Positions 1 through 40,541 of a stretch of DNA of 40,541 nt are shown here, piece by piece (positions within the stretch are counted from its first letter, which is position 1; each line of letters opens with the position of its first letter). Made by a program: the position numbers and the translations under genes. Source of the stretch: Archaeoglobi archaeon (lineage in GTDB: Archaea; Halobacteriota; Archaeoglobi; Archaeoglobales; Archaeoglobaceae); the NCBI GenBank assembly GCA_029259415.1, contig JAPDIW010000022.1:1-40541 (forward strand), written 5' to 3'. Under the pieces are notes generated by a model, which was given only the letters and a program-made list of their open reading frames with translations, did not search any database and was not told the origin of the DNA.

Positions 1-8
1 TTCACCCA

Positions 9-28
9 GAGGAGGCTTTTGCCTCCTC
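9..28. terminator. Perfect 8-bp hairpin with TTTT loop near the left edge
   Basis: Bases 9-16 (GAGGAGGC) pair exactly with 21-28 (GCCTCCTC) around a TTTT loop. No gene is visible between this hairpin and the window edge, so the transcript it belongs to is unknown. It could be a terminator of a gene lying to the left or part of a repeat. The downstream sequence is not clearly U-rich on either strand, so the terminator reading is tentative. Confidence 0.3.
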
Positions 29-190
29 CTACATAACCTTTGCGGTTTTAAATCGGTTTATTTCCTTTGGAAAGGATTTTGGTTGTGCCTCTTTGTGTGG
101 GAAGAATTTTGAATTGGTTATTTGAAGTATTGAACAAGTTAAAGAAGAGATTGGATTGAGGATTGTGTAAGCACCCTAGAAGAAAGTAGT

Positions 191-232
191 GAAAAGATAA
201 AAGCTCAAAACGAGCTTTGCAAAAAATTCGTC
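191..232 (-). terminator. Candidate terminator of the argB operon
   Basis: An inverted repeat AAAGCTC (200-206) / GAGCTTT (212-218) lies 25 bp after the stop codon at 243. Read on the minus strand, the stem is followed by a T-rich run (TTTTATCTTTTC). This is the expected shape of an intrinsic terminator for the leftward three-gene operon. The rest of 29-190 shows no coding signal. Confidence 0.45.
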
Positions 233-242
233 GAGTTCTTCT

Positions 243-1466
243 TCACTCTTTAGTTTCAAGCTCCTTTATCTTCTGGTAGAGCAGTGGCAGGAAGAGGCCG
301 ACGTCTGTAACAACTCCGATGGCCTGATGTGTCCCCCTGTCCATGAGCTTTGTAACGGTGGCTGGGTTCATGTCCACGCAGATGGTTTTGACGTAAGATG
401 GAAGGAGATTGCCGACAGCAATGCTGTGGAGCATGGTTGCGAGCATTATAACCATGTCAATTCCCCTCAGAGCCTCTTTCATCTTCTTCTTTGCTTCCAT
501 CACATCTGTAATGACCTCAGGCAGAGGCCCATCATCTCTGATTGAGCCGGCAAGAATGAAGGGGACGTTGTTCTTAACGCACTCATACATGATTCCATCT
601 TTTATTATGCCATTCTCTATCGCTTTTGCAATTCCTCCGGCAGCTATAACTTTGCTGATGGTGTAGAGGTGGTGCCTGTTCCCTCCAGGCACGGGTCTGC
701 CTTTGCAGATGTCCATTCCGAGAGAAGTGCCGAAGATTGATATCTCTATGTCGTGAACAGCCAGAGCGTTCCCTGAGAGGAGTAAGTCAACATAACCGTC
801 TCGTATCAGCGCTGCAAGGGCATTTCTGGCGGAGGTGTGGTCGACTGCCGGACCGGCTACGACTGCAATCTTTCCACCTTTAAGCTTCAGTTCAAGAATC
901 TCACTCGCAATCGCTTCTATCATCCTCTCAGTCGGTCTTTCGGAGGAAATTCTACCTCCCATGAACTCGAAGACTGTGGACTTCCTCGGCCTCTCTGGCG
1001 GGACAACCCTCACACCCTTCTCGCCAACAACCACCTTGTCCCCCTTTACCACCTCATCAATCGCAACGCAGTAAGCTTTTCCGTCCCTTATGACTATAAC
1101 TCTATCCATGCTGATGTCCTGAACTTCGAGCCACTCTCCACGGTATCTGACAAAGGTGGGATGGTTGGTTGTAACATAAAAGCCATCAGGAAGAACTTTG
1201 TCGGAAGGTGCTTCTGCAAGCTCGACCTCCTCAACGTCGGGGATTCTGGCACCGATTTTGTGAAGCTCCTTCAGAATCTGCTCAAGATGGGCGTCATCCT
1301 TTCCAAAGACTATCATTCTCGCGTAGCTTGGATCATCCTTCTTTTTACCAACTCTGAACTCCAGAATCTCGAACTCGCCCTCAAGGTCGAGTATTATGTC
1401 AAGTGCCTTGGTAAAAATCATTGAATCGATCAAATGGCCTTCAAACTCAACTTCCCGCGCTTTCAT
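243..1466 (-). CDS. Archaeal-type ornithine cyclodeaminase / LOR-SDH domain protein
   Basis: 407 residues, matching the archaeal TIGR00300-type family whose methanogen and cyanobacterial (AgrE C-terminal part) relatives convert ornithine to proline and ammonia. The N-terminal ~105 residues look like the LOR/SDH-type domain. The C-terminal half carries a Rossmann-like segment (GGKIAVVAGPAVDHTSARNA begins near 195) followed by a glycine-rich FGTSLGMD stretch, consistent with NAD binding. It is the last gene of a leftward operon and overlaps the stop of the preceding TIM-barrel gene by 4 bp (ATGA), with argB first. That arginine/ornithine context supports a role in making proline from ornithine, since no proA/B/C genes lie nearby. 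Family assignment is fairly secure; the exact reaction is inferred from relatives and context. Confidence 0.75.
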   Translation of the reverse strand: MKAREVEFEGHLIDSMIFTKALDIILDLEGEFEILEFRVGKKKDDPSYARMIVFGKDDAHLEQILKELHKIGARIPDVEEVELAEAPSDKVLPDGFYVTTNHPTFVRYRGEWLEVQDISMDRVIVIRDGKAYCVAIDEVVKGDKVVVGEKGVRVVPPERPRKSTVFEFMGGRISSERPTERMIEAIASEILELKLKGGKIAVVAGPAVDHTSARNALAALIRDGYVDLLLSGNALAVHDIEISIFGTSLGMDICKGRPVPGGNRHHLYTISKVIAAGGIAKAIENGIIKDGIMYECVKNNVPFILAGSIRDDGPLPEVITDVMEAKKKMKEALRGIDMVIMLATMLHSIAVGNLLPSYVKTICVDMNPATVTKLMDRGTHQAIGVVTDVGLFLPLLYQKIKELETKE

Positions 1467-2233
1467 AGAATCACCTTCAGCAGGTAGTCCCTGCTTTCAA
1501 GTATGGATTTTTCCTCTCTTGTCTCGATGGTTAAAAAACCTGTGTATTTGTTGAGGTTGAACCTCTTTAGGTCAACATTACCCTTGCCTAAAGCAAGGTG
1601 CAGGTCTGATTTTCCATCATTGTCGTGGAGGTGCATGTTGACCACCCTATCAAAGTTTTTGAGGAAAAATGGGTTCTCACGAATGTTATAGTGGCCAACA
1701 TCTATGGTCAGTCCAAGAGTCGTTGTTCTCATTATCTCATTCAAGGCCCTTTCCAGTCCGTCCTCTATCATAATCGTGTTTTCCAGTGCAAGCTGTACCG
1801 GGCAGGCTTTTACAAAGGGGAGAAATTCGTTCATTAAAACACTTTCATTGTGCCTGTCAAACAGCTCCTTGTTAAAGTAGAACTCTCCGTTGTTGATAAA
1901 TGCTGGATTCCAGCCTATGTGGAAGGTCACAACCTCAGCCCCGCACTTATCTGCGAAGAAGCAAACCTTGCTCATCTCCTTGTAACTCGCCTTTCTCATC
2001 TCCTCGCTTATCGAAATGAAGTTCGTGCTCGTTGCGGGAGCGTGAATTAGAAGATCGAGGTCGTAGCTCCATTTAAGCTCGATCACCTCAGCAAAGCTCA
2101 GGTTCTCGACAGAGTAGAGGGGGTGATCCATGAGAATTTCTACATGGTTAAACCCATTGTTTGCGGCAAACTCAAAAGCATCTTTTGGTGAGTGCCTCAC
2201 GTCTGGCTGCATTCCGAGCTTTGCCGAAATCAC
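1463..2233 (-). CDS. Sugar-phosphate isomerase/epimerase-like TIM barrel (AP endonuclease 2 family)
   Basis: 256 residues with the pattern of the xylose-isomerase-like TIM barrel. Metal-ligand candidates lie at strand ends: HIGWN, LALENT, TIDVGHYN, MHLHDNDG and a C-terminal FLTIETRE. The family includes endonuclease IV, sugar epimerases and inosose dehydratases, and this member lacks features that would choose among them. Four-base ATGA overlaps join it to argB upstream and to the ornithine cyclodeaminase-like gene downstream, so the three proteins are probably made together. The link suggests a substrate related to arginine or ornithine metabolism, but nothing in the sequence proves that. 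Fold call is firm; function is unknown. Confidence 0.75.
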   Translation of the reverse strand: MISAKLGMQPDVRHSPKDAFEFAANNGFNHVEILMDHPLYSVENLSFAEVIELKWSYDLDLLIHAPATSTNFISISEEMRKASYKEMSKVCFFADKCGAEVVTFHIGWNPAFINNGEFYFNKELFDRHNESVLMNEFLPFVKACPVQLALENTIMIEDGLERALNEIMRTTTLGLTIDVGHYNIRENPFFLKNFDRVVNMHLHDNDGKSDLHLALGKGNVDLKRFNLNKYTGFLTIETREEKSILESRDYLLKVIL

Positions 2234-3102
2234 GGTTCCACCATCGTCCCTACTCCTTCTTTGGTGAAAAGCTCAAGCAATATAGAGTGGGGGCGGGAAC
2301 CGTCGATGATGTGAGCTTTTTCAACACCGCTTTTAAGGGCTTTGATGATCGCATCTACCTTGGGTATCATTCCACCTTTAAGAACACCTTTAACTCTCAT
2401 ATCCTCAAGCTCTGAAAGGCTGATTCTCGAGATTAGCGTTGACCTATCTTCTGGATTTTTGAGGATTCCCGGAACGTCAGTAAGCATGATGAGCTTCTTT
2501 GCCTTCAGAGCAGCGGCAATATCTCCGGCAACAACATCTGCGTTGAGGTTGTAAGTGTTACCGCTGAGATCAGTCGCTACGGGAGATACGACGGGGATGA
2601 ATCCGTTATCCAGCAGGATTCTTATTATTTCAGGATTTACTAACTCAGTTTCACCGACAAAGCCGAGATCGATGATTACTTCCTCCTCACCCTTCTTCAT
2701 CCTCATTTCTTTTTTCTTGGCCACTATCAGTAATCCATCCTTTCCGCTCAACCCAACAGCTTTACCGCCGTTTCTTATGAATGTCGTAACAATCTTGGAG
2801 TTTACTTTCCCGTCAAGAACCATCTCAACGACTTCCATCGTCTCTTTATCCGTCACCCTCAGCCCCTCAACAAATTTGGGTTTCAAACCGAATTTTTCCA
2901 TTTTTTCGGAAATTTCAGGCCCCCCGCCGTGAACGACAACTGGCTTTATACCAACGAAGTAAAGGAGAACTATATCCTTGATCGTATCTTCAAGAATTGT
3001 GTCGTTAACCATCGCATGACCGCCAATCTTGATTACCATCGTCGTGGAGTGAAAGTCCTTTATGTATGGAAGAGCTTCTATCAGCAGTTCCACGTTCTCC
3101 AT
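2230..3102 (-). CDS. argB: Acetylglutamate kinase
   Basis: 290 residues, the usual ArgB length. It phosphorylates N-acetylglutamate, the second step of ornithine and arginine synthesis, in the cytoplasm. Visible signatures are the nucleotide and phosphate loop KIGGHAM near 26, the HGGGPEI substrate loop near 59, the NLNADVVAG segment and the ADP-side GGMIPKV motif near 242. It is the first gene of a leftward operon. Its ATG at 3102 lies about 24 bp from the centre of a TATA-like box (3122-3130) with no room for a ribosome-binding site, so the mRNA is probably leaderless. The two downstream genes overlap by ATGA junctions. High confidence. Confidence 0.95.
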   Translation of the reverse strand: MENVELLIEALPYIKDFHSTTMVIKIGGHAMVNDTILEDTIKDIVLLYFVGIKPVVVHGGGPEISEKMEKFGLKPKFVEGLRVTDKETMEVVEMVLDGKVNSKIVTTFIRNGGKAVGLSGKDGLLIVAKKKEMRMKKGEEEVIIDLGFVGETELVNPEIIRILLDNGFIPVVSPVATDLSGNTYNLNADVVAGDIAAALKAKKLIMLTDVPGILKNPEDRSTLISRISLSELEDMRVKGVLKGGMIPKVDAIIKALKSGVEKAHIIDGSRPHSILLELFTKEGVGTMVEP

Positions 3103-3121
3103 GTCTCAGAATTCAGGTCGG

Positions 3122-3130
3122 GATACTTAA
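3122..3130 (-). promoter_or_regulatory. TATA box of the argB operon
   Basis: Minus-strand TTAAGTATC centred about 24 bp before the argB ATG. That spacing fits a leaderless transcript starting at or near the start codon. Confidence 0.5.
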
Positions 3131-3192
3131 GGATTATCGGATTGCATGGGTGAATTAAGTTTGCCTCATTATTCAAAAAATTGAACCAAAAG

Positions 3193-3267
3193 CGGACCCG
3201 GCGGGATTTGAACCCGCGATCTACGGCTTAGAAGGCCGTCGCTCTATCCATGCTGAGCCACGGGCCC
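3193..3267 (-). tRNA. tRNA-Arg (anticodon UCU)
   Basis: A complete 75-nt cloverleaf folds on the minus strand. The acceptor stem GGGCCCG/CGGGTCC has one G-U pair, the D arm is GCTC...GAGC, the anticodon stem is ACGGC/GCCGT with loop CTTCTAA, and the T arm is GCGGG-TTCAAAT-CCCGC. The discriminator is G and CCA is not encoded. Positions 34-36 read TCT, which decodes AGA arginine codons. No intron is present. A TATA box on the same strand sits about 27 bp upstream of the 5' end. Confidence 0.96.
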
Positions 3268-3290
3268 TTGGATTTTATGGTGTATTTGTG

Positions 3291-3299
3291 TTTATATCA
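3291..3299 (-). promoter_or_regulatory. TATA box of tRNA-Arg, overlapping the DJ-1 stop codon
   Basis: Minus-strand TGATATAAA; its first three bases are the stop codon of the upstream DJ-1/PfpI gene. The centre is about 27 bp from the tRNA 5' end, the normal distance for archaeal TBP sites. Confidence 0.5.
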
Positions 3300-3803
3300 G
3301 TATCGCTTCAGCGTTTTGATGAGTTCCCTGCAGAAAGCCGGCAGGTCGTCAGGCATGCGGGAGGTTATAATGTTGCCGTCAACAGCAACCTCAGCGTCAG
3401 CATACTCCGCCCCTGCTGCTATCAGGTCATCCCTGATACCTATCCAGGACGTCATACTTTTGCCCTTAACCGCTCCGGCGGATATCAGAAGCTGCGGGCC
3501 GTGACAGATTGCGGCTACCGGCTTCCCAAGCTCCAGAAATCTCCTGACTATTTCCACAGCCTTCTCATTTATCCTGACCCTTTCAGGCGATTTTCCACCC
3601 GGAATGACCAGTGCAGCGTACTCTTCCACCCCGACATCCTCATAGGTTAAATCGGGTAAAACCTGGTAGCCCCTCTTCCCCACCCTGACATCAAGCGATG
3701 ATGAGGCAACATCTACCCCGTATCCCTCTTCTCTGAGTCTGTAGAGAGGGTAGAAGAGCTCAAGATCCTCAAAGTCGTTTTCCGCGAGTATAAGCACCCT
3801 CAT
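3297..3803 (-). CDS. DJ-1/PfpI family protein (protease/deglycase-like)
   Basis: 168 residues, close to the Pyrococcus PfpI/PH1704 length. It carries the nucleophile elbow AICHG with Cys100 and His101, and Glu12 at the position of the family's acidic active-site residue. Family members act as cysteine peptidases or as deglycases that repair glycated protein and DNA; both roles have been reported and cannot be separated here. It ends just before tRNA-Arg, whose TATA box overlaps its stop codon. Its ATG at 3803 lies about 23 bp from a TATA-like element (3822-3830) probably shared with the divergent gene at 3844. Family call is firm. Confidence 0.88.
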   Translation of the reverse strand: MRVLILAENDFEDLELFYPLYRLREEGYGVDVASSSLDVRVGKRGYQVLPDLTYEDVGVEEYAALVIPGGKSPERVRINEKAVEIVRRFLELGKPVAAICHGPQLLISAGAVKGKSMTSWIGIRDDLIAAGAEYADAEVAVDGNIITSRMPDDLPAFCRELIKTLKRY

Positions 3804-3821
3804 AACAATAGCTCAAAAACC

Positions 3822-3830
3822 TAATATTTA
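3822..3830. promoter_or_regulatory. Candidate shared bidirectional TATA element
   Basis: TAATATTTA contains the palindrome AATATT (3823-3828). It lies about 23 bp from the DJ-1 ATG (3803, minus) and about 24 bp from a GTG at 3850 in the rightward gene. One box may therefore serve both genes. The two-way use is inferred from spacing only. Confidence 0.4.
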
Positions 3831-3843
3831 CCTTTTTCCAACA

Positions 3844-4422
3844 ATGCATGTGGAGAGGAAACTCAGGGATTTGCAGCTCGCCGAGAAGGTGGAGAAAATA
3901 GCTGAGAAGGATGTTGAGCTTGCAGAGAAGGTAGTTAGAAGTCTTGAGGACAGAGAAGCGAGAATCTTCGGGTTAGTTGTCCTTCACAACATCACGGAGA
4001 ACATGGAGTACCTGAAAAATGCAATAGAGACTGCCGAGACTGATGAGGAGCTTCTGCTAATAATTGAACGCAGCAAAACTCCTCTTCCGGAGATAGCGGA
4101 GATGATCAATAGCCCCTACAGGAGAGACATTGCCTACTGCATAATTCTTGAGAAAACAGGGGACATGAATTTCTCCTCAAAAATCTCAGATGCAAGGTTG
4201 CTCTCAGCATCACTGAAAAGACTGGCTCTAAAAAAGCTCTATCCCGAGAACCTCAGAATTGCAAGGATAATTCCAGACCCCTACTACAGGGCTCTGGCTC
4301 TCATGGAGCTTGCTGAGAGGGAGAAGGTTGACCTCAAGGATGAGATAGTTTCGACAGTAGGACAGGTGAAAAACTCTGCAATGAAGAGAAGACTTGAGGA
4401 GATGTTGGAGAAAAAATATTAA
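3844..4422 (+). CDS. Hypothetical helical protein
   Basis: 192 residues, charged and apparently all-helical, with short repeating segments of the type LAEKVEKIAEKDVELAEKVV near the N-terminus and paired helices further on (ARIIPDPYYRALALMELAER). This pattern resembles helical-repeat scaffolds, but I do not recognise a named family. No cysteine motif, signal peptide or membrane segment is seen. The ATG at 3844 is used here. A GTG at 3850 would fit leaderless initiation from the shared TATA element better and would remove only two residues. A small membrane protein gene follows within 25 bp. Function unknown. Confidence 0.7.
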   Translation: MHVERKLRDLQLAEKVEKIAEKDVELAEKVVRSLEDREARIFGLVVLHNITENMEYLKNAIETAETDEELLLIIERSKTPLPEIAEMINSPYRRDIAYCIILEKTGDMNFSSKISDARLLSASLKRLALKKLYPENLRIARIIPDPYYRALALMELAEREKVDLKDEIVSTVGQVKNSAMKRRLEEMLEKKY

Positions 4423-4443
4423 TTCTTGAAAGCAACTCCTTCT

Positions 4444-4746
4444 ATGGGTGAGACAAGCGTAACTCTGATTGGCCTTGTTGTGGGGCTGTTGTTCGGTCTC
4501 AGTGGTATAGCGACACTTCTCAGCCTTATGGGTGATGTTGTCAGCGACGCCCAGACTCAGCTTTCGCAGCTTGGCATGGCTTCAACACTCGTAATGCTGG
4601 TCATAGCATTGATTCTGATAATAAAAGTGAGGGTGCTCTCGGCCCTGATTGTTGGGGCAATAATCGGTGCCGTGCTGAATCTGTTTCTGCAGGCAAGTGG
4701 AATCAACATTCTGGAGATATTGAGAGCTGCAGTGTTCGGAACGTGA
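4444..4746 (+). CDS. Small membrane protein, about three helices
   Basis: 100 residues from ATG 4444. Hydrophobic stretches near residues 5-27, 46-63 and 65-85 suggest about three transmembrane helices separated by short polar loops, with a basic KVR between the last two. No family is recognised. An in-frame TTG at 4426 would add six residues. I prefer the ATG because an AT-rich box (4414-4422) lies about 26 bp upstream, the leaderless spacing used by many genes here. It follows the helical-protein gene closely and precedes thioredoxin, so all three could be related in use, but nothing shows that directly. Confidence 0.6.
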   Translation: MGETSVTLIGLVVGLLFGLSGIATLLSLMGDVVSDAQTQLSQLGMASTLVMLVIALILIIKVRVLSALIVGAIIGAVLNLFLQASGINILEILRAAVFGT

Positions 4747-4777
4747 GTTTTACAGGTTTGGTCAAAACTGCGAAAGT

Positions 4778-4786
4778 CATTTAACA
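4778..4786 (+). promoter_or_regulatory. TATA box of the thioredoxin gene
   Basis: CATTTAACA centred about 26 bp before the ATG at 4808. This suggests the thioredoxin gene has its own leaderless promoter. Confidence 0.45.
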
Positions 4787-4807
4787 AGAAATCAAAAAGT
4801 CTAAATC

Positions 4808-5215
4808 ATGGATGAGTTAGAGTTAATCAGGCAGAAAAAAATCAGGGAGATGATGCAGAAAATGAGTGGGGAGGAGAAGCCTAAAAAGGTTGTTAGCTCT
4901 CCTGTAAACCTGAACTCGTCAAACTTCGATGAGACGCTCAAAAGCAACGAGAACGTGGTTGTTGACTTCTGGGCTGAGTGGTGCATGCCGTGCAGAATGA
5001 TCGCACCCGTTGTGGAAGAGCTGGCGAAAGAGTATGCGGGAAAAGTCGTCTTCGGGAAGCTGAACACGGATGAGAATCCAACCATCGCGGCAAGATATGG
5101 AATCTCGGCAATACCAACGATGATATTCTTCAAGAAGGGTAAGCCAGTTGACCAGATAGTTGGAGCTTTGCCAAAAAGCGAGCTGAAGAGATGGGTGGAG
5201 CGTAACATTAGATAA
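4808..5215 (+). CDS. trx: Thioredoxin
   Basis: 135 residues. The thioredoxin fold occupies about residues 30-135, with active site W-C-M-P-C (Cys59 and Cys62) and the conserved cis-proline segment AIPTMIFF near 100. A charged ~30-residue extension rich in Lys, Glu and Met precedes the domain, so the protein is longer than the usual ~105 residues. It should reduce disulfides in the cytoplasm with electrons from a thioredoxin reductase not present in this window. The CMPC site differs from the common CGPC and may shift redox potential (inference). The gene stands alone, is followed by a T-rich run that may terminate it, and converges on trpA. Confidence 0.92.
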   Translation: MDELELIRQKKIREMMQKMSGEEKPKKVVSSPVNLNSSNFDETLKSNENVVVDFWAEWCMPCRMIAPVVEELAKEYAGKVVFGKLNTDENPTIAARYGISAIPTMIFFKKGKPVDQIVGALPKSELKRWVERNIR

Positions 5216-5235
5216 CTTTTTTGTTTTAATTTGTA
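5213..5235 (+). terminator. T-rich 3' end after thioredoxin
   Basis: The run TAACTTTTTTGTTTTAATTT directly follows the thioredoxin stop. Poly-T tracts without a stem are the common archaeal termination signal. The 49-bp gap to trpA holds nothing else. Confidence 0.4.
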
Positions 5236-5264
5236 TATTAAATCGAAAAGACAAAATAAATAAA

Positions 5265-6011
5265 TCAAATTAGGCAACTCTTGAGTCTTTCAGTCAGAGC
5301 TTTAATCTCCGCAGTTGCATGTTTTCCCTTCTCCTTTATCAGCCTGACAAAAGCACTTCCAACCACCACACCATCGGCACCGGCTTCAATTAGCTGTCGA
5401 ACATGTTCGGCTTTTGAGACGCCAAAACCAACTGCTACCGGCTTTCTGCAGACCCCTTTCACCCTCTTCAAGGCCTCGAAGGCGAGCTCGGATACTCTGT
5501 CCCTCTCCCCGGTAACACCGTAGGTTGAAATAAGGTATATGAAGGCTGAAAGTTCGTCAATCGCCCTCAGTCTGTCTTCCGGCGTGTTTGGCGCTGCCAA
5601 AAACACATTTTTCACTCCAACATCGCTACACAACTCCACGAATTCTCCCGCTTCGTCATATGGCAAGTCAACGACCAGAATTGCATCGACACCTGATGAA
5701 TAGGCATCTTCGACAAATGCCTTAACTCCTCGTCTGAAAATGGGGTTGTAGTAGCTCATAAGAACGAGCGGTGTTTCGGACTCCTTTCTGAAGGCTTTTG
5801 CAATTTCAAAGACCTGCTCTAACCTGAAATTTCTCAACGCTTTTACATAGGACTCCTGAATCGTTTTGCCGTCAGCAACGGGGTCGCTGAAGGGAATGCC
5901 TAGCTCAATAACATCCGCTCCAGCGTTAGCAGAGGTGAGCATGAACTCGACCGTTTTTTCTGGTGTCGGGTAGGAGGCTGTGAAGAAAACAATGAGTGAC
6001 TTTTCAATCAT
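5265..6011 (-). CDS. trpA: Tryptophan synthase alpha chain
   Basis: 248 residues, slightly shorter than bacterial TrpA (~268). It cleaves indole-3-glycerol phosphate to indole and glyceraldehyde 3-phosphate. The catalytic pair is present: Glu36 in ELGIPF and Asp47 in SDPVADG, with the same spacing as Glu49/Asp60 of the Escherichia coli enzyme. The phosphate-binding GFGVS (near 196) and the C-terminal GVVVGSAFV are also visible. The YLISTYGVTGER segment is the mobile loop. It is the last gene of the leftward trp operon, 2 bp after trpB, so indole can pass straight to the partner subunit. High confidence. Confidence 0.97.
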   Translation of the reverse strand: MIEKSLIVFFTASYPTPEKTVEFMLTSANAGADVIELGIPFSDPVADGKTIQESYVKALRNFRLEQVFEIAKAFRKESETPLVLMSYYNPIFRRGVKAFVEDAYSSGVDAILVVDLPYDEAGEFVELCSDVGVKNVFLAAPNTPEDRLRAIDELSAFIYLISTYGVTGERDRVSELAFEALKRVKGVCRKPVAVGFGVSKAEHVRQLIEAGADGVVVGSAFVRLIKEKGKHATAEIKALTERLKSCLI

Positions 6012-6013
6012 TA

Positions 6014-7162
6014 CTAGCCCCCCCTCACGATGCCTATATCCTTGTCCCCTCTTCCGGAGAGGTTAACAACCACAACACCATCTTTTCCCAGATCCTCAGC
6101 CATTTTGATCGCGTAAGCAACAGCATGCGCTGATTCGAGTGCGGGAATTATACCCTCCAACCGGGACAAAATCCTGAAGGCCTCAAGCGCCTCCTCATCA
6201 CTCGCAGTAACGTAATCACACCGTCCAGTTTCTTTCAAATACGCATGTTCAGGCCCAACGCCCGGATAATCCAGCCCTGCGGAGATGCTGTGGGTGTCGA
6301 GCATCATCCCGTTTTCGTCCTGCAGAAAGTATGAGAGCATTCCGTGAAGCACACCTTTGCTCCCAGCACTCAGTGATGCTGCATGCTTTCCCGTATGAAT
6401 CCCCTTTCCCCCAGCCTCCACACCTACAAGCCTCACATCGTCCTTGAGGAATGGGTGGAAAATGCCCATGGCATTGCTTCCTCCCCCAACGCACGCCACT
6501 ATCGCGTCAGGCAGTCTTCCCTCAATTTCAAGTATCTGCCTCTTCGTCTCGTGACCGATTACGGACTGGAAGTCCCTGACTATCGTCGGGAATGGATGAG
6601 GGCCGACTACCGACCCGATGAGGTAGTGGGTGTGTTCAAAGCTCTCCACCCAGTCTCTGAGCGCCTCATTTATAGCATCCTTCAGCGTTCTGCTTCCGCT
6701 CTCCACCGCCGTAACCTTCGCTCCAAGCAGCTCCATTCTGAAAACGTTCATCTTCTGCCTCTCGTAGTCCTCTGATCCCATGTAAATTTCCGCCTTCAGG
6801 CCGAGCAATGCTGCGGCCATTGCTGTTGCAACACCATGCTGCCCCGCTCCGGTCTCGGCGATAATCCTGCTTTTACCCATAAACTTCGCCAGAAGAGCCT
6901 GGCCGATCGTGTTGTTTATCTTGTGCGCACCCCCGTGGAGCAAATCTTCCCTTTTAAGGTAGATTTTCGCACCAACCTCTCTGCTCAGGTTTTCCGCAAA
7001 GTAGAGCGGAGTGGGTCTGCCAGCGTAGTTTCTGAGGTAGTAGTCAAACTTTTTCCTGAATTCCCCATCATCCTTAAATTTGCTGTAAGCTTCTTCAAGC
7101 TCTTCCAGAGGTGGTATCAGCACCTCCGGGACGAATCTACCACCAAACTCACCGAACTTCAT
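6014..7162 (-). CDS. trpB: Tryptophan synthase beta chain (TrpB1 type)
   Basis: 382 residues, the normal length for the TrpB1 form that pairs with TrpA. It condenses indole and serine using pyridoxal phosphate. The cofactor lysine is Lys81 in GGAHKINNT, the phosphate cup is GGGSNAMG near 226, and the ETGAGQHG loop that positions the substrate carboxylate lies near 103. The starting [11 protein letters not shown] is the usual TrpB1 N-terminus, unlike the longer TrpB2 form. Its start overlaps the 3' end of trpF by 14 bp and trpA follows after 2 bp, so the three are translationally coupled. Confidence 0.97.
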
Positions 7163-7748
7163 TCTTTGCCCTCCTCACGAATTCCCTAATTAGAGATTCA
7201 TCCTTAAAACCGTCTTTCTCAACTCCAGACGACACGTCAACACCTACAGGCTTTACAACGCTTATAGCCTCACCGACATTCCGCGGATTCAGCCCTCCGG
7301 CAAGTAGGATATTATATTTTTTCGAAACCTCCCTGCTTATATTCCAGTCATGCCTCTTCCCGCTCCCACAGCCGGAATCGAGGAGTATGAGGTGGGGAGA
7401 GTAGAGTTCAATTTCCCTGATAATCTCATCAGCGCTTTTGTCAACAATGAAAGTCTTCATGACCGTAACGTCCTCCTTAAGCTTTTCGAAGTCTTCAGGC
7501 ATGATGCTGGAGTGAACTTGGATGTAATCGCACTCACATCTGGCAATTACCTCCTCCCACTCGTCCAGGCTGCTGGAGGTTGAGACTGCAAAAACAGGAA
7601 TTGACGCGGAGTTGATTATCTCCCTCGCTCTCTCCAAACTTATGCACCTCTTCGAGTCACTTTTGACAACAACTCCCGCCGCGTCAGCATACTTTTCGAC
7701 AATTTCAAGCTCTTCAAGCCTTTTAACACCGCAAATCTTAACAATCAT
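7149..7748 (-). CDS. trpF: Phosphoribosylanthranilate isomerase
   Basis: 199 residues, a single-domain TrpF. It performs the Amadori rearrangement of phosphoribosylanthranilate to CdRP. The catalytic cysteine is Cys6 in MIVKICG. The general acid is the aspartate in [10 protein letters not shown], where the proximal phosphate loop follows. [10 protein letters not shown] and GVDVSSGVE supply the distal phosphate site and match the family closely. It overlaps trpG by 11 bp upstream and trpB by 14 bp downstream. Many archaea and bacteria fuse trpF or trpC to other genes; here all seven functions are on separate genes. Confidence 0.95.
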
Positions 7749-8277
7749 GGCAGATCTCCACGAAATTCCTGACTATCCTCAACCCGTCTTCAGTCAGCAC
7801 GCTTTCCGGGTGAAACTGAACGCCGTAAATGTGCTCCCTCTTAATTCCCATTATCAGCCCGTCGTCGCTCCTCGCATTTACCATGAAACCTTCTGGAGGT
7901 TGAGTGACTGCGAGAGAGTGGTATCTGCCCGCCTTGAACGGGTTTCTCACGCCTCTGAAAATGTCCTCTCCGTCGTGCCTAACCAGGGATACTTTCCCGT
8001 GCAACGGCCTGACCTTCTCAACCCTCCCTCCAAAGACTTCCGCTATCATCTGATGGCCCAAGCAAACGCCGAGGATTGGTTTTTTGCCAGATTTAAACAG
8101 AAATTCGAGCCTCCTGTCCGGCTTTCCCGGGCCGGGAGAGATGACTATCCCGTCGAAGTTCATTTTTCTGATTTTACCTGCATCATCAACTTCTACAACT
8201 CTAACACTGTCGTAGAGGGAAACGTACTCCACGAGGTTGTAAACGAAAGAGTCTTTGCAGTCTATAACTACGATCAC
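7738..8277 (-). CDS. trpG: Anthranilate synthase glutamine amidotransferase component
   Basis: 179 residues of a class I glutamine amidotransferase. It releases ammonia from glutamine for TrpE. The triad is visible: Cys72 in GVCLGHQ, with His156 and Glu158 in VQFHPES. SPGPG near 48 forms the oxyanion region. At ~180 residues it is a little shorter than typical TrpG/PabA (~190). ATGA overlaps with trpE upstream keep the two subunits in equal amounts. It could in principle also serve aminodeoxychorismate synthesis, but the operon makes the tryptophan role clear. Confidence 0.95.
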
Positions 8278-9509
8278 AGTCCCACCGCCTTCAAAACGTT
8301 TGCAATCTTGTTTTCAGTCTCCAGAAACTCCTTTTCCGGGATTGAGTCAGCAACGATTCCCGCTCCGGCCCTCACCCTCGCCCTTCCGTCGAACTCAATC
8401 ATCCTTATGGCTATAGCAAGGTCGGAAACATTCTCAGAGAAGTAACCTACCGCTCCTGCGTAAACACTCCTCCTGTCCCTCTCTATACTGTCTATAAGCT
8501 CAATGGCTCTGAGCTTGGGTGCTCCCGTAACAGTCCCTGCAGGAAAAGCGGCTTTCATTGCATCAAAATGAGTCATGCCGGCCCTAAGCTCTCCAACAAC
8601 CTCACTCTCGATGTGAAGAACGCTAGGATACTCAACGACTTCCATAAATTTTTTGATCTTCACACTTCCGCTTTTGCAGACCTTTCTGGCATCATTTCTC
8701 GCGAGATCGACCAGCATTACGTGCTCAGCTTTCTCTTTCTCATCTTCAAGCAATACATAGGCAATTTCTTTCTCCCTTCCTCTCTCCCTCTTCGCAGTCC
8801 CTGCAATGGGGTTTATGATGAATTCTCTTCCCTCAACCCTCCCCATTGTCTCAGGACTCGAACCTATCAAGGCCCTGTCGAACTCCAGAAGGAACATGTA
8901 GGGGCTAGGATTCGTTTCCCGGAGGTTTACGTACATCTGAAATGGACTTAGGTCTGTGTCGATGACGTACTCTCTCGAGAGGACTATCTGGTAAACCTCA
9001 CCCTCTTCAATCTGCTCCTTCCCCTTCTCAACCATCTTTACGAATTCTTCCTCGCTTCCAGCCTTTAAAACACTCGAAACTCCTCTTTCCCCCTTAACGC
9101 TAATTCTTTTCGCCCTCTCAACGATTCTTTCTGCGTTTTCAATATTTACGCTGAAAAGTTTTCTAAGGTAGTGGTCGTAAACGAAATAACCGTCATAGCA
9201 GCCGAAAACGGATGGTGTTTCGGGAGTTTTGCCTATGTAGCTGTTAACAGCATCGTAGGCGATATAGCCTACCAGCAAACCCTTTACGTGTATCTCCTTC
9301 AAAGCATCGAATGGGTTGAAAGTCTTTGCCACAACCTCTCCATCAACCTTTGTTCTGCTGTCAATGCGGATCGTGTAGAGGGGGTTAAAGGAGATGTAGC
9401 TGAACCTCGCCCGTCCGTTTTTCTCCGCTGATTCCAGAATGAACGGGTAGTTTTCATCCATTATTGCAGCGTATAGTTTCACCGGTTCTACATACTCGTG
9501 CTTTTGCAT
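8274..9509 (-). CDS. trpE: Anthranilate synthase component I
   Basis: 411 residues, in the compact archaeal range and shorter than bacterial TrpE (~520). It converts chorismate and ammonia to anthranilate. The chorismate-binding domain carries GSSPETMGRVEG, the INPIAGTAKRERG segment, LVDLARND and the GTVTGAPKLRA motif. Near the N-terminus ILESAEKNGR matches the LLES-type element that binds tryptophan for feedback inhibition, so allosteric control by the end product is expected. The 5' end overlaps trpD by 22 bp and the 3' end overlaps trpG by an ATGA junction. Confidence 0.96.
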   Translation of the reverse strand: MQKHEYVEPVKLYAAIMDENYPFILESAEKNGRARFSYISFNPLYTIRIDSRTKVDGEVVAKTFNPFDALKEIHVKGLLVGYIAYDAVNSYIGKTPETPSVFGCYDGYFVYDHYLRKLFSVNIENAERIVERAKRISVKGERGVSSVLKAGSEEEFVKMVEKGKEQIEEGEVYQIVLSREYVIDTDLSPFQMYVNLRETNPSPYMFLLEFDRALIGSSPETMGRVEGREFIINPIAGTAKRERGREKEIAYVLLEDEKEKAEHVMLVDLARNDARKVCKSGSVKIKKFMEVVEYPSVLHIESEVVGELRAGMTHFDAMKAAFPAGTVTGAPKLRAIELIDSIERDRRSVYAGAVGYFSENVSDLAIAIRMIEFDGRARVRAGAGIVADSIPEKEFLETENKIANVLKAVGL

Positions 9510-10450
9510 ACGATTTCCTCCAGTTTCCTCGCAAACTCTCCACTCTGGAGCCTCTCCTCGAAAATCTCCATGTTCTCCTTCAGGTCTTCGTAGCCAAGCG
9601 CGAAAAGCGAAGTTGCGAAGTTTATACCTATGAGGACTCTATCTTCCCTCAAACCCCTTCCGCTGAAAACGGCCTTGATTCTTCTTGCCGACTCTTCGCC
9701 GCTCTGAGAGGGGATTACTTTCGTCCTCTCAACACCAAAGTCCTCCGGTTGCAGGGCTAGAAGTTCAACATCCCCGGTAACGACTGCTATGTCCGTCTTG
9801 CCTGAAGGGCTGACTTCATCAAGCCCGCTTCCGTGAACGACTACGCCTTTTCTCCCGAGAATGGACAAGGCCTCTCCGACGGGTTTTACTAAGCTCGGAC
9901 TCGCAACACCAACAATCTGAGCGACGGGATTTGCGGGATTTGTGAGCGGGCCGATGATATTGAATATGGTTTTTATGGCAAGTTTCCTTCTCACCCTGGC
10001 CACTCTAGCAAAGCTTTTGTGGTAAAGCGGGGCGAAAAGGAAAGCAAAGCCTGTTTTTGAAATCATTCTTCTTGCTTTAGCCTCTTCCATCTCGATGTTC
10101 ACACCAAGGGATTCAAGAACATCCGCAGAACCGCTTTTTGAGCTCACAGCCCTGTTTCCGTGCTTCGCAACTGGGTGAATGGTTGAAAGGGCGATTGCAA
10201 CGGCCGTGCTTACGTTGATTGATGCAGCTTTATCACCACCAGTTCCGCATGTATCCACAACCTCACCAAGGTCTATACTCACCCTCTCAACCACACCCTT
10301 CGCAAATCCCGCCAGAACCTCTGCATCATACCCTCTGGCCTCAATTGCCCCCAGTACTGCTGCAATCTCGACCTCGTCCATGTTTGGGATTTTAGTAGCT
10401 ATCTCATAGGCTGTTTCAAAGTTCAAACCCTTCAAAACCTCTTCCATCAT
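9488..10450 (-). CDS. trpD: Anthranilate phosphoribosyltransferase
   Basis: 320 residues, slightly below the usual ~340. It transfers phosphoribose from PRPP to anthranilate. The PRPP-binding DTCGTGGDK lies near 64, the anthranilate-site KHGNRAVSSKSGSAD near 114, and the IIGPLTNPA and VVHGSGLDE motifs follow. The encoded start is a double ATG (10450 and 10447), and the stop of trpC overlaps it by four bases. The C-terminal end overlaps the start of trpE by 22 bp, an unusually long overlap within the operon. Confident assignment. Confidence 0.96.
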   Translation of the reverse strand: MMEEVLKGLNFETAYEIATKIPNMDEVEIAAVLGAIEARGYDAEVLAGFAKGVVERVSIDLGEVVDTCGTGGDKAASINVSTAVAIALSTIHPVAKHGNRAVSSKSGSADVLESLGVNIEMEEAKARRMISKTGFAFLFAPLYHKSFARVARVRRKLAIKTIFNIIGPLTNPANPVAQIVGVASPSLVKPVGEALSILGRKGVVVHGSGLDEVSPSGKTDIAVVTGDVELLALQPEDFGVERTKVIPSQSGEESARRIKAVFSGRGLREDRVLIGINFATSLFALGYEDLKENMEIFEERLQSGEFARKLEEIVCKSTSM

Positions 10451-11124
10451 ATTCCCGCCTCCACAAAGGCTCTCACAAAATTCTCCGTGTCCTCAGCCAT
10501 CATAAAGGCAGTTCCGATTAGAGCGGCATCGGCGTACTTCAAGACGAAAAGCAGGTCACGGATGGTGCTTATTCCGCTGCCGCTTATCTTGAAAGCCTTA
10601 ACTCTGCCAGCAATTTTTGCGGTAGTCTCCACGTCACCTCCATCTTTCTCCATTCTGTCGATGTCCCTGTTGTTTATCAGAACCACTCTGCTGTTCTCAA
10701 TGTAGGTCAAGTCCTCGGCATGATGAATTTCAACAACAGGCTCAATGCCGTGCTCTTTACACAAATCAACCATTTCAGCCGTTCTGTCTTTCAGATGTCT
10801 TGCAATCAAAAGCAATGCAGATACATTTGCTTCAGCGCTCCTCTCAACCTCTTCGCGGGTTCTTATGAAATCTTTTCTCAAAACAGGAAGCTCAGTTATC
10901 TTCACTATTCTCTTCAACGTTTTGAAGTCCCCTTTAAACTGTTCTGCTGTGATATACGAAATCGCTGCCACTCCAGCCCTCTCGTAGGCTTTCAGGATGT
11001 CTTCAACCCTTCTGTCTTTCAGAAGGTCTCCATGGAGGGGAGAGAAGACCTTAATCTCCCCGATCACTGGATTCCTACCATCCATCCTTGCTCTCTTTAA
11101 AGAATCAACAAACCCAAAGTCCAT
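10447..11124 (-). CDS. trpC: Indole-3-glycerol-phosphate synthase, short, with an altered ESG motif
   Basis: About 225 residues, roughly 20-30 shorter than typical because the N-terminal helical extension is reduced. It closes the indole ring from CdRP. Residues equivalent to the Sulfolobus enzyme's catalytic set are visible (numbered from a GTG one codon upstream): Glu24 and Lys26 in GEIKVFSP, Lys85 in RKDF, Glu133 in VVEIHH, and Asn in INNRD. The glutamate of the usual ESG motif is replaced by glycine (Gly183, in KISGSGIS); the codon GGC is clear in the DNA. The first gene of the operon, it starts at ATG 11124, with a GTG at 11127 as the alternative. A TATA box lies ~40 bp upstream, giving a short leader of ~18 nt. 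Confidence 0.92.
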   Translation of the reverse strand: MDFGFVDSLKRARMDGRNPVIGEIKVFSPLHGDLLKDRRVEDILKAYERAGVAAISYITAEQFKGDFKTLKRIVKITELPVLRKDFIRTREEVERSAEANVSALLLIARHLKDRTAEMVDLCKEHGIEPVVEIHHAEDLTYIENSRVVLINNRDIDRMEKDGGDVETTAKIAGRVKAFKISGSGISTIRDLLFVLKYADAALIGTAFMMAEDTENFVRAFVEAGI

Positions 11125-11162
11125 CACCTGTTCCTGTCATAAGGGATTGTTCCCAATTACTG

Positions 11163-11171
11163 TATTTAAAT
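11163..11171 (-). promoter_or_regulatory. TATA box of the trp operon
   Basis: Minus-strand ATTTAAATA, a near-consensus archaeal TATA box centred ~43 bp before the trpC ATG, implying a leader of about 18 nt. A 7-bp inverted repeat, TTACTGT (11157-11163) / ACAGTAA (11234-11240), brackets the trpC-proS intergenic region. One arm touches this box, so it is a possible regulator site (weak evidence). Confidence 0.55.
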
Positions 11172-11260
11172 TTTTTGCTATGTTTTGGCAAAATAAGGAT
11201 GAAAGTTGGTTTACTCAAAATGCCCATTTACTCACAGTAATACAGGCTCCTTTAGAAAAC

Positions 11261-11270
11261 TAATAAATAT
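11261..11270 (+). promoter_or_regulatory. TATA box of proS
   Basis: TAATAAATAT centred about 26 bp before the proS ATG at 11292, so the proS mRNA is probably leaderless. Confidence 0.5.
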
Positions 11271-11291
11271 TGCATCCCACTCCCAATTCTG

Positions 11292-12707
11292 ATGACTCTG
11301 CCATCTAAGGAGAACTTCTCAGAGTGGTATAACGAGGTCATACAAGTTGCGGAAATCATGGACATCAGGTATCCTGTTAAGGGACTTTACGTCTGGTACC
11401 CGTTCGGTTTCAAAATCAGACAGCTCGTTTACTCGAAGCTCAGAGAAATCATGGACAGGGAGCATGATGAGGTTTACTTCCCCGCTCTGATTCCTGAGAC
11501 GGAGCTTGGCAAGGAGGGAGAGCACATAAAAGGTTTTGAGGATGAGGTTTACTGGATAACTCATGGCGGATTAACACCGCTTGACGTTAAGCTGGCTTTA
11601 AGACCGACAAGCGAGACTGCAATGTATCCAATGTTCAGGCTGTGGGTCAGAAACCACGCCGACCTACCTCTGAAGGTTTACCAGGTTGTCAACACGTTCC
11701 GTTACGAGACAAAGCACACAAGACCTCTCATCAGGCTGAGGGAAATCACATCCTTCAAAGAAGCTCATACAGTCCACAAAGACTTCGAAGAAGCGGCAGA
11801 ACACGTAAAAAAAGCCATAGGCTTCTACAAGGAATTCTACGACTTCCTCGCAATACCATACATGGTCATCCGCCGTCCCGAGTGGGACAAGTTTCCGGGA
11901 GCGGCTTACACAATAGCCTTCGATACAATAATGCCAGACGGCAGAACGCTGCAGATTGGAACAGTCCATCATCTGGCAGACAACTTCGCCAAAACATTCG
12001 AAATAAAATACGAAGCGCCGAATGGCGAGCACTATTATGCGCACCAAACATGCTATGGAATTTCAGAAAGATGTATTGCAGCACTGATAAGCGTTCACGG
12101 GGATGATCAGGGTCTTGTTTTGCCATTCGAAGTGGCTCCCGTTCAGATTGTTATAATTCCGATTCTCTACAAAGGCAAAGAGGAAGCAGTCATGGAAGCT
12201 TGCAGAAAGCTCGCTGAGAGGCTAAAGGAGTTCAGAGTTGTGCTTGATGACGGTGAAGAGAGGCCTGGAGCGAAGTACTACAAGTGGGAGCTTAAAGGCG
12301 TTCCAATCAGGTTCGAAATAGGGCCGAGAGATGCGGAGAAGGGTGTTGCTGTGGCATCATTCAGGGATGAGAAGAAAAAGTTCGAGGTTCCGCTGGACAG
12401 CATAAACGAGGAATTAATCCTCAAATGGGCAGAAGAACTTAAGCAGAGGCTGAGAGGGGCTGCAGCAGAAAGGATGGCCGAGAGGGTTAAATTTGTTGAA
12501 ACGCCAGACGAGATTGAAGAGTGGAATGGTGTTGTCGCTCTGCATCTCTGCAGCAACGAGGATTGCGGACACCAGGTTGAGGAGTACGGAAAGAGCCTCC
12601 TTGGATGGTTTGAGGAGTTGCCAGACTGGCTGGATTTAGAACCCAGTGGAAAGTGTATTGTTTGTGGTGGGGAAGGCAGACTGGCAGCACTAGCAAGAAC
12701 GTACTAA
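11292..12707 (+). CDS. proS: Prolyl-tRNA synthetase, archaeal/eukaryotic type
   Basis: 471 residues, the usual size of the archaeal-type ProRS without an editing insertion. It charges tRNA-Pro in the cytoplasm. Class II features are present: motif 2 around [16 protein letters not shown], the TSETAMYP segment that binds proline, and motif 3-like sequence in the anticodon-side region. The C-terminal domain has a zinc-site set of cysteines (CSNEDCG and CIVCGG) and ends in tyrosine (ARTY), a hallmark of this type. It diverges from the trp operon, with a leaderless-type start. A T-rich stretch near 12728-12739 may terminate it. Confidence 0.96.
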
Positions 12708-12876
12708 ATTATCCGGACAATAAATATATATTTTTCTCCTAAATGGCCAAAAAAGGAGCTAAAAATCCAGTTTTCAACCAAAACAATTAAAATATAACAG
12801 AAATTTTTCAAAACAGTCTTTTGATAGCTTTTCAGCTCAATTTTTCCCTTATGAAAACTGTTTAAAACCGTCGAAA
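12708..12876. other. AT-rich spacer upstream of the speH promoter
   Basis: This is the first part of the only gap above 300 bases. It begins with a T-rich run after proS (near 12728-12739) and contains an inverted repeat AAACAGT (12811-12817) / ACTGTTT (12857-12863), which could be a regulator site. I see no convincing coding sequence or RNA gene in it. Confidence 0.4.
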
Positions 12877-12909
12877 AATTTAAATGTCAAAGGACATGAG
12901 ATTATATCC
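12877..12909 (+). promoter_or_regulatory. Promoter region of speH-bpsA
   Basis: Two TATA-like boxes are present: AATTTAAAT (12877-12885) and ATTATATCC (12901-12909). They predict transcription starts near 12906 and 12931. Either one leaves a 5' leader of roughly 100-125 nt before speH, far longer than the leaderless or ~15-30 nt leaders suggested for other genes in this window. Confidence 0.5.
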
Positions 12910-12930
12910 AGTCAAATTCGTGTGGTTTCG

Positions 12931-13032
12931 TTACAAATAGAGCAACCCTGATAAAATCTGGCATAAAGGGTGGAAAACGCTCTAAGTTCGGATATTTCCG
13001 TGAGGAGGTGATAAAAATGGAGGGTGATAGCG
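12931..13032 (+). promoter_or_regulatory. Candidate structured 5' leader of speH (possible cis-regulatory RNA)
   Basis: The leader contains nested complementary arms. AGAGC (12939-12943) pairs with GCTCT (12979-12983) and ACCCT (12945-12949) pairs with AGGGT (12967-12971), giving a two-part stem with a strongly lopsided internal loop. A second short hairpin, CGGA (12989-12992) / TCCG (12997-13000), sits directly before the Shine-Dalgarno sequence GAGGAGGTG (13002-13010). This arrangement is what a ligand- or protein-responsive leader would look like. No known riboswitch class is recognised, and the structure has not been tested by folding or covariation. Confidence 0.4.
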
Positions 13033-13371
13033 ATGATAGTCGGTCGGCATATTATCGCAGAACTGTATGGGGTGAAGGAGGAGCTTATCGCCAAGGAGGA
13101 GGTAGTGCGTTCCATTGTCGAGGAGGTGGTGGATAAAGCAGAGCTTACGAAAGTAGGCAGCGTTTACAAACAGTTCAATCCCCACGGTGTCACGGGGATT
13201 GTTTTGATTGCTGAAAGCCACGTTTCTATACACACATGGCCTGAATACGGGCTTGTTAACCTCGATATTTTCACGTGTGGTGATGCAAGCAAGGTCGATA
13301 AGGCTTTTAAGCTGTTCCTTGAGAAGTTCAAACCTGAGTCGTATCGCCACTACGTTCTCGATAGGGGATAA
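13033..13371 (+). CDS. speH: S-adenosylmethionine decarboxylase proenzyme
   Basis: 112 residues, the short prokaryotic class. It self-cleaves at Glu61-Ser62 (in LIAESHVSIHTW) to give alpha and beta chains with a pyruvoyl group on the new N-terminus. His67 and Cys82 match the processing and catalytic residues. The product, decarboxylated AdoMet, donates aminopropyl groups for polyamines. Some related archaeal proteins decarboxylate arginine instead, but the bpsA gene one base downstream favours AdoMet. ATG 13033 is chosen because GGAGGG (13019-13024) lies at good distance. An in-frame GTG at 13024 is possible but less well placed. A stronger ribosome-binding site upstream serves an out-of-frame ATG at 13017. 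Confidence 0.92.
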   Translation: MIVGRHIIAELYGVKEELIAKEEVVRSIVEEVVDKAELTKVGSVYKQFNPHGVTGIVLIAESHVSIHTWPEYGLVNLDIFTCGDASKVDKAFKLFLEKFKPESYRHYVLDRG

Positions 13372-13372
13372 A

Positions 13373-14395
13373 ATGAACAGAATTGTCAGGCAGATGCTGC
13401 AAAGGCTCCTTGGGGGAGAGAGGAGTGTCTATGAACTAATTTACTACCAGGACTCCTCACTGAGGGAGTTCTTTGAGCTACTCAACTCTTTAAAGAATGA
13501 GGGGTTAATTGAAGTTGAGAACGGAAGAGTAAGGATAACGGAGAAGGGCAAGGAGATTGCTGAGAGGGAGAGAGTAAAGTACTGTGGAGAAGTTGAGTGC
13601 GATAGCTGCGATGGAACAGGGCTGGCAATAAACCCTTATTTTGGTGAAATCTTAAAGAAGTACTCTGAAATAGCGAAGAACCGACCTGAAACAATTGAAA
13701 TCTACGACCAGGGCTTCATCAGCCCTGAAGGTGTTATAAGGAGAGTCGAGTTCGTCTACGATAGGGGAGACCTGAACGGGAGAATCTTTGTCGTTGGTGA
13801 CGACGACCTTTTCAGCATCGCCGCCTCGCTAACAGGAATGCCCGAGAAGGTTGTTGTTGTTGATATTGACGAAAGGCTGATTAACTTCATCAACAGTGTT
13901 GCTGAAGAGTACTCTCTCAACGTCGAGGCTTTTGTGTACGATGTGCAGCAGGCATTCCCTGACGAACTTAAGAGGAAATTTGACGTTTTTGTGACTGATC
14001 CAGTTGAGACGATTCCGGGACTGAAGCTCTTCCTTTCGAGAGGTGTTTCAACGCTTAAGGGAGTTGGCGGAGCAGGATACTTCGGCATCACCACACTCGA
14101 AGCCTCAAGGAAGAAGTGGTACGAAATTCAGAGAATGATCCACGAAATGGGCTTCATTATCACCGACCTCAGAAGGAGATTCAACATCTACCCTGAAGAC
14201 GAGAAAAACTTCTTCAGATTTCAGGAGAAGCTGCCGATAGTGAAACACCTGAAGGCAAAGGTTGACTTCAACTGGTACAACTCAACGCTTTTCAGAATCG
14301 AGGCTGTAAAAGAACCCAAACCTCTCGTGGAGGGGGAGATGATAATCGACGAGAAAGTTTACAAGGATGACGAGAGCTGGGCAACTCCCTACTAA
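13373..14395 (+). CDS. bpsA: N4-bis(aminopropyl)spermidine synthase (branched-chain polyamine synthase)
   Basis: 340 residues of the DUF43/BpsA family, known from Thermococcus and other thermophiles. It adds aminopropyl groups to spermidine to make branched polyamines that stabilise nucleic acids at high temperature. An N-terminal winged-helix-like region (about 1-65) is followed by a cysteine cluster (Cys71, Cys76, Cys79). The Rossmann-type catalytic domain carries GDDDLFSIA near 142 and TDPVET near 210. The C-terminal tail is acidic and probably flexible. The ATG at 13373 follows the speH stop by one base, so donor and acceptor enzymes are made together. Longer readings from upstream overlap speH and are rejected. 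Confidence 0.9.
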   Translation: MNRIVRQMLQRLLGGERSVYELIYYQDSSLREFFELLNSLKNEGLIEVENGRVRITEKGKEIAERERVKYCGEVECDSCDGTGLAINPYFGEILKKYSEIAKNRPETIEIYDQGFISPEGVIRRVEFVYDRGDLNGRIFVVGDDDLFSIAASLTGMPEKVVVVDIDERLINFINSVAEEYSLNVEAFVYDVQQAFPDELKRKFDVFVTDPVETIPGLKLFLSRGVSTLKGVGGAGYFGITTLEASRKKWYEIQRMIHEMGFIITDLRRRFNIYPEDEKNFFRFQEKLPIVKHLKAKVDFNWYNSTLFRIEAVKEPKPLVEGEMIIDEKVYKDDESWATPY

Positions 14396-14449
14396 ATTTC
14401 TCTAAAATTTTACAGCATTTTCGAATTTGCAGAGCAAAACATCGGCAAG

Positions 14450-14459
14450 CTTATATCTT
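14450..14459 (+). promoter_or_regulatory. TATA box of the APC transporter gene
   Basis: CTTATATCTT centred about 25 bp before ATG 14479. This is leaderless spacing. Confidence 0.5.
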
Positions 14460-14478
14460 TTGAGCCTTACAGGCTTCG

Positions 14479-16689
14479 ATGCAGGTTCAGGTTTCGCTTA
14501 GCAGAGACCTTTCATTTTTCGACATAACGATGATTGGGATAGCCGGGATGATTGGTGCAGGCGTTTTTGCTCTTACAGGTATCGCTGCAGGAATTGCTGG
14601 CCCGGCTATCATTCTTGCGTTCTTTCTTAACGGAATAATTGCGACTCTCACCGGCTTGGCTTACGCCGAACTCGGTTCTGCAATGCCCCAGGCGGGTGGA
14701 GGGTATCTGTGGATTAAAGAGGCGATGGGGGATTATGCTGGATTTATGGCAGGCTGGATTGACTGGGCAGCACACACGATAGCATGTGCCCTCTATGCGG
14801 TAACTTTTGGAGCGTTTTTCGCAGAGATGCTTGTGGAATTCATTGGACTGCCACTTCCGCATGAACTAACGGCCAAAGTTTCTTCCCTTGCAATGGTGAG
14901 CTTTCTCGCCTTCGTAAACTACAAGGGCGCGAAGGAGAGTGGTTTCCTCGGAAGCCTTGTGACTGTTGTGAAGGTCATCATCCTTCTCGTCTTTGCCGGA
15001 TTTGGAATAATAAAAATGCTTAGCTATCCAGACTGGCCTTCTTCATTCTCACCTTTCTTTCCAACAGGTGTTTCTGGAGTGCTCGCGGCAATGGGACTGA
15101 CTTTCATCGCATTCGAGGGGTTTGAGATAATCGTCCAGAGCGGTGAGGAAGTCAAAGACCCGGAGAAGAACATTCCAAGAGCGATTGTTGTTTCGCTCTG
15201 GGTGGCTGTGGGAATTTACATCCTCATAGCATTCTCCCTGCTCGGTGCTGTTAGAGCTGACGTTCCAAGCTGGATGTATCTCGGTCAGCTTGCAGAGCTG
15301 AGCCTGGTGAAGGTTGCTGACAGCATTATGCCTCTCGGCGGCTGGATGATACTTGCTGGCGGTCTTATTTCCACAATCAGTGCTATGAACGCCACTATTT
15401 ACTCCTCTTCAAGGGTAATTTTTGCCTTAAGCCGCTCCGGCTATCTGCACCGCTCCCTTTCAGCAATCAACGAGAGAACGAGAACACCGCACTACGCAAT
15501 ATTTTTCAGCTACGTCATCATCGCAACAGCATCTCTCGCCCCGATAGAGGCTGTGGCTTCTGCTGCGAGCCTTATGTTCATCATTCTGTTTCTTGCGGTA
15601 AACGTCACGCTCATAATTCTGAGGCTGAGGAGGCCGGACATTCAGAGCAAGTTCCGCCTTCCCCTTGTGCCATTACTACCAGCCATTGCTGCTATTCTGC
15701 TTGCAGTTGTTTCGTACTTCCTCATAACACAGGTGGAGCATGGAGAGAGTGTTTTCCTTATCACGATCGCCTGGATGTTTCTCGGTTCGTTGTTTTATTT
15801 TGCATATTCTGAAAAGGAGCTCGAGAAAAGGGAGGAAGAGGAAGTTCTTACCGTCTTCACCGAGAGACCGATTGAAAAGAGCGATTTCACAATACTCGTT
15901 CCGGTCGCGAATCCTGTAATAGCCAGAAAGCTGGTCAGGTTTGCGGAGCTCATTGCGAGGAAGAAAAACGGTTCTGTTGTGGTTCTCAACACGGTAAAGC
16001 TTCCCCCACAAACACCAATTTCAGCACCGGCGAAAGAAGTGAAGAAGGCCAAAGAGATGGTTGAGGAGCTTATGAACCTGAGCGTCCCCTCCGGTGGAGT
16101 AGTCAAAGTAAGCCATGATGTCCCTGAGGCAATTCTGAGCACGGTAGAGGAGTGGAAGGTTGACATGGTCGTCATGGGCTGGAGAGGGAGAACATTCAGG
16201 CGGGATGTGGTTCTCGGCAGCACAATCGATCCTGTCCTTTTGAAGGCAAGGTGCGACGTTGTGGTGATAAGGTTCGAACCCGGCGAAAAGATTCCCGAGT
16301 TTAAAGACGTTTTAATATCCACAATTGGAGGACCTCACGCCAAGCTTGGTTACGAGATAGCGAGGGCACTCGTTGAGGACAAAAACGGGAGGGTAAAGCT
16401 GCTTTATGTCGGCTCAGAGAAGGAGAGGGAAAAGGCGGAGAAAGTATTTGAAGAGGCCATGGAGGTTTTGCAGGGGCTTAACGTTGAGAGGAAATTTACC
16501 GTTAGCTCCTCTCCTTCTGATGTCGTTGCAAGAGAGGCTGAGAATTTTGATTTGGTAATTGTCGGAGCGTCGGAGAGAACTTTCCTGAAAAACTTCCTCA
16601 CAGGTCTGTTTCCGGAAAAGGTTGTGATGAAGACTTCAAAGACCGTTGCGATGACGAGAAAGTGGGTGGGGTTGCTGAATCGGAAATGA
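14479..16689 (+). CDS. APC-family amino acid transporter fused to two universal-stress-protein domains
   Basis: 736 residues. The first ~450 form an APC permease with about 12 membrane helices; the family signature GIAGMIGAGVFALTGIAAG begins near residue 19, and a cationic amino acid transporter-like pattern follows. The cytoplasmic tail has two USP-type domains: about 468-610 (with VVMGWRGR and VLGSTIDPVL) and about 615-730 (with LVIVGASER). The tail may bind ATP or AMP and gate transport (inference from the USP family; the nucleotide-loop glycines are only partly conserved). The gene has its own leaderless promoter and converges with rbcL. The substrate is probably an amino acid but cannot be named. 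Confidence 0.88.
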   Translation: MQVQVSLSRDLSFFDITMIGIAGMIGAGVFALTGIAAGIAGPAIILAFFLNGIIATLTGLAYAELGSAMPQAGGGYLWIKEAMGDYAGFMAGWIDWAAHTIACALYAVTFGAFFAEMLVEFIGLPLPHELTAKVSSLAMVSFLAFVNYKGAKESGFLGSLVTVVKVIILLVFAGFGIIKMLSYPDWPSSFSPFFPTGVSGVLAAMGLTFIAFEGFEIIVQSGEEVKDPEKNIPRAIVVSLWVAVGIYILIAFSLLGAVRADVPSWMYLGQLAELSLVKVADSIMPLGGWMILAGGLISTISAMNATIYSSSRVIFALSRSGYLHRSLSAINERTRTPHYAIFFSYVIIATASLAPIEAVASAASLMFIILFLAVNVTLIILRLRRPDIQSKFRLPLVPLLPAIAAILLAVVSYFLITQVEHGESVFLITIAWMFLGSLFYFAYSEKELEKREEEEVLTVFTERPIEKSDFTILVPVANPVIARKLVRFAELIARKKNGSVVVLNTVKLPPQTPISAPAKEVKKAKEMVEELMNLSVPSGGVVKVSHDVPEAILSTVEEWKVDMVVMGWRGRTFRRDVVLGSTIDPVLLKARCDVVVIRFEPGEKIPEFKDVLISTIGGPHAKLGYEIARALVEDKNGRVKLLYVGSEKEREKAEKVFEEAMEVLQGLNVERKFTVSSSPSDVVAREAENFDLVIVGASERTFLKNFLTGLFPEKVVMKTSKTVAMTRKWVGLLNRK

Positions 16690-16717
16690 ATTGATTGTTG
16701 CCACAAGATAGTAAAAA

Positions 16718-18046
16718 TTAAACAGGTCTAACCCTTCCCCACTTCTCCAGAGCCCTCGCAAGCTCCCTGTGTGTCTTCGCGTATTCCTCGATAGGAATGC
16801 CATTCATTATAGCATCCAAGGCCTGTCTTACAGCCTTGGCACCGGCTAAAGCTCCGTCAGGGTGTCCGAGAGTTCCGCCACCGACCTGAATGACTATTTC
16901 GGAGCCGAGAGCGTCAATCACCGGCTCAAGGTTTCCTGGATGCAGACCTCCTGAAGAAACTGGCATTGCCGGCTTTATGTGGTGGAACTCCTGTTTGAGG
17001 TGAAGAACATCGCTGCTTTCGGGAGCGTAAACTGCTTCGCTCAAAACCCTCGCATACTGCACTACCTCCCACTTCCCACCTTCAAGCTTTCCCGCACCTG
17101 CAGTGCCGATGTGGAGCTGGTCGATGCCGACAATGCGGCAGAGCTTGGCGAGGACGAACATCGAAACACCGTGGTAGGGGTTTCTTGTGAAGGCGGCATG
17201 CATGGCTCTATGTCCATGAATTGCTAATCCATGGTCGGCAGCAAAGTCTCTGATGTACTCCAAAGCCCCCCATCCCGTTACGACTACATCGACCATTACG
17301 TAGGGGTTGCCAAGCTCTGCAACGAGCTTCAACCTCTTCTCCATCTCCCTGATGTCTGAGGTTATATTTGCAAACCAGGCCTTTTTCTCTCCTGTCTCGT
17401 TTTCCACTTTTTCAATGACCTTCATGATTCTGCCGGCTCTATCCTCAAATTTGCAGTAATCCGGATTTGTAAGGTTCTCATCGTCTTTTATGTAGTCCAT
17501 TCCTCCCATTAACAAGTCGTAGGCGAGTTTCTCCACCTCTTCCGGAGAATATCCGACCTTGGGTTTTGGCACCGTGCCAACAATGGGTCTGTTTTCTACT
17601 CCAAAAATCTTCTTAACTCCTTCCTTTCCTTTTCCAGGGCCTTTAAAATCATTCAGGAACTTTTCTGGCAGGTAGATATCTTCCAGCCTTAAACCTTCTA
17701 CCCTTTTCATCCCAAAAACGTTTCCCGCTACTGAAGCAACCAGACCGGGAAGGTTATGACCTTCAAACAGTTCAACGGGGTAAGCAATCTTTACAATCCA
17801 TGAGCCGTCACCCATATCGCGAAAATCGTAAGCTTTAGCAGATAGCTTCTCCACTCTTCTTTCATCATACCAGGTATAAAGGGTCGTCCAGGTTCCAGTG
17901 CTGCTTTCAGCAGCCACTGCACCTGCAACATCCTCGATACCGAATCCTTCAGCAGGTTTAATGCGGAAAACGGCAACAACATCATTGCTGAAGTCTGGTT
18001 CGTATTTTTTGTCAACGTATTTGTCGTACATTTCAAACTCAGGCAT
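16718..18046 (-). CDS. rbcL: Form III ribulose-bisphosphate carboxylase
   Basis: 442 residues from ATG 18046. It carboxylates ribulose 1,5-bisphosphate, in archaea usually produced from AMP or other nucleosides by the AMP phosphorylase/R15P isomerase route. All key residues are present: Glu47 (ESSTGTW), Lys161 (PKPK), the carbamylated Lys187 with Asp189 and Glu190 (KDDENLTNP), His279 (HGHRAMH), loop-6 Lys320 (GAGKLEG) and Ser364 (VSSGGLHPG). Sequence and spacing fit form III rather than plant or RuBisCO-like forms. An in-frame TTG at 18064 would add six residues, but the TATA box (18067-18073) is ~24 bp from ATG 18046, so the ATG is preferred. None of its usual partner genes lie nearby. Confidence 0.94.
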   Translation of the reverse strand: MPEFEMYDKYVDKKYEPDFSNDVVAVFRIKPAEGFGIEDVAGAVAAESSTGTWTTLYTWYDERRVEKLSAKAYDFRDMGDGSWIVKIAYPVELFEGHNLPGLVASVAGNVFGMKRVEGLRLEDIYLPEKFLNDFKGPGKGKEGVKKIFGVENRPIVGTVPKPKVGYSPEEVEKLAYDLLMGGMDYIKDDENLTNPDYCKFEDRAGRIMKVIEKVENETGEKKAWFANITSDIREMEKRLKLVAELGNPYVMVDVVVTGWGALEYIRDFAADHGLAIHGHRAMHAAFTRNPYHGVSMFVLAKLCRIVGIDQLHIGTAGAGKLEGGKWEVVQYARVLSEAVYAPESSDVLHLKQEFHHIKPAMPVSSGGLHPGNLEPVIDALGSEIVIQVGGGTLGHPDGALAGAKAVRQALDAIMNGIPIEEYAKTHRELARALEKWGRVRPV

Positions 18047-18066
18047 GAAAAAACTTGGTTTCAAAG

Positions 18067-18073
18067 TTTAAAT
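18067..18073 (-). promoter_or_regulatory. TATA box of rbcL
   Basis: Minus-strand ATTTAAA, centred ~24 bp before ATG 18046. The box lies only 3 bp from the alternative TTG at 18064, which argues against the longer start. Confidence 0.5.
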
Positions 18074-18142
18074 GCGTTTTTATCTGCTCGACAAAGCAAC
18101 GAGAACTTTTAGTCCACCATTAACTCAAAAAAAGATTTTTGT

Positions 18143-19597
18143 TTACTCTCCGCTGCGTAAAACCATGAAAAGGCCGAATACGATGAATGGTATAAAATAA
18201 GCAGCCCAGAAGATGTTAATCAGTACTGCTAGCCTTATAGCTGGATTTTCGAGTAAAGTAAAAACTCCTCTTACAATTGAAGCAATAAGAAGCGTGAGGA
18301 CTATTAGGTATGGGATAATCAGCCTTTTCTCGGTTTTTTCAATTATCTTTCCTGTAACTGCAAAAGCGCGCTCCCTCCTAACCAGCCAAGCAAGGAAAGA
18401 TAAGGTTACTGGGATGAAGGCAAGAAGCTCAATTGATTGGTGGTAAACAAAGTCTTTTAGACTGTAGAATTTCCTTACAGCAGCGAGGTAGAGGCTAGTA
18501 CCTGAGAGTATAAAGGGAATATAGACAATGAGATATACTACCGGATGGAACTTTAGGTAATAAAGGTCAAAAAGGAGAAAAAGAATTGGTGCAATTATTT
18601 GCACCATCGTGATTGGCCCCACCTTAAACCAGTACATCCAAGAGGCTATGTAGTCTATAAGAGCCGTAAGGCTAAGTTTTTCCTTTAACAATCTGCTCAG
18701 TAGCTGAAATCCTCCAATAGACCACCTCGATTGCTGTGAGAGGTAGGCTTTTAGATCCCTCGGAGGTATCCCGTACCATATCAAAGGTTTGTCCACGTAA
18801 ACGCTTTTGTAGCCCTTTCCGTGCAGCCTAAGAGAAGTTGCTACATCTTCGGTAACAGTTTTTTCATAGAGCCCACCTACATCCTCAAGAGCGCTGATCC
18901 TGTAAACCGTTCCGCTTCCAAGGGAGAAGGCTGACTTATCTCTACCTCTCATGACGGTTCTCAGAAAAGGTGTTTGCTGAGATTTAGCAGCCATTCCGAT
19001 GCGTGTATCAAGCTCCGTATACGCTTGCGGAACCTGAACAAACGCAACCTTTTCATCCTCGAAATATTGTAGAATTTCGTCAAAAAAGGAGTCTGAAGGT
19101 CTCTGATCGGCATCAAAGATTGCAAGTAATGTGTAGTTCTTTCCATACTCCTTTAGAAAATCATTTATCGCTCCTGCCTTGTAACCTCTACGAATATCCC
19201 TCGTTAAAACCCTCACACCCATCTTTTCCAATTCGCCAATCACCGCTTTGCATCTATCGTCCGTTGCATCAGATAGGATGAAAACGTCTCCTCTGCCCTT
19301 CAAAGCACGAACTGCGGAAGCAGCGGTATCTTTAACAATCTCTGGATCCTCGTCGAATGTCGCTATCACAACAGCTATCCTATGCTCAGCATGTTTGGTA
19401 TCAAGTGGGGCTAGTGAATAACTCCTAGCGGAAATGTATTCCTTCAAGAAAACGAGAAATATGGATGCGCAAATCACCATGCCAAGTATTACAAAGTACG
19501 AGAAAATGGCGAGTAAACCGGAAGCAGACAAGAAATAAGTGAGAATGGCTGAAATCAGGAATGGTAGGACGAATATGGTGATGTTCAAAACCCTCAT
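18143..19597 (-). CDS. Membrane glycosyltransferase, GT2 family (cellulose synthase-like)
   Basis: 484 residues. Two N-terminal helices (about 5-50) precede a cytoplasmic GT-A domain with VVIATFDED (UDP-binding edge), SDATDD near 109, the metal-binding DAD (162-164), the base TED (249-251) and the processive-type QxxRW (Gln288, Arg291, Trp292). At least four more helices follow (about 310-480). This layout is that of enzymes that polymerise and export a polysaccharide such as cellulose- or hyaluronan-like chains. The sugar cannot be named. It stands alone between rbcL and a radical SAM gene. GAGGTG lies a few bases before ATG 19597. Confidence 0.85.
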   Translation of the reverse strand: MRVLNITIFVLPFLISAILTYFLSASGLLAIFSYFVILGMVICASIFLVFLKEYISARSYSLAPLDTKHAEHRIAVVIATFDEDPEIVKDTAASAVRALKGRGDVFILSDATDDRCKAVIGELEKMGVRVLTRDIRRGYKAGAINDFLKEYGKNYTLLAIFDADQRPSDSFFDEILQYFEDEKVAFVQVPQAYTELDTRIGMAAKSQQTPFLRTVMRGRDKSAFSLGSGTVYRISALEDVGGLYEKTVTEDVATSLRLHGKGYKSVYVDKPLIWYGIPPRDLKAYLSQQSRWSIGGFQLLSRLLKEKLSLTALIDYIASWMYWFKVGPITMVQIIAPILFLLFDLYYLKFHPVVYLIVYIPFILSGTSLYLAAVRKFYSLKDFVYHQSIELLAFIPVTLSFLAWLVRRERAFAVTGKIIEKTEKRLIIPYLIVLTLLIASIVRGVFTLLENPAIRLAVLINIFWAAYFIPFIVFGLFMVLRSGE

Positions 19598-19648
19598 ATC
19601 CTTATTTCACCTCTCGTACTGCCGCAATTTACATCATCTTTTGCTCTC

Positions 19649-19658
19649 CTTTATACTA
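19649..19658 (-). promoter_or_regulatory. TATA box of the GT2 gene
   Basis: Minus-strand TAGTATAAAG predicts a start near 19628 and a ~30-nt leader containing the Shine-Dalgarno GAGGTG. Confidence 0.4.
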
Positions 19659-19813
19659 ATTTTTCGAGATAGTTTTTCCATTTTTATTTGTACCGTATAA
19701 ATGTTTTATAAAGGTTATGAATATGTGTGTTATTTTTATGACAAATTAATTAAAGGTGAAATTTAACCTATGCAAATAGAGGCATCGACCAAACATTCAG
19801 CTCGGCCAGCAAA
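19659..19813. other. AT-rich region between the GT2 and radical SAM genes
   Basis: This stretch is very AT-rich and holds TATA-like sequences (near 19693-19710) that match no annotated start. A 21-codon open frame (19770-19835) with a possible Shine-Dalgarno lies in its right half. I do not call that frame a gene. Confidence 0.3.
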
Positions 19814-19822
19814 CGTATATAT
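19814..19822 (+). promoter_or_regulatory. TATA box of the radical SAM/SPASM gene
   Basis: CGTATATAT centred ~26 bp before ATG 19844. This is leaderless spacing. Confidence 0.5.
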
Positions 19823-19843
19823 GATGTCTACCTGACAAAGGTT

Positions 19844-20806
19844 ATGGGAAAGTTGGGATTTGTGCAGGTTGAAGTCTCCACAAAATGTCAGCTCAATTGT
19901 CTGATGTGTCCCAAATCTGTTTTCCGCAATGAATGGATTGCAAAGGACATGGAAATGGATGTTTTCGAGTCCATTCCCTTCAAAAAGTTCCGTTACGCTC
20001 ATCTTCAGGGATGGGGAGAACCTTTGCTCAACCCAAAAATCGGGGATATGATCGAATTTGCCAGAGAGCACTGCAAGGTTGGCCTGACCACCAACGGTAT
20101 TCTCATAGACAGATATCTTGAAGATGTACTCAACCTCGACCTTCTTGCCGTATCAATAGCCAGTGCCGGTGCTGAGGAGCATAAAGCAGTTAGGGGATTC
20201 GAACTCGAAAAGCTGAAGGAGAGGATAAAGCTTGTCTCGGAGCAAGATAAAAGGCCAAAAATCGTGATAGCAACGATGATGCTCAGAAGCACGATTGGAA
20301 GGCTTCCGGAAATCGTTGACCTTGCTTACGAGTGCGGTGCTGATGAGGTTATTGCGAACAACATGGACTACATCCCGTCAGAGAATCTTGTTGGGATGGA
20401 GGTTTTCGGTGAAAAACCGGATCCGAGCGTTTTGGATTTAATAAAGAAAGCTGAAGATAGAGCCAAAGAGCTTGGAATAAAATTCGTTGCGAAACCAGTA
20501 AAACTTGAAGAAGCTCTGGTGTGTGCTGAGAATCCAGTAGAAAACTGTCTTATCACCGTTGATGGTAAAATTGCCCCCTGTGTTTATCTCCACCTGCCCA
20601 CCCGGTCAGATTACATCGTCAGGTATTTCAGAGGCAGAAGAGTTGAAGTTCCGAAGGTTTACTTCGAAAGCTTTGATGAGTGGAAAAACAGCTCAGTTAG
20701 GGATGCATTCGAAAAAAGACTTCAAATGCTCTACCAATCCCTACCCATGGAATTCCCTGCACTGCCCGATGTATGCAGGACGTGCTACAAGGCATGGTCG
20801 GTTTAG
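19844..20806 (+). CDS. Radical SAM protein with SPASM/twitch-like cysteine-rich C-terminus
   Basis: 320 residues. The radical SAM cluster motif CX3CX2C is Cys15, Cys19 and Cys22, followed by the GWGEP and TTNG segments expected of the partial TIM barrel. Five further cysteines in the C-terminal third (Cys227, Cys235, Cys246, Cys311, Cys314) fit an auxiliary iron-sulfur cluster of the SPASM/twitch type. Such enzymes modify peptides, proteins or cofactors, including the maturases of peptide products and of molybdenum/tungsten enzymes. No target gene is obvious next door. The leaderless-type promoter supports ATG 19844. Family firm, substrate unknown. Confidence 0.85.
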   Translation: MGKLGFVQVEVSTKCQLNCLMCPKSVFRNEWIAKDMEMDVFESIPFKKFRYAHLQGWGEPLLNPKIGDMIEFAREHCKVGLTTNGILIDRYLEDVLNLDLLAVSIASAGAEEHKAVRGFELEKLKERIKLVSEQDKRPKIVIATMMLRSTIGRLPEIVDLAYECGADEVIANNMDYIPSENLVGMEVFGEKPDPSVLDLIKKAEDRAKELGIKFVAKPVKLEEALVCAENPVENCLITVDGKIAPCVYLHLPTRSDYIVRYFRGRRVEVPKVYFESFDEWKNSSVRDAFEKRLQMLYQSLPMEFPALPDVCRTCYKAWSV

Positions 20807-20830
20807 CTCGTTATCTTCAAAGTTAGTTAT

Positions 20831-20881
20831 AACCAAGTTGGTTTTAGCCAAAATATTTGCCATTTGCTAAAATATTTATAT
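20831..20881 (+). promoter_or_regulatory. Promoter and candidate palindromic operators of the AbrB-VapC pair
   Basis: A perfect palindrome AACCAAGTTGGTT (20831-20843) and an overlapping inverted repeat TTTTAGC (20842-20848) / GCTAAAA (20866-20872) lie directly upstream of the TATA box (TTTATAT, 20875-20881). The box is ~27 bp from GTG 20905. The position suits autoregulation by the antitoxin, which is known for this type of pair; binding itself is inferred. Confidence 0.5.
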
Positions 20882-20904
20882 CTTTCCAGAACAATTGGTA
20901 AAGT

Positions 20905-21177
20905 GTGAGAGCGAAGGTAGATAAGTACGGTAGAATATTGCTACCAAAAGACATCAGAGACGAACTCGGGCTGCGTGAAAATGATGAGCTAACTATCGAA
21001 GTTAGGGAAGATGAGATAGTAATCAGAGTTCTAAGAGACAACCTCGAAAAGAGAGTGGACGAGCTTGTTGAATACTTGAGAAGCCACTCGCCAAAACCCT
21101 TTGTTGCTGAGGTAGAGGAGGGAGAAAAGTGGGTTACGAGGAAACACGCTCTGGAAAAGATCGGATTGAAGGAGTAA
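20905..21177 (+). CDS. AbrB/SpoVT-type antitoxin
   Basis: 90 residues. The N-terminal ~45 residues form a swapped-hairpin AbrB/MazE DNA-binding domain (VDKYGRILLPKDIRDELGLR then ELTIEV and EIVIRV strands). The charged helical C-terminal half would wrap the toxin. It starts at GTG 20905 with leaderless spacing to the TATA box. The PIN-domain gene starts inside its 3' end, the usual order of antitoxin first. It probably neutralises the toxin and represses the operon. Confidence 0.86.
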   Translation: MRAKVDKYGRILLPKDIRDELGLRENDELTIEVREDEIVIRVLRDNLEKRVDELVEYLRSHSPKPFVAEVEEGEKWVTRKHALEKIGLKE

Positions 21178-21626
21178 TTGATATTGGACCAGTTGTTCTG
21201 TCTCACTTCGAAAATCCAGCTATGGATGCGGCGCTTGAATTTCTTTCGGAGGTTCTTAAGTGGAATAGGAAGTGCATAATCCCGACGTCAACGATTCTGG
21301 GAGCCTACCACATTCTAACGAGGTATCTGAGGGTGGAGAAGGTATCTGCATATGAAGCTCTTACGAGAACTCTGAAAACCCACTCTCCGGCATTTTACGA
21401 GAACATCAGCGTTGAATATGTTCTGAATTCGCTGACAAACGCTCTGGGTTACAACATCGAGTCATGGGACGGGTACATTGTTTCACTCGCCAAAAAGTTC
21501 AGGGCTGCTGTGTATACCACCGACCTAAACCTGATACGGAGGGTGAAAGATGTTCCAGTGGTGAATCCAATTCCAGATGAAATCTTCAACGAGTACAACG
21601 AATGGCTGAAGGAGCGCTTGAAGTAG
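21129..21626 (+). CDS. vapC: VapC-type PIN-domain ribonuclease toxin
   Basis: 165 residues. PIN-domain features are the first acidic residue in VIDIGPVV (Asp18), a helical core, and the later acidic residues in SWDGYIVSLA and YTTDLNL, which together bind Mg2+ for RNA cleavage. The start used is GTG 21129, which overlaps the antitoxin gene by 49 bp. No other standard start lies closer to the first strand, so the N-terminus is uncertain by about 15 residues. Partnering with an AbrB-type antitoxin is a common archaeal VapBC arrangement. Confidence 0.82.
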   Translation: MGYEETRSGKDRIEGVIDIGPVVLSHFENPAMDAALEFLSEVLKWNRKCIIPTSTILGAYHILTRYLRVEKVSAYEALTRTLKTHSPAFYENISVEYVLNSLTNALGYNIESWDGYIVSLAKKFRAAVYTTDLNLIRRVKDVPVVNPIPDEIFNEYNEWLKERLK

Positions 21627-21635
21627 TAAAAAAGG

Positions 21636-21875
21636 TTAGTCAAGCTCCAGAACAACCCTCCGGTTGAAGTAATGCGGATGGAACTGCCTCATCCACTCCG
21701 GTATAGTGGAGTAGTCGAATTTCATTAGAATGTCAAGCCTGCCTTTGTATCCAGCTTTCTTTAATTTCTCTGCGAGATTTTTATCAAGCTCCTCTAAGGA
21801 CGACCCTTCAACCCTAATTTCTCCGTTTTCCGCAATCCAGGTATCGGCAAATTTTAGCGTAAAGTTCAGCTTCAT
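21636..21875 (-). CDS. Small hypothetical protein
   Basis: 79 residues. It alternates predicted strands (LNFTLKFADTWIA, GEIRVEGSS) with a Lys/Glu-rich helix (LEELDKNLAEKLKKAGY), and ends in an aromatic and His-rich segment (EWMRQFHPHYFNRR). It appears soluble and compact. I do not recognise the family with certainty. AGGAGTGG lies about 6 bp before ATG 21875. It is the last gene of the leftward transporter cluster, 29 bp after the zinc-ribbon gene, so it may work with the YeiH-family transporter. Confidence 0.65.
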   Translation of the reverse strand: MKLNFTLKFADTWIAENGEIRVEGSSLEELDKNLAEKLKKAGYKGRLDILMKFDYSTIPEWMRQFHPHYFNRRVVLELD

Positions 21876-21904
21876 AATACCACTCCTAAAAAATAGTAAA
21901 AAAA

Positions 21905-22138
21905 TTATGTGTAAACATGGGCGATCATCTGCCAGCTTATGTAGTACAGAATTGCCAGCAGTATTATTGCCAGGATTATGCTCCCTGCGACCAACTTCTT
22001 CTCTACTGGAAGGATTTCCTCTTTGCCCACGATGACTCTCTCAGTCCCACATTTGGCACATCTGAGTATTTCCCTATCACCCTCTGAGACTATTTCAGCC
22101 ATTTCTCCACAGTTCGGACATGGCTCTTTTCTCGCCAT
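21905..22138 (-). CDS. Zinc-ribbon protein with C-terminal membrane helix
   Basis: 77 residues. An N-terminal zinc ribbon (CPNCGE ... CAKCGT) is followed by one strongly hydrophobic helix of ~22 residues (about 46-68) and a short tail. It should sit at the membrane with the ribbon on one face. ATG 22138 is chosen because GAGGTGA (22144-22150) is 5 bp upstream and overlaps the transporter stop; in-frame ATGs at 22147 and 22144 are less well placed. Tight linkage suggests an accessory subunit or regulator of the transporter (inference). Confidence 0.72.
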   Translation of the reverse strand: MARKEPCPNCGEMAEIVSEGDREILRCAKCGTERVIVGKEEILPVEKKLVAGSIILAIILLAILYYISWQMIAHVYT

Positions 22139-22148
22139 TTTCATCACC

Positions 22149-23627
22149 TCACTTCAGGAACAGTAGGTGCACATCGTGGAAGAACAGCCAGCTTATCAGC
22201 AGTCCGATCCAGATGATGAAGCCGAAGAGGCAGATTAGGTACACCAGTGCCAGTCTGCCGATACCTTCTCTGCGTAACGTTGAGAAGTCTGAAATCAATC
22301 CGATGCTGAAGAAGGTCAGTGCGAAGAATATCCTTCTGAATCCGTTCATCTCACTGCTTACAGCGAGTTTCATCGGAGCAAGAGCCTGACTTACCTGATC
22401 CGGTGGTACACTCCCTGCGATTCCAGAGGCGAGGTAGAGTATTATCAGGAAGGTCAGGAAGTAACCAATGACGAACTTGGGGAATCTGTACCAGATTTCG
22501 AGCTTCTCCACCTTCTCTCCGGGCTTCCTCTCGATGTAGTAAACCCAGATCACCGCAAGGATGAACGCCCAGACACCGATGAAGATGTCAATGAATATCT
22601 TTGTGATGATAGCTGCATTCAGTATCCAGCCTTCAAGCGCCGCATATTCTGGGTGTAGTCCAGTAATCAAAGCATCAACGATTTCACCACTTGCCGCAGC
22701 AGCTCCATCTGTTTTTACCGCAAGACCCATCCAAGCTCCTGCAACCAGAGGCTGGTTCCAGAGTGTTTCAACGGCAAGGAAAGGTATGAACAGTAGCTCA
22801 ACGACCGCAAAGACAATGACAAGCGATGCAACCATAACTGGAACCACTGGCCTCGCCCTAATAGCACCACCAGTCGCTATGGCTGCTGAGACACCACAGA
22901 TTGAAATACCAGAAGCTAGCGGTGCAGCCCACTCTCTGCTGAGGCCGAAGTACCTCCTTGCAACCCAGTAAACCAGAGCCCAGTAGAGCAGATAAGCTTC
23001 AACGATAGCACAGAGACCTCTGAAGAGGAAGTTGTACAGTATTTCTGGTGGAACACTCGGTGCCTTCAGACCAACAACTGCACCGAGCAGCACGATAGCA
23101 GTCTTAATGAACCACTCAGGTTTTGCAGCTTCCTTTAACTGCTCTGCAAATCCCTTGGCAAAGTTCCCTATCAGAAGACCGAGAATCAGTGCCACGATGT
23201 AACCTGCTTCTCCAGTCATATGTAAAGACCACGGCAGGTTGTACGCTTCAGGCTTTGTTGCCGCAATCCATGCGTTATGTCCTATAACCCAGCAGATCCA
23301 TGTTAGGAAGAATATTACTGTAAACCCTGCTGCGAACCTGCCCACTTTCCATCCCATTGCTGCAGCTCCTATACTGGTCAGAATAAGTAGCACGATGTAT
23401 GTAACGATCCATGCGCCTATTGGTCCTAAGAACTCATAGTTTGCTGATGATGGAGCCATTGCTTTCGCTGGATCAACCCATACGTTGGCCTTCACGACCC
23501 ATCCCATGAGGTCGGTTCCGTATGCAGCCGCAAGGCAGAGGAAAAACAGCAGCATTCCTAGCCAGAAGGCCCACCAGTCCTCTTTCTTCCACAACGAAGA
23601 CCAGTCTATCCCTCTCTCTTCCGCCAT
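22149..23627 (-). CDS. YeiH/UPF0324-family putative sulfate exporter-like transporter, long form
   Basis: 492 residues with about 12 hydrophobic helices. The family core includes a GxSxCGxSAAIATGGAIRA-type stretch (SGISICGVSAAIAT near 245) and KTDGAAAASGEIVDAL near 305. It is longer than the ~330-residue standard form because of N-terminal and central extra helices. The family is annotated as putative sulfate exporter; relatives are linked to sulfonate or sulfur-oxyanion handling, but transport direction and substrate are not settled. ATG 23627 with GAGAGGTGG upstream is preferred over GTG 23636. It heads a three-gene unit and lies downstream of a regulator gene and a shorter paralogue. Confidence 0.8.
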   Translation of the reverse strand: MAEERGIDWSSLWKKEDWWAFWLGMLLFFLCLAAAYGTDLMGWVVKANVWVDPAKAMAPSSANYEFLGPIGAWIVTYIVLLILTSIGAAAMGWKVGRFAAGFTVIFFLTWICWVIGHNAWIAATKPEAYNLPWSLHMTGEAGYIVALILGLLIGNFAKGFAEQLKEAAKPEWFIKTAIVLLGAVVGLKAPSVPPEILYNFLFRGLCAIVEAYLLYWALVYWVARRYFGLSREWAAPLASGISICGVSAAIATGGAIRARPVVPVMVASLVIVFAVVELLFIPFLAVETLWNQPLVAGAWMGLAVKTDGAAAASGEIVDALITGLHPEYAALEGWILNAAIITKIFIDIFIGVWAFILAVIWVYYIERKPGEKVEKLEIWYRFPKFVIGYFLTFLIILYLASGIAGSVPPDQVSQALAPMKLAVSSEMNGFRRIFFALTFFSIGLISDFSTLRREGIGRLALVYLICLFGFIIWIGLLISWLFFHDVHLLFLK

Positions 23628-23732
23628 ACTAACCACCTCTCAACCACTACTCACCAGCCCAACTATATCCCACATTCATAATTTGAATTTTAACAAATAT
23701 TAGAATATCGTCAAAAAAACCGTCAAATAGTG

Positions 23733-25838
23733 TTAAGCAACCCTCATTATCTGTCTTCCATCTTCCGTGACCTCCAAAACCTTGAATCTACCATCTTTAA
23801 TAATTCTAATTAATCCTCTGTCTAATAGCTGTTGAACCCTTTTCTTTGCCGTGTTCCTGGTTATGCCAAAGTTATTCATTACATCCTTTATGGAAGGTCT
23901 CTCACCAATTTTGTTTTTGGAGTAAATGAACCTTAGCACATCGTATATCTCGTCCGGAATTTCGACTTTTCTGCTTTTTATTCCCCTGCACTCCATTTTT
24001 AGCAGCTCGAATTCCCTCTCACCAATCAACTCACTTTCCGAACAAACAATCAGAATTCCCTTGTTCAAAACGAAAAATACATCCTTGAGTCTCTGAATAA
24101 GCTCGTATACCTCCTCGAAATTTCTCTTTACCAGAAGATAGTCGAGGTCCAGCAGCACTGCATTTTTCCATCCCGGAAGGGACATGATTTCTCTGTATAT
24201 TTTTTCCGGATCGGGATCGAGAGTACCCTTCATCTTTCTGCTCGAAAGCATAATGTAGTTGTCCTCACAAACGCCGATATTCTCAGGATAGCGCCTGCTT
24301 ATCACTCTCCCTGTATAGCCGCACTTCACGAGGTCGTTGATTACGTCAACAGCCAGATCAAAGTTGTCAGCAAAGTAAATTCTGCCCCTCTCAACGTCGT
24401 ACTTGAACATCCTTTTCTCCGCTTCTCTTTCAGCACGTTTCTTCTCAGAAATATCCCTTGCAATAATGGATATTCCGGAAAGCTCCCCAAGCTCATCGAG
24501 GATTGGAGAGACGGTTATCTCAACGTCGATAACTGTGCCATCTTTTCTTAACCTCCTCGTCTCGAAGCTCAGACCGGAATCTCCCTCCCTTATCCGTCTT
24601 ATTATAAATTCTGTTTCGCCCTTGAGCTCTTCAGGAAGAAGTGCTGAGGCATCCATACCTATAGCCTCTTCTTTACTCCATCCGAACACCTTCTCTGCTG
24701 TTCTGTTCCAGCTGGTTATTATGCCTCTGACATCTACCGAATATATTGCATCATTGGAGTTTTCAACAATACTTGCAAGCTGCTGAAGCTCTTTCTGAAC
24801 CTCCAGAAGCTCTCTTGTTCTTTTCTCCAGCTCCTCCAGTGAGGTTTTGAGGTCAAGTTCTGCACGTTTTCTTTTTGTTATGTCTCTCATTATGGCAACG
24901 AAACCGACAACCTCTCCATTCGAGTCGTGAATGCTTGTGAGAGTCTGGTCGACAATTATTAGCTCTCCATCTTTCCTGATTCTCGGAGCTTCGATGTCCT
25001 TAACATGCCCTTCAACAACCGCCCTCTTGAAGTTCTCAGCACACTGTCTCCAGTGTTCCTTGGGCATCAGGAAATTCAGAGGCTTTCCAACTGCCTCCTC
25101 AGCAGTATAGCCGAACATCATCTCGGCTCCTTTGTTCCAGACGGTTATTCTGCTGTCAACGTCGAGGATAACTATAGCATCGACTGAGTGCTCAAGTATT
25201 TCTTTAAAGAAGGCAAGCTGCCGCTCAACCCTTTTCCTCTCTGACACATCTCGGGCAAGGCACCTGTAAATCCCCTCTTCCTTCTTTACCACAACTTCAA
25301 CGGTGGTGATTTTACCGTCTTTGATTACCTCATACTCGAATTTTCCTAATTCAAGTTTCTCTACGGGAAAGTTTTCAAGGACGTCTCCCACATACTTACC
25401 TTCCACATCTCCAAATTTTTCTTTGAAATTGTTGGTTGCGAAGACGATTCTGTGATTGCTGTCCAGCTCGAAAAGCCATCCATCCAGCTCCTCCATAACG
25501 CTTCTGAACCTCTTTTCGCTCTCTTCAAGCGATTCCTTTTCTTTTATCAGCTCTTCAATCATCCAGTTGAATGCAGAGGCAAGTTCTCCGAATTCATCAG
25601 ACGATTTGGGTGCTACTTTCCTCATTTCTCCTCTTACAGCACTCTGAAAAGCGTCTCTAAGCTCCTCAACCGGTTCGAGAATGCTGCCAGCGGAGAAGAG
25701 AGATATGATGAGAACAACGATCAAAACATAGGCATAGTACGAGGGGCTAACCCCTACTTCTACCAGTGAAATTCCGAGAACGAGGGAGATTGCAGATATA
25801 ATTGTAAAAAGCAGTACGAACCTGATAAACACCCTCAT
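23733..25838 (-). CDS. Membrane-anchored HAMP-PAS-PAS-PAS-DUF835-winged-helix regulator
   Basis: 701 residues. Domain order: two membrane helices (about 5-27 and 35-54), HAMP (~52-104), PAS1 (~108-200), PAS2 (~208-322), a coiled-coil linker (~325-360), PAS3 (~362-468), a DUF835 domain (~488-620, with YFADNFDLAVDVI and AVLLDLDYLLV) and a winged helix (~628-700, with IKDVMNNFGITRNTAKKRVQ). There is no histidine-kinase, receiver or cyclase domain. The wing sits at the C-terminus on the cytoplasmic side, so the protein looks like a one-component, membrane-tethered DNA-binding sensor. The start overlaps the upstream YeiH-type gene by ATGA, and a second YeiH-type gene lies 105 bp downstream. Ligand and targets are unknown. 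Confidence 0.85.
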   Translation of the reverse strand: MRVFIRFVLLFTIISAISLVLGISLVEVGVSPSYYAYVLIVVLIISLFSAGSILEPVEELRDAFQSAVRGEMRKVAPKSSDEFGELASAFNWMIEELIKEKESLEESEKRFRSVMEELDGWLFELDSNHRIVFATNNFKEKFGDVEGKYVGDVLENFPVEKLELGKFEYEVIKDGKITTVEVVVKKEEGIYRCLARDVSERKRVERQLAFFKEILEHSVDAIVILDVDSRITVWNKGAEMMFGYTAEEAVGKPLNFLMPKEHWRQCAENFKRAVVEGHVKDIEAPRIRKDGELIIVDQTLTSIHDSNGEVVGFVAIMRDITKRKRAELDLKTSLEELEKRTRELLEVQKELQQLASIVENSNDAIYSVDVRGIITSWNRTAEKVFGWSKEEAIGMDASALLPEELKGETEFIIRRIREGDSGLSFETRRLRKDGTVIDVEITVSPILDELGELSGISIIARDISEKKRAEREAEKRMFKYDVERGRIYFADNFDLAVDVINDLVKCGYTGRVISRRYPENIGVCEDNYIMLSSRKMKGTLDPDPEKIYREIMSLPGWKNAVLLDLDYLLVKRNFEEVYELIQRLKDVFFVLNKGILIVCSESELIGEREFELLKMECRGIKSRKVEIPDEIYDVLRFIYSKNKIGERPSIKDVMNNFGITRNTAKKRVQQLLDRGLIRIIKDGRFKVLEVTEDGRQIMRVA

Positions 25839-26821
25839 ACCACACCACTTCCAATCGCGAGCATAATAAACACGACCCCCACAATCCAGCCCGCATAGGC
25901 TGCGACCAGTGGCCTAACGCCGACTCTCTGAACTTTACCCAGGCTTACTGTGTAACCTATCGCTGCAAGGGTTGTAGCGAACATTACAGTAGCCAAGGGT
26001 CTCAAACTCTGGACGATTCCGCTTGGAAGATATGTTGAGGAGAACAAAGCCACCCCAAGAAAGCTGACAATATACCATGGCACGTAGAACCTGCTTTCCG
26101 AGTATAGGATTGAAAGAACCAGAACGATGAGTGCTATCATTGCAATTCTTATCCCCTTTATTGCAAGCGCCTTCTCTTCAACACCAAAAAGCTGGGAGGA
26201 TATTTTTACGATTCCTGTCTGATGAAGTGTTGCTCCAGAAAGCACAGCGAACTTTTCAGGAGACATGTCGGTGAAGTGTGCTATGCTTGGATAGATTATC
26301 GCTCCCGTAAGCCCTACGGCTGTTATTATCATGATTGCCGCTGAAAACTCTTCCTTTTTTGGTTTTATCAGCGGAGAAATGATAGCTATTGCCGAAACCC
26401 CGCATATTCCACTCCCGCATGCAAGCAGTAAGGACATCTGGTTGCTGAGTTTTAAGCGAGATGAAATCCAGAAAACGGATAAAAAAATCAATGAGGCGGA
26501 GATAAGCGTTACAGCCACAACTTCGGGATGAAACTCGCCTAGATAAGGAATGTTAATGTTTACACCGTAGAGCGTTATTCCAACCGGAAGAAGCACAGGG
26601 ATGAATTTTTCGGCCATTCTCCTCTTTTCCTCGTCTTTCTGAAGATTTCCCGCTATTATTCCGAAAGCTAATGCTAGAAACAGCGGTTCAAGGGCGGGGT
26701 CTGCGAGACTAATCAAATATGCTAAGACGCCGCAAAGTAAAAGCAGCAAAAACATCTGCACATCTTTTCTCGAAACGGGAAGTTCTCTGGCTACTTCAAT
26801 CAGCTTGACCGTCTCTCGCAT
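25835..26821 (-). CDS. YeiH/UPF0324-family putative sulfate exporter, standard form
   Basis: 328 residues with about 9-10 membrane helices. It shows family landmarks ACGSGICGVSAIAI (near 135) and LSGATLHQTGIVKI (near 200). ATG 26821 is chosen over an upstream in-frame start at 26878: the TATA box 26844-26853 is ~27 bp away (leaderless), and the longer form would begin upstream of that box. It is translationally coupled (ATGA) to the membrane-tethered regulator, and both diverge from an Lrp gene. Presence of this and a longer paralogue in one cluster of a likely sulfate reducer suggests a sulfur-oxyanion role (inference). Confidence 0.8.
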   Translation of the reverse strand: MRETVKLIEVARELPVSRKDVQMFLLLLLCGVLAYLISLADPALEPLFLALAFGIIAGNLQKDEEKRRMAEKFIPVLLPVGITLYGVNINIPYLGEFHPEVVAVTLISASLIFLSVFWISSRLKLSNQMSLLLACGSGICGVSAIAIISPLIKPKKEEFSAAIMIITAVGLTGAIIYPSIAHFTDMSPEKFAVLSGATLHQTGIVKISSQLFGVEEKALAIKGIRIAMIALIVLVLSILYSESRFYVPWYIVSFLGVALFSSTYLPSGIVQSLRPLATVMFATTLAAIGYTVSLGKVQRVGVRPLVAAYAGWIVGVVFIMLAIGSGVV

Positions 26822-26843
26822 CTCTAAATAGTCTTCTCCAACA

Positions 26844-26853
26844 TATATAAAAT
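26844..26853 (-). promoter_or_regulatory. TATA box of the YeiH-regulator operon
   Basis: Minus-strand ATTTTATATA centred ~27 bp before ATG 26821. It lies back to back with the Lrp promoter, with only about 13 bp between the two boxes, so a protein bound here could affect both. Confidence 0.5.
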
Positions 26854-26866
26854 TTTGTAGGAGTAA

Positions 26867-26875
26867 TTTTAAATA
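26867..26875 (+). promoter_or_regulatory. TATA box of the lrp gene
   Basis: TTTTAAATA centred ~26 bp before GTG 26897. This is leaderless spacing. Confidence 0.5.
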
Positions 26876-26896
26876 CAATTACTTCGAAGCTGCAAC

Positions 26897-27388
26897 GTGG
26901 AGAGCGTTGAGCTTGAAGTTCTCAGGCTGCTTGAGGAAAATGCGAGGATGAAGGATGAGGAAATAGCCGAGGTTCTGGCCATTCCGGTAGACAGGGTTAG
27001 GGAGATAATAAAGAAATTCAAAGATGATGGAGTAATTCTGAAGTACAAGACAATCGTTGACTGGGAGAAGGTTCAGGAGGATTTCGTTTACGCACTCATA
27101 AACGTTAAGGTCTCCCTGACGAGGGAGAAAGGATACGATGACATTGCGAAGAGGATTGCGAAGTTCTCGGAAGTGCATGCTGTCAGACTTGTGAGCGGGG
27201 AGTACGACTTTCAGGTTGTTGTGAAAGGCAAAAGTTTGAAGGACATCGCATTTTTTGTCGCCGAAAAGATATCCACTATTCCTGAAGTCCGGGATACGTT
27301 CACACATTTCGTGCTAAGAACTTATAAAGAGGAAGGCGTAAACCTGTTTGAAGAAGAAGAAGACAGGAGGCTTGCCTTTGTCCCGTAG
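26897..27388 (+). CDS. Lrp/AsnC-family transcription regulator
   Basis: 163 residues. An N-terminal winged helix (about 1-50, with DEEIAEVLAIPVDRVREIIK) is joined to a RAM/AsnC ligand-binding domain (about 62-140, with VRLVSGEYDFQVVVKG). Family members bind amino acids or keto acids and control metabolic genes as dimers or octamers. It starts at GTG 26897 with leaderless spacing. The aminotransferase gene overlaps its 3' end, so the regulator probably responds to a substrate or product of that enzyme. It could also bind the divergent YeiH promoter. The acidic tail (EEEED) is unusual but minor. Confidence 0.9.
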   Translation: MESVELEVLRLLEENARMKDEEIAEVLAIPVDRVREIIKKFKDDGVILKYKTIVDWEKVQEDFVYALINVKVSLTREKGYDDIAKRIAKFSEVHAVRLVSGEYDFQVVVKGKSLKDIAFFVAEKISTIPEVRDTFTHFVLRTYKEEGVNLFEEEEDRRLAFVP

Positions 27389-28526
27389 AGTTGCGAGAAG
27401 GGTTGAAGAGCTGAAACCATCTGGAATCAGGCGTTTTTTCGACTTAGTGGTTGGAAGGGATGACGTGATAAGCCTTGGTGTTGGTGAGCCGGACTTTCCC
27501 GTGCCCTGGAGAATAAGGGAGGAGATGATATACTCCCTCGAAAAGGGGTACACCTCTTACACGTCAAACATCGGTCTTCCTGAGCTTAGGGAGGGGATAG
27601 CGGAGTACTATACGAGATTTGGAGTTACGGCAATGCCGGAGCAGATTATTGTAACCGCAGGTGTCAGCGAGGGGGTTGATCTTGCTATAAGAACGTTGAT
27701 AGAGCCGGGCGATGCAGCATTAATCCCCGAACCATGCTACGTGAGCTACAAACCCCTCGTGGAGATATGTGGAGGAGAAGCAATTACGATCCCAACCGTC
27801 CCCGACTTCAAGCTGAACTACGACATGCTGATGGAATATAAGGAAGCGAATGCAAAGATACTTGTGCTAAACTACCCCGCAAACCCAACTGGAGTTAGCT
27901 ACTCAAAAAAGGAGCTTGAGGAGATTGCGGATGCGGTCAACGAGCTTGACCTGATCGTTCTCTCTGATGAGATTTACGCTGAGCTGACATATACGGGAAG
28001 GCACGTATCTCTTGCCGCGCTGAACGGCATGGAGGATAAAGTTGTGGTGTTCAACGGCTTCTCAAAGGCCTTTTCAATGACGGGATTGAGAGTTGGCTAC
28101 GTCATTGCACCTCCGGACATCTTTGCAGGGATGCTTAAAATCCACCAGTACTGCATGCTCTGCGCTCCAATTACAGGCCAGATTGGTGCGATTGAAGCCC
28201 TTAAGAGTCTGGATGAAGTGGACAGAATGAGGGCAGAGTACATGAGAAGAAGGAACTTTGTTGTCAAGAGGTTGAGTGAAATTTTCGAGATTAAGAAACC
28301 TGAAGGTGCGTTTTACGCTTTCCCGAAGATATCCTCAACCGGCATGTCGAGCGAGGAGTTTGCTGAAGGATTGCTGATGAAGAAAAACGTTGCTGTTGTT
28401 CCTGGCAATGCCTTTGGCGAATGTGGTGAGGGATACATCAGACTTGCCTACGCAGTCAAGTTTGACAAGCTCAAGGAGGCTATGGACAGGATAAAGGAGT
28501 TTGTTGAGGAGTATGGCAAGAGTTAA
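27378..28526 (+). CDS. Class I aminotransferase (aspartate/aromatic type)
   Basis: 382 residues. Fold type I PLP enzyme with Lys230 in NGFSKAFSMTGLRVGY, Asp197 and Tyr200 in SDEIY, Asn169 in PANPTG, and the substrate-carboxylate arginine in YIRLAYA. The N-terminal GVGEPDFPVP is typical. It transfers amino groups between an amino acid and 2-oxoglutarate; aspartate, aromatic or alanine specificity cannot be told by eye. TTG 27378 is chosen because GGAGG (27366-27370) sits 7 bp upstream; a TTG at 27348 lacks this. It overlaps lrp by 11 bp and the MoaD-like gene by 14 bp. Confidence 0.9.
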   Translation: MSRRVARRVEELKPSGIRRFFDLVVGRDDVISLGVGEPDFPVPWRIREEMIYSLEKGYTSYTSNIGLPELREGIAEYYTRFGVTAMPEQIIVTAGVSEGVDLAIRTLIEPGDAALIPEPCYVSYKPLVEICGGEAITIPTVPDFKLNYDMLMEYKEANAKILVLNYPANPTGVSYSKKELEEIADAVNELDLIVLSDEIYAELTYTGRHVSLAALNGMEDKVVVFNGFSKAFSMTGLRVGYVIAPPDIFAGMLKIHQYCMLCAPITGQIGAIEALKSLDEVDRMRAEYMRRRNFVVKRLSEIFEIKKPEGAFYAFPKISSTGMSSEEFAEGLLMKKNVAVVPGNAFGECGEGYIRLAYAVKFDKLKEAMDRIKEFVEEYGKS

Positions 28527-28773
28527 GCTTTTTGCGAACTTCAGGGAGGCTGCGGGAGTTAAGGAGGTTGAAGTTGAGGCGAGCAGTGTTGGGGAGTTGC
28601 TTGAGAATCTCGTCAAGAAGTTCCCGAAGCTTGAAAGTCTGTTTTACGAGAAAGGGAGGCTGCGGGACTACGTAAACGTTATGGTTAACGGAAGAAACGT
28701 TCGGGGAGAGCTAAACTATCCTTTAAAGGATGACGATGAGGTTGCAGTATTCCCGCCGGTAAGCGGTGGTTAA
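28513..28773 (+). CDS. MoaD/ThiS-family ubiquitin-like sulfur carrier
   Basis: 86 residues with a beta-grasp pattern and the C-terminal Gly-Gly (PPVSGG) that is adenylated and thiocarboxylated by an E1-like enzyme. Length and the FPPVSGG ending resemble MoaD (molybdopterin synthase small subunit) more than ThiS, but it may be a general SAMP-like modifier. ATG 28513 follows GAGGAG. It overlaps the aminotransferase end by 14 bp and is convergent with the radical SAM gene, sharing four bases at the stops. No moaE or thiF homologue is next to it. Confidence 0.88.
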   Translation: MARVKLFANFREAAGVKEVEVEASSVGELLENLVKKFPKLESLFYEKGRLRDYVNVMVNGRNVRGELNYPLKDDDEVAVFPPVSGG

Positions 28774-29690
28774 AGGGTAATCAGCCCCATCTTGTACATG
28801 TCGTTGCTCGTAAACACCTTTTCTCCACTCTCTTCAAGAATCTCTACAGTTTTTAGTGCATCCTCTATCTGCTCAAGCATCTGGTCTTTCTCCTCAGGCA
28901 ATCTGCCATGAACTCCGAAGAATATCGGGCCGTTTCTAGTGAAAAGGTAGTTCGAGACATGGTCGCATGTAAAGTAAGTCTCGACTTTTATACCTTCAAT
29001 CAACTTTTTAAGCTCCTCAAGCTGCTCTCTCGCGTTCAGAAGTGTTATCTCCTTTCCAATTAGCCTCTCAATGGGTGTGCCCTCGATAACCGTGAAGTTC
29101 CTCACCCTCACGAATGTCGGCTTTGCTTCATTAATAACACTCGCTGTGTTGACCGCATGCCTCTCACTCCTCTCTTTCCCACCCAAGCCGGTCATTACGT
29201 AGTAGGTAACTTCGAAATACTTCCTCGCTTTTCTGCCAGCCTCAACCGCATCTTCCGGCTTTATCCCCTTCTGCACGAGTTCAAGGACCTCTCTGTCCCC
29301 GCTCTCAAGACCCATGTGGAGCCTTGTTAAGCCAGCTTCCTTAATCTCTCTCAGCCTGCTCTCAGGCATTTTGGCAACGGTTTTTATTCTCGCATAGGCT
29401 GTAACCCTTTCAACCTCTCTCCTCTTCTCTCTCAGGTATCTGATTATCTCGGCTATATCGGGGTGGATAAGCGGATTGGAGTCCCCAATAAAGGCTGTTC
29501 TGGAAAAGGGGAAGTATTTTGGGATGTTGTCTATATCTCTAAAAACGTCCTCTTTCTTCCTTAGCTCAAACTTCATTCCCTTGTACATCGCACAGAAGGC
29601 GCATTTGTTCCAGTTACATCCCCTAACGGCCCTTATCAGGTAACTTCCTGCTTCACTTGGGGGGCGGAAGGGCGGGAAGTCGTACATCAT
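28770..29690 (-). CDS. Radical SAM protein (CX4CX2C type)
   Basis: 306 residues. The cluster motif is Cys25, Cys30 and Cys33 (RGCNWNKCAFC), spaced CX4CX2C rather than the commoner CX3CX2C, as seen in an Elp3/MiaB-like subgroup of unknown function. Further landmarks are IGDSNPLIHP, LHMGLESGD and MTGLGGKE, which fit the barrel and SAM-binding ribs. The Met-Met start overlaps the preceding small gene by ATGA, so they are co-translated. No auxiliary-cluster cysteines stand out. Substrate unknown. Confidence 0.85.
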   Translation of the reverse strand: MMYDFPPFRPPSEAGSYLIRAVRGCNWNKCAFCAMYKGMKFELRKKEDVFRDIDNIPKYFPFSRTAFIGDSNPLIHPDIAEIIRYLREKRREVERVTAYARIKTVAKMPESRLREIKEAGLTRLHMGLESGDREVLELVQKGIKPEDAVEAGRKARKYFEVTYYVMTGLGGKERSERHAVNTASVINEAKPTFVRVRNFTVIEGTPIERLIGKEITLLNAREQLEELKKLIEGIKVETYFTCDHVSNYLFTRNGPIFFGVHGRLPEEKDQMLEQIEDALKTVEILEESGEKVFTSNDMYKMGLITL

Positions 29691-29965
29691 TTTCTCACCG
29701 CGTATCTCTTGAACTTCATTCCAGCCAAACCTTCAAGCCAGAGCCTTGCCTCCTCCATTACAACCTCGCTCAGGGTGCAAAAGTTCTTTCCAACGCTGCC
29801 GTGGAACTCCTCACCAACGTAGAAGTCGATCCTCTCCCTCTTAATAACTATCGTGAGGGGGTCATCGTAAATTGTGATTTCGTTCTCCCCACATTCTGCT
29901 CTGTCTCTCAGCATTTTTTTGAGGAACTCAAAGTTCTCCACCACTTTTGCAGCGAGCTTTTCCAT
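29687..29965 (-). CDS. Small hypothetical protein coupled to radical SAM gene
   Basis: 92 residues, soluble, mixed alpha/beta, with a helix (KLAAKVVENFEFLKKMLRDR), short strands (NEITIYDDPLTIVIKR, RIDFYVGEEF) and a basic C-terminus (KFKRYAVRK). Not recognised. An ATGA overlap with the radical SAM gene makes it a possible substrate or partner of that enzyme, though it lacks an obvious core peptide. ATG 29965 is 24-25 bp from the shared TATA palindrome at 29983-29996. Confidence 0.65.
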   Translation of the reverse strand: MEKLAAKVVENFEFLKKMLRDRAECGENEITIYDDPLTIVIKRERIDFYVGEEFHGSVGKNFCTLSEVVMEEARLWLEGLAGMKFKRYAVRK

Positions 29966-29982
29966 ATAACAAGTTCGGTGAA

Positions 29983-29996
29983 AACTTTAAAAAGTT
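29983..29996. promoter_or_regulatory. Near-palindromic TATA element shared by two divergent leaderless genes
   Basis: AACTTTAAAAAGTT has perfect 6-bp arms (AACTTT/AAAGTT). Its centre is 24.5 bp from both start codons: ATG 29965 on the minus strand and ATG 30014 on the plus strand. Only one box is visible in this 48-bp gap, so it may drive both genes. Confidence 0.5.
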
Positions 29997-30013
29997 GATG
30001 CAACTCTTTGAGC

Positions 30014-31153
30014 ATGGACGTTGCCGTTGCAGGAGTTGGAATCGCAGGTGCTTTTGCCCTGAGGGGATTAAGCAAATCCCTTGAGGTTGTTGGAATTGAC
30101 AAGAGGGAGAAGCTCGGCTATCCTGTTGAATGTGGTGAAATCATACCAACAAAAAAAGAGATGAAGGTTCTTCTTCCCAACCTTGACGATTACAGCCTCT
30201 TCGACATCCCGAAAAGATTTGAAAGCAATCTTACAAAGCAGGTTCACTTCATTTTACCTAACGGGAAAACTTTCGAGATTGATTTTGAGTTTCATATTGT
30301 CAGGAGAGACGAGATGATTCAGAAGGTTGCGGAGGAGAGCGGGCATGAAATTATGCTCAAACGCAGGATAAGGAACTTCAGGGACGGAAAGCTCATTCTG
30401 GAAGATGGTGAGATTGGGGCTGAAGTCTATGTTGCATCCGACGGCCCGAATTCCAAGATTGCAAAAGCAATGGGAATGCCAAGACCCGAAGTCTCGCCGG
30501 CAAAGCAGTATGTGATGAAAGGCGTGGAATGCGATGAGGACGTTGTTTACATGTACATAGGCAAGAAAATCTCTCCCGGAGCATATGCATGGATAATTCC
30601 GAAGGGAAATGGTTTGGCCAACGTCGGCATAGGATTCAGGCCAGGATATGCTGAGAAGGGAGACACCATCGCGAAAGCTCTGGATTACTTCGTCAGGGAG
30701 TATCCGTATTCTTCTCCTTTTCTGAAAAAAGCTGAGGTCGTAAGCAAAATCGGTGCGGTTGTTCCTGTCGATAGGCCGTTTGAGAGTGCGGTGAAGAAGA
30801 ACGTGCTGTTTGCAGGCGATGCGGCGAGCATGGTGATAAGTCACGTTGGTGGGGGTATTCCGACGGCGATGGTGGCTGGAGATGCTGCAGCACGGACAAT
30901 AAACGGGTTCTTCGAGGGAGAGAATGACCTGCAGTTCTACGACAGTCTCTGGAAGAAATACCTTTACCAGCCGCTGATGAACGCCTATTTCCTCAAAAAC
31001 CTCTGGGACAAGTTTTCGGACAGCGACGAGAGAATCAGCAGAATCCTATCTTTCGCAACGAACTCTGATATGGAGAAAATATTGCGATGCAGAATTCCGT
31101 GGAAGGTTAAGCTCATATCGTACTTCATTCCTCTCCTGCAGAAGGTAATCTAA
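30014..31153 (+). CDS. Geranylgeranyl reductase family FAD-dependent oxidoreductase
   Basis: 379 residues. N-terminal FAD motif GVGIAGAFALRGL (GxGxxG) begins near residue 8. The second FAD-binding motif is LFAGDAASMVISHVGGGIPTA near 270. The PVECGEIIP segment with its cysteine is typical of the geranylgeranyl reductase family, which saturates isoprenoid chains of archaeal membrane lipids. Archaeoglobus carries several paralogues, so this one may act on another isoprenoid such as a quinone side chain (inference from the family). ATG 30014 is preferred over TTG 30008 because it lies 25 bp from the shared TATA element. Confidence 0.88.
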   Translation: MDVAVAGVGIAGAFALRGLSKSLEVVGIDKREKLGYPVECGEIIPTKKEMKVLLPNLDDYSLFDIPKRFESNLTKQVHFILPNGKTFEIDFEFHIVRRDEMIQKVAEESGHEIMLKRRIRNFRDGKLILEDGEIGAEVYVASDGPNSKIAKAMGMPRPEVSPAKQYVMKGVECDEDVVYMYIGKKISPGAYAWIIPKGNGLANVGIGFRPGYAEKGDTIAKALDYFVREYPYSSPFLKKAEVVSKIGAVVPVDRPFESAVKKNVLFAGDAASMVISHVGGGIPTAMVAGDAAARTINGFFEGENDLQFYDSLWKKYLYQPLMNAYFLKNLWDKFSDSDERISRILSFATNSDMEKILRCRIPWKVKLISYFIPLLQKVI

Positions 31154-31190
31154 CGTTTTGAATATTTGGCATGCAAAAATTGCTTAGTTA

Positions 31191-31200
31191 AATTTATATT
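31191..31200 (+). promoter_or_regulatory. TATA box of the rpo7 operon
   Basis: AATTTATATT predicts a start near 31221 and a ~15-nt leader holding GGTGATGA before ATG 31237. This promoter likely drives the six-gene operon that follows. Confidence 0.5.
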
Positions 31201-31236
31201 GCCTCCCAACCCAGCAAAAGCTGCGGTGATGATTTT

Positions 31237-31806
31237 ATGTATGCTCGTATAAAACTCAGAGATACTGTAAGGGTTCCCCCTTCAAAGCTTGGAGAGGATA
31301 TTGAAAAGGTAATCAACTCTCTCCTCTGGGAGCAATTCGAGGGCAGGCTCGACAGAGAGTACGGTATGATCATCGGAATTGAGAGCATAGAGGAGATCGG
31401 AGAGGGTAGAATAATCGAAGGAGATGGAGGAGTTTACTTTGATGTCGTCTTCAACGCGATCTGTTTCAGACCACTCCATCAAGAAGTTGTTGAGGGTGAA
31501 GTGATTGAAATCGTTGAGTTCGGAGCGTTTGTTTCCATCGGACCTTTCGACGCTCTTCTGCACATGAGTCAGGTTACGGACGACTACATGGTGTTTGATG
31601 AGAAGAACAAGAGGCTTGTGGGCAGAGAGACCAAAAAAGCTCTTCAGGAAGGTGACAAGGTTAGGGCAAGAATTGTCTCTCTCAGCCTTAAGGAAAGAGA
31701 GCCTGAGAAGAGCAAGATAGGATTAACGATGAGACAGCCATGGCTTGGGGCCTTGAAATGGATTGAAGAAGAAATTGAGAAGCTGATGAAGGAGCGTGAG
31801 GTTTAA
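31237..31806 (+). CDS. rpoE1: RNA polymerase subunit E' (Rpo7)
   Basis: 189 residues, the usual Rpo7/RPB7 length. The N-terminal RNP-like tip domain (MYARIKLRDTVRVPPSKLG) is followed by an S1 RNA-binding domain (about 80-180, with GEVIEIVEFGAFVSIGPFDALLH). With Rpo4 it forms the polymerase stalk that helps open the promoter and bind nascent RNA. It is first in an operon for transcription, CoA and translation genes, and its TAA overlaps the Spt4 start by one base. Confidence 0.96.
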   Translation: MYARIKLRDTVRVPPSKLGEDIEKVINSLLWEQFEGRLDREYGMIIGIESIEEIGEGRIIEGDGGVYFDVVFNAICFRPLHQEVVEGEVIEIVEFGAFVSIGPFDALLHMSQVTDDYMVFDEKNKRLVGRETKKALQEGDKVRARIVSLSLKEREPEKSKIGLTMRQPWLGALKWIEEEIEKLMKEREV

Positions 31807-31994
31807 TGGCAGAGCTTGCGTGCAAGAACTGCAGATTCATAAACGTGGACACGAATATATGCAGAAATTGCGGGAGCACAGATTTGACGAAGGAGTGGTA
31901 TGGGTATGTAGTTATCGTTGATCCAGAGAGGAGTGAGATAGCAAAGAGGCTCGAAATAAAAATTCCCGGCAAGTACGCCCTGAGGGTAGGATGA
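31806..31994 (+). CDS. spt4: Transcription elongation factor Spt4 (RpoE'')
   Basis: 62 residues, a single zinc ribbon with two pairs of cysteines (CKNC and CRNC) followed by the conserved [19 protein letters not shown] segment. It pairs with Spt5 to keep polymerase processive. The gene starts within the rpo7 stop (TAATG) and ends in an ATGA overlap with the dephospho-CoA kinase gene. Rpo7-Spt4 linkage is standard in euryarchaea. Confidence 0.95.
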
Positions 31995-32551
31995 AGGGGA
32001 TCAGACTTCCCGAAAGCTTGCGTGGAGAGTTTGCAAAGCCGCACGGAAGGCTTTACAGGGGAAAAGGTGAAAAACTGCTTCTTGAGGTAGAAGAAATCCC
32101 TGAGGCGGAGCTTTTTTGCACTGTTGGGGATCTGGTTACTGCCTCAGCCATCAAGGTCGGGCTGATTCCGGATCTGGCGGTTGCAGATGGTAAAACGCTC
32201 AGAGAGGAAAACGTGGAGTTCGAAAAGGAAGTATTTGACGAGATAATAGAGACAACAAACCCTCCAGCCCACATTTCGTGCGAGCTAATCTCCGCCCTGA
32301 TTGAGGCTCTAAAAGCGTGTGAAGGTGGGAAGAAAGTTCTCGTGTTTGTTGATGGTGAAGAGGATTTGGCTGTTGTTCCCCTTGTAAAATTGCTGCCCTT
32401 GGGAGCTGTTATCGTTTATGGTCAACCGGGAGAGGGAGTTGTGGCATTGAAAGTTGACGAGGAGAAGAAAGTTCTAATACTCAACCTGCTTAGCAAGATG
32501 GAGGTAATTGGAGAGTGTGATGAGTTGAAGTATCTGCTGGGAGGTGATTGA
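31991..32551 (+). CDS. GTP-dependent dephospho-CoA kinase
   Basis: 186 residues of the DUF359 family, shown in Thermococcus to phosphorylate dephospho-CoA using GTP, the last step of archaeal CoA synthesis. Visible landmarks are VGDLVTASA, the acidic segment [13 protein letters not shown] and [10 protein letters not shown], plus [15 protein letters not shown]. It sits between spt4 and eS24 with overlapping ends, an arrangement common in archaea. High family confidence. Confidence 0.92.
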
Positions 32552-32552
32552 C

Positions 32553-32903
32553 TTGGAGGTTTACGTCGAGAAAGAGAGGTACAATCCTCTGCTGAAAAGA
32601 AAGGAGGTTTACTGCAGACTGAGCTTTGAAGGTAAAACACCGTCGAGGAGTGAGGTCAGGGCGAAGATTGCGGGACTGATGAATGCCGAGCCAGAGAGGG
32701 CTGTTGTGGACTACATAAAAACTGAGTTCGGAAAGACTGAGGCGAAGTGCTACGTTAAAATTTACGATACTGTTGAGGACCTGCAGAAAATTGAGGAGGA
32801 GCACATAATTGAGAGGAACAAGGTTGAGGAGCAGGAGAAGCAGGCTGAAGAGCAAGCTGAGGAGTCGGGAGAGGCTGGAGAATCTGAAGCAGCTGAGGAG
32901 TGA
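32553..32903 (+). CDS. rps24e: Ribosomal protein eS24
   Basis: 116 residues. The N-terminal ~85 residues match eS24 (VYVEKERYNPLLKRKEV near the start, then FGKTEAKCYVKIYD). A long acidic, Gln/Glu-rich tail (about 86-116) is unusual and probably disordered. TTG 32553 is chosen because GGGAGGTGAT ends ~5 bp upstream and the resulting N-terminus fits the family. A GTG at 32544 lies inside that ribosome-binding site. Part of the 30S subunit. Confidence 0.92.
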   Translation: MEVYVEKERYNPLLKRKEVYCRLSFEGKTPSRSEVRAKIAGLMNAEPERAVVDYIKTEFGKTEAKCYVKIYDTVEDLQKIEEEHIIERNKVEEQEKQAEEQAEESGEAGESEAAEE

Positions 32904-32915
32904 GGAGGTGGAAAG

Positions 32916-34051
<1,136 letters not shown>

Positions 34052-34052
34052 C

Positions 34053-34364
34053 TTAATCCTCTTTCTCGGCCTCCTTTTTCATCAGCTTCTGCCTCTCCTT
34101 GGCCGTGTATCCTGTAAGCTCTTCAAGGAACCTGTTGTAGGTCTTGAGCGTCTTCAATGCAGTTTCGTCATCCGTAAGCTTCGTCTTTGATTCTGCATAC
34201 AGCCTTTTGTTTTCGAGTTTCAGCTTTAGAACCTCAATTGCACCAAAGTTTTTCACGAGGTAATATTCCCCATCAAACTCAAAACCACCGAAGTGCTTGT
34301 TTAGCATCTCCTCTAACCTTTCAGCGGTTGGCTTGAACCCCCTTTTGAACCTGTACTCACGCAT
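34053..34364 (-). CDS. DUF5611-like small conserved archaeal protein
   Basis: 103 residues, charged and soluble, with YYLVKNFGAIEVLKLKLENKRL-type strands (given here in part) and a Lys/Glu-rich C-terminal helix. It resembles the archaeal DUF5611 family of unknown function; this rests on memory of the pattern, so the name is tentative. It converges with kae1 (one base between stops). An AT-rich box near 34387-34397 could be its promoter. Confidence 0.65.
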   Translation of the reverse strand: MREYRFKRGFKPTAERLEEMLNKHFGGFEFDGEYYLVKNFGAIEVLKLKLENKRLYAESKTKLTDDETALKTLKTYNRFLEELTGYTAKERQKLMKKEAEKED

Positions 34365-34406
34365 GTCATTCGTTTGGAGAGGAGTTGAAAAATTTTTGTC
34401 AAAATC

Positions 34407-34414
34407 CTTATAAC
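34407..34414 (+). promoter_or_regulatory. TATA box of the DUF2150-SWIM unit
   Basis: CTTATAAC-like element centred ~25 bp before ATG 34436. It favours that start over the in-frame one at 34385. Confidence 0.45.
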
Positions 34415-34435
34415 CTTAATATCAGCTTTAAGAGT

Positions 34436-34987
34436 ATGGAGTTCTACAGCCAGTCGAGGTTCAGCAACTGGATAAACAAGATAGCTGAAACTGAACTCGA
34501 TGAAAGTAACCCGGAAACCTTTGCCGTATTTGACCAGATGCTTGAAGACGTCATCATAGCCTGCTTAAGCATGGTTAGGGCGGTGAAGGAGAGAGAAATC
34601 AGGAAAGCTGACGCTGTAAAGGAAATAGAGAGGATTTTCGAGATTCTCCCGAATCACGATTTCGGCAACGAGCTAAAAAATGAGCTTTTCCAGTACACAC
34701 TTGAGAGCATCAAGGCTGTTCTGCAGTCCTTCAAGCTCTACTTTGAAGGAAAATTCAGCAAAAAGAACTTCGACAGACTGTTAAAGGACGCTCTGAAAAA
34801 GGAACAGAAAGGTGATTACGAAGCTTCGCTGAACGCAGTCGCTTTGATGGGCGCGAAAGTCATTAAAGGCGAGCAGCTTCCTGAGCTCGATATTCCGGAG
34901 GAGAGCGCGATAATAAGCTGGATTGATGGTATAGATGCCATAAGCTCAGTTATCGAGCTAAGCAAGATAGATGCCTCTACCGAGTGA
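34436..34987 (+). CDS. DUF2150-like archaeal protein
   Basis: 183 residues, mostly helical, starting MEFYSQSRFSNWINKI. It matches the pattern of the archaeal DUF2150 family of unknown function. No catalytic motif is seen; the helical, acidic character suggests a protein-interaction role. The start is ATG 34436, 25 bp from a TATA box; the 17 extra codons upstream lie in the promoter. The SWIM-domain gene begins inside its 3' end (17-bp overlap). Confidence 0.72.
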   Translation: MEFYSQSRFSNWINKIAETELDESNPETFAVFDQMLEDVIIACLSMVRAVKEREIRKADAVKEIERIFEILPNHDFGNELKNELFQYTLESIKAVLQSFKLYFEGKFSKKNFDRLLKDALKKEQKGDYEASLNAVALMGAKVIKGEQLPELDIPEESAIISWIDGIDAISSVIELSKIDASTE

Positions 34988-35315
34988 AGTTGAAAAGGCT
35001 GCAAAGAGTGGCAGTGAATATGAACTTTACAAGGCTCTTCTGTTAAATTTTGGTAAGAGAGGAGATAAGGCCTTTGAGTATTTGAGAGATAGAAGAGTAA
35101 AGAAGTACAGGGACTTTTTTGTTGTGGTGGGGAAGGAAGAATACATCGTTGAGGGAAACTTCTGCACCTGTCCTGACTTCCTTGTGAATCTGAAGGGCAA
35201 ATCTCCGTGCGCGCACATTATTGCAGTTGAGGTTGCGAAAATAACTGGAAATTACGATCGCGTTGATGCGTACTATGTCGACTACCCCGACGACATTTTG
35301 AAAAAAAAGAAATAG
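34971..35315 (+). CDS. SWIM zinc-finger protein
   Basis: 114 residues. The SWIM motif is complete: Cys65-x-Cys67, then Cys80-x-His82 (FCTCPDF ... PCAHI). The C-terminus is Lys-rich (DILKKKK). SWIM domains bind DNA or proteins and are found with recombinase paralogues and nucleases, but this protein is little more than the finger and a helical lead. It is translationally coupled to the DUF2150 gene and lies 19 bp before the dUTPase-like gene, so the three are probably one transcript. Confidence 0.82.
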   Translation: MPLPSEVEKAAKSGSEYELYKALLLNFGKRGDKAFEYLRDRRVKKYRDFFVVVGKEEYIVEGNFCTCPDFLVNLKGKSPCAHIIAVEVAKITGNYDRVDAYYVDYPDDILKKKK

Positions 35316-35334
35316 TAAGCGTCAAATTTGGTGC

Positions 35335-35835
35335 ATGGCAGTTCTTGCTGCGGAGGAAATCAGGAGGCTGATTCTGGAAGAGGGATTAATCAGGGACTAC
35401 ATCGACCTTGAAACGCAGATTCAACCCAACGGATTTGACTGCACGCTCAGAAGTGTTTACAGGCTGAGAAGCTGTGGTAGAGTTGACTTCGATAACAGCA
35501 GAAGGGAACTGCCGGAGTTTGAGGAGATAGAGTTCAGGGATTGGGTTTATTTGCCAAAAGGTGTTTACAGGGCGAGACTGAACGAGGTTGTAAAGCTTGG
35601 GAGCGATATTATGGCAATAGCGCGTCCGAGGTCAACGCTTGTGAGATGTGGAGCCAACGTGCTCACAGCAGTCTGGGATGCCGGATACGAGGGTAGGAGT
35701 GAGGTTGGCATAGTGGTGCACAACGAATACGGAATTTGGCTTTCGAGGAACGCGAGAATAGTTCAATTAGTCTTCATGAGGCTCTCCTCACCGACTAAAG
35801 GGTACGAAGGGGTTTATAAAGGGGAGAACATTTAG
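35335..35835 (+). CDS. dUTPase / dCTP deaminase superfamily enzyme
   Basis: 166 residues. The trimeric dUTPase-like fold is marked by QIQPNGFDCTL, ARPRSTLVRCG and AVWDAGYEGRSEVGIVVHN, ending with LVFMRL and KGYEGVYKGENI. The DAGYEG motif holds the uridine-binding aspartate. Length and motif set fit the archaeal dUTPase group as well as dCTP deaminase; the two are hard to separate by eye, and bifunctional forms exist. It limits uracil in DNA and supplies dUMP for thymidylate synthesis. Confidence 0.82.
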   Translation: MAVLAAEEIRRLILEEGLIRDYIDLETQIQPNGFDCTLRSVYRLRSCGRVDFDNSRRELPEFEEIEFRDWVYLPKGVYRARLNEVVKLGSDIMAIARPRSTLVRCGANVLTAVWDAGYEGRSEVGIVVHNEYGIWLSRNARIVQLVFMRLSSPTKGYEGVYKGENI

Positions 35836-35845
35836 CGTGGGAAAG

Positions 35846-35854
35846 TATTTAATA
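35846..35854 (+). promoter_or_regulatory. TATA box of the BFN gene
   Basis: TATTTAATA centred ~27 bp before GTG 35877. This is leaderless spacing. Confidence 0.45.
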
Positions 35855-35876
35855 TTTAATTGACATACCAAATTTT

Positions 35877-36317
35877 GTGTTAGTAGCTGAAGTTTACGGG
35901 CTGTTTGGTGTAAAAACAGCATTTGGTATTACACCGGTAGTTGTGCTCAGAACTGAGGATGGGAGAGTTCTTCCCATCTATATCGGCCATGCGGAGGCCT
36001 TTTCGATATACTCTGCCCTCCGCGGATTCGTCCCTCCGAGGCCAATGACTCACGACTTGCTTGTTGATATAATCGGAAAGCTGAATGCCAGAATTGAAAA
36101 GGTGATTATTGACGACCTAATAGACAACACCTTCTACGCGAGGCTGATTTTGAGCCAGAACGACAAAACAATTGAGATTGATGCGAGGCCGAGCGACAGC
36201 ATTGCAATTGCAATAAGAACAGCCTGTCCGATTTTCGTCGAGGAGGAAGTGATGGACGAAGCAGGGGAGGACGAGATACCTAGGGAGTTCGTGGACTTTG
36301 GCGAAAGTTTTGAATAA
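35877..36317 (+). CDS. Bifunctional nuclease (BFN, DUF151) domain protein
   Basis: 146 residues, a single BFN domain with VVVLRTEDGRVLPIYIGHAEA, RPMTHDLLVDII and ARPSDSIAIAIRTACPIFV, matching the Thermotoga/plant BFN family. Plant BFNs show DNase and RNase activity; the archaeal role is unknown. It starts at GTG 35877 with leaderless spacing. Its acidic 3' end overlaps the convergent Brix gene by 38 bp, a long overlap of opposite-strand genes. Confidence 0.85.
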   Translation: MLVAEVYGLFGVKTAFGITPVVVLRTEDGRVLPIYIGHAEAFSIYSALRGFVPPRPMTHDLLVDIIGKLNARIEKVIIDDLIDNTFYARLILSQNDKTIEIDARPSDSIAIAIRTACPIFVEEEVMDEAGEDEIPREFVDFGESFE

Positions 36318-36759
36318 CTCTCAAAACTCTGAGCTTGAAAATCATTTCGTCGTCATAAAAAAACAACCACTCGTTTCCCTTGACAACCACTTTCTTCCTG
36401 AAATCGACCTTTCTCGCCAGCTTCATTCCCGCTTTAGTTTGAGGAATCGCTCCGAAAATAACCGGGTCGAACGGCAGTTTTCCCTGAAAGACAACCGCAC
36501 TGTCGTCCATTTTAAGCTTTTTGACATTGCTGAGTGTGAAGCCTATCTCAAGTCTCTTCTCCCCCCTCTCGTATAGCGTTATAATTGCCGGATTTCCCTT
36601 AACTTCCGAAATTATCCAGAAAGCTTCAGAAAGGTTGCTGAGGTCTTCGAGGCTAAGCTTTCCTCTGTTGATGTATCTCCAGTTGAAAAATCTCGCCAGA
36701 ACTTTGGCAAACCTCCTTGTTTTTCTTCCGGGCTTTCTGGACGTTGTTAGAAGGTACAT
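36280..36759 (-). CDS. Brix-domain protein (archaeal Imp4-like)
   Basis: 159 residues. The start YLLTTSRKPGRKTRRFAK is the classic Imp4/Brix opening, and SEAFWIISEVKGNPAIITLY and AVVFQGKLPFDPVIFGA follow. Eukaryotic relatives assemble ribosomal subunits by binding rRNA; the archaeal single-domain form is expected to help rRNA processing. It is last in a leftward three-gene operon, overlapping the Cys-rich gene by 13 bp. Confidence 0.85.
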   Translation of the reverse strand: MYLLTTSRKPGRKTRRFAKVLARFFNWRYINRGKLSLEDLSNLSEAFWIISEVKGNPAIITLYERGEKRLEIGFTLSNVKKLKMDDSAVVFQGKLPFDPVIFGAIPQTKAGMKLARKVDFRKKVVVKGNEWLFFYDDEMIFKLRVLRVIQNFRQSPRTP

Positions 36760-37322
36760 TTCACGAACCCGTCCACGTATCCTATCAGGGTTCTCCCTGA
36801 TTTCTCTGGAATTATAACGCCCTCTGCCTCCTCTGGATCGCTCAGCTTTCTGATGCGTGTGATCGTAAATTCATCAATGAAGACATCCAGAAACTGCCCT
36901 TCTGACAAGGGCTCACATTCAAAGCCGTAAATGTTGGCTGGAGTTAGGTCATATGCATTATCAATCTCAAATCCGATTTCCTCGCCAAAGAGAATTTCCT
37001 GAAGGCTTTTCGAGAAGAACTTCCAGTCCGCTTCCACGAGCAACTGGCGCGGGAAGGAGGAGAAATAGGCTAGAATCTCTTCAACATTCTCTTTTTCGTG
37101 AATCCAGTGGCAGTTCTTGCAGCTCCAGACGTATTTTCCGGTTGATGAGACAACGATTTCCCCTCCAAGGCGGTACATCAGGCAGGGGTAGAAGGGGCAG
37201 AAGCAGAGCGAGCAGTCCTGACCGTCGTAGTGACATGGATAGTAAGGGCACTCAAAAGCGGGGCCTGAAAGCCCCTCCATAGCAGCGAACAGATCAATCA
37301 GAGCTCTTTCTCTTGGATTCAT
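36747..37322 (-). CDS. Cysteine-rich small-domain protein
   Basis: 191 residues. The N-terminal region has a dense cysteine cluster (FECPYYPCHYDGQDCSLCFC and PFYPC near 24-46), the pattern of the small cysteine-rich domain often found with cobalamin genes, followed by WSCKNCHW near 67. This indicates bound zinc or an iron-sulfur cluster. The remaining ~110 residues are mixed alpha/beta with no recognised motif and could be a second domain. It is coupled to DUF89 upstream (ATGA) and Brix downstream. Confidence 0.72.
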   Translation of the reverse strand: MNPRERALIDLFAAMEGLSGPAFECPYYPCHYDGQDCSLCFCPFYPCLMYRLGGEIVVSSTGKYVWSCKNCHWIHEKENVEEILAYFSSFPRQLLVEADWKFFSKSLQEILFGEEIGFEIDNAYDLTPANIYGFECEPLSEGQFLDVFIDEFTITRIRKLSDPEEAEGVIIPEKSGRTLIGYVDGFVKCTF

Positions 37323-38185
37323 TCAACCACCTTCGCGACCATGTCTCCAACCTCTACACCAATGTCTTTTGCTACTGGCTCGCATTTGGCTGTCAGAAGG
37401 AAAGCTATTGGCCTGAGATCAGCATCAGATAGGCACTCGTAGTTGGCCATGCCCTTTGCTATTATCAAATCCGCCTCATTCAGCCTCCGCTTGGTCTCTT
37501 CAGGCAGTTCTTCCACCATGATACCTATAGCCCCTTTCCCGTTTGTGAGAACTTCATCCGCTATTCTGTCAACCCCCGCAAGTATCGCATCCTCAAGCGT
37601 TGCATCGCTGATTATTGGCCTCCCCCTCACAACAACGCTCAACCTCTCGCACCGCCTTTTAATTTCCCTCATAAGTAATGTATCGAAGAAAATCTCGCCG
37701 GCATTGTCTGTCAGATATACGACCTTTCCGCTGCAAAGCTCTTTAATTCTGTCGGTGTCGTCAACTCTGAGTCCCTCTTCTAGCTTCTTCTGCAGAAACT
37801 CTTTGAACTCCTTCTCAACCACCTTATGTCCCTGCACACCGTAGTCGAAGTTGTTGCCCACAATTGAGACAATTACCGCAGTTCTGAAAGGGTCCTCTGC
37901 CTTCTGAACAATTTCCTCAGCAAAGGCTAGAACCTGCTTCGCGACCTCATTGGCCCTCTTTTTCACCTCTGTATATGGGTCATCAACCCCCAGAATCTCG
38001 TAAACTCTGCGGTGAATTCTTGTAGCAAGATGAGCGTTAATGGGGCGAAGATGGTAATTCTCAGCCAGAATTTTCAGCGAATCTTCCACACATTTCGATA
38101 TCACTGCCTCATCATCTGTGACAAGTTTTGCCTCGTAGTACACTCTGCCGAGAAGGCATGAAGGACAGAGGGGTGAAATTTTCAT
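37319..38185 (-). CDS. DUF89 / damage-control phosphatase family protein
   Basis: 288 residues. An N-terminal CPSCLLGR cysteine pair is followed by a helical domain and a Rossmann-like phosphatase core with VYLTDNAGEIFFD, GNNFDYG and VVRGRPIISDATLED. The aspartates in these motifs bind the metal. The family removes phosphate from damaged or excess sugar and nucleotide phosphates; relatives include ARMT1-like proteins. The archaeal substrate is unknown. ATG 38185 lies 25 bp from a TATA box. It heads an operon with the Cys-rich and Brix genes. Confidence 0.87.
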   Translation of the reverse strand: MKISPLCPSCLLGRVYYEAKLVTDDEAVISKCVEDSLKILAENYHLRPINAHLATRIHRRVYEILGVDDPYTEVKKRANEVAKQVLAFAEEIVQKAEDPFRTAVIVSIVGNNFDYGVQGHKVVEKEFKEFLQKKLEEGLRVDDTDRIKELCSGKVVYLTDNAGEIFFDTLLMREIKRRCERLSVVVRGRPIISDATLEDAILAGVDRIADEVLTNGKGAIGIMVEELPEETKRRLNEADLIIAKGMANYECLSDADLRPIAFLLTAKCEPVAKDIGVEVGDMVAKVVE

Positions 38186-38205
38186 GTCAGAATTTCGGCA
38201 GGTCT

Positions 38206-38215
38206 GATTTAAAGT
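38206..38215 (-). promoter_or_regulatory. TATA box of the DUF89-Brix operon
   Basis: Minus-strand ACTTTAAATC centred ~25 bp before ATG 38185, directly against the stop of the DUF429 gene. This is leaderless spacing. Confidence 0.5.
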
Positions 38216-38764
38216 TTATGGGTTGAGGCTTAGCTGCACTCTGCCTTTAGGCACAACTATGGAACCGTCAATCCCCTCAAGCTTGACACCCTTTCCTTCA
38301 GAGTAGAGCTTCACCGTAAGGGCTGCGATGACAGCATCAACCTCATCGTGCGAAAGTTCAGGAATTTCCACCCACTTTGAAAGATCTGCCCTTATCGCCT
38401 CAAGCCCGCTTTTCGTTTGCTTTTTCGCTTTCGGAGCGATGTTCAGAATGACCCTCGTTGCGTATGGGTAGATCTCGTAAACTTCTATGCCCATCTTTCT
38501 CAACCTTTCAGCGATTTCCATTCCCCTGAGCGCAATACCTCTGAAGAAGGGAGCCCCTGAGGGGAAGAGCCTGATACCCATCTTCAGAAGCAATCTTTCG
38601 CACTCTCTAAGCGATCCTCTTGCAGGAAAAGTTAGGGGAGCATCTATACCAGCAACCTCAACTCCATTCAGTTCGAGTTCCTTGTAATCGCCAACGAACT
38701 CAAGCCTGTCTGAAATCAGGGCTGCATGACTTTTCTTGAGCCCGACATCTATTCCACAGTACAC
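38216..38764 (-). CDS. DUF429 family protein (RNase H-fold)
   Basis: 182 residues. The opening YCGIDVGLKKSHAAL and VAGIDAPLTFPARGS carry acidic residues at the metal-site positions of the ribonuclease H fold. ELSHDEVDAVIAALT near 138 supplies further acids. The family is predicted to contain nucleases but is uncharacterised. GTG 38764 is about 22 bp from a minus-strand TATA box (38781-38790), so the start appears leaderless. Confidence 0.78.
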   Translation of the reverse strand: MYCGIDVGLKKSHAALISDRLEFVGDYKELELNGVEVAGIDAPLTFPARGSLRECERLLLKMGIRLFPSGAPFFRGIALRGMEIAERLRKMGIEVYEIYPYATRVILNIAPKAKKQTKSGLEAIRADLSKWVEIPELSHDEVDAVIAALTVKLYSEGKGVKLEGIDGSIVVPKGRVQLSLNP

Positions 38765-38780
38765 ATTAATATTTTGTGCG

Positions 38781-38790
38781 GTATTTTAAA
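38781..38790 (-). promoter_or_regulatory. TATA box of the DUF429 gene
   Basis: Minus-strand TTTAAAATAC centred ~22 bp from GTG 38764. Confidence 0.4.
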
Positions 38791-38817
38791 TCCTTTGCCT
38801 TGGGCAAAACCGCTACT

Positions 38818-38826
38818 GTTTTAAGT
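38818..38826 (+). promoter_or_regulatory. TATA-like element of the fumarase genes
   Basis: GTTTTAAGT centred ~23 bp before ATG 38845. It supports that start over longer in-frame readings that would begin inside or before the element. Confidence 0.35.
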
Positions 38827-38844
38827 GTGGTGCAGAGTAAGTTC

Positions 38845-39663
38845 ATGGAATATAATGATGTGGTTGAGGCGGTTGTTTTTGCCTTAAGAAAAGCACACAC
38901 TGAACTTCCCGATGATGTCGTGAAGGCGATAAAAAAGGCGTACGAGTCTGAAGACAACGAAATTGCGAAGAGGAATTTGGAAGCGATACTGAAGAATATA
39001 GATGCCGCAAAGAAGCTTGGCGTTCCGATGTGTCAGGATACAGGTATCCCTGTCTTCTTCGTGAGTGTCGGCAGGGAGCTGTGTCTGGACTTTGACCTAA
39101 AAGCGGCGATAGTTGAGGGTGTCAGAAAGGCAACTGCTGAGATACCGCTGAGGCCAAATGCTGTCCATCCAATTACGAGGGAGAACAGTGGGGACAACAC
39201 AGGAATGAACGTACCGCAGATAAACATTGATTTGGTTGAGGGAGACGAGCTTAAGCTGGTAGTAATGCCAAAGGGGGCGGGGAGCGAGAACGTCTCTGCT
39301 TTGAAGATGATGCTACCGACTGAGGTGAATAAGGTAAAGGAGTTTGTGGTGGAGACTGTTAAAAAGGCGGGAGGAAAACCTTGTCCTCCAGTTTTCGTTG
39401 GGGTGGGCGTAGGTGGAACCTTCGACGGTGCTGCAAAGCTCGCCAAAAAAGCATTGCTGAAGAATGTGCTGGAAATGAACGAGTTTGAGCTGGAGATGCT
39501 TGAAGCTGTGAACGAGCTAGGAATTGGGCCGATGGGGCTTGGAGGAAAAAACACTGCTTTAGCGGTTTTGGTTGAGATGGGACACTGCCACACTGCTTCT
39601 CTACCAGTTGCTGTAAACATACAGTGCTGGGCGAACAGGAGGGCTGAGGTTGTTTTGAGGTGA
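38845..39663 (+). CDS. fumA: Fumarate hydratase class I, alpha subunit
   Basis: 272 residues of the two-subunit, oxygen-sensitive iron-sulfur fumarase. It interconverts fumarate and malate with the beta subunit encoded 4 bp downstream. Candidate 4Fe-4S ligands are Cys63 (MCQDTG), Cys180 (KPCPPV) and a C-terminal cysteine (GHCHTAS or IQCWANRR). GDNTGMN and [15 protein letters not shown] mark the active-site region. In a sulfate reducer it would serve the partial citric acid cycle. ATG 38845 is used; starts further upstream overlap the promoter. Confidence 0.94.
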
Positions 39664-39667
39664 TAAC

Positions 39668-40204
39668 ATGGAGTATGAACTTATAACGCCCCTTAGCAGG
39701 GAAGAAATACTGAAGTTGAAGGTTGGGGACACGGTTTACGTCACGGGAGAGATTTTCACTGCCAGAGATGAGGCGCATGCAAAAGCTTTGGAATGGATGG
39801 ATGAGGGAAAGGAGCTGCCTTTCAGCTTCGACAGAGGGGTGGTTTACCACTGCGGGCCTTTAGTTAAGAAAAACGGTGAATGGAAGGTTGTTTCAGCCGG
39901 ACCAACAACTTCTGCGAGAATGAACCCATTCACACCGAAAATTCTGGAGAAGGTTGAGTGCATGGCGATAATAGGCAAGGGAGGCATGAGCGAGGAGGTT
40001 GTCAATGCGATGAAGGGTAAAGCAGTTTATCTGGCCTTTACAGGAGGTGCCGGAGCATTGGCGGCGCAGAGCATCAAAAGAGTAAAGGGCGTTGTTTGGG
40101 AGGACTTGGGGATGCCGGAGGCCGTGTGGCTTTTCGAGGTTGAGCGCTTCGGGCCTTGCATAGTGGCGATTGACGCTCACGGAAACAGCCTTTACAGAAG
40201 GTAA
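39668..40204 (+). CDS. fumB: Fumarate hydratase class I, beta subunit
   Basis: 178 residues, matching the C-terminal domain of bacterial class I fumarases. It carries [20 protein letters not shown] (substrate binding), GKGGM and [12 protein letters not shown], then [11 protein letters not shown], all typical. It forms the active site together with the alpha subunit. The start is ATG 39668 just after the alpha-subunit stop. An insertion-sequence end appears to begin about 7 bp after its TAA, so the normal downstream sequence may have been displaced. Confidence 0.94.
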
Positions 40205-40210
40205 ACTTTT

Positions 40211-40541
40211 GGTGCTGTTACATCTTCCTTGGAAATTAAAAAGGGCAGGGATTCAACCCCACCCATGCAGCTGCAAATAGAAATCCCACTACGGCTAACA
40301 ATAGACATTCAGAATAAAAAGATTCCCATTCAGGAGCTGACATCTGCTTTAAAGGGAATTGAAGCTGCAATTCTGGGAAGAGTTCTGGAGGAAATAGATA
40401 GCGTTCTGATCTCCTCAATGCAGAAAGGATACGGAAAAAACGATTACCACAAGCACAGCAAGGAAGAGAGGACGATTGTAACGCAGCTTGGAAAGACAAC
40501 CTTCAGCGTTACAAGAGTCAAGGAAAAATCGACTGGAAGAA
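40211..40541 (+). mobile_element. Left part of an insertion sequence, cut by the window edge
   Basis: The transposase gene starts at 40265. The sequence from about 40211 (GGTGCTGTTACATCTTCC) is a plausible left terminal inverted repeat, since it begins directly after fumB and before the transposase. The right end and any target duplication lie outside the window, so the exact left boundary is a guess. Confidence 0.5.
40265..40541 (+). CDS. Transposase, N-terminal part (truncated by window edge)
   Basis: 92 codons are open from ATG 40265 to the end with no stop. The protein begins MQLQIEIPLRLTIDIQ and continues with GKNDYHKHSKEERTIVTQLG and TTFSVTRVKEKS. The ERTIVTxLGxTTFxVxRxK pattern resembles the N-terminal region of ISH6- or ISLre2-type transposases (UPF0236-like), in which a zinc/DNA-binding part precedes the catalytic domain. 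Family is therefore tentative, but a transposase is likely. The catalytic DDE part is not in the window. Confidence 0.6.
   Translation, partial: MQLQIEIPLRLTIDIQNKKIPIQELTSALKGIEAAILGRVLEEIDSVLISSMQKGYGKNDYHKHSKEERTIVTQLGKTTFSVTRVKEKSTGR

Follow-up and report, generated by a model that had tools for sequence, protein, structure and literature searches.

A probable membrane-tethered regulator dedicated to a YeiH transporter module in sulfite-respiring archaea

A gene for a membrane protein with an array of sensory domains lies between two transporter genes in a 40,541-nucleotide stretch of archaeal DNA (the window, by which we mean the whole stretch that was analysed), and the question it raises is how such a protein passes on its signal. 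The original prediction was that it carries the signal straight from membrane to DNA, as a tethered one-component regulator. The source genome, G000, comprises 1.94 Mb in 104 contigs, and the nearest to it among named records are Archaeoglobus MAGs. The genes concerned are these:

23733..25838, minus strand: the sensor, a predicted membrane-tethered regulator with two transmembrane helices, HAMP, three PAS domains, DUF835 and a winged helix
25835..26821, minus strand: yeiH1, YeiH family (TIGR00698, E 2e-120), overlapping the sensor start by 4 nt
22149..23636, minus strand: yeiH2, a long divergent PF03601 transporter (E 1.7e-22) in a conserved position
21905..22147, minus strand: a small protein of 80 aa with a zinc ribbon and one transmembrane segment, following yeiH2 and, in many cassettes, a recurrent partner of it

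The ORF listing of the window gives the sensor as an intact frame of 701 aa with an ATG start. Its two hydrophobic segments, at about residues 3-26 and 36-55, correspond to two long N-terminal helices in a full-length structure model that is locally usable (pLDDT 79) and unreliable for domain packing (pTM 0.36). The outer loop between the transmembrane helices is about 10 residues or fewer, and the protein is thus a sensor without an extracytoplasmic sensor domain. Pfam places HAMP at residues 49-97 (E 7e-9) and PAS domains at 215-325 and 353-463 (PAS family E 3e-42), while the NCBIfam sensory_box model finds three PAS stretches; their chemistry was assessed by visual inspection alone. Neither HisKA, HATPase_c nor a receiver domain figures among the families that Pfam lists for the window protein or among those most often matched by 24 scanned homologues, all of which carry PAS and DUF835 and 20 of which carry HAMP. 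The protein therefore has neither the HisKA and HATPase_c pair of a sensor histidine kinase nor the REC domain of a response regulator. Thus the predicted domain order, from two membrane helices through HAMP, three PAS domains and DUF835 to a winged helix, is borne out by Pfam, NCBIfam and AlphaFold2, and so, within the families just named, is the predicted lack of a kinase or receiver.

The answer to our question turns on the C-terminal third of the protein, which we divide into two domains:

23991..24359, minus strand: DUF835 domain, residues 494-616 (PF05763; Foldseek matches to RecA, KaiC and FlaH)
23736..23954, minus strand: predicted C-terminal winged helix, about residues 629-701 (AlphaFold2, Foldseek and an AF1382 profile match)

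A search with HMMs had been suggested as a check of both boundaries, and it delivered one of them: PF05763 passes its gathering threshold on the window protein (59.8 bits against a cut-off of 33.1, E 3e-16), whereas the several winged-helix models that match at 633-700 all fall under their Pfam cut-offs. Evidence for the wing comes instead from AlphaFold2. The model, which covers residues 480-701 and draws on 26 homologues, has a mean pLDDT of 88.5 and a terminal helix-helix-helix-strand-strand arrangement (residues 629-690) that is a canonical winged helix. Searched against the PDB with Foldseek, the first domain of this model retrieves RecA, KaiC and FlaH, and the second retrieves RbkR-DNA, MepR-DNA, IdeR-DNA and AF1382; a profile of the winged helix alone also matches AF1382 (E 1.4e-5). 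Among the homologues the predicted recognition helix (RNTxKK) hardly varies.

The original prediction treated DUF835 as a domain of unknown function, but it has already been recognised as a degenerate KaiC-like domain, listed as "inactivated KaiC" or iKaiC (PMC5847659). The aligned sequences show no P-loop motif. DUF835 is better described as degenerate KaiC/RecA-like, with a putative role in the sensor. Near its junction with the winged helix lies Cys617, a residue kept by 24 of 24 homologues and missing from five inspected DUF835 proteins that have no winged helix; as a hypothesis only, we put this cysteine forward as a candidate sensor residue. The source genome also holds two more weak DUF835 matches below the cut-off, in short ORFs at C24:8150-8371 (L002) and C40:12589-12780 (L003).

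Of 57 Archaeoglobales genomes, 25 encode full-length homologues, 29 in all, and a scan of named genomes added four from Hydrothermarchaeota (one, L069, placed there by its sequence), for a total of 33. Among 394 genomes of the phylum, matches spanning both DUF835 and the winged helix occur in Archaeoglobales only, and the next-best matches, at 58 bits or less, either stop in or shortly after DUF835 or are limited to the winged helix. The surroundings of the gene are conserved as well. A YeiH-family (PF03601) gene adjoins the sensor in 31 of the 33 loci, with yeiH1 directly upstream on the same strand in 28 and yeiH2, of which there are two types, directly downstream in 26, so that the usual order is yeiH1-sensor-yeiH2. 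In the window there is a 4-base overlap between the yeiH1 stop and the ATG of the sensor (taking ATG 26821 as the yeiH1 start, where the listed ORF begins at TTG 26878), and yeiH2 begins 96 bp downstream, in agreement with the prediction of co-translation with one YeiH gene and a second one following. The same 4-nt overlap is present at most loci in both phyla, including all four in Hydrothermarchaeota. Because the start of the sensor gene overlaps the yeiH1 stop, this arrangement points to translational coupling of the two genes and possibly to a complex of their products. The survey of architecture and neighbours that had been proposed thus links the homologues to transporters, and the structure prediction has its wing; these were the two points on which the original prediction had staked itself.

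Some further features of these loci deserve mention. In other cassettes an ORF similar to that of the small zinc-ribbon protein lies between yeiH2 and the TGAC site described below, and in L036 yeiH2 has the zinc ribbon fused to its N-terminus. This position and this fusion suggest that the small protein may be a subunit. The two sensors without an adjacent yeiH each have a TauE/SafE-family gene nearby; one of them, L085:4141-5462, has genes of the TauE/SafE family (sulfite exporter) and with a CGGC domain upstream. We considered the Lrp/AsnC gene at 26897-27388 as a member of the module and rejected it, since it stands beside the cassette in only four genomes, that of the window included. At 20905-21626 on the plus strand, a small AbrB-like gene overlaps a PIN-like gene, and by eye the two resemble a VapBC-type toxin-antitoxin pair.

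If the protein acts on DNA, a binding site might be expected near the genes it accompanies. Comparison of the gaps between sensor and yeiH2 yielded a shared element, TGACANTNTTTGACNNTTTTNTTGACRAYAT, with three half-sites spaced about 10 and 12 bp apart. The window copy stands ahead of yeiH2, overlapping the stop codon of the sensor:

23705..23735, minus strand: candidate operator, three TGAC-type half-sites (TAAC/TGAC/TGAC) spaced 10 and 12 bp

Two regions had been singled out as likely DNA targets. One, 23,637-23,732, carries this candidate operator; in the other, 26,822-26,896, no TGAC repeats were seen. Searching with IUPAC patterns, we found the window site to be the sole match to the full pattern in G000 at up to three mismatches, with no second site that might indicate a wider regulon; a shorter two-repeat pattern gave two additional matches at three mismatches, the same number as its control. 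Across the 57 genomes, a strict pattern matched 15 times, once per genome and in 15 of 15 cases upstream of yeiH2, while the reversed control pattern gave no match. A relaxed count, allowing spacings of 9-11 and 11-13 bp that were picked after the sites had been seen, found at least 10 of 12 half-site positions upstream of yeiH2 in 27 of 27 cases in sensor-bearing genomes. In genomes without the sensor the region upstream of yeiH2 scores 8-9 of 12, like shuffled sequence, and the site is present in none of six. The association of site with sensor has a Fisher p of 9e-7 counted by genes and 0.003 in a hand-made genus-level collapse, values that the relatedness of the genomes renders optimistic, the first in particular. 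Some lineages have degenerate sites at 10 of 12 positions, and a few of these do not reach significance one by one (L045, L048, L049 and L052, with shuffle p between 0.055 and 0.14).

Two sets of genomes bear on this association directly. In G040, a natural trans test, yeiH2 is on a different contig from the sensor, yet the site is kept in front of it, and the sensor's own 3' end has none. In genus g11, sensor and site occur together in G034, G036 and G037, and neither occurs in G035 or G038. G039, which is 76% complete, has the site and no sensor that we could find, and was left out of the site/sensor test. The TGAC positions are better kept across sites than the runs of T. By eye, a weak TATA-like element lies downstream of the repeats, with the third half-site close to it, at about the BRE position. 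We think it probable, from these sequence comparisons, that the triple TGAC element upstream of yeiH2 is an operator.

One genus alone has similar repeats upstream of yeiH1 as well, and the clearest examples run in the opposite orientation. In other groups, without TGAC repeats at that position, yeiH1 is preceded by CACC(GC)AA and a T-rich, TATA-like stretch (L041-L043, L048, L049, L052, L068 and L070). Hydrothermarchaeota carry a two-repeat site after the sensor, followed by a 55-56-codon ORF and no full yeiH2. These ORFs are conserved (L068:7769, L069:5047, L070:5819 and L071:6378; EWSKLWNTEEWWAVW), resemble only the first residues of yeiH2 (W..LW..E.WWA.W) and carry no transporter, and may be either a yeiH2 remnant or a microprotein.

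The genomes that carry the sensor share a link to sulfur. A gene for dissimilatory sulfite reductase, dsrA, is present in 33 of the 57 Archaeoglobales genomes (32 over the cut-off and one fragment) and in 24 of the 25 that bear the sensor. The p value is 1e-7, or 6e-6 when the count is restricted to genomes of at least 90% completeness. The exception is G004, whose lack of dsrA is possibly an assembly gap, given that its sensor is 97% identical to that of the window in the queried region. Three of the four sensor-bearing Hydrothermarchaeota have dsrA over the cut-off, and sulfite reduction has been attributed to this group (PMC6775978). In Salmonella, YeiH confers sulfite resistance under a sulfite-binding regulator (PMC12880088). 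Sulfite or a related sulfur oxyanion is the likeliest candidate for the species transported or sensed, and the cassette would probably serve as a sulfite/sulfate transport module. As originally suggested, the protein may sense the transported sulfur species or a redox state.

The locus is also present in genome G001 (2,178,400 bp), which we take to be A. fulgidus DSM 4304. Its yeiH2 is split over two frames, as overlapping ORFs of 324 and 204 aa (L035:7546-9068, minus strand) that reflect either a real frameshift or an old sequencing error. By their order, the genes there would be AF1617 (zinc ribbon), AF1618-AF1619 (yeiH2), AF1620 (sensor) and AF1621 (yeiH1). Hocking et al. noted that the membrane proteins AF1617-AF1619, beside the PAS gene AF1620, are highly expressed, and suggested that there might be "an unknown regulatory complex" at this locus (PMC3949148).

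Our conclusion from these results is that the sensor is probably a membrane-tethered one-component transcription regulator dedicated to the YeiH transporter module of sulfite-respiring archaea. The conserved cassette, the predicted wing and the repeat site at the yeiH2 promoter lend this reading strong support. The protein appears to bind the TGAC site, which occurs in two phyla, directly, and so to control the flanking transporter genes. Because only a very short outer loop connects the transmembrane helices, the signal would be read either within the membrane, where YeiH1 might supply it, or by the PAS domains on the cytoplasmic side. It would then pass through the HAMP and PAS stack to a probably inactive KaiC-like DUF835, which might position or oligomerise the winged helices on three roughly in-phase TGAC half-sites upstream of the weak TATA-like element, and the bound regulator would most likely activate yeiH2. 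Judging by the position of the site, we lean towards activation over repression. A fuller version, in which YeiH1 is a co-sensor, Cys617 a thiol switch for sulfite or sulfane sulfur and DUF835 an inactive KaiC-like oligomeriser, all acting from the membrane on the three in-phase half-sites, we regard as unlikely.

There are several other possible explanations for these observations. Many archaeal regulators repress by blocking TBP/TFB, and the sensor might likewise occupy the TGAC triplet until a sulfur signal frees it, the third half-site being near the TATA-like element at about the BRE position. We consider such repression of yeiH2 possible but doubtful, and its extension to yeiH1 in the one genus equally so: the sites lie upstream of the TATA-like element, not over or downstream of it, the element is itself weak, and in A. 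fulgidus the genes at the yeiH2 end are highly expressed (PMC3949148). The stretch could also be no operator at all and serve the yeiH1-sensor operon as a transcription terminator or 3' end signal, as its T-rich composition, its place after the sensor stop codon and its persistence in Hydrothermarchaeota without a full yeiH2 would allow. This is very unlikely, given the sites upstream of yeiH2 with no preceding sensor in G040 and G039, the bare sensor 3' end in G040, the repeats upstream of yeiH1 in one genus and the poorer conservation of the T-runs.

Two further alternatives were considered. Association of site and sensor is not binding, and many archaeal winged helices mediate protein contacts, so the site might serve another regulator while the sensor works by protein contact, its winged helix off this DNA. 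That site and sensor are gained and lost together in related genomes, even within genus g11, and that the predicted recognition helix is nearly invariant make this distinctly unlikely. Finally, the sensor might be an unusual kinase-like receptor set by a separate kinase or REC protein, since kinase-like proteins without an ATPase domain occur chiefly in Archaeoglobi and Methanomicrobia; those proteins, however, keep HisKA (PMC5847659), a domain that, like the receiver, is missing from the Pfam families of the window protein and from the ones its homologues match most often. We give this last possibility hardly any weight.

If the one-component reading is correct, it provides a named, testable regulator-operator-transporter module for sulfite-respiring archaea, bearing on how they control sulfur oxyanion transport. 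It would also make the role of DUF835/iKaiC testable, because the domain directly precedes a DNA-binding domain with a specific predicted site. In the literature searched we did not find this architecture, its fixed place between two YeiH paralogues or the predicted operator, although the tables of the census of transmembrane transcription regulators (TTRs) may list such proteins; a survey of sulfate transporters in sulfate reducers leaves YeiH unmentioned (PMC5840216).

Membrane one-component regulators are themselves a known kind, in archaea from ArnR (PMC6396743) and from the general TTR census of Demey et al. 2023 (PMC10269533). Like the TTRs, the sensor combines at least one predicted transmembrane region with a DNA-binding domain, here a predicted winged helix, in one polypeptide (PMC10269533); most TTRs, however, are single-pass, whereas the sensor has a very short outer loop and a C-terminal DNA-binding domain that follows HAMP, three PAS domains and DUF835. 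ArnR/ArnR1 of Sulfolobus acidocaldarius is likewise an archaeal membrane-bound one-component regulator with two transmembrane helices and a (putative) HAMP, and activates through cis boxes (PMC6396743). Its N-terminal HTH precedes C-terminal transmembrane helices, an order reversed in the sensor, which is not of the ArnR type; furthermore, ArnR lacks both PAS and DUF835, and its targets are archaellum and pili genes (PMC6396743). Archaeal DUF835/iKaiC proteins also join DUF835 to PAS or REC sensor domains (PF05763; PMC5847659), but the pairing of DUF835 with a winged helix is confined to Archaeoglobales among the 394 genomes of the phylum. The YeiE-YeiH system of Enterobacteria offers a dedicated regulator adjoining a YeiH gene, with a link to sulfite (PMC12880088), and the archaeal sensor shares this adjacency in 31 of 33 loci. 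YeiE, however, is a LysR-type protein that binds sulfite (PMC12880088), while the window protein has no LysR match in Pfam or NCBIfam; it is unrelated, a membrane protein with PAS, DUF835 and winged-helix domains, and it has two YeiH paralogues for neighbours.
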